Below are positions 1 through 33,073 of a DNA stretch of 33,073 nt, one piece after another (the first letter of the stretch is position 1; every line of letters starts with the position of its first letter). A model generated the notes under the pieces. It did no database searches, was not told the origin of the DNA, and saw only the letters and a list, made by a program, of their open reading frames with translations. The position numbers and the translations under genes were made by a program. The stretch is from a virus, in IMG/VR virus record IMGVR_UViG_3300027734_000202, positions 1 through 33,073 of that record; one strand, written 5' to 3'.

Positions 1-362
1 GTATCAAAAGGATATTTTATTAAATCTTCATAATTTATAAAAATATAAGAGTTTTTATCAATATCTGCTTTATTTAAACTGTCTATATAAAGATTTAAAT
101 CTTCTGTATTTTCTTTATTATTTCTAATATGATTAATAGTTTTATTATCTTTGTCATAAAAAGCAGTCATTGCTAACTTTGATGTAAGCATATCGACTGG
201 ATCCCTAACTATGGTTATCATTTTATTATTCATAAGAATATGAGATCTTTTTATATATACTCCAGTATGCTGAACAATTCTATCTTGAAGGTAGTGAGAT
301 CCGACTCTAGGAAGTGTTACTATGGAATATTCTTTACTTATTTTATTAAATATATTTGGCAT
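1..362 (-). CDS. sulfotransferase-like protein, 3' end outside window
   Basis: The first 120 codons of a leftward gene that runs off the left edge. Residues 17-25 (LPRVGSHYL) resemble the 5'-phosphosulfate (PAPS) loop of sulfotransferases, and residues 51-64 (IVRDPVDMLTSKLA) match the 3'-phosphate-binding RDP motif. From family knowledge such enzymes move sulfate from PAPS to a glycan, protein or small molecule; the substrate is unknown. I chose the ATG at 362 because TATAAT (369-374) lies exactly six bases upstream, implying a leaderless mRNA. An in-frame ATG at 380 is the alternative. It follows two zinc-ribbon microgenes. A second sulfotransferase-like gene lies at 23291-24085. Confidence 0.7.
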   Translation of the reverse strand, partial: MPNIFNKISKEYSIVTLPRVGSHYLQDRIVQHTGVYIKRSHILMNNKMITIVRDPVDMLTSKLAMTAFYDKDNKTINHIRNNKENTEDLNLYIDSLNKADIDKNSYIFINYEDLIKYPFD

Positions 363-385
363 ATAATCATTATACACCATGGCAT

Positions 386-520
386 TTACGCACCACAGGT
401 AAGACATACAAATGGTTCGTCATTAGCCTTTACATATAATTGATTACATTGACTACAGGCTATCTTGTAAGAATCAATCTTCTTAGCATATAGGCTCCAA
501 GAAGACTCAAACTTATCCAT
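386..520 (-). CDS. zinc-ribbon microprotein (44 aa)
   Basis: A 44-codon leftward ORF with two CxxC knuckles, CSQC at residues 22-25 and CLTC at 39-42, the latter two residues from the C-terminus. This is a minimal zinc ribbon of unknown role. It starts three bases after the stop of the upstream zinc-ribbon gene (524-715) and probably shares its transcript. Its end resembles that neighbour's (FVCLTCGA versus FYCLACK), so the two are likely diverged duplicates. No strong ribosome-binding site is visible, so translational coupling is likely. Confidence 0.6.
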   Translation of the reverse strand: MDKFESSWSLYAKKIDSYKIACSQCNQLYVKANDEPFVCLTCGA

Positions 521-523
521 GAC

Positions 524-715
524 TTACTTGCATGCCAAACAGTAGAATGGAACACGAAGGTTATCCCGATGTGTGTATATGGTTTGAGCACACTTGTAGC
601 ATTTTATGTGAACCATAGGGCCTTCTTCTTTTGCTGGTGCTTGGATAGTTAAGGTTTTTGTATAGTATACCTTTGTGGCATACCAAGTAATTAGTATTAG
701 AGTTAATGTTAGCAT
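524..715 (-). CDS. membrane-anchored zinc-ribbon microprotein (63 aa)
   Basis: The N-terminus (about residues 1-18, beginning MLTLTLILITWYA) is a hydrophobic helix that could be a signal anchor. The C-terminal half holds CYKC at 39-42 and CLAC at 59-62, a zinc ribbon ending at the last residue. A strong extended -10 (TGATATAAT; hexamer at 722-727) lies six bases upstream of the ATG, so the mRNA should be leaderless. Function is unknown; a membrane-tethered metal-binding or protein-interaction module is the most that can be said. It leads a small operon with the 386-520 gene. Confidence 0.65.
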   Translation of the reverse strand: MLTLTLILITWYATKVYYTKTLTIQAPAKEEGPMVHIKCYKCAQTIYTHRDNLRVPFYCLACK

Positions 716-736
716 TATACTATTATATCAGAGCCA

Positions 737-877
737 TTACTCAAAGTCAACCTGGGACTCAAACATATCTAGTGTTATTGGGGTTGATGCGTCATCATCC
801 ATAGCCCCACAGACAGCACAGGTTACCTGGCCATCAAGGTCTAACTGGTAGTCGCACCCATATTTTGTACATGTCAT
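737..877 (-). CDS. zinc-ribbon microprotein (46 aa), acidic tail
   Basis: A 46-codon ORF with C3, C8, C20 and C23 (CxxxxC and CAVC), a plausible single zinc site, followed by an acidic tail (DDDAS...ESQVDFE). TATGAT at 884-889, preceded by TGG (extended -10), lies six bases upstream of the ATG, again a leaderless layout. Function is unknown. It is the third zinc-ribbon gene in the first 900 bases. Confidence 0.6.
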   Translation of the reverse strand: MTCTKYGCDYQLDLDGQVTCAVCGAMDDDASTPITLDMFESQVDFE

Positions 878-933
878 ATATCTATCATACCACCTAGAAA
901 AAATGTTGTCAAATATTGTGCTATAATAGTATC

Positions 934-1212
934 ATGACAACTCACAACGAACAGCAAACTGCTGCATATGAATTACTAGAAAAAGCAGTTACAGAAGAAG
1001 AAAAATTGGTTGCAAGGGCAGCATTGAAGTTAGCATTTAATGCGGCACAACCAGACCTAAACCCAGAGCAATTCGCTGCTAACGAACTTCGTAAAAATGC
1101 AGTTACCAGAGAAGAAAAAGACATAGCGATAGCAGCATTAAAGTTAGCATTTCCAAGAATGCGTCGAGGTCTTGCAACATTTCGTGACGGTGAAGAAATA
1201 AATTTTAACTAA
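934..1212 (+). CDS. small helical protein with an internal duplication (92 aa)
   Basis: A rightward gene encoding two copies of one helical motif: residues about 9-36 (ELLEKAVTEEEKLVARAALK) and about 46-73 (ELRKNAVTREEKDIAIAALK), each ending LAF. The repeat has consensus EL-x-K-x-AVT-x-EEK-x(5)-AALKLAF. A short basic C-terminus follows. An in-frame TTG exists at 916, but the ATG at 934 is preferred because TATAAT (922-927, extended TGC) sits six bases upstream, implying a leaderless mRNA. No family recognised; an assembly or DNA-binding helical-repeat protein would be speculation. Confidence 0.7.
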   Translation: MTTHNEQQTAAYELLEKAVTEEEKLVARAALKLAFNAAQPDLNPEQFAANELRKNAVTREEKDIAIAALKLAFPRMRRGLATFRDGEEINFN

Positions 1213-1305
1213 ATAGTTCGTATAGTTTTTTATTAGGCGCGTTTTTATGTATTAAAGTTCGGCGCAAAATAGAAGTAATAAACCTTCCTATGCCCTACAA
1301 GGGCA

Positions 1306-1410
1306 CTATTGGTGAGTAGCCTTCATATGCCTAGCAAGGGAATCGTGTCCAAATATACCCCATCTTAGATCCCACTGTTTTTTACAAATCGGACAGATTA
1401 TTATCCTCAT
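1306..1410 (-). CDS. single C2H2 zinc-finger microprotein (34 aa)
   Basis: A 34-codon ORF whose sequence is one C2H2-like finger: CPIC at residues 6-9, then HMKATH at 28-33 (spacing C-x2-C-x18-H-x4-H). In family terms such fingers bind nucleic acid or protein; here the role is unknown. It is the last gene of a six-gene overlapping operon running left from 2278. Its start overlaps the end of the 1382-1489 gene and has a GGGAGAG Shine-Dalgarno-like sequence just upstream. Confidence 0.6.
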   Translation of the reverse strand: MRIIICPICKKQWDLRWGIFGHDSLARHMKATHQ

Positions 1411-1489
1411 CACTCTCCCATATAATTAAACACTTAGTACATTGTATCCCAAGTTCTTTCATATACCAAGTATGAGCACACTCTTTCAT
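1382..1489 (-). CDS. zinc-binding microprotein (35 aa)
   Basis: C4, H6, C17 and C20 (ECAH and CTKC) could form a single zinc site; the C-terminal third is acidic (WESDEDNNLSDL). The start codon overlaps the preceding stop as ATGA, so it should be translationally coupled to the 1486-1782 gene. The next gene starts inside its 3' end in another frame. Function unknown. Confidence 0.6.
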   Translation of the reverse strand: MKECAHTWYMKELGIQCTKCLIIWESDEDNNLSDL

Positions 1490-1782
1490 TTTTTAGCCAC
1501 AGGAATTCCATCAGTCTCACTGTCTCGTTTAGACTTTGCTTTTTGTTGTGGGACAAAGACCTTATTGTGTGCTCTTCGCTGTTTTTTGTTTAGACTGCGT
1601 CCAACAACTTTAGTATCAGGTGCAGAAGGATCAGGGGCAATTAAAGGCTTATCGTAATCTGGTCTAGACCAAGAAGCAGGAGTACCCATCACAGTAGCAT
1701 CAATAGCCTTTTTGTTTGAATTAAGTTGTCTTCTAGCCTTATCAATTTCTTTAGACCAATTAATTTGTTTTTGTTTTTTCAT
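1486..1782 (-). CDS. basic, probably disordered small protein (98 aa)
   Basis: A 98-codon ORF rich in Lys/Arg (MKKQKQINWSKEIDKARRQL, later RSLNKKQRRAHNK), with a Pro/Asp-rich middle (PDYDKPLIAPDPSAPDTK). Composition suggests a nucleic-acid-binding or flexible protein. The start overlaps the stop of the 1779-1943 gene as ATGA and its own stop overlaps the next ATG in the same way, which supports a real coupled gene. No domain recognised. Confidence 0.65.
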   Translation of the reverse strand: MKKQKQINWSKEIDKARRQLNSNKKAIDATVMGTPASWSRPDYDKPLIAPDPSAPDTKVVGRSLNKKQRRAHNKVFVPQQKAKSKRDSETDGIPVAKK

Positions 1783-1943
1783 TGGCGATGTCTTTTCTTA
1801 TTGCCATACTTAGCCTTAACATCAGCAACTGCCTTATCGACCATAGACTTGGTGAGACACCAGATATGACCATCAGGCATGGTTTGATGGGTATACCAAA
1901 AGGACTCATCATCTTTAGGTATAGTGCAGCAATTAGTATCCAC
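1779..1943 (-). CDS. hypothetical protein (54 aa), GTG start
   Basis: Start is a GTG inside the last codons of the 1933-2139 gene. The protein runs MDTNCCTIPKDDESFWYTH to a basic tail (KYGNKKRHRQ). It has two adjacent cysteines (5-6), a third at 29 and a Trp-rich core (SFWYTHQTMPDGHIWCLTKS) that looks like a compact beta fold. It overlaps both neighbours by a few bases, typical of translational coupling. Function unknown. A longer ORF in another frame here is a shadow. Confidence 0.6.
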   Translation of the reverse strand: MDTNCCTIPKDDESFWYTHQTMPDGHIWCLTKSMVDKAVADVKAKYGNKKRHRQ

Positions 1944-2139
1944 CTAAGCACTCATTTCTTGTATGAAACAATCTAATCTTAGTCAATATTTTGCGGGACG
2001 GACCAAAGAGATCTTCCTTACAAGTAGAGCAAGTATAAGACCATTCACCACTAAACCAGTCATGTACATAGCCCTTAGCATTGGCATATTTCTTGGCTAC
2101 AAAGGTTTGAAATGGATCTGGTATTTCCATATTAATCAT
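1933..2139 (-). CDS. small protein with CxxC motif (68 aa)
   Basis: A 68-codon ORF with CSTC at residues 37-40 and a third Cys at 64, a basic C-terminal half (SRKILTKIRLFHTRN) and an aromatic stretch (VHDWFSGEWSYT). The first ATG overlaps the upstream stop (ATGATTAA); a second in-frame ATG three codons in is possible. Second gene of the operon from 2278. A half zinc knuckle is possible; function unknown. Confidence 0.6.
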   Translation of the reverse strand: MINMEIPDPFQTFVAKKYANAKGYVHDWFSGEWSYTCSTCKEDLFGPSRKILTKIRLFHTRNECLGGY

Positions 2140-2278
2140 CAGTAAAAAAATCTATACCTAGATACCAGTGAAAGAGATACAAACCTATCTCCCATTCATG
2201 TCTGACTGGATAGCCCCAATTGTGGAGATATACCCCAATAGCGTAGTTGGAGGTCATCTTGCCATAGTGTAGTTTCAT
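2132..2278 (-). CDS. hypothetical protein (48 aa), first gene of a leaderless operon
   Basis: A 48-codon ORF rich in aromatics and Gly (SNYAIGVYLHNWGYPVRHEWE), ending in acidic residues. It leads six overlapping leftward genes down to 1306. The promoter is strong: TTGACT, 17 bases, TATACT (2285-2290), then six bases to the ATG, so a leaderless start. The promoter overlaps that of the divergent GIY-YIG-like gene at 2327. Function unknown. Confidence 0.65.
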   Translation of the reverse strand: MKLHYGKMTSNYAIGVYLHNWGYPVRHEWEIGLYLFHWYLGIDFFTDD

Positions 2279-2284
2279 AATCCA

Positions 2285-2320
2285 AGTATAGCAAAATTTG
2301 CGGGACAAGTCAAGTATAAT
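2285..2320. promoter_or_regulatory. overlapping divergent promoters
   Basis: Leftward: TTGACT with 17-base spacing to TATACT (2285-2290), reading into the gene starting at 2278. Rightward: TATAAT at 2315-2320, six bases before the ATG at 2327. The rightward -10 overlaps the leftward -35 region, so the two promoters probably exclude each other. Both predicted transcripts start at the ATG. Confidence 0.65.
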
Positions 2321-2326
2321 AGAGTA

Positions 2327-2641
2327 ATGACCCTACTATACATCCTATACAGCCCATTACATAAGGCTATTAAGATAGGGATATCTGATGTGTCTGGTAG
2401 AAGGTTTGCAGCCCATAGGACCAAGGGTTGGATACTCATAAAGTATTGGGCATTTTCCGAACGGGATCAAGCAAGATACATAGAATCCCTAGTAGTACAA
2501 ACCCTTACTTCCAAGTATGGACATTTTCTGGATAAGGCAGATATGCCACAAGGGGGATATACGGAGACATTTGATGCGTCAAAGATAACTCGAAAAGGTT
2601 TGATCCGTATGGTCAATAAGGAAATAAGGGGCTTCGGGTGA
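2327..2641 (+). CDS. GIY-YIG-like (T5orf172-type) protein
   Basis: 104 aa. The N-terminus YILYSPLHKAIKIGIS (about residues 5-20) fits the GIY-YIG nuclease signature (Y-I, about ten residues, K-I-G), followed by an Arg pair and His (GRRFAAHR, residues 24-31) as in the T5orf172 / MUG113 branch. The Glu in AFSERDQARYIE could be catalytic. Such domains cut DNA or occur in small regulatory phage proteins. It is a stand-alone minimal domain with no DNA-binding extension. The ATG follows TATAAT by six bases (leaderless). Its 3' end overlaps the convergent tRNA-Arg by ten bases. Confidence 0.65.
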   Translation: MTLLYILYSPLHKAIKIGISDVSGRRFAAHRTKGWILIKYWAFSERDQARYIESLVVQTLTSKYGHFLDKADMPQGGYTETFDASKITRKGLIRMVNKEIRGFG

Positions 2642-2702
2642 AGGAATCGGACCTTCATTGTCAGGTTCGGAACCTGGAGTACGACCATTATACGAACCCG
2701 AA
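2632..2702 (-). tRNA. tRNA-Arg (anticodon CCG)
   Basis: On the minus strand the 71-nt segment folds as a cloverleaf: acceptor TTCGGGT/ACCCGAA (seven pairs), D-stem GTAT/GTAC with an AATGGTC loop, anticodon loop TTCCGAA (anticodon CCG, reading CGG), and T-stem GAAGG/CCTTC with loop TCCGATT. Weak points: one anticodon-stem mismatch (C27/A43), C instead of U at position 55, and no encoded CCA (the discriminator G is followed by CCCC). It could be functional or decaying. It overlaps the last ten bases of the convergent GIY-YIG-like gene. Confidence 0.72.
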
Positions 2703-2767
2703 TCGCTAGATGCGATTGCTATATTCAGTGTACCACATATCCCACATATGGGGAAGTGTCTGGTGTA

Positions 2768-3283
2768 TCGTAATGTTTATATACCGTGGTTTTTTAGAGT
2801 TATCCACAGGTTAGTTTTTAAATGCTTCGTAAAGAGCAGCAATGACCGCTACTGCTGATATGCCTAACATAGCGTAAATCCAGTAAATGTATAGTATCCA
2901 TAGGTCCATATGTTGATGATATCATGGTTTTAAATCATAGTTATCCACATGTTTATCCACAGATAGATCTTACTGATTATATTATTAGACAGAGTAGAAG
3001 TGGAGTGAAGTGGAGGATAGTGGAGTAGGGAGCGCTTTTAAAGGCCCATCGTAATCTTTTAAAAAAAGAGCGGAGCCCTATCACAAAACCTTCATATTGT
3101 CAAACCTTCAAACCTTAATATCCCCGAAGCGGATGATACCACAGATATAATGGTTTGTCAAGTCCTTTCAAACCTTAAAACCTGCATAAAAAAATCTCCC
3201 AAAACCAGGAGAAATTGTCGATAATCGTAATGTTTTATTTAAAAACTATTTAAAAATATCCAAAAACCAGGAGAAAAGGTTTG
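2768..3283. other. gene-poor region with DnaA boxes: candidate replication origin
   Basis: No convincing gene lies in this half-kilobase stretch. It holds three perfect DnaA boxes TTATCCACA (2800-2808, 2941-2949, 2953-2961), AT-rich DNA, three tandem 10-bp AGTGGAG repeats (2999-3028), TCGTAAT motifs (2768, 3049, 3225), CAAACCTT copies (from about 3099 and 3164) and two copies of an ACCAGGAGAAA segment (about 3205 and 3265). DnaA boxes plus iteron-like repeats next to AT-rich DNA are the usual parts of an origin. They could also be regulatory or titrate DnaA. Confidence 0.45.
2999..3028 (+). repeat. three tandem 10-bp AGTGGAG repeats
   Basis: AGTGGAGTGA, AGTGGAGGAT and AGTGGAGTAG lie head to tail with 10-bp periodicity, about one helical turn, just right of the DnaA-box pair at 2941-2961. 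Same-face spacing suggests cooperative protein binding, as for iterons. Confidence 0.6.
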
Positions 3284-3529
3284 TTATTCTATAGGGGGTA
3301 ATTGTTGTATGGTTTGGTCTTGATCCCCTGCGATTTCGCCTGGCTCAAAGCGTCCGTTGGACTGCTCAACTTTTTTATCCTGCAAAAAATCGGGGGTAAA
3401 TGAAAAGAAAGGAGACAAACCTATAGCATGAGTAATAGATACAAAACCATTCCACATTGAATCCGAGAATGCCTGATATTGTTTAGGATCTCTTTTAGCA
3501 TATTCTGCAAAGTGATGCTTGGGGCTCAT
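3284..3529 (-). CDS. hypothetical protein (81 aa)
   Basis: A single leftward gene inside the repeat-rich region. Residues 1-50 look folded (MSPKHHFAEYAKRDPKQYQA, with a helical middle around SITHAIGLSPFFSF); the C-terminal 30 are polar and Gln/Pro-rich. The ATG is preceded by TATAAT (3536-3541, extended TGT) with six bases between, so leaderless. A perfect AAGGTTTG palindrome (3553-3569) overlaps the upstream promoter region and could be its operator. No family recognised; an origin-linked role is only suggested by position. Confidence 0.6.
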   Translation of the reverse strand: MSPKHHFAEYAKRDPKQYQAFSDSMWNGFVSITHAIGLSPFFSFTPDFLQDKKVEQSNGRFEPGEIAGDQDQTIQQLPPIE

Positions 3530-3552
3530 ATAATAATTATAACACCATATAC

Positions 3553-3569
3553 AAGGTTTGACAAACCTT
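3553..3569. promoter_or_regulatory. perfect palindrome AAGGTTTG-A-CAAACCTT
   Basis: An 8+1+8 perfect inverted repeat located 12 to 28 bp upstream of the -10 of the 3284-3529 gene, where a repressor could block polymerase. Half-sites (AAGGTTTG or CAAACCTT) recur between 3099 and 3690, and a near-palindromic copy lies at 16909-16924. Confidence 0.5.
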
Positions 3570-3722
3570 ACAAACTATGGTATAAGATCAGCAGGGGGAA
3601 AGATTTGAAGGTTCGTAATGTCCTGGTTTGGGGAAATTAAGGTTTGGATCGTAATGTCTGGATATAAGGTTTGGGGTTTGACAATTTGATAAAGATATGG
3701 CACGTGCCCTTTCGGGGCGCAG
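3570..3722. repeat. non-coding stretch with GGTTTG and TCGTAATGT repeats
   Basis: Contains two TCGTAATGT copies (3613-3621, 3649-3657) and several GGTTTG motifs. Just left of the 3723 stop codon is a GC-rich hairpin-forming segment (GCCC-CGAAA-GGGC on the minus strand) followed by the palindrome GGCACGTGCC. An open frame across it is low-complexity and overlaps the neighbouring gene, so I treat it as non-coding. Confidence 0.45.
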
Positions 3723-3986
3723 TTAGTCTTCTGTAAAAATATCTTCCAGTCGTGCAAAACCTTCATCTTCAATTCCCAAACCTTCAATAAATAAATCCCA
3801 AGTTTCATTTATGTATTGGTCTAGTGATGGTGTGCGATTAATTATTCCTTCGGCAAAAGCAAACGCAAGTGGCAAACCTAAATCGCTATAAGCAAAGAAG
3901 TCTGTCCATTCGTCATCTTGTTTAAAGTTAATCCATAGTTGTCCAAGAATTAAAGCCCTGCTATCAAAATCCGTTTGTGTTGGCAT
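3723..3986 (-). CDS. acidic hypothetical protein (87 aa)
   Basis: An acidic protein with aromatic helical segments (LILGQLWINFKQDDEWTDFF; FAFAEGIINRTPSLDQYI) ending EDIFTED. It is preceded by GAAGGA at suitable spacing and overlaps the 3' end of the 3964-4173 gene. A GC hairpin after its stop may end transcription. Function unknown. Confidence 0.65.
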   Translation of the reverse strand: MPTQTDFDSRALILGQLWINFKQDDEWTDFFAYSDLGLPLAFAFAEGIINRTPSLDQYINETWDLFIEGLGIEDEGFARLEDIFTED

Positions 3987-4173
3987 AATTAGTTCCTTCC
4001 TTAGTTTCTTTGGCTGACTCTGCTATTACCTGTAAACGATTATACACGACATTGGGTTGGGACTTTGCCAAGTATTCCCCGACTAATTCTAAATCCACTC
4101 GCAGGTCAGAAATAGTATTGCCGAGTTTATTGGCAACTTTTTCCTCATCTGTAGTTCGTCTGCTTATACGCAT
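3964..4173 (-). CDS. basic helical small protein (69 aa)
   Basis: I start this gene at the ATG at 4173 (MRISRRTTDEEKVANKLGNT) because AAGGGAGA stands at proper spacing; an upstream in-frame ATG at 4200 lacks one. The protein is basic at the N-terminus and largely helical, with a possible coiled coil (ISDLRVDLELVGEYL). GATACAAT upstream is a plausible -10. It is coupled to the 3723-3986 gene by overlap. A small DNA-binding role is possible but unsupported. Confidence 0.65.
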   Translation of the reverse strand: MRISRRTTDEEKVANKLGNTISDLRVDLELVGEYLAKSQPNVVYNRLQVIAESAKETKEGTNYANTNGF

Positions 4174-4266
4174 AGTTCTCCCTTGTGTCCATTGTATCAA
4201 AAAGTGGGGGAAAGAGCAAGCCCCACGCTTGCCCTTCCCACCCGATTAATCTAGGTGACCCAAGAC

Positions 4267-4614
4267 CTAGACCAGTGCTGGGCTATAAGCAGCCACAAAT
4301 TTATCAAAAGGTACAGAGACCCTGTCAGTAACAGTATTAGTAGTAAAGTCGATGAGGACTGTAGGGTCCCCTAAATCCAGGGCATCGTTATTAATTGCGA
4401 AGATACCAAACCCTGTTTCTTCAAGGACTGAGTCTTGCATAAGATAACTAATAATCATGCGGGTACCGTAGGATGAATCTCCAAGGCGTGGCTTAGCATG
4501 TTGCAGTGCCATGGCTAGGTCCCGCTCCCATTCAGTCTCACCCCAATGGCTATAGAGTACAACCATAGGGCCCTGCTCACTGTCTTTAAATACAAAGTTG
4601 ATCCGTGCTCCCAT
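4267..4614 (-). CDS. hypothetical phage protein (115 aa)
   Basis: Start MGARINFVFKDSEQGPMVVL is chosen over an in-frame ATG upstream because GGAGGAATAAA directly precedes it. The pattern (a hydrophobic strand, then VVLYSHWGETEWERDLAMAL) looks like an alpha/beta domain. It is the last gene of a six-gene operon beginning at 5942 and starts one base after the stop of the 4616-4762 gene, whose last codons carry its Shine-Dalgarno. No domain assigned. Confidence 0.7.
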   Translation of the reverse strand: MGARINFVFKDSEQGPMVVLYSHWGETEWERDLAMALQHAKPRLGDSSYGTRMIISYLMQDSVLEETGFGIFAINNDALDLGDPTVLIDFTTNTVTDRVSVPFDKFVAAYSPALV

Positions 4615-4615
4615 T

Positions 4616-4762
4616 TTATTCCTCCACCTTAAAGGATACAATTGACAATTGGTTTAATATTTCTCTGCAGAGGTCTTCTTCATTATCTGATTCCGCCTCA
4701 TATTTAAAATTCATATAATCACCTGTTGGCTCAAAGATTACTTCAACTTCATATGTATTCAT
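4616..4762 (-). CDS. acidic hypothetical protein (48 aa)
   Basis: A 48-codon ORF (MNTYEVEVIFEPTGDYMNFK..., ending SIVSFKVEE). Beta strand, turn, helix (EEDLCREILNQLS), strand is a compact fold seen in many tiny phage proteins. The ATG directly abuts the TAA of the 4763-5092 gene and its end carries the ribosome-binding site of the next gene. Function unknown. Confidence 0.65.
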   Translation of the reverse strand: MNTYEVEVIFEPTGDYMNFKYEAESDNEEDLCREILNQLSIVSFKVEE

Positions 4763-5092
4763 TTAGTTTCCTAACAATACATCGTTGAAATCAATTACTG
4801 CCATAACAACTCGTCCATCTTCATTTAACTGAACATAGACAGGGTATTGTCCGTCACCATAACCGCTGCTCATAGCAACAGCAAGTCCGCCACCAATCTG
4901 TCCATAGGCGTCTTTAATGGTAGTAGCAGATACACCTTGGTAAGAATACAAACCTTCTTTACCTTCGGGGCTCCACTCCTCGCCCTTGTTGGTTTCCCAC
5001 TCATCTAGATAGCAAGGGTCGCCAATCATTATCTGTCCTGAGTCAACACCGATGTGTCCAGCCAGCACTACATTATCAAAACTGTTTATCAT
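4763..5092 (-). CDS. DUF4241-like phage protein (109 aa)
   Basis: The middle contains IGDPCYLDEW (residues 23-32) and the C-terminal half SSGYGDGQYPVYVQL (about 75-89), a pattern I associate with DUF4241-like proteins found in phages and bacteria, whose function is not known. The ATG overlaps the TGA of the 5089-5523 gene (ATGA). One of six co-transcribed genes from 5942. Confidence 0.65.
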   Translation of the reverse strand: MINSFDNVVLAGHIGVDSGQIMIGDPCYLDEWETNKGEEWSPEGKEGLYSYQGVSATTIKDAYGQIGGGLAVAMSSGYGDGQYPVYVQLNEDGRVVMAVIDFNDVLLGN

Positions 5093-5523
5093 TTCTTATC
5101 CAATCCTACTAGGGTCATTTCTTCAATATTAGCACATTCTGGGCATTTTTGCAAGTCTGCCTCATCAAAGGCATCTCTAATAGTATTATCAGGGTCTTCA
5201 AACTCAGCGCTACAGTTTTCACAGTAGAACCAATTATAACTAACACGGACCTGAATGGTCGTGTCAGGAGGGCAGGGGACCGAAGTGATAAAGTATCCTA
5301 TTCGATTAACAAAGTGCCAACCATTCCATATATAAGAACCACCGTCATCACCGTCGCCATACATCCATATGTAGGCAGGGTCCTGCTGCTTTACAAAGTC
5401 AACCTCATCTCCATAGGTCTCAAACATCTCTCCGTCAAAGGAGGCATTTGTATCTATATGGTTTTTGATTGGCTTATAGATAGCGGCCCACTCATCAAGG
5501 TCTATTTCAATAAAGTTACTCAC
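5089..5523 (-). CDS. zinc-ribbon containing hypothetical protein (144 aa)
   Basis: The N-terminal 95 residues form an acidic, aromatic alpha/beta domain (YIWMYGDGDDGGSYIWNGWH). The C-terminal third is a split zinc ribbon: CENC at about 101-104 and CPEC at about 127-130. The start is GTG at 5523, overlapping the end of the 5516-5800 gene, with GGGAGA upstream. Function unknown; it looks like a widespread phage type rather than a unique ORF. Confidence 0.7.
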   Translation of the reverse strand: MSNFIEIDLDEWAAIYKPIKNHIDTNASFDGEMFETYGDEVDFVKQQDPAYIWMYGDGDDGGSYIWNGWHFVNRIGYFITSVPCPPDTTIQVRVSYNWFYCENCSAEFEDPDNTIRDAFDEADLQKCPECANIEEMTLVGLDKK

Positions 5524-5800
5524 CTAGAATCTCCCTACGGTTCTTAACATCTTCCTTGGCAAAAGCGATAGCATATGTTAAAGCATATACATGAGAGAGG
5601 GCGTCCAGATAGCCAGTAGCCTCAGTACGAGCCATGGAATCCATAGCCTCTTCTGACTCTTCCTCAACCTCAATACAGCGGTCAAGAATTTGTTCTGCTT
5701 CGAGCATGAGTGTTTTTAAGTGTCCGTGCAGGATATCTGCTCCGTCCATACCCATTTCTACTTGTTTCATTAGGTATGGGTCTAGTGTCATACTATCCAT
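5516..5800 (-). CDS. helical hypothetical protein (94 aa)
   Basis: Predominantly helical with heptad-like stretches (TLMLEAEQILDRCIEVEEES, then DALSHVYALTYAIAFAKEDV). It is acidic and probably forms a helical bundle or dimer. The start overlaps the stop region of the 5793-5942 gene, and the end overlaps the GTG of the next gene. Function unknown. Confidence 0.65.
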   Translation of the reverse strand: MDSMTLDPYLMKQVEMGMDGADILHGHLKTLMLEAEQILDRCIEVEEESEEAMDSMARTEATGYLDALSHVYALTYAIAFAKEDVKNRREILGE

Positions 5801-5942
5801 TGAGCACCTCCATTAGATGTTTAGTAGCATAGATTTGTCCCTCAATATCTACCACATGGATAGAAGCAGGGTTCTCTTCAAGGTCTTGTTCAAGACTTAT
5901 TAGGTGTAGTTTTATGTATTCTTTGAATGTATTTAGGTCCAT
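5793..5942 (-). CDS. hypothetical protein (49 aa), operon leader gene
   Basis: MDLNTFKEYIKLHLISLEQD then an acidic stretch and VVDIEGQIYATKHLMEVLNG: helix, strand, helix. It is the first gene of the six-gene leftward operon ending at 4267. The promoter is a close match to consensus and sits six bases before the ATG (TATAAT, 5949-5954), so translation should begin on a leaderless mRNA. Function unknown. Confidence 0.65.
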   Translation of the reverse strand: MDLNTFKEYIKLHLISLEQDLEENPASIHVVDIEGQIYATKHLMEVLNG

Positions 5943-5948
5943 GTATTA

Positions 5949-5977
5949 ATTATATCCTTTTGGGTTTAAAATATCAA
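5949..5977 (-). promoter_or_regulatory. sigma-70-type promoter, leaderless
   Basis: On the minus strand TTGATA (5972-5977), 17-base spacer, TATAAT (5949-5954), then six bases to the ATG at 5942. The predicted start site falls on the A of the ATG. It drives the 5942-4267 operon. Confidence 0.7.
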
Positions 5978-5993
5978 GTGGTGGGAGTGTGAG

Positions 5994-6185
5994 TTACATC
6001 ACATTAGATATATGCTTATACTCATCTGCCCAGTCAGGACTGCCCATAGCCCAGTCAAACTCTAGGTCAATGTCGTGCTCTTGTCCTTCAGGCCAGCCAG
6101 TTCTTACAACTAACTCAGTTCCGTCCTCAAAAAAGATCTGCTCAACAATTATGCGGTAGGTAATTTCACGAGATGCTATTTTCAT
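5994..6185 (-). CDS. acidic hypothetical protein (63 aa)
   Basis: Monocistronic leftward gene: MKIASREITYRIIVEQIFFE, then DGTELVVRTGWPEGQEHDID. Beta-rich N-terminal half and a Trp-rich acidic C-terminus. It has a real leader: TATAAT at 6216-6221, then about 30 bases including AAAGGA before the ATG. The upstream TGTCAG element (6232-6237) at 11-base spacing from the -10 is one of eight such promoters. Function unknown. Confidence 0.65.
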   Translation of the reverse strand: MKIASREITYRIIVEQIFFEDGTELVVRTGWPEGQEHDIDLEFDWAMGSPDWADEYKHISNVM

Positions 6186-6215
6186 TTTAGTCCTTTGTTT
6201 GTGGGGTATATATCA

Positions 6216-6237
6216 ATTATAGCGTAAGCCACTGACA
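6216..6237 (-). promoter_or_regulatory. TGTCAG-N10-TATAAT promoter
   Basis: Minus strand: TGTCA (6233-6237), 11 bases, TATAAT (6216-6221). It belongs to a set of eight with identical spacing (see findings). Confidence 0.55.
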
Positions 6238-6239
6238 AA

Positions 6240-6392
6240 TTAGTCAAAGTAACCTTCTGCCCATAGACCATCAAGTAGGTCTCTTGCTTTCCATACGCTA
6301 TTGTGAAGGTATGGATTATCTTTAATTGTATCTAAAACCTCTGACAATCCTGCTGTCATATCATCAAGATCTGTTTTATTATAGCCTAACAT
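6240..6392 (-). CDS. hypothetical protein (50 aa)
   Basis: MLGYNKTDLDDMTAGLSEVL, then helices (HNSVWKARDLLDGLWAEGYF). An all-helical microprotein and the last gene of the 6965-6240 operon. Its ATG overlaps the upstream stop (TAATG). Function unknown. Confidence 0.62.
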   Translation of the reverse strand: MLGYNKTDLDDMTAGLSEVLDTIKDNPYLHNSVWKARDLLDGLWAEGYFD

Positions 6393-6598
6393 TAATCCTC
6401 TATGTATTCTACTGAGATGTTGCCCAAGACTTCATCATACTTTACCATAGTATCTATGTCCTCAGCAAATCGAGCCATTAGATAATCTATCTTATCATCA
6501 TTGCTCATATCAGGTGGACCGTAGAGTTCAAACCCTATATCATTAGACATAGCATCATCTAGGTCTATGGTTTGCTCAAGACTAATTCTTACTTTCAT
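6392..6598 (-). CDS. acidic hypothetical protein (68 aa)
   Basis: MKVRISLEQTIDLDDAMSND, a Gly/Pro turn, then helices (DKIDYLMARFAEDIDTMVKY) and a final strand (LGNISVEYIED). The ATG overlaps the previous stop (ATGA) and its own stop overlaps the next ATG. Third gene of the 6965 operon. No family recognised. Confidence 0.63.
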   Translation of the reverse strand: MKVRISLEQTIDLDDAMSNDIGFELYGPPDMSNDDKIDYLMARFAEDIDTMVKYDEVLGNISVEYIED

Positions 6599-6750
6599 TC
6601 TCCTACCTCAATTTCAGCATAGTGGGCAATAGTGTTTAGTGTAGTGTGGATATGGCAGTCGCAAGCCTCTCCACCCATGTTTTCTTCAAACTCTAAGTGA
6701 GAGTAATTGCTTTCATATATTTCATTGATGAGGTCATCTATTGTGTTCAA
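6595..6750 (-). CDS. hypothetical protein (51 aa), TTG start
   Basis: The start is a TTG overlapping the preceding TGA (TTGA); no ATG exists until residue 25. The sequence after that point has a Cys/His cluster (CDCHIH, residues 30-35) that could bind metal. The frame is open from the TTG, overlaps both neighbours by four bases, and the end carries a GTAGGAGA ribosome-binding site for the next gene. Function unknown. Confidence 0.58.
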   Translation of the reverse strand: MNTIDDLINEIYESNYSHLEFEENMGGEACDCHIHTTLNTIAHYAEIEVGE

Positions 6751-6965
6751 GCATATTCCTTTTCATAGGCGGGGAGTGAGGTTACTACTAATTCTAGCAT
6801 TTCATCAGGGTATCTGTCAAGCACCCAATTAAGAGCCTGTCCAGCAGTCTTAAAGTCAGAGGCGGTAGTGCTAGTCCCATAACCTTGAATAGTTGCTTCC
6901 CAGCAGTCAACGCCACCAGGAGAGCAGGAGTAGTTCATTTCATATATTGCAACTTGTTGGGTCAT
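6747..6965 (-). CDS. hypothetical protein (72 aa), first gene of operon
   Basis: MTQQVAIYEMNYSCSPGGVD, a strand-rich N-terminus with two Cys (14 and 21), then a helix (FKTAGQALNWVLDRYPDEML) and a strand. The pattern resembles small beta-alpha-beta phage proteins. The ATG is six bases after TACAAT (6972-6977), with a consensus TTGACA (6995-7000) at 17 bases, so transcription should be strong and leaderless. Function unknown. Confidence 0.66.
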   Translation of the reverse strand: MTQQVAIYEMNYSCSPGGVDCWEATIQGYGTSTTASDFKTAGQALNWVLDRYPDEMLELVVTSLPAYEKEYA

Positions 6966-6971
6966 ATATTA

Positions 6972-7000
6972 ATTGTAGCCTAGATCCTGGGAAATGTCAA
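6972..7000 (-). promoter_or_regulatory. consensus sigma-70-type promoter, leaderless
   Basis: TTGACA (6995-7000), 17 bases, TACAAT (6972-6977) on the minus strand, six bases before the ATG at 6965. It drives 6747-6965 through 6240. Confidence 0.75.
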
Positions 7001-7005
7001 CTCTA

Positions 7006-7081
7006 TCGTAAAGATTTTTTGGTTTGACATTTTTGGGGATCTTTTATAGTCTTCGTAAAGATTTTTTGTTTTGACATTTTT
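7006..7081 (+). repeat. pair of 29-bp direct repeats (one mismatch)
   Basis: The segment starting TCGTAAAGATTTTTT and ending TTTGACATTTTT occurs at 7006-7034 and again at 7053-7081, 47 bp apart, with one base difference. It is non-coding, between the 6965 promoter and tRNA-Asp. The repeats contain TTGACA on the plus strand, but no rightward gene follows. Confidence 0.65.
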
Positions 7082-7145
7082 ATGTCCAATTTGTACTAAT
7101 TTGCACGTGGCATTTTTATGCATTGTGTTGCATATTTATTTATTG

Positions 7146-7219
7146 CGATTCCAACGGGACTTGAACCCGTAGCCTCTACCGTGACAGGGTAGCGATCTAA
7201 CCAATTGATCTATGGAACC
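7146..7219 (-). tRNA. tRNA-Asp (anticodon GTC)
   Basis: 74-nt cloverleaf on the minus strand: acceptor GGTTCCA/TGGAATC (one G-U), D-stem GATC/GATC, anticodon stem CTACC/GGTAG with loop CTGTCAC (anticodon GTC), five-base variable loop, and T-stem ACGGG/CCCGT with loop TTCAAGT; discriminator G, no encoded CCA. All stems pair. It lies just downstream of the DUF932 gene and its stem-loop and may be processed from that transcript. Confidence 0.93.
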
Positions 7220-7223
7220 AAGC

Positions 7224-7247
7224 GAGCAGTTTTATATCTTGCTCAGG
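7224..7247 (-). ncRNA. 3' stem-loop element, copy 1 of 5
   Basis: On the minus strand CCTGAGCA, then a nine-base A-rich loop region, then AAAACTGCTCG. The stem is GAGCA/TGCTC. It starts 11 bases past the stop of the DUF932 gene and just before tRNA-Asp. Other copies: 8467, 9640, 10164, 13394. Confidence 0.6.
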
Positions 7248-7258
7248 ATATTTTTTTG

Positions 7259-8281
7259 TTATGCTAAAGACATAACATTTTGCACAACTTTTAGCAAACG
7301 ATTTTTCTCTGCGTTAATTGCAGGGTCAAATCCTGATGCTGATGCAAGGATAGATTCGTTAGAACCACCACGAGCAGAACGATACCAGTCAAGGCGTTCG
7401 GTGAGTGCATTGAATGCGCCCCATGCGTTACCCGCAATCATACCATTAAATTCACCTGTGTAGATGTCGTTAATTGTATCAACCTTGTTTTCCCATTTCT
7501 TGAATGCACCCTTAGAATCCTTTTCAGGCTTTGGGTAAGCAGCAAGAATGATGTCATTGAAAGACTTAGCAGAAACTTCCTTCTCAATCATAGCCTTAGC
7601 CATTTTATCAAATTCGTCCATGTAAGAATTAGCAAGACCAAGAGTCTCACGAGCAATTTGCACCTTGCCATTTGCTGTCTGTGTGTGGCGAATCTTGAAA
7701 GATTGCTTGATGCCCTTATTCTTCTTACGACCTACGCCACCAAGCGCAAGGTTAAGAGTGTTAGCGCATACAACACGAACGGGTGTTATGCTTGCTTGAA
7801 TAGCAATAGAACCATCGTGTGATGTGTTGATGAGCAAATAAGTTTTTACCTTATCGGCAACACCATTAGGGTCAAGAATTGTTTCACGCTCTAGTGCAAG
7901 AGCGCCGAATACAACACGACCACCCTTGATTGAGCCAGCAGTTTCCCAACGACCTCCGCCGTCAAGAATGTTATCACCGAATGAGAATAAATCTTCATTC
8001 TGCAAAACATGGTAACGCTCACCAACTACACCAAGAATATCTGTCTGTGTGTTATCGGTAGGGTTAGTGCGAAGAACATATTGGTAGTTCTTGTCGCTTG
8101 TTAGATGTGAGGGGGTTTCCAAATCTTCAAGACGAACATTCCACCCATTAAGGTTAGCAGCAGCCAACATTTCTGAGGTAGTTTTTTCTTCTGTGAAAAC
8201 TGTTCCCAATCCATGCCAAGCGGGTTCACGGAATGATGCAAAAGATGCAACGCCGTTTTGTGTTTCTAGGTCATGTGCCAT
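7259..8281 (-). CDS. DUF932 phage/plasmid-like protein (340 aa)
   Basis: The N-terminal MAHDLETQNGVASFASFREP, then WHGLGTVF (residues 24-31), and the later VCANTLNLAL match the DUF932 / TIGR03299 family of phage and plasmid proteins, whose function is unknown. Length is normal for the family. It has its own promoter (8314-8343) and an AAAAGGA ribosome-binding site eight bases from the ATG, and is followed by a conserved stem-loop and tRNA-Asp. It is by far the largest gene in the leftward region. A link to replication or recombination is often guessed but not established. Confidence 0.88.
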   Translation of the reverse strand: MAHDLETQNGVASFASFREPAWHGLGTVFTEEKTTSEMLAAANLNGWNVRLEDLETPSHLTSDKNYQYVLRTNPTDNTQTDILGVVGERYHVLQNEDLFSFGDNILDGGGRWETAGSIKGGRVVFGALALERETILDPNGVADKVKTYLLINTSHDGSIAIQASITPVRVVCANTLNLALGGVGRKKNKGIKQSFKIRHTQTANGKVQIARETLGLANSYMDEFDKMAKAMIEKEVSAKSFNDIILAAYPKPEKDSKGAFKKWENKVDTINDIYTGEFNGMIAGNAWGAFNALTERLDWYRSARGGSNESILASASGFDPAINAEKNRLLKVVQNVMSLA

Positions 8282-8313
8282 GAGTTTTTCCTTTTCTGTT
8301 GTTTGTTAATTTA

Positions 8314-8343
8314 AGTATACACCCACCCACTGACAAAAGTCAA
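8314..8343 (-). promoter_or_regulatory. promoter of the DUF932 gene
   Basis: Minus strand TTGACT (8338-8343), 18 bases, TATACT (8314-8319). The spacer also carries TGTCAG exactly 11 bases from the -10, and TGAC-TTTT-GTCA forms a small palindrome over the -35. About 33 bases of leader precede the ATG. Confidence 0.7.
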
Positions 8344-8363
8344 ATCGTATAAATAAGCATTGG

Positions 8364-8446
8364 ACAAATCGGACATTTTTTTAATGTGTCGTAAATCATA
8401 GTGTGATCTTGATCATGTGGATAACCTGTGGATAAACGCCACGTGA
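8364..8446. promoter_or_regulatory. regulatory cluster: CRP-like half site, two DnaA boxes, ACGTG
   Basis: In order: TGTCCGATTTGTCC on the minus strand (about 8364-8381), TGTGA-N6-TCATG (8402-8417, one good half of a CRP-like site), DnaA boxes TGTGGATAA at 8416-8424 and 8427-8435 (11 bp apart), then CCACGTGAAAATTT. No ORF. This combination recurs around 13304-13390 and 14696-14755. Confidence 0.55.
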
Positions 8447-8466
8447 AAATTTGAGGGAATTTAAAG

Positions 8467-8491
8467 TGAGCAGTTTTAAAACATGCTCAGG
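8467..8491 (-). ncRNA. 3' stem-loop element, copy 2 of 5
   Basis: 25 nt: TGAGCA stem pairing TGCTCA with conserved AAAAC before the second arm (minus strand). It lies 18 bases past the stop of the 8510-8941 gene. Confidence 0.6.
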
Positions 8492-8509
8492 TTTATTAGT
8501 AGCCCCCTA

Positions 8510-8941
8510 CTAAATTTCTATTCTGTCAATTGAAGACGATAGGTAACCAATTGAATCTGAATTATATTGAACAGAATCAAAATCAATATCGTGAATTGCA
8601 TCCTGTGCAGCCTCTTCAGTGCGAGCATTTACAGTTACAGAGTACAAGACTGTAACTTCAACTTCGAATTCTTTTGCTAATTCAAAGCCCATAATTTCTG
8701 CAATTGCTTCTGCTTGCTCTTCTGTTATGTCTTCATTCTCTAACTCATTAAGCGTCCATTCTTGCATTCCTTCAACCATACGGTTTTTGTCTGCAGAGTC
8801 TGCATATGAGCGCTGCGTTACTTTTTGGATGTGCTCTTCTAAATTTGTAACACGCAATGTTGCCTTGGCCAATGAATCACGAAGAAATTCTTCTGTTTCA
8901 TTTGCTACTGTTATAATTGGTGGATATATTTCTTGGTCCAT
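8510..8941 (-). CDS. acidic coiled-coil hypothetical protein (143 aa)
   Basis: Residues 15-60 look coiled-coil (TEEFLRDSLAKATLRVTNLE, then EEHIQKVTQRSYADSADKNR). A Glu-rich helix follows (ELENEDITEEQAEAIAEIMG), and the C-terminus is an alpha/beta domain (KEFEVEVTVLYSVTVNARTE, then EAAQDAIHDID). Similar 'strand plus EAAxxAI' ends are common in phage hypotheticals. Consensus promoter: TTGACA (8998-9003), 17 bases, TACAAT (8975-8980). A conserved stem-loop follows the stop. Function unknown. Confidence 0.68.
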   Translation of the reverse strand: MDQEIYPPIITVANETEEFLRDSLAKATLRVTNLEEHIQKVTQRSYADSADKNRMVEGMQEWTLNELENEDITEEQAEAIAEIMGFELAKEFEVEVTVLYSVTVNARTEEAAQDAIHDIDFDSVQYNSDSIGYLSSSIDRIEI

Positions 8942-8974
8942 AAGGGGCCTCTTTCTGTTAGTTGGTTTATATTA

Positions 8975-9003
8975 ATTGTACTACTGGCCACTGACATTGT
9001 CAA
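8975..9003 (-). promoter_or_regulatory. promoter of the 8510-8941 gene
   Basis: TTGACA (8998-9003), 17 bases, TACAAT (8975-8980) on the minus strand, with TGTCAG also at the 11-base position. TGACA-A-TGTCA forms a palindrome over the -35. The -35 abuts the stop codon of the upstream gene (9004). Confidence 0.75.
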
Positions 9004-9501
9004 TTACCAAGATGATGAGTAATAGAATGATAACTTATCAATTTCAGGTAAAGCAAAGATTCGCTCTAAATGATTAATAGTATTGGTAAGGTCCTTCCAA
9101 TACCATTCATCAATGTCTGTGCCGCCAAAGAAAAATCCTTCTTGTGGTGGCAATAGAGTTGGGTTCTTAGTTTCTAGTGCGTGTTCGCAGATAACCTTTA
9201 GTTCTGTTAGTTTATCTTGTGATACATAGTATTCACCGCAGTTATCATTTCCGCCCTGAATGTTTGTAACAAACCAGTTGTGTATCTGATTTGCCTTGCG
9301 CCAATAGGCACAGGTAACGGATACCTCGGCTCCATAAATATCTGTAGCGACATCTGTGAGTTGTGTTATTTCTAATAGGTCATTGAATTTGGGATATACG
9401 GCTTCAGGTGAGTCATAAGATAATTCATCATTAGCCTGTAGTGTGTGCCAGTTGACTTTTTCAAAATGCTTTCTAGCGCTGAGATACATATCTAGTCCCA
9501 T
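9004..9501 (-). CDS. MGLDMYL-family phage protein (165 aa)
   Basis: The start MGLDMYLSARK, YWRKANQIHNWFV (residues 66-78), QGGNDNCGEYYVS and the C-terminal FFFGGTDIDEWYW are the hallmarks of a widespread uncharacterised family in phages and bacteria. Full length for the family; function unknown. The promoter region has TGTCAG and TAGACT (9535-9540) at 11-base spacing with a leader of about 30 bases. Confidence 0.85.
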   Translation of the reverse strand: MGLDMYLSARKHFEKVNWHTLQANDELSYDSPEAVYPKFNDLLEITQLTDVATDIYGAEVSVTCAYWRKANQIHNWFVTNIQGGNDNCGEYYVSQDKLTELKVICEHALETKNPTLLPPQEGFFFGGTDIDEWYWKDLTNTINHLERIFALPEIDKLSFYYSSSW

Positions 9502-9534
9502 TGGGGGCCTGCTTTCTTTTGTTTGATTACTTTT

Positions 9535-9556
9535 AGTCTACACTAGACTACTGACA
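9535..9556 (-). promoter_or_regulatory. TGTCAG-N10-TAGACT promoter
   Basis: Minus strand TGTCA (9552-9556), 11 bases, TAGACT (9535-9540), upstream of the MGLDMYL-family gene. No TTGACA-like -35 is visible, which supports TGTCAG as the upstream element. Confidence 0.5.
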
Positions 9557-9639
9557 TTTAGGGTGCCACTCCCCCAGGGGACTTTAGCCAAAGTCTTGGA
9601 TTAGATCCAAATTGTTGGATTGAACCAGGGGGAGAGGCG

Positions 9640-9664
9640 TGAGCAGTTTTACCTCATACTCAGG
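9640..9664 (-). ncRNA. 3' stem-loop element, copy 3 of 5
   Basis: 25 nt. The upper arm is GAGTA rather than GAGCA on the minus strand, keeping the pairing to TGCTC through a U-G wobble. It lies 35 bases past the stop of the 9700-10122 gene. Confidence 0.6.
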
Positions 9665-9699
9665 AGGTTTAGGAGAGGCTCTGAACCCCTTACCCTAAA

Positions 9700-10122
9700 T
9701 TATAGGTAGCGAGCCACCGCATTGTATGTAGAAGTATTTACAACTTCCTCGTCTGTCATTTTGAGAATACGGATTGCGTTTTCCATCTCCTCTTTCATTT
9801 CCTTGTATGTGTGGTTATGGATTGTTTCATAGTCCTTCTCAGGTTCAGCAGGGAAGTTGCCTTCCTTTGTGATGATGTCAAAATCAACATTGAGAGTGTT
9901 GTTCCATTGACGATAGTTTGTGCGAAGGTTCTCAGCCTTTGAGAAGTTGGCAATAGCCCACTCACCAATTTGCTTGCGCCACGCTTCCATAGCCTTGTTA
10001 TACTTTGCTTCATTTGCTGATTGTGATGTGTAATCTGCTTCTAACTTTGTTAGAGCATTTTCTAGTGCTGTGATTACTCGCTGAGTAGGGATTTTTACTG
10101 AGATTGCTTTTCCTCTAGCCAT
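9700..10122 (-). CDS. helical hypothetical protein (140 aa)
   Basis: Basic N-terminus (MARGKAISVKIPTQRVITAL) followed by mostly helical sequence with coiled-coil character (ENALTKLEADYTSQSANEAK, then KEMKEEMENAIRILKMTDEE). The length and the 'xxKIPTxxVIxALExxL' start resemble a recurrent actinophage protein of unknown function. Preceded by AAAAGAGAAA close to the ATG; followed by the conserved stem-loop. Confidence 0.7.
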   Translation of the reverse strand: MARGKAISVKIPTQRVITALENALTKLEADYTSQSANEAKYNKAMEAWRKQIGEWAIANFSKAENLRTNYRQWNNTLNVDFDIITKEGNFPAEPEKDYETIHNHTYKEMKEEMENAIRILKMTDEEVVNTSTYNAVARYL

Positions 10123-10163
10123 TTGTTTCTCTTTTCTTTTGTGGGGTTTTAGTTGGGGGTGTG

Positions 10164-10188
10164 TGAGCAGTTTTATTTCATACTCAGG
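10164..10188 (-). ncRNA. 3' stem-loop element, copy 4 of 5
   Basis: 25 nt with GAGTA/TGCTC pairing as in copy 3. It lies 14 bases past the stop of the 10203-10367 gene and upstream of the 10122 start, so it sits between two genes of the same direction. Confidence 0.6.
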
Positions 10189-10202
10189 AAATACTGATTA
10201 GA

Positions 10203-10367
10203 TTACTTGGCTGTCCAAGTTGTATAACGGGTTGCGCCATTTACATCTAACTTTACACGAACATTACCATTTGCCTGTGGTGTAATTTCCTGAATTACTC
10301 CGCTGACCTTTGACTTCTGTGTTGTGTAAGTGTCGCCGACCTTGTATGTTGCTGTTGCTACTGTCAT
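10203..10367 (-). CDS. small beta-barrel-like protein (54 aa), paralog of 10473-10643
   Basis: YKVGDTYTTQKSKVSGVIQE, then RVKLDVNGATRYTTW: an SH3/KOW-like strand pattern (GD, TT, K-x-V-x-G-x-I). It aligns over its whole length with the next upstream gene. The start is preceded by AAAAGAGAAA, as in the 9700-10122 gene. A TTGACA-18-TATACT promoter lies near 10400-10430 with a palindromic -10. Function unknown; KOW-like folds often bind RNA or protein. Confidence 0.66.
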   Translation of the reverse strand: MTVATATYKVGDTYTTQKSKVSGVIQEITPQANGNVRVKLDVNGATRYTTWTAK

Positions 10368-10397
10368 TTGTTTCTCTTTTCTGTTTAGGGGTTGTTA

Positions 10398-10430
10398 TTT
10401 GGTTATACCTAAGTATAACATTTTGGGGAA
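10398..10430 (-). promoter_or_regulatory. promoter with palindromic -10
   Basis: Minus strand TTGACA, 18 bases, TATACT. The -10 lies in the inverted repeat GTTATAC-CTAA-GTATAAC. It drives the 10203-10367 gene. Confidence 0.65.
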
Positions 10431-10472
10431 AGAAATGTCAAATCCATTTCTAACATTTCTCACATTGTGAGA

Positions 10473-10643
10473 TTACTTGCTTGTCTTGACCATAGCCAAA
10501 CGGCGTGAGCCATTTGCTAAGACTAAGGAAACTCTAGTAACCTTATTAGACATTGACTCAAAACCTGCGATACGACCTGTAACGCCTGTCTTGCTTGTTG
10601 TGAATAAATCACCAATTTGGTAAGTGTATCCGCCTAGTGTCAT
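10473..10643 (-). CDS. small beta-barrel-like protein (56 aa), paralog of 10203-10367
   Basis: YQIGDLFTTSKTGVTGRIAG, then RVSLVLANGSRRLAMVKTSK. It shares G-D-x-x-TT-x-K-x-x-V-x-G-x-I and the RV-x-L-x-x-x-NG-x-R pattern with its neighbour, so it is a tandem duplicate. The C-terminus is more basic. A CTGACA...TACTAT promoter lies upstream. SH3/KOW-like fold is inference. Confidence 0.66.
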   Translation of the reverse strand: MTLGGYTYQIGDLFTTSKTGVTGRIAGFESMSNKVTRVSLVLANGSRRLAMVKTSK

Positions 10644-10880
10644 TTGGGTCTTGCCTTTCTCTGTGGGGGGAATTGCTTATAGTATAATTCTAGCAGAAAA
10701 ATGTCAGAAATGCCAATTCTAGGGGGGTTCTGGGGTGTGTTCTTAAACACATCTTAAAGGCGTGTTGTAACTTGACAAATTAGATTTTTCGGACGTGGAT
10801 CCCTTGCAATTTTTATTGGTGAAAAAATAAAAGTACTATGCACCAAATTAAAAATATTATTTGCAGGGAATTCATTTATC
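10644..10880. other. intergenic region, no gene seen
   Basis: Holds the promoter of the 10643 gene (CTGACA, 17 bases, TACTAT on the minus strand near 10678-10710), a GTGTGTTCTTAAACACA hairpin near 10735, GGCGTGTTGTAACTTGACA (about 10749-10767, resembling the element at 15782-15800) and GGACGTGG. The right end is AT-rich up to the stop codon of the GP88 gene. Confidence 0.4.
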
Positions 10881-11615
10881 TCATTTCTTAGTTGCAGAAA
10901 AAATTATGTCACTCTTAGAGTATACACATAAACTGCAAGAAACGCAAGCGCTACCTTTAGTAGAGATAAGGGGAATTTGTTTATTGTTTTCAGGACACTT
11001 AGCAGCGGGGCGACCAATCATTTCTTTCATGTCTGCTTGGCCTATAGCAAAGTTCTTAGCAAGATAAGCAAGTCGAATGCCTTCATTTACTTTTAGATCA
11101 ACACCAACTTTTACATTCTCACTATCAGTGCTAAAGTAAAGAGACAGGTTGTCAATATCTTTTAGGATGAGCGCTGCAGATTTTGCACGAGTGTAAACCC
11201 AGAATTGAATATCAGGATTAAGTTTGATTACATCGGACCAGGCAGTGGTATAAGTATCATTAAAAAAGTCACCGTCCCAATGAATGCGGAATAACATCGG
11301 TGCGTCTTTCTTTATACAATCAGCCTTGAAGTCTGCAATCATTTCAGAAATAAGATTTAGCATAGTTAGATAGTCTGCGTCTTTTAGCAGGGACCAATTG
11401 TGTAGCAGATTAACTTTTACTGAGGGGAAGATCTTTTCAAGTTTTCCTGCATAGCAGACTGACTCACATACAGAGGTTGCACCAGGGCACGAGTAAGCCT
11501 TTCCAGCAGGGAGCCCGAATGTGTTCGCAATTGCGGCTTGCTTTCCATTTTTTGTGACAAGGTTAGCAACCTTTCGATCATTAGACCGTTTGAGTTTGAG
11601 TGCATTAGTAGTCAA
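10881..11615 (-). CDS. GP88-family Cys-rich protein (244 aa)
   Basis: Matches the phage 'gene product 88' pattern: N-terminal LKRSNDRKVANLVTKNGKQA, then a Cys cluster CPGATSVCESVCYAGK (residues 43-58, spacing CX6CX3C), HWDGDFFND around 130, and a C-terminal KCP with CVSCSLCVYS. The seven cysteines suggest an Fe-S or zinc site, and the layout recalls radical-SAM-like phage proteins, but this is inference. The start must be the TTG at 11615: an in-frame TAG lies two codons upstream and no ATG is near. It overlaps the end of the 11605-11781 gene by 11 bases. Confidence 0.75.
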   Translation of the reverse strand: MTTNALKLKRSNDRKVANLVTKNGKQAAIANTFGLPAGKAYSCPGATSVCESVCYAGKLEKIFPSVKVNLLHNWSLLKDADYLTMLNLISEMIADFKADCIKKDAPMLFRIHWDGDFFNDTYTTAWSDVIKLNPDIQFWVYTRAKSAALILKDIDNLSLYFSTDSENVKVGVDLKVNEGIRLAYLAKNFAIGQADMKEMIGRPAAKCPENNKQIPLISTKGSACVSCSLCVYSKSDIIFSATKK

Positions 11616-11781
11616 GGCCTAAACTCATTTCTAGAGCAATGTCTTCATTATAGGTTGCGGACATTTCTTCTAGCAGGCAATGAGTGCACTTATCTTCATA
11701 TTCATCAACCGCATTTTCACGGCAAGAGGGACAGGTTGTTGCGTAGTATTCATCTAAGAATTCATCTGCGATATTTCCCAT
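11605..11781 (-). CDS. zinc-ribbon small protein (58 aa)
   Basis: MGNIADEFLDEYYATTCPSC, then CTHC: a CPSC...CTHC zinc ribbon with an acidic surround, ending MSLGLDY. AAAAGGAG precedes the chosen ATG, so an in-frame upstream extension is rejected. The promoter (TGTCAG, 11 bases, TACAAT at 11813-11818) lies inside the preceding gene. It is followed directly by the GP88 gene, so the two are likely co-expressed. Confidence 0.68.
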   Translation of the reverse strand: MGNIADEFLDEYYATTCPSCRENAVDEYEDKCTHCLLEEMSATYNEDIALEMSLGLDY

Positions 11782-11786
11782 AGGGG

Positions 11787-11933
11787 CTATTCTCCTTTTT
11801 GTTGTTTGTTTAATTGTAGCAGTTCGGACTGACATTTTTTACGGTTGTATTTCTTTTTATTAGGCACGGCAGAGGCAGCGTTGCTACGGCGTAATTCCAT
11901 AAGCCTGCGTAATTCCTCTGAGTTTTTTTTCAT
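11787..11933 (-). CDS. basic microprotein (48 aa)
   Basis: MKKNSEELRRLMELRRSNAA, then PNKKKYNRKKCQSELLQLNK: very Lys/Arg-rich and helical, plausibly nucleic-acid-binding. TAAGAT lies five bases upstream of the ATG, with TTGACA at 18 bases, so it is nearly leaderless. Its stop (TAG) is inside the ribosome-binding region of the next gene. An upstream in-frame extension is ignored because the promoter lies within it. Confidence 0.55.
   Translation of the reverse strand: MKKNSEELRRLMELRRSNAASAVPNKKKYNRKKCQSELLQLNKQQKGE
11813..11834 (-). promoter_or_regulatory. TGTCAG-N10-TACAAT promoter
   Basis: Minus strand TGTCA (11830-11834), 11 bases, TACAAT (11813-11818); it reads into the zinc-ribbon and GP88 genes from inside the 11787-11933 ORF. 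Confidence 0.5.
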
Positions 11934-11977
11934 ACTTAATCTTAGCATACATGGGCAAAAAATGTCAAATCTTAAAA

Positions 11978-12008
11978 TGTGATAAATCTCACAAGGGCGC
12001 CACGTGCA
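11978..12008. promoter_or_regulatory. perfect CRP/GlxR-like site plus ACGTG motif
   Basis: TGTGA-TAAATC-TCACA (11978-11993) is a perfect TGTGA-N6-TCACA palindrome, just upstream of the TTGACA-TAAGAT promoter at about 11939-11972. GCCACGTGCATTTTTG follows on the other side. Confidence 0.6.
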
Positions 12009-12041
12009 TTTTTGTGCGGGTAAGTACACAAAAATACTTTT

Positions 12042-12284
12042 TTATTCTTCTTTTTGAATAAAAACATACAACGGAATTAGATCAGTGTAACTATGCTGTG
12101 TTACTTCTGTTTCACCAAATTCATTTTCGGTTTGTATGTCGTAGTTATCTCCTGTTGAATCGCATTCAATAAAATTAACTTCAACTATGTCGTCACCAAT
12201 TTTAATTAAATCACCAAGCATTAATTGGTCTGGTGTTAAGTTATCTGCGTGGATCAATTCCATAGAAATCATTGTATCAGACAT
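12042..12284 (-). CDS. hypothetical SH3-like protein (80 aa)
   Basis: Start at the ATG with GAGGAC upstream (MSDTMISMELIHADNLTPDQ). The middle LMLGDLIKIGDDIVEVNFIE resembles small SH3/PRC-barrel folds common in phages, with an acidic tail. It is the last gene of the five-gene operon from 13146. An upstream in-frame ATG inside the neighbour is rejected. Function unknown. Confidence 0.64.
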   Translation of the reverse strand: MSDTMISMELIHADNLTPDQLMLGDLIKIGDDIVEVNFIECDSTGDNYDIQTENEFGETEVTQHSYTDLIPLYVFIQKEE

Positions 12285-12285
12285 T

Positions 12286-12573
12286 TTAGTCCTCATCTTC
12301 ATAGTTATCTACTGGGTCAATAAACCAAGATAGGTGGTGTTGGTCAACAATAGCGTGTGCAGGTGCGTGGCTCATTCCTTTATAGAATACGCCTTCAGGC
12401 ATAGCAATAAATCGGTCATAGTCCTCGTCATAGTATGCGTCAATTGCTTCAATACAAGGTTGAACCATAGAAAGTGGAACAGGTGGATAGTGATTACCCT
12501 GTAAGTGATAGGCTAATTGTGTTTCTAAATCTAATACGCTATCGGCTAATCCAATCGCTGTTATTGATCCCAT
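12286..12573 (-). CDS. hypothetical phage protein (95 aa)
   Basis: Helical N-terminus (LADSVLDLETQLAYHLQGNH) with YPPVPLSMVQPCIEAIDAYY, then a His-rich HAPAHAIVDQHHLSWFI and an acidic end. The 'GNHYPPVP' motif recurs, as I recall, in actinophage proteins of unknown function. The ATG overlaps the stop of the 12573-12788 gene (TAATG). Confidence 0.68.
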   Translation of the reverse strand: MGSITAIGLADSVLDLETQLAYHLQGNHYPPVPLSMVQPCIEAIDAYYDEDYDRFIAMPEGVFYKGMSHAPAHAIVDQHHLSWFIDPVDNYEDED

Positions 12574-12788
12574 TATTTAAATACTACCTTTCGTCCTTCA
12601 CGATAAAATAATTTTGTGTGCATTTTGCCACTAGGTTCAGAAAGATTAACTGTAGCATATTCATCAGCAAATCCCCAATCCTCAAAACTGTTAAAAGTAT
12701 TAACTGCTGATAGTGCGTCTGAATAACGCCCTGTCCAATGAACGGGCTTGCTATCATACGATACTGTTACTGCGTATAGGTATTCCAT
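12573..12788 (-). CDS. hypothetical protein (71 aa)
   Basis: MEYLYAVTVSYDSKPVHWTG, then a helix (SDALSAVNTFNSF) and strands to a basic end (FYREGRKVVFK). Small alpha/beta fold. The ATG overlaps the previous stop and the end overlaps the next start, both TAATG. No family recognised. Confidence 0.65.
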   Translation of the reverse strand: MEYLYAVTVSYDSKPVHWTGRYSDALSAVNTFNSFEDWGFADEYATVNLSEPSGKMHTKLFYREGRKVVFK

Positions 12789-12931
12789 TAGTCTGCCTCT
12801 TTCGTTGTAAATAGTGCGCCTTCATTTAGTAAGCCCACTTCCAAAGTAAATAGTTCATCGGGTGTTGCGTCTGAGAAATCAACCCAACCCGCACCGCTTT
12901 CGTTCATTCTAAAAATTTCTATGTATCCCAT
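12788..12931 (-). CDS. hypothetical protein (47 aa)
   Basis: MGYIEIFRMNESGAGWVDFS, then DATPDELFTLEVGLLNEGAL and FTTKEAD. Acidic. It starts two bases after the stop of the 12934-13146 gene and overlaps the next ATG (TAATG). The frame is open and its linkage to the operon supports it. Function unknown. Confidence 0.62.
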   Translation of the reverse strand: MGYIEIFRMNESGAGWVDFSDATPDELFTLEVGLLNEGALFTTKEAD

Positions 12932-12933
12932 TA

Positions 12934-13146
12934 TTATTCACCAACCTTTACGGCTACTGTCGCAAACTTATTTCGGATAGAACCTTTATAGTTTATCTCA
13001 ATTAGGTATGCTTCGGTATTTTCTCCATACCAAATTGCTGGGTGAGCAGGTCGGGCTGATACAATTTCGCCCTCAAAGTGGCGAGTGCGTGAGCGATAGT
13101 TTTTACCAATTAGTAGGTCTGGTATTGTGTATAGTTTAGTAGCCAT
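12934..13146 (-). CDS. hypothetical protein (70 aa), first gene of operon
   Basis: MATKLYTIPDLLIGKNYRSR, then FEGEIVSARPAHPAIWYGEN and a strand-rich end (YLIEINYKGSIRNKFATVAV). An all-beta SH3-like barrel is plausible (G-x-x-Y-R-S-R, EGEIVSA). AGAGGTTGCCCA precedes the ATG. It is led by a TGTCAG-type promoter at 13180-13201 and a further promoter at about 13230-13260. Function unknown. Confidence 0.66.
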   Translation of the reverse strand: MATKLYTIPDLLIGKNYRSRTRHFEGEIVSARPAHPAIWYGENTEAYLIEINYKGSIRNKFATVAVKVGE

Positions 13147-13179
13147 TGGGCAACCTCTTTCTTTTTTGTTGATAACTTT

Positions 13180-13201
13180 ATCCTACCATAGGGGTCTGAC
13201 A
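13180..13201 (-). promoter_or_regulatory. TGTCAG-N10-TAGGAT promoter
   Basis: Minus strand TGTCA (13197-13201), 11 bases, TAGGAT (13180-13185), before the five-gene operon 13146-12042. About 55 bases upstream lies TTGATA-17-TAGACT, a second, canonical promoter. Confidence 0.5.
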
Positions 13202-13303
13202 AGCCTTGCTTATTTATTTTTTCTTACTATGTAAGTCTAGCCTATTAGACACAAATTATCAACCTACTAGCCAGTAAGTCCAAATATTGAGACGCTCAAG
13301 TCG

Positions 13304-13392
13304 TGTGATAAATCTCACAAAATTTCGGGCGTGTCGTACACAACCTCTTAAACACCTGTGGATAACCCTGTGGATAAGTCCCACGTCCAAAA
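13304..13392. promoter_or_regulatory. CRP-like site, paired DnaA boxes and ACGT motif
   Basis: TGTGA-TAAATC-TCACA (13304-13319, perfect), then DnaA boxes TGTGGATAA at 13357-13365 and 13369-13377 (12 bp apart), then CCCACGTCCAAAAT leading into stem-loop copy 5. No gene. Same composite order as at 8402-8491. Confidence 0.58.
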
Positions 13393-13393
13393 T

Positions 13394-13418
13394 GTGAGCA
13401 GTTTTTATTCTTGCTCAG
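13394..13418 (-). ncRNA. 3' stem-loop element, copy 5 of 5
   Basis: 25 nt, GAGCA/TGCTC stem. It lies nine bases past the stop of the 13428-13580 gene. Confidence 0.6.
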
Positions 13419-13427
13419 GAATTTATT

Positions 13428-13580
13428 TTATTTTTTAAGTCGTTCATTTCGCAAAGCAATTTGCAGTCTGCGAATTTCTTTTTGTTGTTCTATATTTTGT
13501 TTCCAAAATACTAACATCATTATTGATGATCCAGCAAGTGCAATTACAATTGCGATTAGTGTTCCAGTATCTAAAATCAT
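13428..13580 (-). CDS. single-span membrane microprotein (50 aa)
   Basis: MILDTGTLIAIVIALAGSSI plus MMLVFW is one transmembrane helix (about residues 5-26), followed by a charged, probably coiled-coil tail (KQNIEQQKEIRRLQIALRNE). The layout resembles small phage membrane proteins (spanin- or holin-accessory-like, or anti-defence), none supported specifically. Its ATG overlaps the TGA of the 13577-13759 gene. A stem-loop follows. Confidence 0.65.
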   Translation of the reverse strand: MILDTGTLIAIVIALAGSSIMMLVFWKQNIEQQKEIRRLQIALRNERLKK

Positions 13581-13759
13581 TTTGCTAACTCCTTAGTGCA
13601 AGCGTCAAAAAATCGGTTAGAGTCAAATCGTTCGTTATCTGCTTCAAACATTGCAGCAAACTCATCAACCAAATCGTGGTAAGTAAATTCATCACCTATC
13701 AAATCTTTGAAAGATGAAAGAATTTCTGCAACCTTTACATAGTCTTTACGGGTCATCAT
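13577..13759 (-). CDS. MTRKDYV-type hypothetical phage protein (60 aa)
   Basis: MTRKDYVKVAEILSSFKDLI, then FAAMFEADNERFDSNRFFDA and CTKELAK. The 'RKDYVxxAxxL...F...N.RFD..RF..AC' pattern is very common among actinophage proteins of unknown function. Two consecutive ATGs start it; either could be used. It overlaps both neighbours. Confidence 0.75.
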   Translation of the reverse strand: MMTRKDYVKVAEILSSFKDLIGDEFTYHDLVDEFAAMFEADNERFDSNRFFDACTKELAK

Positions 13760-13920
13760 TAGAGGGACACCGAACTTTCTACGCTATGAGAAATCTGTAG
13801 GTAAGCGGTTGCACAAGTGTAGCAATACTTTTCTGTAGGGATACCACCTAGCATAAAGGCATCTACGCCACTATAGACAAGGTTAGTATTTTCGCAATTC
13901 ATTACTGAGCAAGTTTTCAT
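13759..13920 (-). CDS. four-Cys small protein (53 aa)
   Basis: C4 and C9 (CSVMNC) with C33 and C36 (CYTC) form a likely zinc ribbon; the tail is Ser-rich. The stop overlaps the next ATG (TAATG). It starts 11 bases after the previous stop with a weak AGGAAAT ribosome-binding site. Function unknown. Confidence 0.62.
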   Translation of the reverse strand: MKTCSVMNCENTNLVYSGVDAFMLGGIPTEKYCYTCATAYLQISHSVESSVSL

Positions 13921-13931
13921 TTATTTATTTC

Positions 13932-14078
13932 CTATTCGTTAGTTTGGTTGAAGTGGTTATAGTTTGGAGTTAGAGCGCAGTCGCAAGGTTCAACATCATA
14001 GTCAAGGTCATTACCCCAAAAGACAAGACCTGAACCATCGCACTCATCACAAGGAAAAGTCATTACTGAATTTATCAT
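13932..14078 (-). CDS. DnaJ-like CxxCxGxG zinc microprotein (48 aa)
   Basis: PCDECDGSGLVFW (residues 9-21) is one CxxCxGxG repeat as in the DnaJ zinc domain; a second pair is CDC at 32-34. Such single repeats occur in many small phage proteins. The start overlaps the stop of the 14078-14263 gene (TAATG). Role unknown. Confidence 0.66.
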   Translation of the reverse strand: MINSVMTFPCDECDGSGLVFWGNDLDYDVEPCDCALTPNYNHFNQTNE

Positions 14079-14263
14079 TAGAGTTTTGCCGTTCCTCTTA
14101 GAACACCGCTAACGCCTAAAGCGTCACACGACATTTTTACAGATACGCCAACAGGTAATTGAGTTGGGTAAGTTGAGATGAATTGAGCAACCGCACCTTT
14201 TGAGGGCATAGCGATTTTTTTTGTAGAACCTGAAAAGGTTTCTAGTGTTATAGTGTAAGTCAT
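14078..14263 (-). CDS. hypothetical protein (61 aa), paralog of 16390-16575
   Basis: MTYTITLETFSGSTKKIAMP, a helix (GAVAQFISTYPTQLPVG), a strand with one Cys and GVLRGTAKL. It aligns along its length with the rightward gene at 16390 (TLTSTSGATKQMNF; FIELYKATLHQGQSVCIDAP; GWIRGSAPKV). First gene of a five-gene operon down to 13428. Promoter TGTCAG-N10-TAAGAT and a CRP-like site lie upstream. Function unknown. Confidence 0.68.
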   Translation of the reverse strand: MTYTITLETFSGSTKKIAMPSKGAVAQFISTYPTQLPVGVSVKMSCDALGVSGVLRGTAKL

Positions 14264-14296
14264 TTTTAGACTTCCTTTCGTTTTGTTGATAAGACT

Positions 14297-14463
14297 ATCT
14301 TACCATTAGGGGCTGACATTTTGGCTACTTATTTGCTAAGGCTCATTGTGATACTGGTCACATTTATTTGCTTAGGCTCATTAGCCGATTTGTCCTTTAT
14401 TTAGTTTTTCTTATGTAGTAAGACTATCACACATACCCTGAAAAGTCAAGGCGACACGCCGTA
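14297..14463 (-). promoter_or_regulatory. double promoter with CRP-like sites and two MSLSK mini-ORFs
   Basis: Distal promoter: TTGACT (minus strand, about 14446-14451), 17 bases, TAGTCT. Its leader has AAAGGA and two six-codon ORFs, each reading Met-Ser-Leu-Ser-Lys-stop (starts near 14380 and 14345), on either side of the perfect CRP-like site TGTGA-TACTGG-TCACA (14347-14362). Proximal promoter: TGTCA (14314-14318), 11 bases, TAAGAT (14297-14302). It drives the 14263-13428 operon. Confidence 0.5.
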
Positions 14464-14470
14464 GGCGTTG

Positions 14471-14486
14471 TGTGATTTACATCACT
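14471..14486. promoter_or_regulatory. near-perfect CRP-like site
   Basis: TGTGA-TTTACA-TCACT, one mismatch. It overlaps the last codon of the 14482-14586 gene and lies just upstream of the distal TTGACT-17-TAGTCT promoter. Confidence 0.5.
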
Positions 14487-14586
14487 TTTTTAGAGATTCA
14501 GCGTATGCTGGGTCTGATACGCTTTCAGCGCCAAACTCCTCATAGATTTCTAGATAAATTTCATCATAGTATTCGTTATAGTCCAT
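14482..14586 (-). CDS. acidic Tyr-rich microprotein (34 aa)
   Basis: MDYNEYYDEIYLEIYEEFGA then ESVSDPAYAESLKK: 34 residues, strongly acidic with seven Tyr. It has a good AAAGGAG ribosome-binding site and its own promoter (TTGACT, 17 bases, TATACT near 14645-14672) with a CRP-like site upstream. Acidic DNA-mimic anti-defence proteins look like this, but nothing specific supports that role. Confidence 0.55.
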   Translation of the reverse strand: MDYNEYYDEIYLEIYEEFGAESVSDPAYAESLKK

Positions 14587-14695
14587 TTGGACTCCTTTCA
14601 ATTTGAGAACCTTTCTCAATTTTCTTTATACGAGAAGTATAGCATAGATAAGCCCAAAAGTCAAGGCGACACGCCGTAAATCAGGGAAATAATTG

Positions 14696-14751
14696 TGTGT
14701 TTCTTATCACATTAGTTATACACACCCTGTGGATAAACGGGACGTGCAAAT
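14696..14751. promoter_or_regulatory. CRP-like site, DnaA box and ACGTG motif
   Basis: TGTGT-TTCTTA-TCACA (14696-14711, one mismatch), DnaA box TGTGGATAA (14728-14736), then GGGACGTGCAAATTTATT running into the stop codon of the 14752-14856 gene. Third instance of the composite. Confidence 0.5.
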
Positions 14752-14856
14752 TTATTCGCTTTTCACGAATAAATAAGATCCAGCAAATAAACAAATAAAA
14801 GAAAACCAAAACAATGCATTACCGCTTACAAAAAAAGTTTGATAAAAGTTATTCAT
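14752..14856 (-). CDS. single-span membrane microprotein (34 aa)
   Basis: MNNFYQTFFVSGNALFWFSF, then ICLFAGSYLFVKSE: a hydrophobic aromatic helix over residues 8-30 with a short charged end. Last of a six-gene operon from 15592. The ATG overlaps the previous stop (TAATG). It could be a holin-accessory or inhibitory membrane peptide; not assignable. Confidence 0.58.
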   Translation of the reverse strand: MNNFYQTFFVSGNALFWFSFICLFAGSYLFVKSE

Positions 14857-14948
14857 TATTTATTTTCCTCAATTTCATTTAGTAATTCCCAAAGTATTGG
14901 TTCTAATTCTTTAGAAACTAAATCTAATTTTTCTTGAAGTGTTTTCAT
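14856..14948 (-). CDS. 30-aa helical microprotein
   Basis: MKTLQEKLDLVSKELEPILW then ELLNEIEENK: one amphipathic acidic helix. It overlaps both neighbours (ATGA upstream, TAATG downstream). The open frame and linkage support it, but at this length it could be a chance frame. Confidence 0.5.
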   Translation of the reverse strand: MKTLQEKLDLVSKELEPILWELLNEIEENK

Positions 14949-15088
14949 TCTTTCTCCTCAATGTCTGCGACATAGACAGTGCTTCTATCTATGTCACCGT
15001 ATTTTAATTTAAAATCAAATTCGTTTATTGCTTCATCATAGTTATCAGCAACAATGTCAATGAATGTAGTGAACTCAAATACTGGCAT
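14945..15088 (-). CDS. hypothetical protein (47 aa)
   Basis: MPVFEFTTFIDIVADNYDEA then INEFDFKLKYGDIDRSTVYV: strand, helix, strand with acidic ends. The 'xxYDEAixxF' pattern is common in tiny phage proteins with a ferredoxin-like half fold. Overlaps the previous stop (TAATG) and the next start (ATGA). The end carries GAGGAGAAAG for the next gene. Confidence 0.6.
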   Translation of the reverse strand: MPVFEFTTFIDIVADNYDEAINEFDFKLKYGDIDRSTVYVADIEEKE

Positions 15089-15252
15089 TATTTACCTACC
15101 TTATACAAGAAATCCCAAGCCTTACGGCACAACAGTATGCTTTCGCAATTATCACAACACACAACCCCATTAGGGTTTAGGTCATAGTCATAGATGTCAA
15201 TGGTAGTGCTAACCGCACCACATACTGACTTGATAGGTACATAGGTACTCAT
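15088..15252 (-). CDS. Cys-rich small protein (54 aa)
   Basis: MSTYVPIKSVCGAVSTTIDI, then DLNPNGVVCCDNCESILLCR: cysteines at 11, 34, 35, 38 and 43 suggest a zinc site, with a basic helical end. It overlaps neighbours by ATGA and TAATG. Function unknown. Confidence 0.6.
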   Translation of the reverse strand: MSTYVPIKSVCGAVSTTIDIYDYDLNPNGVVCCDNCESILLCRKAWDFLYKVGK

Positions 15253-15416
15253 TTAGTTACTCCCTCAAATAGTTCTTTACATTTATTAGGGTTTTCCCAC
15301 CAAGGGAAACCTTCGTGATACATAGCGGGTGCTAATACCACTTGACCGCAAGGGCATAAATTCATTAGCCCTTTAGGGTAGTCGCTTACAGTAGCGAACT
15401 TAGTCCAAATACTCAT
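15249..15416 (-). CDS. small Cys protein (55 aa)
   Basis: MSIWTKFATVSDYPKGLMNL, then CPCGQVVLAPAMYHEGFPWW and a CK near the end. CPC-G plus C46 and a His could hold a metal. It overlaps its neighbours by ATGA. The next gene's start MSTY and this start MSI share a similar context, perhaps duplicated. Function unknown. Confidence 0.6.
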   Translation of the reverse strand: MSIWTKFATVSDYPKGLMNLCPCGQVVLAPAMYHEGFPWWENPNKCKELFEGVTK

Positions 15417-15592
15417 TTAGACACCTTCCATTCTGTCCACATAGGTAGACGCTCTGGGTCGGTATCGTTATACCAACGCTCAATGTTATTTTCACAAGAC
15501 TCACAGAATGTGAATTGTGTATCTGCGTATTCTGAGATAGCAGATTTATTAGGAGTGTGCTCTACGCACTTTGTTATTTCTAGTGTAGTCAT
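15413..15592 (-). CDS. zinc-ribbon small protein (59 aa), first gene of operon
   Basis: MTTLEITKCVEHTPNKSAIS, then FCESCENNIERWYNDTDPER: C9 and H12 with CESC form a zinc ribbon with an acidic, Trp-containing tail. AAAGGTGG precedes the chosen ATG; a longer in-frame extension lies across the promoter and is rejected. Heads six overlapping genes (15592-14752). Promoter at 15649-15670 with tandem CRP-like sites. Confidence 0.66.
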   Translation of the reverse strand: MTTLEITKCVEHTPNKSAISEYADTQFTFCESCENNIERWYNDTDPERLPMWTEWKVSK

Positions 15593-15648
15593 TTTAGACC
15601 ACCTTTCTTTAGAGGATTTCTTTACCTCTTGTTTTTCTTTATACTGTA

Positions 15649-15670
15649 AGTATAGCAGGGGGGTCTGACA
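15649..15670 (-). promoter_or_regulatory. TGTCAG-N10-TATACT promoter with palindromic -10
   Basis: Minus strand TGTCA (15666-15670), 11 bases, TATACT (15649-15654). The -10 is inside TATACT-N3-AGTATA (15640-15654). It drives the 15592-14752 operon. Confidence 0.58.
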
Positions 15671-15703
15671 TTTAGAGGGGTATAAATAGGGTAAAACGGA
15701 CAT

Positions 15704-15735
15704 TGTGAGGTAGGTCACATGTGAGGTACATCACA
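15704..15735. promoter_or_regulatory. two abutting perfect CRP/GlxR-like sites
   Basis: TGTGA-GGTAGG-TCACA (15704-15719) and TGTGA-GGTACA-TCACA (15720-15735) abut, 16 bp centre to centre, both with the central TA preferred by GlxR. They lie upstream of the leftward 15592 operon and about 150 bp from the rightward promoter. Confidence 0.68.
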
Positions 15736-15816
15736 TTTTCCAGGGGAATTATAACAATTAGGTAACAATACTACTAGTATCGGTGTGTCGACTTGACAAA
15801 TGGCACGTGCGATCAA

Positions 15817-15907
15817 TGTGGTGTATATCACATAGAAAATGTCCGATTTGTCCGTGTCTAAACTTGACTTTTTGACATTTCTATGCTATACTTCTAGTAT
15901 AAGAAAA
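15817..15907 (+). promoter_or_regulatory. rightward promoter with CRP-like site and palindromic -10
   Basis: TGTGG-TGTATA-TCACA (15817-15832, one mismatch), TGTCCGATTTGTCC, then TTGACT, 17 bases, TATACT within TATACT-TCT-AGTATA, followed by AAGAAAAATTAAATAAGG. It is the rightward counterpart of the 15649 promoter and drives 16051-16575. The leader of about 150 bases has a short ORF (Met-Ser-Val-Ala-Asn-Lys-Ser-Lys) near 15968. Confidence 0.62.
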
Positions 15908-16050
15908 ATTAAATAAGGAAAAATCCTAGTGAGCCTCTGAGCCTACCAAATAAGACTAGAAATAGTATGAGCGTAGCAAATAAGAGCAAATAACCTAGGT
16001 CAAGGAAAAGATAACACAAGGTTATCGAATAAACGAAAGGTGTTCATCAA

Positions 16051-16266
16051 ATGAATACACTAAATACAATAACAGTAGTAGCCGAGCCTACTCACCCTAT
16101 GTCTAGTAGCAATACTAAGAATAACAATATCTTTCGCCTATCAAATGGCAATTACATTAGCCGTATGGCTTATGTCTACATGGTAGCAAGTGAGAACCTT
16201 ATCTCTCACAAATACCTATCCCCTAACGAGAGCAAATGGGTATTTGCTAACAAGGTAGGTAAGTAA
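16051..16266 (+). CDS. hypothetical protein (71 aa)
   Basis: Ser/Thr/Asn-rich N-terminus (MNTLNTITVVAEPTHPMSSS) then a helical region (YISRMAYVYMVASENLISHK) and a basic end (KWVFANKVGK). GAAAGG lies about 10 bases upstream of the ATG. First of three rightward genes with no gaps between stops and starts (TAAATG). Function unknown. Confidence 0.64.
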   Translation: MNTLNTITVVAEPTHPMSSSNTKNNNIFRLSNGNYISRMAYVYMVASENLISHKYLSPNESKWVFANKVGK

Positions 16267-16389
16267 ATGAATCCTTTTACATATATGATTGATTGGCTTG
16301 ATGAGAATGCTGATGTAGGTGCGCCAATAGGTGCATTCATCGGTGTAGCAATAGCATTAGGGCTATGCTTTATATTCGGGGGTAAATAA
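16267..16389 (+). CDS. membrane microprotein (40 aa)
   Basis: MNPFTYMIDWLDENADVGAP then IGAFIGVAIALGLCFIFGGK: one Gly/Ala-rich transmembrane helix at residues 18-38 behind an acidic N-terminus. It directly follows the 16266 stop and directly precedes the next ATG. Function unknown. Confidence 0.62.
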   Translation: MNPFTYMIDWLDENADVGAPIGAFIGVAIALGLCFIFGGK

Positions 16390-16575
16390 ATGATAGTAAC
16401 ATTAACAAGCACATCAGGTGCTACTAAACAAATGAATTTCGATACTAAGGCGCATGTCCTAGAGTTCATCGAACTATACAAGGCTACACTACACCAAGGG
16501 CAGTCGGTGTGTATAGATGCTCCACTAGTAGGCATCCATAGTGGGTGGATAAGAGGTAGCGCACCCAAGGTATAG
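16390..16575 (+). CDS. hypothetical protein (61 aa), paralog of 14078-14263
   Basis: MIVTLTSTSGATKQMNFDTK, a helix (AHVLEFIELYKATLHQG), a strand with Cys and HSGWIRGSAPKV. It is clearly homologous to the leftward gene at 14078-14263. Last of the rightward trio; a strong terminator follows 16 bases later. Function unknown. Confidence 0.68.
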   Translation: MIVTLTSTSGATKQMNFDTKAHVLEFIELYKATLHQGQSVCIDAPLVGIHSGWIRGSAPKV

Positions 16576-16590
16576 GGTTTGCAAGATCAA

Positions 16591-16622
16591 TGGTGTGTCT
16601 GCAATGGGCACACTATTTTTTG
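16591..16622 (+). terminator. rho-independent terminator
   Basis: TGGTGTG pairs with CACACTA (16609-16615; one G-T pair), with further T-G/C-G pairs inside the loop, followed by TTTTTT. Ends the 16051-16575 operon. Confidence 0.8.
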
Positions 16623-16727
16623 TGTATTTATTTTTTATTGTGTGTATCATACATCTGGACAAAATATTCAGATTTTAGGCTATTTGGGTTTTATAAAATT
16701 TTTCAGAATTGCTGTATAATGAACGGT

Positions 16728-16910
16728 ATGGGAGTATTAGACAATCTAGAAAACGCCTGGGATGAAGACTTCCTTTTTGAGTCAAAGCAAATAGTAGAAA
16801 AAGACTCTATGGGCAGAGAAAAGTTTTGGGAAGACTTAGGCAGACCAGATGATACAAACCTACTTGCTCAAACCTCTTGTTCTTGCTCTGGCTGTTCTTG
16901 TGGCAAATAA
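16728..16910 (+). CDS. small protein with Cys-rich tail (60 aa)
   Basis: MGVLDNLENAWDEDFLFESK, a charged helical body, then a tail SCSCSGCSCGK with four Cys in the last nine residues. The spacing (CxCxxCxC) resembles metallothionein-like or iron-sulfur-binding tails. TATAAT (16715-16720) lies seven bases upstream of the ATG; an earlier in-frame start within the promoter is rejected. Function unknown. Confidence 0.65.
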   Translation: MGVLDNLENAWDEDFLFESKQIVEKDSMGREKFWEDLGRPDDTNLLAQTSCSCSGCSCGK

Positions 16911-16924
16911 GGTTTGTCAAACTT
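16909..16924. promoter_or_regulatory. AAGGTTTG-T-CAAACTT near-palindrome
   Basis: It overlaps the stop codon of the 16728-16910 gene, between convergent genes. Similar to the 3553 operator-like palindrome; it may instead be a weak bidirectional terminator. Confidence 0.35.
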
Positions 16925-16948
16925 CGACGGTATATAAATTTTCAGATT

Positions 16949-17134
16949 TTACTTAAAGACATCTTTAACTTCTAGATCATCATAGATCAAACCCATCATA
17001 TACTGCAATGCTGGATATTGCGAATCAATATTTTTTGTAATATCTTCTTGGTTCATTTTAGATTGCGCCATTAAATTTTTATTATAATTATTTACTGTCT
17101 CTATCATTATTTCAATTACTTCTTGTCGGCTCAT
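16949..17134 (-). CDS. helical small protein (61 aa)
   Basis: MSRQEVIEIMIETVNNYNKN, then QSKMNQEDITKNIDSQYPAL and a helical end. It starts at the ATG overlapping the preceding TGA, since AAAAGGA then has a six-base spacing; an ATG two codons earlier is too close. Co-transcribed with the DHH-like gene. Function unknown. Confidence 0.65.
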   Translation of the reverse strand: MSRQEVIEIMIETVNNYNKNLMAQSKMNQEDITKNIDSQYPALQYMMGLIYDDLEVKDVFK

Positions 17135-17901
17135 GTCCATTCCTTTTCTTGGTCGTATGTAACAGAATATTCTCCTGTAAATATCTCTGCATAAGAGATG
17201 ATATCTCTATTATACCTTATAAGGGTTTCTATGCCAACTTTGTCACATACATACTTCATACCCTGGACTAGTGGCTCAAACTTCATCTCCTGGCTTTGTA
17301 GGGCGTTATTAAGGGTATCCAGATATCGTTGCTTGCCGTATCTTTTAGATACAAAGGCTTGGTCTACATAATCAAACCTTGCCTGTGCATCATTCTTTTT
17401 TGCAATGTCCGAATTGTCTATTATATAACGAACTGCATCATGATCCATCCGTTTAGACCAGTTTCGCATGTTATCGCTGTATTTCTCCATGTTCTTGAGA
17501 GTTGAGTCAGCGAAAGCCATGCGTATAAGGTCTTGTTCGGAAAGGTTAGCCTCTATTGCGAAACTTATCAAAAAGGCGGTTGCGTAAGGAAACTTGTCGC
17601 TATATGTCGTCACGCCAAAGTGAACATTTGGATTAAACGACTCAACTGACATACCGTCTTCTATTAGTCGCATATGATTTCCAAGAGATACAAACTCTTG
17701 TCTATTCATGTCACAGTCAACAAACAAACATTTCTCTGGATCTATTCCGTCGGCCAAACATAAAATATTTTTATCATATGAACCCACTATTTTCGAACCG
17801 TTAAAACGCTCTAGTAATTTTGCGGACATAAAACCATCCATGTCAGGAGATATAATTAAATTCTTAGAATACTCCAATGTATTAAGTATACTAGTTTTCA
17901 T
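17131..17901 (-). CDS. DHH-like phosphoesterase-type phage protein (256 aa)
   Basis: LIISPDMDGFMSAKLLE (residues 15-31) corresponds to motif I of DHH-superfamily phosphoesterases (D-x-DG), and CLFVDCDMNRQE to the second Asp motif, followed by GNHM (74-77) where the third usually has His. DHH proteins include RecJ nucleases and nanoRNA/cyclic-dinucleotide phosphodiesterases. Here the DHH triad is not strictly present, so a divergent or structural member is possible. The C-terminal half is helical and unassigned. Phage DHH-like proteins may act on defence nucleotides; that is speculation. Confidence 0.6.
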   Translation of the reverse strand: MKTSILNTLEYSKNLIISPDMDGFMSAKLLERFNGSKIVGSYDKNILCLADGIDPEKCLFVDCDMNRQEFVSLGNHMRLIEDGMSVESFNPNVHFGVTTYSDKFPYATAFLISFAIEANLSEQDLIRMAFADSTLKNMEKYSDNMRNWSKRMDHDAVRYIIDNSDIAKKNDAQARFDYVDQAFVSKRYGKQRYLDTLNNALQSQEMKFEPLVQGMKYVCDKVGIETLIRYNRDIISYAEIFTGEYSVTYDQEKEWT

Positions 17902-17930
17902 TTTAGATAAACGTCCCTTATAATAATGTT

Positions 17931-18200
17931 ATGACTGTGCAAGACTGGGCTTCCTTAATCGTAGCGATACTTACAATTGTATCATCAATCGCCTTTGCAA
18001 TCAAGTGGATGGTAAAACATTATCTAAGCGAACTTAAGCCAAATTCTGGGTCATCGATGAAAGATCAAATTTCAAGATTAGAAACCGCTTTAGACGAACA
18101 AAGAATTGATTCTATTAAATCTAGAGATCGCCAAGAAAAGAAACTTGATGAAATGTATCAAATTTTAATTGACCATATTGCAAAAGTTAATAAACGGTAA
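17931..18200 (+). CDS. membrane plus coiled-coil protein (89 aa), holin-like
   Basis: MTVQDWASLIVAILTIVSSI plus AFAIKWMV is a transmembrane helix (about residues 7-28), then a polar linker and a charged coiled coil (ISRLETALDEQRIDSIKSRD, then KKLDEMYQILIDHIAK). The architecture matches small phage membrane proteins often annotated as holin or holin-associated. The lysozyme-like gene is distant (26459), so lysis is only a possibility. TATAAT (17919-17924) is six bases before the ATG: leaderless. Confidence 0.65.
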   Translation: MTVQDWASLIVAILTIVSSIAFAIKWMVKHYLSELKPNSGSSMKDQISRLETALDEQRIDSIKSRDRQEKKLDEMYQILIDHIAKVNKR

Positions 18201-18392
18201 TTTGCTATATACTATATATAAAGATAGTTTTTAAAACTATAAAGATAGTTCTTATTTCTTATATCTTTTAAGTATACACTATCAAACCTATGGCTAAAAT
18301 AGACTTATAGTAACAATATGGACATTTCCTATTATAACAATTGTATAACTTTTATAAAACCTTTACTTTATAGTTCATTTTGTCTATTATGG
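18201..18392. other. AT-rich intergenic region with palindromes
   Basis: Contains AAAGATAGTT repeated twice around a perfect ATAGTTTT-T-AAAACTAT palindrome (about 18224-18240) and very AT-rich DNA. No gene seen. It separates the membrane-protein gene from the tail module. Confidence 0.4.
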
Positions 18393-18460
18393 TATAATTT
18401 TAATACTGGCTAATACCTTGGTTTGTCCTATACCCACCAATCAAGGTGTTAGTCTTTTTT
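18393..18460 (+). ncRNA. putative short terminated RNA (about 55 nt)
   Basis: An extended -10 (TGGTATAAT; hexamer 18393-18398) would start transcription near 18405. An 11-bp stem CTAATACCTTG / CAAGGTGTTAG (18410-18420 with 18442-18452) with a 21-base loop, then TCTTTTTT, forms a strong intrinsic terminator by 18460. The next promoter begins just after. Either a small RNA or an attenuator. Confidence 0.55.
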
Positions 18461-18476
18461 ATGGTATAATCACATT

Positions 18477-18857
18477 ATGACTATGCATGGACCAGAAGTT
18501 TTTGGAGCAGATCCAGCCAGAATTAAATGGCAAATCGTTAGAGGAGATACTTCTCCGCTTCGTGTTGAATTTTTGCAAGATGACGAAGTTACATATTTTG
18601 ATACTTCCGATTGGACCTATGAGGCTACTTCTTATGATCCTCAGTCTGATGCTCTCGATTCCCTTGAAATTACAGCAGGAAATGGATATGTAGATATTTT
18701 GGCTCCAGCATCTATTACTGCACTTTGGGGTACTGGTTATAAATCAGTTGTAACAGAATTAACTTTTGACCTTCAAGTAACTATTGATGGAGAAACAATT
18801 TGGACACCATTGATTGGAACTATCTCTGTACTTGGAGATATTACAGGTAGCCTATAA
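18477..18857 (+). CDS. BppU-like virion protein (126 aa)
   Basis: IKWQIVRGDTSPLRVEFLQD (residues 16-35) carries the R/K-GDT motif of baseplate upper protein (BppU)-like N-terminal domains; the rest is strand-rich and ends in TISVLGDITGSL. Probably a tail-fibre adaptor or baseplate component. Paralogous N-termini occur in the 19698 and 27667 genes. TATAAT (18465-18470) is six bases before the ATG: leaderless. The stop overlaps the next start. Confidence 0.66.
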   Translation: MTMHGPEVFGADPARIKWQIVRGDTSPLRVEFLQDDEVTYFDTSDWTYEATSYDPQSDALDSLEITAGNGYVDILAPASITALWGTGYKSVVTELTFDLQVTIDGETIWTPLIGTISVLGDITGSL

Positions 18858-18943
18858 TGTCAGTTGTAAAAATTACAACCCCTAGACCTGAGTTACCAGC
18901 AATAATTAAAATTAAAGATAAAACCTTTAAAGTAAATAAATAG
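18857..18943 (+). CDS. 28-aa basic microprotein
   Basis: MSVVKITTPRPELPAIIKIK then DKTFKVNK. The ATG overlaps the stop of the previous gene (TAATG), also within a TATAATG sequence. Short and basic; it could be a real linker peptide or a chance frame. Confidence 0.4.
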   Translation: MSVVKITTPRPELPAIIKIKDKTFKVNK

Positions 18944-18961
18944 TCATGAGATAATATCTTT

Positions 18962-19690
18962 ATGACTGCTTCCAAATCTATGGATTTTCCTGGTTCAAAA
19001 AAATCTTCTTATGCTGCACAAGTTGAACAAACACAAGCATCTCCTTATCAAGAAAACACACTATCATTTCTTCCAGTTCCTGGACCCCAAGGTCCTCAAG
19101 GACCAGCAGGTAGAGATGGGAAAGATGGAGAAAAAGGAGAACAAGGTTTCACGGGAAACATTGGACCAAAAGGTGAAAAGGGACCAAAAGGGGCAGATGG
19201 ACTTAGCAGTCTATCCTCTTCAGGTCAACAAGCAGGGTGGGCTTCTTATACTAACAAAATTGAAAAACCAATAAAACTTGGAATTTCAGAAGGAGATGAT
19301 GGATGGGTAACAGTATTCTTAAATTCTGAAGGACTTTCAAATGAAAAATATATTCCAAAAGGTTGTACATCTTTGTGGAATGATCACTCTAGATCTTTTA
19401 ATTTTAAAGGGTTAAAAGAAGGCTCTCAAGTTTTTATAACCTACAGTTTTGAACTAACAACCCATAGCAGTAATACAGAGGTATGGGTTAGAACTTATTC
19501 TGCTAATAGCCAGTTAGATATTGCTCAATTTATTGGTTCCCTCAAATATCAGCACACATATCCAATTACTGTAACTCAACATGTATTTATTGAAAATCAA
19601 AAAATTTGGGGTAATGGGGCAATCCCTCAAATACGTACAGATTATGATGCATCAGTAATTATCAAATCTATATACGTCAGCGTGGTATAA
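18962..19690 (+). CDS. collagen-like tail-fibre protein (242 aa)
   Basis: After a short head, residues about 41-80 are a Gly-X-Y repeat (GPQGPQGPAGRDGKDGEKGE, then GNIGPKGEKGPKGADG) forming a trimeric collagen-like stem. A beta-rich C-terminal domain follows, ending in VIIKSIYVSVV. Collagen-like stems are common in phage fibres. Prolines sit mostly in X, not Y, positions, so the classic collagen hydroxylation pattern is poor here. Leaderless start: GATAAT six bases before the ATG. Codon usage matches neighbouring late genes. Confidence 0.82.
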   Translation: MTASKSMDFPGSKKSSYAAQVEQTQASPYQENTLSFLPVPGPQGPQGPAGRDGKDGEKGEQGFTGNIGPKGEKGPKGADGLSSLSSSGQQAGWASYTNKIEKPIKLGISEGDDGWVTVFLNSEGLSNEKYIPKGCTSLWNDHSRSFNFKGLKEGSQVFITYSFELTTHSSNTEVWVRTYSANSQLDIAQFIGSLKYQHTYPITVTQHVFIENQKIWGNGAIPQIRTDYDASVIIKSIYVSVV

Positions 19691-19697
19691 TAAAACC

Positions 19698-20129
19698 ATG
19701 GCATTTCCAGCGACCTATGACTTTAACTACTATAAGGGTGATACTTTTGAGTTTCGTATCTACCCAAAAAAGAACGATGGAACCGTTTTTAATCTTTCAG
19801 CATATCAGATTGCATCAAATAATACTACAGCAATAGACGATGTTACTGATACGGTTGCCCCATATGACAGTGCAAGGTTTACAATTGCAAATATTAGAGG
19901 ATCTGCTGGAGTTAAAGTTAATTGCTTTGCAAGAATATCAGATGATAATACTTTTGTTCAATGTGCAATTAGGCCAGAAGACTCAACAACACTTATTGCT
20001 GGAACAGAATATGTATACGATGTAGAAGTTACTAAGCCAGCAGGTGCTGCAGGAACTGGACAATATTCACTTGTTCACACATTACTTACAGGTAAAATAA
20101 CAATAACTGATCAAGTTACTGGAGCATAA
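19698..20129 (+). CDS. BppU-like virion protein (143 aa)
   Basis: FNYYKGDTFEFRIYPKKNDG (residues 9-28) is the K-GDT motif of BppU-like N-terminal domains, followed by beta-rich sequence ending in KITITDQVTGA. Probable fibre-attachment or baseplate protein. TATAAT (19686-19691) overlaps the stop codon of the previous gene and is six bases before the ATG. Confidence 0.66.
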   Translation: MAFPATYDFNYYKGDTFEFRIYPKKNDGTVFNLSAYQIASNNTTAIDDVTDTVAPYDSARFTIANIRGSAGVKVNCFARISDDNTFVQCAIRPEDSTTLIAGTEYVYDVEVTKPAGAAGTGQYSLVHTLLTGKITITDQVTGA

Positions 20130-20130
20130 A

Positions 20131-20736
20131 TTGGCAGACATACTGTTATCAAACGATGACCTTACAGTTTTTGGCGGTCCAGAAACAGTAAACCTTGATT
20201 TGGATTTTGGACCACAAGGTGATCGTGGAAGTATTATTGTAGGATCGAATGGAAACCCACAAGATGCAAGCGTTCATGCTGAAATATTAAATATTCCAGA
20301 AGGAATTCAAGCATTAGATATTGCAATTGATTACAATCCATCTTCTTCAACATATAAAACAGTATTTCAAAGAATTGCAGGACCAACTGGAACACAATGG
20401 ACTCCATTACTTAGCCTAAAAACAAATTTTTATTCAGAAGTAAAAGGACCACTAACACCAGTAAGTGGTAAAATAACAATTCCACCAATCAATGTTACAG
20501 ATATATATGATGTAGGAGAGGGAACCGTAAGTTCTTCTAGGTTTAATATTCAGTATTCAATATCATCATCATCAGCGTCTGGTCCTTTAGCAACAAACCT
20601 TATAATTAAAGAATTAATCACTACTCAAGGCTTTTTAGCCTTACCACTTGAAATACAAGGAGTAGAATTCTTGAACGGTAACTGGGCACCCATGTCTGGT
20701 GAGAAGATGGTTCATCTTTTTATTACGGTGGTATAA
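20131..20736 (+). CDS. tail-fibre protein with short collagen-like motif (201 aa)
   Basis: The start is TTG at 20131 with GGAG seven bases upstream. FGPQGDRGS (residues 26-34) is a minimal Gly-X-Y segment after a beta N-terminus; IAGPTGTQW follows later. The C-terminus KMVHLFITVV resembles the end of the collagen-like fibre (SIYVSVV), suggesting related trimerisation or receptor-binding tips. Upstream of the giant repeat fibre. Confidence 0.7.
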   Translation: MADILLSNDDLTVFGGPETVNLDLDFGPQGDRGSIIVGSNGNPQDASVHAEILNIPEGIQALDIAIDYNPSSSTYKTVFQRIAGPTGTQWTPLLSLKTNFYSEVKGPLTPVSGKITIPPINVTDIYDVGEGTVSSSRFNIQYSISSSSASGPLATNLIIKELITTQGFLALPLEIQGVEFLNGNWAPMSGEKMVHLFITVV

Positions 20737-20755
20737 TGAAACAGGGTGATCTATA

Positions 20756-23266
20756 ATGGCAGCAGAAAACATTGATAATACCGTTAATGGTACTGGTCTT
20801 TTCCCTGCAAAAGTTCCTGGTCTTTCAGATGCAGCAGATATTCAAGCAGCCCTCAAACTTTATCACTATGGGTCTTATACTTATGATGGTTCTAATACAA
20901 ATACCGCAAATCTTGTAACACCTTCAATAGCAAAACACCTTCAAAACCTTAAAGATGCAGATACTGCTGCTACAGCAGCCCTTGCTGCTCACGAAGCAGA
21001 TACAACAAATATTCACGGAATAGCAAACACAGCAAACCTTGCAACACAAACATATGTAAATACAGCAATTTCATCAGCAGTAAGCGGTGTTACAGGAGAA
21101 TATTCAAATCTTGCTGGAACTGCTATTGATTGGAACTCTGTTGACGAAAGATTTGATGTTGAGCCAAGACTTGCAAATGCTGGAACAATTATAACAAAAA
21201 CAGAAAATTTTATTTTATCTGCAAGTGATGTTGGCAAAACTGCTATTTTGTATTCTTCTAATCCAATGACTGTAACACTTCCATTAAATGCTTCAGTAGA
21301 AATTCCAGTAGGGTATTCAATTGATATAATTCAAACAGGAGCGGGATCAGTAACTGTTAATCCAGAAACTAATGCAGTATCAGTTAATAGCAAATCTAAC
21401 ATACGGTCTTTAGATGGACAGTATTCAAAAGGCACATTAGTTAAAATAGACACCAATACATGGTTTTTTTTTGGAAACTTACTTAACGTAGTAACTCCAG
21501 TTACACCTGTTGCCCCTACACCTGTTGCTCCAACACCTGTTGCTCCAACACCTGTAGCGCCTACACCTGTTGCCCCTACTCCTGTAGCACCAACACCAGT
21601 TGCACCAACACCAGTAGCACCCACACCAGTTGCGCCAACACCAGTTGCGCCAACACCAGTTGCGCCAACACCAGTTGCGCCAACACCAACGCCTACATTA
21701 GTGTGTCCACCACCAGGAGACACTAGCGGAAGTTTCTCAGATCCATGTGGCTTTGATCCAACAATATGTTGCAATAGTGATGGAGTTCCCTATACCCCAA
21801 CACCAACGCCAGTTGCTCAAACAACATATGACATTTATACTTATTGTGATCCAGTATTTCCTGCTATGAGAGGTGGAGCATATGGAACACAGCCATCAAG
21901 TTCAACTGTAAACACTGGAACAACAAGCACTCAAGGATTAAGTAGTGAACAGATAGTTTCACAACTTGGCTATGGTTCTGGTTGTCCAACAGTGCAAGTA
22001 GTAAACCCTGGAACAGTTTATCTTTCATATTGCTACCAGGGCGCACCAGTTGTTGAAAGTTTCTCTATAAATGCAGATAGCGTTCTAACTACAAACATTA
22101 ATGAAGCATGCTCAGTCTATAACACTCTTCTTAACAACATAGGTGCAACAAGTATTGACTGCTCAACAAGTTCTGCAAGAGTTGCTCCATCAAGTTGTGT
22201 GACAACACCTACACCAACAGCGCCTACACCTGTTGCTCCTACACCAACATGTCCAGATGGATATGTTTATTCAGATAGATTTGAAGAATGTAGACCAATA
22301 TCAACACCTACACCAACAGCGCCTACACCTGTTGCTCCTACACCAACAGCGCCTACACCTGTTGCTCCTACACCAACAGCCACAACCTACTACGCTTATG
22401 GATGCTGTAGCGGTGAAGCATTAGTTGTTGATGGACCTAACAATAATACTGCTAGATCAGATTATAGAAGTATAGCAGGATGCCAAGAATCAGGAGCAAC
22501 TACAAACTATCAAAATGCTGTGGCTAATGCTCAAGCAGCATGTCCTACACCAGTTGCTCCTACACCAACTGCTTCTTATCCAACATTACTTTCTGGACTA
22601 CGTTATTGTACAAATGGTGACGTTCCTAACCCAGCAAGCCCATGTACTCAAGCAAATGTAATTAATGGTGACTGTAAAGATGGAACTGCATCAGGACCAC
22701 TATGTACCCCCGCACCTACACCAGTTGCCCCTACACCAGTTGCTCCTACACCAACTGCTTCTTATCCTTCACTTCTTTCTGGATGGCATTATTGTGCATC
22801 AGGAGATGCTCCAAATCCATCAAGCCCTTGCCCATCTAACGGTAGCGGTACAGGAGTTAACTGTGTAGAAAATGGAGCATCTGGTTCATCTTGTACAAAT
22901 CCAAATGCACCTACCCCAGTTGCACCTACACCTGTTGCACCTACACCAACAGCACCTACACCTGTAGCATTAGATTGCAGCCCTTGCGATCCAGCACTAT
23001 CTGGAGGTGCTTGTGGACCATACGGAAATGGAACTTTATGTTGGACCCCTAATGGCTGTCCAAATAGATGTGATGGAGACCATGCACCAGCACCTGTTGC
23101 ACCCGCCCCAGTTGCTCCAGTTGCTCCAGCACCTGTCGCACCCGCACCCGCAGGAAATACTTGTGCAACAAACTGTTACTGGTGTCCAATAAGCATCGTT
23201 CCATGCGGATATAATAATTGTGTTTATGATGGCTGTGGCGGTTTCTCAGGATATACCTCAACATGA
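20756..23266 (+). CDS. giant proline-rich (VAPTP)n Cys-rich tail-fibre/adhesin (836 aa)
   Basis: Residues 1-110 resemble other fibre N-termini here, with HEADTTNIHGIANTANLATQ shared with the 31317 gene. A beta domain of about 140 residues follows. Then (VAPTP)n: 12 consecutive 15-bp units at 21508-21687 and further short blocks linking four or five Cys-rich modules. Two modules are near duplicates (SYPTLLSGLRYCTNGD and SYPSLLSGWHYCASGD). The C-terminus is Cys-rich (CATNCYWCP, VYDGCGG). Alternating X-Pro repeats resemble plant arabinogalactan-type hydroxyproline glycomodules. It directly precedes the proposed modification cassette. Function: virion adhesin (inferred). Confidence 0.8.
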   Translation: MAAENIDNTVNGTGLFPAKVPGLSDAADIQAALKLYHYGSYTYDGSNTNTANLVTPSIAKHLQNLKDADTAATAALAAHEADTTNIHGIANTANLATQTYVNTAISSAVSGVTGEYSNLAGTAIDWNSVDERFDVEPRLANAGTIITKTENFILSASDVGKTAILYSSNPMTVTLPLNASVEIPVGYSIDIIQTGAGSVTVNPETNAVSVNSKSNIRSLDGQYSKGTLVKIDTNTWFFFGNLLNVVTPVTPVAPTPVAPTPVAPTPVAPTPVAPTPVAPTPVAPTPVAPTPVAPTPVAPTPVAPTPVAPTPTPTLVCPPPGDTSGSFSDPCGFDPTICCNSDGVPYTPTPTPVAQTTYDIYTYCDPVFPAMRGGAYGTQPSSSTVNTGTTSTQGLSSEQIVSQLGYGSGCPTVQVVNPGTVYLSYCYQGAPVVESFSINADSVLTTNINEACSVYNTLLNNIGATSIDCSTSSARVAPSSCVTTPTPTAPTPVAPTPTCPDGYVYSDRFEECRPISTPTPTAPTPVAPTPTAPTPVAPTPTATTYYAYGCCSGEALVVDGPNNNTARSDYRSIAGCQESGATTNYQNAVANAQAACPTPVAPTPTASYPTLLSGLRYCTNGDVPNPASPCTQANVINGDCKDGTASGPLCTPAPTPVAPTPVAPTPTASYPSLLSGWHYCASGDAPNPSSPCPSNGSGTGVNCVENGASGSSCTNPNAPTPVAPTPVAPTPTAPTPVALDCSPCDPALSGGACGPYGNGTLCWTPNGCPNRCDGDHAPAPVAPAPVAPVAPAPVAPAPAGNTCATNCYWCPISIVPCGYNNCVYDGCGGFSGYTST
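21508..21687 (+). repeat. 12 tandem 15-bp repeats encoding VAPTP
   Basis: Twelve in-frame copies of CC(T/A)GT(T/A)GC-N-CC-N-AC-N; the last four are nearly identical at DNA level, indicating recent expansion. Copy number can change by slippage without breaking the frame. Further blocks occur within 22200-23000 and at about 23080-23140. Confidence 0.9.
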
Positions 23267-23290
23267 TATACTTAATAGATAGGAGATAAA

Positions 23291-24085
23291 ATGACAATAA
23301 ATAAAACTTTGTATTTTTTACATATACCAAAAACTGCTGGAATGACAGTAGGTGTTAATTTTGCACAATTTTTAAAAGAAAATAACTTATCTAAGTATCC
23401 ACCATCACCACCACCACACGGAGATGTTTCGTCCGATTATGCTTTTATTCAAGGCCATCTAGGAAGATATCCAATTTCAAAAATTGAAAATCTTTCGGTA
23501 GCAACACTTGTTAGGGACCCTTTAGATCGAGCCATTAGTAATTTTTTATACATTTATGAGAAAGTTCTTGGCCATAGAGAAGAGTACCTATCGTTAAAAA
23601 CAATAGAGTCAGGTTTAAAGTATTATCTATTTGAAGATCCATTTTATACTTCTCACAGAAATATACAATCAAAGTTTATATGTTCTGAGCCAGAAAAAAA
23701 TATGTTTAAAGATTTACCTATTGATGGAGAGTCAGACTATATAACTAGATCAAAGCAATGGTATTTAAAAGATGTTGAGATTACGCCAGAACTGGTTAAA
23801 TCATATATTGATGAATTTACTATAGTTAATACAACTTTAAATGTTTCACTTTTTATAAATAGGTTAGTTGATTGGTATAATGTTAATTATCCAGAACTAG
23901 AAACAAAATCTATAAATACTGAAATATTTAATATTAACGATTCATCTGTTAAATTTGAAAATAAAGTTTATACAACTGATACACTTAAATTATCTTTATC
24001 AGACAAAGATATAGAAAAGTTTTTAGATTTAAATAGTATTGACTTTGAACTTTACGAGTATGTTTACAATCTAGAAAGGCAGTAG
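23291..24085 (+). CDS. sulfotransferase family protein (264 aa)
   Basis: FLHIPKTAGMTVGVNF (residues 9-24) is the classic 5'-phosphosulfate loop of Sulfotransfer_2-type enzymes, and LVRDPLDRAISNFLYIYE (73-90) the 3'-phosphate motif. The reaction would be PAPS-dependent sulfation of a glycan or protein. Good ribosome-binding site AGGAG. It is the first enzyme after the giant fibre and before the oxygenases and glycosyltransferase, so the fibre or its glycans are likely targets (inference). The product could alternatively modify host surface glycans. Confidence 0.82.
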   Translation: MTINKTLYFLHIPKTAGMTVGVNFAQFLKENNLSKYPPSPPPHGDVSSDYAFIQGHLGRYPISKIENLSVATLVRDPLDRAISNFLYIYEKVLGHREEYLSLKTIESGLKYYLFEDPFYTSHRNIQSKFICSEPEKNMFKDLPIDGESDYITRSKQWYLKDVEITPELVKSYIDEFTIVNTTLNVSLFINRLVDWYNVNYPELETKSINTEIFNINDSSVKFENKVYTTDTLKLSLSDKDIEKFLDLNSIDFELYEYVYNLERQ

Positions 24086-24086
24086 C

Positions 24087-24329
24087 GTGTCCGATAAAAA
24101 AGAAAGTCCTATAGAAAAATACAAGAGAATGCTTGGAGAAACAAGACCTTGGGATCTTGTAAATCCTAATACAGAGTGGGCAGATGAAGAAAAAGCAAAA
24201 GAAAGATATAGCATTTGTCAGTCTTGTCCAGAACTAATTAAACTAACCAAACAATGTAAAAAATGCGGTTGCTTTATGGCAGTAAAAACAAAACTAGAAC
24301 TAGCAACCTGTCCTTTAGAAAAATGGTAA
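24087..24329 (+). CDS. DUF6171-like zinc-ribbon protein (80 aa)
   Basis: RYSICQSCPELIKLTKQC, then KKCGCFMAVKTKLELATCPL and EKW: six Cys with a CxxC / CxxCGC arrangement and the terminal CPLxKW typical of a DUF6171-like zinc ribbon common in phages. The start is GTG one base after the sulfotransferase stop. It ends one base before the next ATG. Unknown role, perhaps accessory to the neighbouring enzymes. Confidence 0.78.
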   Translation: MSDKKESPIEKYKRMLGETRPWDLVNPNTEWADEEKAKERYSICQSCPELIKLTKQCKKCGCFMAVKTKLELATCPLEKW

Positions 24330-24330
24330 A

Positions 24331-24927
24331 ATGATAAAAGAAGAAATAGCACCAGGAATAATAGTTTATAGTAATGTAATCCCTAATAGCGAAACCCTAT
24401 GTGAAGACATTGAAGAGGGACTTGTCTCTGCAAAAATTCCATGGGTTCCAGCAGAAGTAAAAGATAGTGAGAAACCTGGTGTAAATACAAATTCAAGAGA
24501 CACAAATACTTTTGGTGTTCCTTATTATGGAGCAATATCTGAAGACTTTACTAGTTTTCAATCTTCTTTTAATTCAACATTGGGTAATTTATTCTTTGAA
24601 AATTTTGATGTAGTTGAAAAAGATTATAAAAATCATTATGGCGTAGCAGCACCGTGGCATGACGCCTACGCAGTATTAAAATATGGAGTTGGTCAAAAAT
24701 TTACAAACCATATTGACGATCACCAAGACTATCACAGAAGAATTTCTACAACTTACTACATAAATGATAATTATTTGGGTGGTGAAATACTATTCCCTAG
24801 ATTTAATATTACTTTTAAACCAAAAGCAAACCAGATGATAGTATTTCCATCAACATATGTTTATAACCACTCAGTATTGCCAGTCATTGAGGGCGAAAGG
24901 TATGCCGTAGTTAGTTGGATGCGATGA
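24331..24927 (+). CDS. 2OG-Fe(II) oxygenase, prolyl 4-hydroxylase-like (198 aa)
   Basis: The double-stranded beta-helix triad is visible: H127-x-D129 (FTNHIDDHQDY), distal H180 (VYNHSVLPV), and R190 ten residues later (EGERYAVVSW) in the position that binds 2-oxoglutarate in prolyl 4-hydroxylases. YYINDNYLGGEILFP is the typical P4H strand. Family chemistry: hydroxylation of peptidyl proline with 2-oxoglutarate, O2 and Fe(II). It lies four genes before the GT60-like gene, and the nearby fibre is proline-rich, so peptidyl prolines are a likely substrate (inference). Start one base after the previous stop. Confidence 0.85.
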   Translation: MIKEEIAPGIIVYSNVIPNSETLCEDIEEGLVSAKIPWVPAEVKDSEKPGVNTNSRDTNTFGVPYYGAISEDFTSFQSSFNSTLGNLFFENFDVVEKDYKNHYGVAAPWHDAYAVLKYGVGQKFTNHIDDHQDYHRRISTTYYINDNYLGGEILFPRFNITFKPKANQMIVFPSTYVYNHSVLPVIEGERYAVVSWMR

Positions 24928-25463
24928 AGGACCCAGTAGTTGTAAATGATTTACTAAGTCCTGAAGATTATGCAAGGCTCCTAACATATTTAGACAAACC
25001 TAAAAGTTTTGGTTTTGATCCTGGGTTTAGCAGGTACTCAGTTGGAGATGGTGAACTTCCAATCTTAGCAGAATTAGCAGACAAATTAATAAGAACTGCA
25101 AGAGAAACATTTGATAGCAAAACTTTGCTTCCAACATATACATTGTTTGCACACTATGAAGGACAAGACCCTTCACCAAGTTTATACAAACACAAAGACG
25201 ACAACGCATGTACATATACTCTTGATATGTGTGTTTATCAAAATGAGCCCTGGGATTTATGGGTAGAAGACAAAAATTATTGTCTTTATCCTAATCAAGC
25301 CTTAGCATATTATGGAAATGATCAAATGCATTGGCGTGAAGAGTTTCCCAATCCAGAAAACAATCATGTTGCTATGGTATTTTTTCACTTTGCAGAACCA
25401 GATCATTGGTGGTTTAAAGAAGGACCACAATATCTCCACACTCATATTAGAAAATCAAAATGA
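24924..25463 (+). CDS. second 2OG-Fe(II) oxygenase-like protein (179 aa)
   Basis: The ATG at 24924 overlaps the previous stop (ATGA). H90-x-D92 (YKHKDDNACTYTLDM) and distal H136 (QMHWREEF), followed by NHVAMVFFHFAEPDHW, fit a divergent 2OG-Fe(II) oxygenase; R138 lies near the distal His rather than at +10. PNQALAYYGND is the usual strand before the distal His. A second hydroxylase (another proline position, or a different residue) or a sugar-acting enzyme are both possible. Confidence 0.75.
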   Translation: MKDPVVVNDLLSPEDYARLLTYLDKPKSFGFDPGFSRYSVGDGELPILAELADKLIRTARETFDSKTLLPTYTLFAHYEGQDPSPSLYKHKDDNACTYTLDMCVYQNEPWDLWVEDKNYCLYPNQALAYYGNDQMHWREEFPNPENNHVAMVFFHFAEPDHWWFKEGPQYLHTHIRKSK

Positions 25464-26416
25464 AAAAGATATTGGTTAGTATTGCAAACTATTGCGATCC
25501 AGAATTTTATTCTACAGTATTTTCATTATGGGATCAAGCAAAAAATAAAGATAGTTTATATTTTTCTATCGTTTCAGAAGACAAAAAAGAATATGATCTA
25601 TCATTTATACCAAAAGAGCAATTACTTTACAGACATTTTGATTTATCAGAGTATAGGGGTGGAGTATGTTGGGCTAGAAACTTAGCAACACAAGTTGATG
25701 TAGATTATGATTATTTTATACAGTTTGACTCTCATACACAGGCATCTTTATGGTGGGATATTCTTGCTATTAAAAGATATGAAAAGTTAAATACTAATAA
25801 TGAAAAATTTATTATTGCTTATGCTCCAGCAGATTACGAAATAAGGTCAGATGGATCAATTAATTTTAATGCAGCATCTAAGGTATCAATGTATGGTTCT
25901 TACTTTTCTGAACTAGTTCCAGGATTTAAATTTCCAGGATATAGTGTTTTAGAAATAGATAAAATTGTGCGTTCATACTGGGCAACATGCTGTTATCTTT
26001 TTGCACCCAAGCAATGGGTTGATGAAGTTGGAATAAGTGGCAAAGAATCTTTTAACACAGAAGAGTTTGCTTTGTCGCTAAGAACATATGCAAAAGACTG
26101 GAAGATATATTCTATTGGAACAAGAGATGTGTTTCACAACCAGTCTCATCGCCAGGCAAATGGTTCCATAACAAGAGAAACCTTAAGACCGTGGGCAGAT
26201 GGAAGAAAAGAATTCTATTGGAAGCATGTAGAGGAAGCAACAAATAGGCTTTCTAGCCTAATGTCTGGCAGCCTAGATGTTTCAAAAGAAAAAAGTTACA
26301 ATTTTTTTAAAGAGTCTGGAATAAGTACAAAATATACAGAGTTTATTCCAGACTATGTCTCTCATATAATTGTAGAGCCCAGACCGCTTGGCTTGCCTCC
26401 AAGACAAGATAAATAA
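25460..26416 (+). CDS. GT60-like glycosyltransferase (hydroxyproline GlcNAc-transferase family)
   Basis: ILVSIANYCDPEFYSTVFSL (residues 4-23), GGVCWARNLA (67-76) and FIQFDSHTQASLWWD (86-100) match the Pfam 'Glycosyltransferase (GlcNAc)' family, which includes Skp1 hydroxyproline GlcNAc-transferase Gnt1 (CAZy GT60). The D-S-H and W-D elements are the nucleotide-sugar/metal motifs. It overlaps the preceding oxygenase by four bases, so the two should be made together. Activity on hydroxyproline is inference from family plus neighbours. A different donor or acceptor remains possible. Confidence 0.78.
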   Translation: MKKILVSIANYCDPEFYSTVFSLWDQAKNKDSLYFSIVSEDKKEYDLSFIPKEQLLYRHFDLSEYRGGVCWARNLATQVDVDYDYFIQFDSHTQASLWWDILAIKRYEKLNTNNEKFIIAYAPADYEIRSDGSINFNAASKVSMYGSYFSELVPGFKFPGYSVLEIDKIVRSYWATCCYLFAPKQWVDEVGISGKESFNTEEFALSLRTYAKDWKIYSIGTRDVFHNQSHRQANGSITRETLRPWADGRKEFYWKHVEEATNRLSSLMSGSLDVSKEKSYNFFKESGISTKYTEFIPDYVSHIIVEPRPLGLPPRQDK

Positions 26417-26418
26417 AA

Positions 26419-26442
26419 ACCCCCCAGATTTCTCTAGGGGGT
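26419..26442. terminator. bidirectional terminator
   Basis: ACCCCC / GGGGGT stem with a 12-base loop; on the plus strand followed by TAATTTATTTTT, on the minus strand by TTTTTATTT. It sits between the converging GT60-like and lysozyme-like genes. Confidence 0.78.
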
Positions 26443-26458
26443 AATTTATTTTTATAGA

Positions 26459-27019
26459 CTACTTAGGAAATTTACTCATCCATTCCCTGGTCTTAGGCGT
26501 AATGCCTTTCCAAGAAGACCAATCGCTTCCACCATTTGTCATGTAGTAGGCGATTTCTGCATTCTTGACGGGATTAAATAATTCGGCATTAGAATTAATG
26601 TCAAACTTATCTCTACGATCAGGACCAAGGTCGTCAATCATATTGATTTGAAACATACCATAAGACGAGTCACCAGTCTTATGATTGCCATTAAAAGCCA
26701 ATGGTCGCCCATTAGACTCTTTCTTAGCAACTGCCCAAGCCACAACAAGGTCTCTACCCCTGAAGCCTACTAGTGAAAGCAGTTCCTTTAGTTCTAAATC
26801 AGTCAGAGAAACCTTATTCTCAAAACTCTCTAGTTTTTTTGCTTTAGAAACCAAAAAAACCTCTTTCGAGGCGGTTTCCAATGTCTGAGCCTGTTCCAGG
26901 CTAAGATTGTTTTTAGTATCAAGATCTGAAGAAGCACTAGCGTTAGAAGTAACCGCTATTAGTGCTACGATACTGAGTGTGCTAATGATCTCTTTGTTTC
27001 TTTCGATAAATTTAATCAT
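26459..27019 (-). CDS. secreted lytic transglycosylase / lysozyme-like protein (186 aa)
   Basis: Start at the ATG with AAGGAGG upstream (MIKFIERNKEIISTLSIVAL); an earlier in-frame extension lies across the promoter and is rejected. The N-terminus has a Lys/Arg region, a hydrophobic core and SNASAS as a likely cleavage site. The catalytic domain has E101 (AVAKKESNGRP), then SSYGMFQIN (about 118-126) as in SLT/goose-type lysozymes, and NPVKNAEIAYYM. It could be an endolysin exported by Sec or a virion enzyme. It is the only leftward gene in the tail module. Confidence 0.82.
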   Translation of the reverse strand: MIKFIERNKEIISTLSIVALIAVTSNASASSDLDTKNNLSLEQAQTLETASKEVFLVSKAKKLESFENKVSLTDLELKELLSLVGFRGRDLVVAWAVAKKESNGRPLAFNGNHKTGDSSYGMFQINMIDDLGPDRRDKFDINSNAELFNPVKNAEIAYYMTNGGSDWSSWKGITPKTREWMSKFPK

Positions 27020-27040
27020 AGTTTCCTCCTTAGAAAACAA

Positions 27041-27092
27041 TAACACCTTGGTAGGTGTTACTACTAAGTATAACATAATTTTTGGCTAAAAG
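27041..27092 (-). promoter_or_regulatory. promoter and 8-bp leader hairpin of the lysozyme-like gene
   Basis: Minus strand TTGACT, 18 bases, TATACT; the leader then contains the perfect hairpin TAACACCT-ACCA-AGGTGTTA (27041-27060) and TTGTTTTC before AAGGAGG. The hairpin plus T-rich tract could attenuate transcription or protect the mRNA. Confidence 0.6.
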
Positions 27093-27118
27093 TCAAATCT
27101 GGGTGTATAATAAACATT

Positions 27119-27655
27119 ATGCCTGTATCATCATCTAATTATCCTACTATGAAGTATCCTATTGCTTCAGATCCCGTGAATGTACACGGAGACTTTAAAG
27201 TATTGGTTGATGCTTTAAATAATATATTACCACCACTCGGAATGACTGGAGTATCTTCAGCAGTTAGAAATATATCAGGAGTTTCACTTCCTACTGGAAC
27301 TCCCGTATTTATTAATGGAAGTGTTTCTGGAGTTCCAACGGTAGCAAAATATAATCCATCTAGTGTAGGTCATAATCCAGATGTTCCAATACTCGGACTA
27401 GTTCAATCAACTATTGCAAATAATGAAAATGGAGTTGTTGTTGTTTCTGGAGTCTTGGAGATGAACACATCCTCTCTTGGTGTTTCTGGAACAAAGGTTT
27501 ATATAGATTCAAATGGAGCCCTTGTTGAAGGTCGACCATCCACTGGCCCAGCAAGATATGTTGCAGTTGTTGCAGTTCAGGGAGCAACAGGTTTAATAAT
27601 TGTTCAAACAAAAGGAAATGGCACTTGGGGCGCTCTTAAAGACGGCCTGTCGTGA
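27119..27655 (+). CDS. virion structural protein (178 aa)
   Basis: GVSLPTGTPVFINGSVSGVP, then PILGLVQSTIANNENGVVVV and SGVLE: a beta-rich pattern similar to DUF2190-like decoration proteins and fibre-associated phage proteins. Promoter TATAAT (27106-27111) seven bases before the ATG. No Cys. Precise role unknown; probably a minor capsid or tail component. Confidence 0.6.
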   Translation: MPVSSSNYPTMKYPIASDPVNVHGDFKVLVDALNNILPPLGMTGVSSAVRNISGVSLPTGTPVFINGSVSGVPTVAKYNPSSVGHNPDVPILGLVQSTIANNENGVVVVSGVLEMNTSSLGVSGTKVYIDSNGALVEGRPSTGPARYVAVVAVQGATGLIIVQTKGNGTWGALKDGLS

Positions 27656-27666
27656 TATAATAAACT

Positions 27667-28077
27667 ATGGCAACTTTAAGAGGATCCAAAACATCATACG
27701 ATATTGGTAATGCTCCACCTACAGTTATTTGGACTGTGGTTCGTGGAGATACTTCTGGATTTAAGGTTTATGTAACAGACGATGCAAAAGTCCCACTAAT
27801 TTTAAAGGGTGCTGGATCTGAATGGGATATTGCTATGAAGATTAAAAGACCTACTTCAACTCCTGGAATTATTACAGATAACGCTACAACAGTTATGTCA
27901 TTAACTCCAGTTGCAGATGAAGACGACTTGGTTGGAGAGTTTACAGTTTGGCTTACGGCAGCACAGTCAGTACAACTTCAAACAGGAGACATCTTTGACA
28001 TTCAGGTTTCAGACCCTACAAGAGTTTGGACGGTTGCTCAGGGTTCATTTAAAATTCTTGAAGATGTAACAGACTAA
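27667..28077 (+). CDS. BppU-like virion protein (136 aa)
   Basis: VIWTVVRGDTSGFKVYVTDD (residues 20-39) is the RGDT motif shared with the 18477 gene; the rest is strand-rich (GEFTVWLTAAQSVQLQTGDI). Third copy of this domain in the window. TATAAT (27656-27661) five bases before the ATG. The stop overlaps the next ATG. Confidence 0.68.
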   Translation: MATLRGSKTSYDIGNAPPTVIWTVVRGDTSGFKVYVTDDAKVPLILKGAGSEWDIAMKIKRPTSTPGIITDNATTVMSLTPVADEDDLVGEFTVWLTAAQSVQLQTGDIFDIQVSDPTRVWTVAQGSFKILEDVTD

Positions 28078-28274
28078 TGGCAACATCAGTAATACTTGAT
28101 GATCTGCAAAATAAAACAGAAGAAATATTCTTAGTAGAGTATCCTCTTTCAACAATAACAGACATTCTTCCTTTTAGAGTTAAATTTTCAGCCATTCAAA
28201 TTGTGGCTATTGGTTTGGGAAATACCCCAGGAATTCCTCTTCAAGTTATTGGATATAGCAACTATATTCTTTAA
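28077..28274 (+). CDS. small hydrophobic-rich protein (65 aa)
   Basis: MATSVILDDLQNKTEEIFLV, then TDILPFRVKFSAIQIVAIGL. The ATG overlaps the previous stop (TAATG), implying coupling. Possibly the C-terminal partner of the BppU-like protein. No family recognised. Confidence 0.6.
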   Translation: MATSVILDDLQNKTEEIFLVEYPLSTITDILPFRVKFSAIQIVAIGLGNTPGIPLQVIGYSNYIL

Positions 28275-28306
28275 TTAGATAATTAAAAGGGTGATATAAT
28301 TACCAC

Positions 28307-28753
28307 ATGGCTAAAATATCAATTCCAGCAGTTAAGAGTTTATTCCAAACTGGAGATAGACCTACTCAAGAAAACTATGAAGATTTAATCGATACCGCTT
28401 CTGCTCAAGCAACAGACTTGGGCACATATGGTAACAATGAAAACACAGTCAACGGTATTGAGAACGTAACTGTTATTGATAACTTTGATGCCACTGTATG
28501 GCGCATGGTCAAATATATTGTTTCAATATCAAAGACCTCTGCAGGGGACAATAAGTTCTATGCAACTGAATTAACAATTCTTGTTGACGGTACAAATGTA
28601 TCAGTCAGCGAGTACGGCACTATCGACAATGATGGGAATATTGGCACCATTAATGTCTCTCGCACTGGAAATACCGTGGCTTTAACAGTCACTCCAGATC
28701 CTGCGATCAAGCCAGTCACTGTACGTTACGCACGTATGGGACTTAAGGCATAA
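28307..28753 (+). CDS. short tail-fibre protein (148 aa)
   Basis: N-terminal IPAVKSLFQTGDRPTQENYE (residues 5-24) is a common fibre entry motif; the C-terminal SVSEYGTIDNDGNIGTINVS with VALTVTPD is the same domain as at the end of the 28771 gene. Such C-terminal domains are typical of phage fibre tips. Leaderless: TATAAT (28295-28300) six bases before the ATG. Confidence 0.75.
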   Translation: MAKISIPAVKSLFQTGDRPTQENYEDLIDTASAQATDLGTYGNNENTVNGIENVTVIDNFDATVWRMVKYIVSISKTSAGDNKFYATELTILVDGTNVSVSEYGTIDNDGNIGTINVSRTGNTVALTVTPDPAIKPVTVRYARMGLKA

Positions 28754-28770
28754 CTAAGGAGATATAAAAA

Positions 28771-30777
28771 ATGGCAACAGTAAATAAAGATTTTAAAATT
28801 AAGAGTGGTCTGATTGTTGAAGGTACAACAGCGACAGTTAACGGTTATGACGTTCTTACAAAGAAGCAAGGAGACCAAGATTATATTGTTGGTCTTATTG
28901 GTGGTACAGCAACTTCTGCTAACACAGCAAATACAGTTGTAAAGCGTGATGCTTCAGGCAACTTTGCTGCAGGAACAATTACAGCAAATGTAACTGGTAC
29001 AGTATCAAGTCTTTCAAACCATGATACTGGAGATCTTGAAGAAGGTACAAACCTTTACTTCACAAACCAAAGAGCACTTAATGCAACATCAGCAGCATAC
29101 GATGCAGCAGGAACTGCAGCAACAGAAGCAGGTTATGTAGCATCAGATCTTTCAGATCACATGTCAGATACATCAGCACACGGTGTAACTGGTAATGTAG
29201 TTGGAACAACTGACACACAAACATTAACAAATAAGACCATTGGAGATACACTTAACTTCACTGGCGCAGGAGCAATGACAATCAATTCTGATTCTCATAT
29301 TGTTCTTACTCCAGCAGCAGGTTCTTCTGTTAAGTGGGGTTCAGATGTTCTTGCAACAGAAAATTATGTAGACGGTGAAATTTCAACAGAAGTTACAAAT
29401 CGTAATACAGCAATTACAACTGCTCTTACAACAGCACAAGGATATGCAGATACTGCAGAAGGAAATGCTAATGACTATACAGATTCATCAATTAGCACAG
29501 AAGTTACAAATCGTAACACAGCAATTTCAAATGCAATTGGTACAGAGGTTACAAACCGTAACTCTGCTATTGCAACTGCTAAGGGTCAAGCAATTGCAGA
29601 CGCTAACGCTTACACAGATTCAGAAGTATCTGCCCTTGTAGATTCAGCACCAGCACTTCTTGACACACTTAATGAATTGGCTGCAGCAATTGCAGATAAT
29701 CCAAACTACGCAACAGACGCTGCTAACGCAGTTGCTGGAAGAGTAGCAAAGGCTGGAGATACAATGACTGGAGCCTTGACATTGTCAGGTGCACCAACAT
29801 TAAATCTACACGCAGCAACTAAGGGCTATGTAGATGGAGAAATTACATCTGCAGGTTCCGCAGCACAAGGTTATGCAGATGCAGCAGAAACTGCTGCTAA
29901 TGGATACACAGATTCAGCAATTAACACAGAAGTTTCAGATAGAAATGATGCTATTGGTTATGCAATTTCAACTGAAATTACAAACCGTAACGATGCAATC
30001 TCAACTGCTAAAGGCGAGGCAATTTCTTCTGCTAATTCATACGCCGATGGAGTAGGTACAGCAGCAAACGGTTATACAGATGGAGCAATTGGCACAGAAG
30101 TTGGAAACCGTAATAATGCAATTACAACTGCAATTTCAACAGAAGTTACAAATCGTAATAATGCTATTACTTCAGCAGTAAATGCACTGTCAACTAATGA
30201 TATTGAAGAGGGTTCAAACCTTTACTTTACAGATGCTCGTGCTAAAACTTCAGCAGCAGATCTTTTGACTGGTGCATCACTTACAAATATTACAATCACA
30301 GGAACAGGTGCAGGACTTACTATTACCGCAGAAAACGGTGTAGCAGATTCTGATACTGATGACCTTGCAGAGGGTACAACAAACAAGTACTTTACAGCAC
30401 AAAGAGCAGTAGATGCTCTTGAAGCAGTTGTTCCAAACTTTACATCAGTTGAGTTAAACTCAGTTGCTCTACAGGTTGCAGCAACAACTTCAGCACCTAC
30501 AGCAGGAATTCAAGTAGCCCATGGCTTCTTAAAAGCAGATTGGCGTTCAGCAGAATACCTTGTAAAGGTTGCCTACGGAAACCACACTGAAATTTCAAAG
30601 GTTCTTTTAACACTTGATACTTCAGATAACATTGCAATTACTGAATATGGTATTGTTGGAACCAATGGTTCAGCATCATCAATTTCAGCAGGTGTCTCAG
30701 GAGATACTGTACAACTTCAGGTAACAACTGCCAACAATAACTCAACAGTTACTGTTGTTGGAACATTGCTTAAGTAA
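28771..30777 (+). CDS. long repetitive tail-fibre protein (668 aa)
   Basis: N-terminus MATVNKDFKIKSGLIVEGTT is shared with the 30813 gene. Residues about 200-480 hold many repeats of TEVTNRNTAI-type units (coiled-coil stem), with DTLNELAAAIADNPNYATDA as also seen in the 31317 gene. The C-terminus VKVAYGNHTEISKVLLTLDT, then ITEYGIVGTNGSASSI, is the same tip domain as in the 28307 gene. AAGGAG lies nine bases upstream. Probable side or long tail fibre. Confidence 0.85.
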   Translation: MATVNKDFKIKSGLIVEGTTATVNGYDVLTKKQGDQDYIVGLIGGTATSANTANTVVKRDASGNFAAGTITANVTGTVSSLSNHDTGDLEEGTNLYFTNQRALNATSAAYDAAGTAATEAGYVASDLSDHMSDTSAHGVTGNVVGTTDTQTLTNKTIGDTLNFTGAGAMTINSDSHIVLTPAAGSSVKWGSDVLATENYVDGEISTEVTNRNTAITTALTTAQGYADTAEGNANDYTDSSISTEVTNRNTAISNAIGTEVTNRNSAIATAKGQAIADANAYTDSEVSALVDSAPALLDTLNELAAAIADNPNYATDAANAVAGRVAKAGDTMTGALTLSGAPTLNLHAATKGYVDGEITSAGSAAQGYADAAETAANGYTDSAINTEVSDRNDAIGYAISTEITNRNDAISTAKGEAISSANSYADGVGTAANGYTDGAIGTEVGNRNNAITTAISTEVTNRNNAITSAVNALSTNDIEEGSNLYFTDARAKTSAADLLTGASLTNITITGTGAGLTITAENGVADSDTDDLAEGTTNKYFTAQRAVDALEAVVPNFTSVELNSVALQVAATTSAPTAGIQVAHGFLKADWRSAEYLVKVAYGNHTEISKVLLTLDTSDNIAITEYGIVGTNGSASSISAGVSGDTVQLQVTTANNNSTVTVVGTLLK

Positions 30778-30812
30778 TAAAAAATAAAAATAGTTGGAAG
30801 AGGGAGTAGTAA

Positions 30813-31262
30813 ATGACAACAGTCGATAAAGACTTCAAAGTAAAGAATGGTCTGTCCGTAGCAAACGGCGGTACATTTGGAGGTGCAGTAACAGTAGGAG
30901 CCCCAACTCTTAATGCCCATGCAGCAACTAAGGAGTATGTTGATAATCGATCAATGGCTGTTGGCAATACTGCTCCCTCTTCACCAATTAATGGAACACA
31001 ATGGTTAGATACATCAACAAATAGAATTAATTTTCACTACAATGGTTCTTGGTATACACAGGCAACAATAGAAGATACAATTAATATTCCAGATCACATT
31101 CACGATACAGCAATTGATGGCACAGGCCTTATTGTAAGTCAGTTTGTTGATTCTGGGTTTTTTGATAGTCCAATGACAGCCAGCACAGACTCTGGTAATG
31201 CATTGGACACAGACTTTACCTCTACCAACGATGGTGGAGTAGCAATAGATAACTTCAATTAA
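30813..31262 (+). CDS. short tail-fibre protein (149 aa)
   Basis: MTTVDKDFKVKNGLSVANGG, then APTLNAHAATKEYVDN, as in the long fibre, followed by SSPINGTQWLDTSTNRINFH, then YNGSWYT (a common phage fibre segment) and an Asp-rich end (DSGNALDTDFTSTNDGGVAI). GAGGGAGT upstream. Likely a fibre or fibre tip. Confidence 0.75.
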   Translation: MTTVDKDFKVKNGLSVANGGTFGGAVTVGAPTLNAHAATKEYVDNRSMAVGNTAPSSPINGTQWLDTSTNRINFHYNGSWYTQATIEDTINIPDHIHDTAIDGTGLIVSQFVDSGFFDSPMTASTDSGNALDTDFTSTNDGGVAIDNFN

Positions 31263-31273
31263 AAAATTGATGT

Positions 31274-31310
31274 TATAATAAGATAGATATGGGCAGCCCC
31301 CATTAGGAGG
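31274..31310 (+). promoter_or_regulatory. promoter, leader hairpin and ribosome-binding site
   Basis: TATAAT (31274-31279, extended TGT), a small hairpin ATGGG-CAGCC-CCCAT (31289-31303) and TAGGAGG (31304-31310) before the ATG at 31317. Unlike most of its neighbours this gene has a proper leader. Confidence 0.6.
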
Positions 31311-31316
31311 AAGTAA

Positions 31317-32618
31317 ATGGCAGTTAGACAACAGCAACGCAGAGGTACCGCAGCACAGTGGACATCAGCAAACCCAATTCTTTCAGCAGCCGAGATTGGC
31401 TATGAAACAGATACAAATAAATTTAAGATTGGTGATGGAACCAATCGCTGGTCAACTCTAAGTTATTTTGTTGATCTTGATACAATGATTGCTGGCGCCC
31501 CAGGACTCCTAAATTCTCTTGACGAGATTGCAGCAGCAATTAACGATGATCCAGCATTCTTTACAACAATTGCTTCATCTATGTCTTCAAAAGCCCCAAT
31601 TGCTTCCCCAACATTTACAGGAACAGTCTCTGGCGTAACAAAGTCAATGGTTGGCTTAGGGTCAGTAGATAATACAGCAGATACAGCCAAGCCAGTATCT
31701 ACAGCACAGGCTACAGCAATTGCAACTGCTAAGTCTGAAGCAATTTCAACTGCTTCATCTGATGCAACTACTAAGGCTAATAATGCCAAGTCAGGTGCAG
31801 AAACAACAGCAGCAACTGCCCTTGCTTCACATGAATCAGATACAACAAATATTCACGGAATTGCAAATACTGCACTTCTAGTCACTCAATCAGACCTCTC
31901 AAGCGCTCTTGCTGGTGCGACAGTAGATCAGTCAGCACTTGCTGGTGTTGGAATTGATTGGAACCCTACAACAGAAGCATTTGACATTGATTCAACAGTG
32001 GCAACAGAGACTTATGTAGACGCAGCACAGGCTGCAGCAGAAGCAACTGCTTCAGCAGACGCTAGTTCAAAGGCTAATGCTGCACAGTCTGCAGCAGCAA
32101 CTGATGCAACAAGCAAAGCCAACGCAGCACAATCTGCAGCAACTTCAGCAGCAGCAACTGATGCTACTACAAAGGCAGCAACTGCCAAGTCAGAGGCTAT
32201 CTCAGCAGCAGCAACAGATGCTACTACAAAGGCTGACGCAGCAAAAGCCTTTGCTACAGCAGCAGATACAACATTGCGAACAGCAATTACAACTGATATT
32301 GCAACTGCTAAGTCAGAAGCAATCACTGCAGCAACAAATGCTGTAAATGCAGTAATTGCATCAGCCCCAGCAGCACTAGATACTTTGGATGAACTTGCTG
32401 CAGCACTTGGAGATGATGCTAACTACGCATCAACAATTACAACTGCTTTATCAGCAAAAGCACCTCTATCATCTCCAGCACTTACTGGAAATCCAACGGC
32501 ACCAACACAAACACTTGGTAACGACTCAACAAGAGTTGCTACAACAGCGTTTGTTAAAGCAGCAATACAAGATATTTCATCTCTAAACCTTGTGCTTGAT
32601 GGTGGGGGAGTAGAATAA
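31317..32618 (+). CDS. tail-fibre protein with Mtd_N-like head (433 aa)
   Basis: RRGTAAQWTSANPILSAAEI (residues 8-27) and TNKFKIGDGTNRWSTLSY match the Mtd N-terminal-type domain that starts many fibres. The HESDTTNIHGIANTALLVTQ segment is shared with the giant fibre; the second half is Ala/Thr-rich repetitive stem (AAATDATTKA units), and the end is SSPALTGNPTAPTQTLGNDS. Probable tail fibre; homologous recombination among these genes is likely. Confidence 0.85.
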   Translation: MAVRQQQRRGTAAQWTSANPILSAAEIGYETDTNKFKIGDGTNRWSTLSYFVDLDTMIAGAPGLLNSLDEIAAAINDDPAFFTTIASSMSSKAPIASPTFTGTVSGVTKSMVGLGSVDNTADTAKPVSTAQATAIATAKSEAISTASSDATTKANNAKSGAETTAATALASHESDTTNIHGIANTALLVTQSDLSSALAGATVDQSALAGVGIDWNPTTEAFDIDSTVATETYVDAAQAAAEATASADASSKANAAQSAAATDATSKANAAQSAATSAAATDATTKAATAKSEAISAAATDATTKADAAKAFATAADTTLRTAITTDIATAKSEAITAATNAVNAVIASAPAALDTLDELAAALGDDANYASTITTALSAKAPLSSPALTGNPTAPTQTLGNDSTRVATTAFVKAAIQDISSLNLVLDGGGVE

Positions 32619-32620
32619 AA

Positions 32621-32680
32621 ATGACTATTAAAAAAAATAAGAAAGTGTACGCAAACCGTACAGAAGGAGAAACTAAATGA
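32621..32680 (+). CDS. possible 19-aa basic peptide between fibre genes
   Basis: MTIKKNKKVYANRTEGETK, starting two bases after the previous stop and overlapping the next ATG as ATGA. Its 3' part contains the GAAGGAGA ribosome-binding site of the 32677 gene. It may be a leader peptide for coupling or chance. Confidence 0.3.
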   Translation: MTIKKNKKVYANRTEGETK

Positions 32681-33073
32681 CAACAAGAATGCAACAGCGT
32701 AGAGGAACTTCTACACAATGGACTGCAGCAAATCCTACTTTAGCAGCAGGAGAGATTGGCCTCGAAACAAACACTGGCAAGTCTAAAATTGGTGATGGCC
32801 AAACTGCTTGGAACTCATTAGTTTACTATACTACTTCAGCAGATTTAACATCAACCACAAACACTTTAACTTTAGGTGCAGCATCAATACTTTCTACACA
32901 TAATTCAGCAACAACAGGTGTTCATGGAATTTCAGATACTTCATCTCTTGCATACCTTTCACACGTAAATGCTGCAATTTCAACAGCAGCAACAGATGCA
33001 ACTACAAAGGCAAATGCTGCAATTTCAACAGCAGCAACAGATGCAACTACAAAGGCAAATGCTGCACAAGCAG
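32677..33073 (+). CDS. tail-fibre protein with Mtd_N-like head, cut by window edge
   Basis: MTTRMQQRRGTSTQWTAANP, then AGEIGLETNTGKSKIGDGQT: the same head domain as in the 31317 gene, followed by GVHGISDTSSLAYLSHVNAA and AAATDATTKA-type repeats up to the right edge. GAAGGAGAAA upstream. A tandem paralog of the previous fibre; the C-terminus lies outside the window. Confidence 0.85.
   Translation, partial: MTTRMQQRRGTSTQWTAANPTLAAGEIGLETNTGKSKIGDGQTAWNSLVYYTTSADLTSTTNTLTLGAASILSTHNSATTGVHGISDTSSLAYLSHVNAAISTAATDATTKANAAISTAATDATTKANAAQA

Follow-up and report, generated by a model that had tools for sequence, protein, structure and literature searches.

The locus at 2768-3660 of the window, as we call the whole analysed stretch of 33,073 bases from a virus record, contains a conserved block that, to judge from its sequence, is probably a functional origin region. 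We put at about an even chance the fuller reading in which a large actinobacteriophage has its replication origin region here, at or no more than ~100 bp from the point where its terminal repeat begins. An origin that depends on host DnaA is the best reading of the block, and the origin call is partly supported; what is new is the apparent tie of the origin region to the chromosome end in cultured relatives. The window covers 33 kb of a ~115-kb actinobacteriophage, the relatives of which in IMG/VR reach up to 112-119 kb, and the group consists of large, mainly uncultured viruses of freshwater Actinobacteria, in which the locus is one strongly conserved noncoding control site. The features referred to below are as follows (window positions).

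2768..3654, + strand: TCGTAA repeats, at 2768, 2827, 3049, 3225, 3613 and 3649, all +
2800..2808, + strand: outlying DnaA box, exact 9-nt TTATCCACA
2941..2949, + strand: core DnaA box 1, exact TTATCCACA
2953..2961, + strand: core DnaA box 2, 12 bp after box 1
2965..2992, + strand: AATCTTACTGAT-type conserved block with AT-rich stretch, a possible unwinding element
2999..3025, + strand: three AGTGGAG repeats with 10-bp period, the most conserved part
3028..3030, no strand assigned: predicted left boundary of the terminal repeat, by analogy with cultured phages
3049..3054, + strand: core TCGTAA, with the predicted end ~21 bp to its left
3101..3784, no strand assigned: CAAACCTT/AAGGTTTG array, including the inverted repeat at 3553-3569
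3284..3529, - strand: predicted 81-aa ORF, its cluster found in 110 of 149 class A, 10 of 12 class B and none of the class C or D loci listed
8416-8435 and 13357-13377: further perfect TTATCCACA sites as pairs (8416/8427 and 13357/13369, spacing 11-12 bp)
14728-14736, - strand: further perfect TTATCCACA site

The sequence-only reading had proposed a candidate origin here from an accumulation of repeats, and the elements it named are present: three DnaA boxes TTATCCACA at 2800, 2941 and 2953 (all +), three tandem AGTGGAG copies in 10-bp register (2999, 3009 and 3019), five repeats of one type (TCGTAATGT at 2768, 3225, 3613 and 3649, and TCGTAATCT at 3049), seven CAAACCTT/AAGGTTTG copies within 2768-3660, the 17-nt inverted repeat AAGGTTTGACAAACCTT at 3553-3569, the centre base of which is unpaired, and two ACCAGGAGAAA copies at 3204 and 3266. 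Over the whole window CAAACCTT/AAGGTTTG occurs 19 times against 1.87 expected, a count that none of 100 shuffles reached. Within 2768-3660, 198 of 893 bases lie in 8-mers that occur at least three times, which none of 500 Markov shuffles matched. The stronger statement that repeat density is far above that of the rest of the window did not hold, as 44 of 608 other subwindows reach the same level; these start only at 20.8-22.4, 29.3-29.5 and 31.3-32.2 kb, the sites of long ORFs, and 2768-3660 ranks top in 8-mer repeats among those outside the three zones. One long protein of the window, of 836 aa (20756-23266), contains long PTPVAP repeats. Nor is there only one small gene in the region, since a 32-aa hydrophobic ORF (2811-2909, - strand) lies between the DnaA boxes, in addition to the 81-aa ORF, and its sequence would make it a possible small membrane protein.

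The core occupies 2941-3057, is noncoding, and consists of two DnaA boxes, TTACTGAT with the AT-rich stretch, the AGTGGAG triplet and then CGTAA. The same order of motifs was found in most of 37 loci related via the 81-aa ORF, one of which (L045) is without an exact DnaA box there. We enlarged this set by pattern scans of viral contigs, and a DUF932 scan supplied 80 of 391 matches, so that the counts that follow are among the matches listed, a sample; we discarded cores flanked by <160 nt on one side or the other, collapsed class A cores no more than 3% apart (which reduced 146 to 141), and grouped the loci into classes A to D by a rule of our own. Among the 172 distinct cores listed, 144 carry a pair of DnaA boxes (<=1 mismatch) within 80 nt to the left of AGTGGAG, 2 carry three, 2 a single box and 24 no box, and the boxes start at -58/-46 in 88 and at -57/-46 in 39 of the 172. 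The DnaA boxes are hence not indispensable at the core, which counts against the origin reading. Among 177 loci listed, 149 belong to class A (boxes, TTACTGAT and triplet), 12 to class B, which is without strong DnaA boxes and keeps the AATCTTACTGAT-type block, the triplet and the remainder, 12 to class C, with a different left-hand sequence, 2 to class D, with the boxes on the right, and 2 to none of these. The AGTGGAG triplet is the sole element present in all classes, partly because AGTGGAG served as the search anchor. In the 141 class A cores listed, aligned on that anchor, pairwise identity was 0.90 in the triplet, 0.66-0.69 in the boxes and TTACTGAT block, and 0.30 and 0.33 in the flanking stretches. 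In 137 of these cores the start of CGTAA lies 50-54 nt beyond the first base of AGTGGAG, and none of the reading frames runs uninterrupted through the core in more than 70 of the 141. Moreover, of 29 long contigs, 27 have a single copy of the triplet and 2 have none. A DUF932 match was obtained in 25 of the 27 contigs searched, always right of the core and antiparallel, at 3.2-5.7 kb by our own arithmetic, two of these distances running across contig ends and one being truncated by such an end.

The host of the window phage is probably an actinobacterium, which is suggested by a WhiB match in 25 of 27 long relatives and by the 51-53% identity of the DUF932 protein to proteins of Streptomyces phages of the Stanwilliamsviridae; among 14 control genomes WhiB was matched only in the actinobacterium Corynebacterium. 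Phages of Nanopelagicales, at 39 kb, are unlike this group (PMC10202952). No DNA similar to window positions 2300-4300 was matched in the phage collection, and the 131-nt core gave weak partial matches in phage and plasmid collections, none spanning 80% of it. The relative G001 also carries carbamoyltransferase and 2OG-Fe(II) oxygenase genes (47558-48982 and 61618-63045).

We compared the core with the chromosome ends of seven Streptomyces phages of the Boydwoodruffvirinae, two Loccivirinae, Rhodococcus phage NiceHouse and two satellites. Physical ends are published as mapped for two of the seven Boydwoodruffvirinae, and for the other five the repeat is taken as deposited in the record. The terminal repeat of NootNoot is exact and 10,787 bp long, from 120,300, the same length as given in PMC5764925, where read starts and a doubling of coverage were used to locate the ends; that of Warpy, 11,458 in the record, agrees with the published physical end. 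In all seven Boydwoodruffvirinae TTATCCACA stands at -93 (-95 in Riptide) and its inverse at -69 or -71 relative to the start of the terminal repeat. This DnaA-box pair at fixed spacing left of the terminal repeat is new. The other TTATCCACA copies in these seven records are scattered, with the exception of an extra pair beside the boundary pair in MulchMansion, and the left 16 kb of NootNoot has no iterated repeats or DnaA boxes like those of the core. In both Loccivirinae the DnaA boxes lie in a large noncoding gap ~6 kb from the end, and left of the end GAGTGAGAGTGTAATA and AGAGTGAGGGTAATT resemble, by eye, AGTGTGTAATG of the other phages. NiceHouse has neither a AGTGTGTAATG-like end sequence nor DnaA boxes, and the two satellites of such phages have no DnaA-box cluster.

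A second likeness concerns TCGTAA, which in the noncoding region is on one strand in 41 of 41 copies in eight phages (the window, G001, G002 and five Boydwoodruffvirinae, Warpy and Yaboi being left out). The one-strand repeats in both groups support homology of the noncoding region between freshwater and Streptomyces phages. In the Loccivirinae three of three copies are on one strand in each record, and their relation to DUF932 is opposite. At 4 of the 12 ends (Karimac, MulchMansion, LukeCage and the satellite Mulchroom) the C of a TCGTAA lies 21-22 bp into the repeat; a copy at +21 is absent from four of the seven Boydwoodruffvirinae, both Loccivirinae, NiceHouse and one of the two satellites. 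TGGGGTAT and TTCGTAAG occur both in Mulchroom (L358, 1-45) and where the terminal repeat of its helper MulchMansion begins, although the satellite has terminase genes of its own.

From the distance of CGTAA to the first AGTGGAG base and the offset of TCGTAA in the cultured phages, the analogous end would fall at +29 to +33, and it is plausible by this analogy that the physical end of the window phage lies just right of the triplet, at 3028-3030. Class A cores almost always have G at +31 and C at +34, and the DnaA-box pair of the window would be 88-89 bp from the end if the prediction is right, compared with 93-95 bp in the Boydwoodruffvirinae. Because the matching place in cultured relatives adjoins the terminal-repeat start, AGTGGAG may, on the same analogy, mark the chromosome end rather than represent initiator iterons. 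The core was missed by a weight matrix derived from nine ends of Streptomyces phages, in which it ranked 8-55 in the window, 16-381 in G001 and 38-571 in G002 depending on matrix and width. The IMG/VR records are listed as having no end repeats, and the positions at which contigs stop do not cluster at the predicted end. Contig ends were commoner within 4 kb right of the core than left of it, for which repeats, hypervariability or a terminal repeat might be responsible: of 194 contigs listed, >4 kb is present right of the core in 115 and left of it in 163.

These observations bring up the possibility that the core is a chromosome end or packaging site only, recognised by terminase and cut at the terminal-repeat start, with the DnaA boxes incidental or part of a separate element. 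We consider this somewhat unlikely. It would account for class B, in which the triplet with CGTAA at +51 to +53 is kept in cores lacking strong DnaA boxes, for the counterpart place that adjoins the terminal repeat in 7/7 Boydwoodruffvirinae, for the agreement of the TCGTAA offset between satellite Mulchroom (+21) and helper MulchMansion (+22), and for the DnaA boxes remote from the end in 2/2 Loccivirinae. However, the weight-matrix test of the nine ends and the contig ends without a peak speak against it, the portal and capsid genes are ~46-50 kb away in G001, and in most cores the DnaA boxes keep a near-constant distance from AGTGGAG, which suggests joint action of the two.

In the origin reading, by comparison, host DnaA would bind the two boxes of the core (2941 and 2953), the short AT-rich TTACTGAT block right of them would open, and the phage's own helicase, primase and PolIII alpha would be loaded there. 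G001, the only relative annotated for replication genes, has a DnaB-like helicase, primase, SSB and PolIII alpha. No match to the DnaA family was found in any of 13 records, with positive controls, and no Rep or initiator protein was named among ten window proteins searched against Pfam, ten against PHROGs and forty G001 protein queries against Pfam. The AGTGGAG triplet would be bound by a phage protein, possibly the end-forming (terminase or nicking) machinery or an initiator coupled to end formation; the end-forming role is suggested by the triplet's counterpart in cultured relatives, which adjoins the physical chromosome end.

What stands of the earlier origin claim is thus a deeply conserved, single-copy, noncoding block of DnaA boxes, AT-rich stretch and direct repeats in phages with no detected DnaA, whereas the tests of skew, DnaA-trio and unwinding element did not favour it. 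A skew switch and a replication start located elsewhere had been named as evidence against an origin here, and the first of these is, in the letter, what was found: in both contigs tested, G001 and G002, the cumulative GC skew has its extreme 9-11 kb away from the core, with no switch at the core itself. The extreme coincides with a change of gene direction in both, and because skew follows gene direction it does not decide for or against an origin. The AT-rich stretch is weak as an unwinding element, reaching the 98th percentile over 30 bp and the 71st over 100 bp. DnaA-trio repeats (3'-G/A-A-T-5', as defined in PMC10797057, with A also accepted in the last place) next to the core boxes were rejected, runs of at least three occurring in 4 of 141 class A cores listed compared with 5.6% in shuffles. 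The DnaA-box pairs elsewhere in the window also count against the origin reading: of five more perfect TTATCCACA copies outside 2768-3660, four form the two pairs. These further sites are in stretches without a long ORF, and comparable pairs occur in G001 (71950/71961 and 77235/77247). We also considered and rejected mimicry of a host oriC, as one scan of genome contigs with the box-TTACTGAT pattern gave a single stretch, in phage contig L333, and hence no host oriC matched the exact pattern in that scan. L333 is a contig of the window's own group filed in a Chitinophagaceae MAG, probably through a binning error.

If the origin and the chromosome end were a single fused device across cultured Streptomyces phages and uncultured freshwater relatives, DnaA bound ~90 bp from the boundary would start a fork through the repeat, initiation would both duplicate the terminal repeat and set the packaging cut, and the AGTGGAG triplet would be the phage-specific switch between the two; we regard this as an unlikely extension of the origin reading. 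The duplication of long terminal repeats and the start of replication in large virulent phages with their own replisome look unsettled for the window's family, and our full-text literature search found no paper linking Streptomyces phage terminal repeats with DnaA, and none on a DnaA-box replication origin in an actinobacteriophage. The conserved block is a precise, cloneable target, which Streptomyces phages with known ends make testable, and a single-copy marker for a widespread phage group.

It is quite improbable that the locus is instead a DnaA-regulated promoter region, in which DnaA boxes and AAACCTT/TCGTAA would be early-gene operators with no part in the start of replication. Promoter-like sites with CAAACC at -35 exist, and extra DnaA-box pairs occur at a distance from the core, the first (8416/8427) upstream of the DUF932 gene; but gene orientation and neighbours vary between classes while the triplet stays, and the promoter-like sites are not commoner than in shuffles (6 against a mean of 7.8). 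The CAAACCTT/AAGGTTTG array partly overlaps the -35 of promoter-like sites at 3536-3564 and 3133-3161, both on the - strand, and since several CAAACCTT copies come after TTGACA/TTGTCA of such sites the array may be an operator; none was seen in the class C and D stretches displayed. Three direct repeats at helical period, once per genome, together with ParB-domain genes annotated in cultured relatives, could also suggest a partition (centromere) or other plasmid-maintenance site, which is highly improbable given that there are only three repeats and that BE phages are presumed virulent in PMC10690885. A structured RNA or small-protein gene in the core, which base-for-base conservation and recurrent ORFs over it (maybe merely reflecting conserved DNA) might suggest, is scarcely credible, as the core is without an Rfam match at the gathering threshold, no frame is open in over half of the 141 cores, and a hairpin right of the triplet was rejected, its stems being no longer than in shuffles (3.87 versus 3.91).

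Among known systems, bacterial oriC with its basal unwinding system has DnaA boxes in tandem and, 3' of them, an AT-rich stretch, an arrangement that the core shares, whereas the core has no DnaA-trio run and no dnaA gene, carries extra 10-bp repeats and belongs to a viral genome. The iteron theta origins of the plasmids P1, F and RK2 likewise combine DnaA boxes, an AT-rich stretch and direct repeats; in the window no adjoining Rep gene was recognised. Plasmid iterons are quoted as 17-22 bp (PMC4980987) whereas AGTGGAG is a 7-mer at 10-bp period, and the matching place in cultured relatives adjoins the terminal repeat, so the label 'iteron-like' given in the sequence-only reading is doubtful. 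Lambda ori, described with four O-binding iterons, is also a phage origin with direct repeats, but the window core has DnaA boxes and no O-like gene was recognised. For a Pseudomonas phage with terminal repeats a DnaA-box origin was predicted by Ori-Finder (PMC11512268; PMC5043065 is among the background sources cited). The terminal-repeat boundary of the Boydwoodruffvirinae (cluster BE, for example NootNoot, MF347636) differs in that its boxes are inverted and 22-24 bp apart, whereas those of the window are direct at 11-12 bp, in that it has no AGTGGAG triplet, and in that ends are published as mapped there and predicted by analogy in the window phage. The likenesses are a noncoding DnaA-box pair, the early gene DUF932 to the right and antiparallel, one-strand TCGTAA repeats and, in three of the seven, a TCGTAA 21-22 bp from the end.
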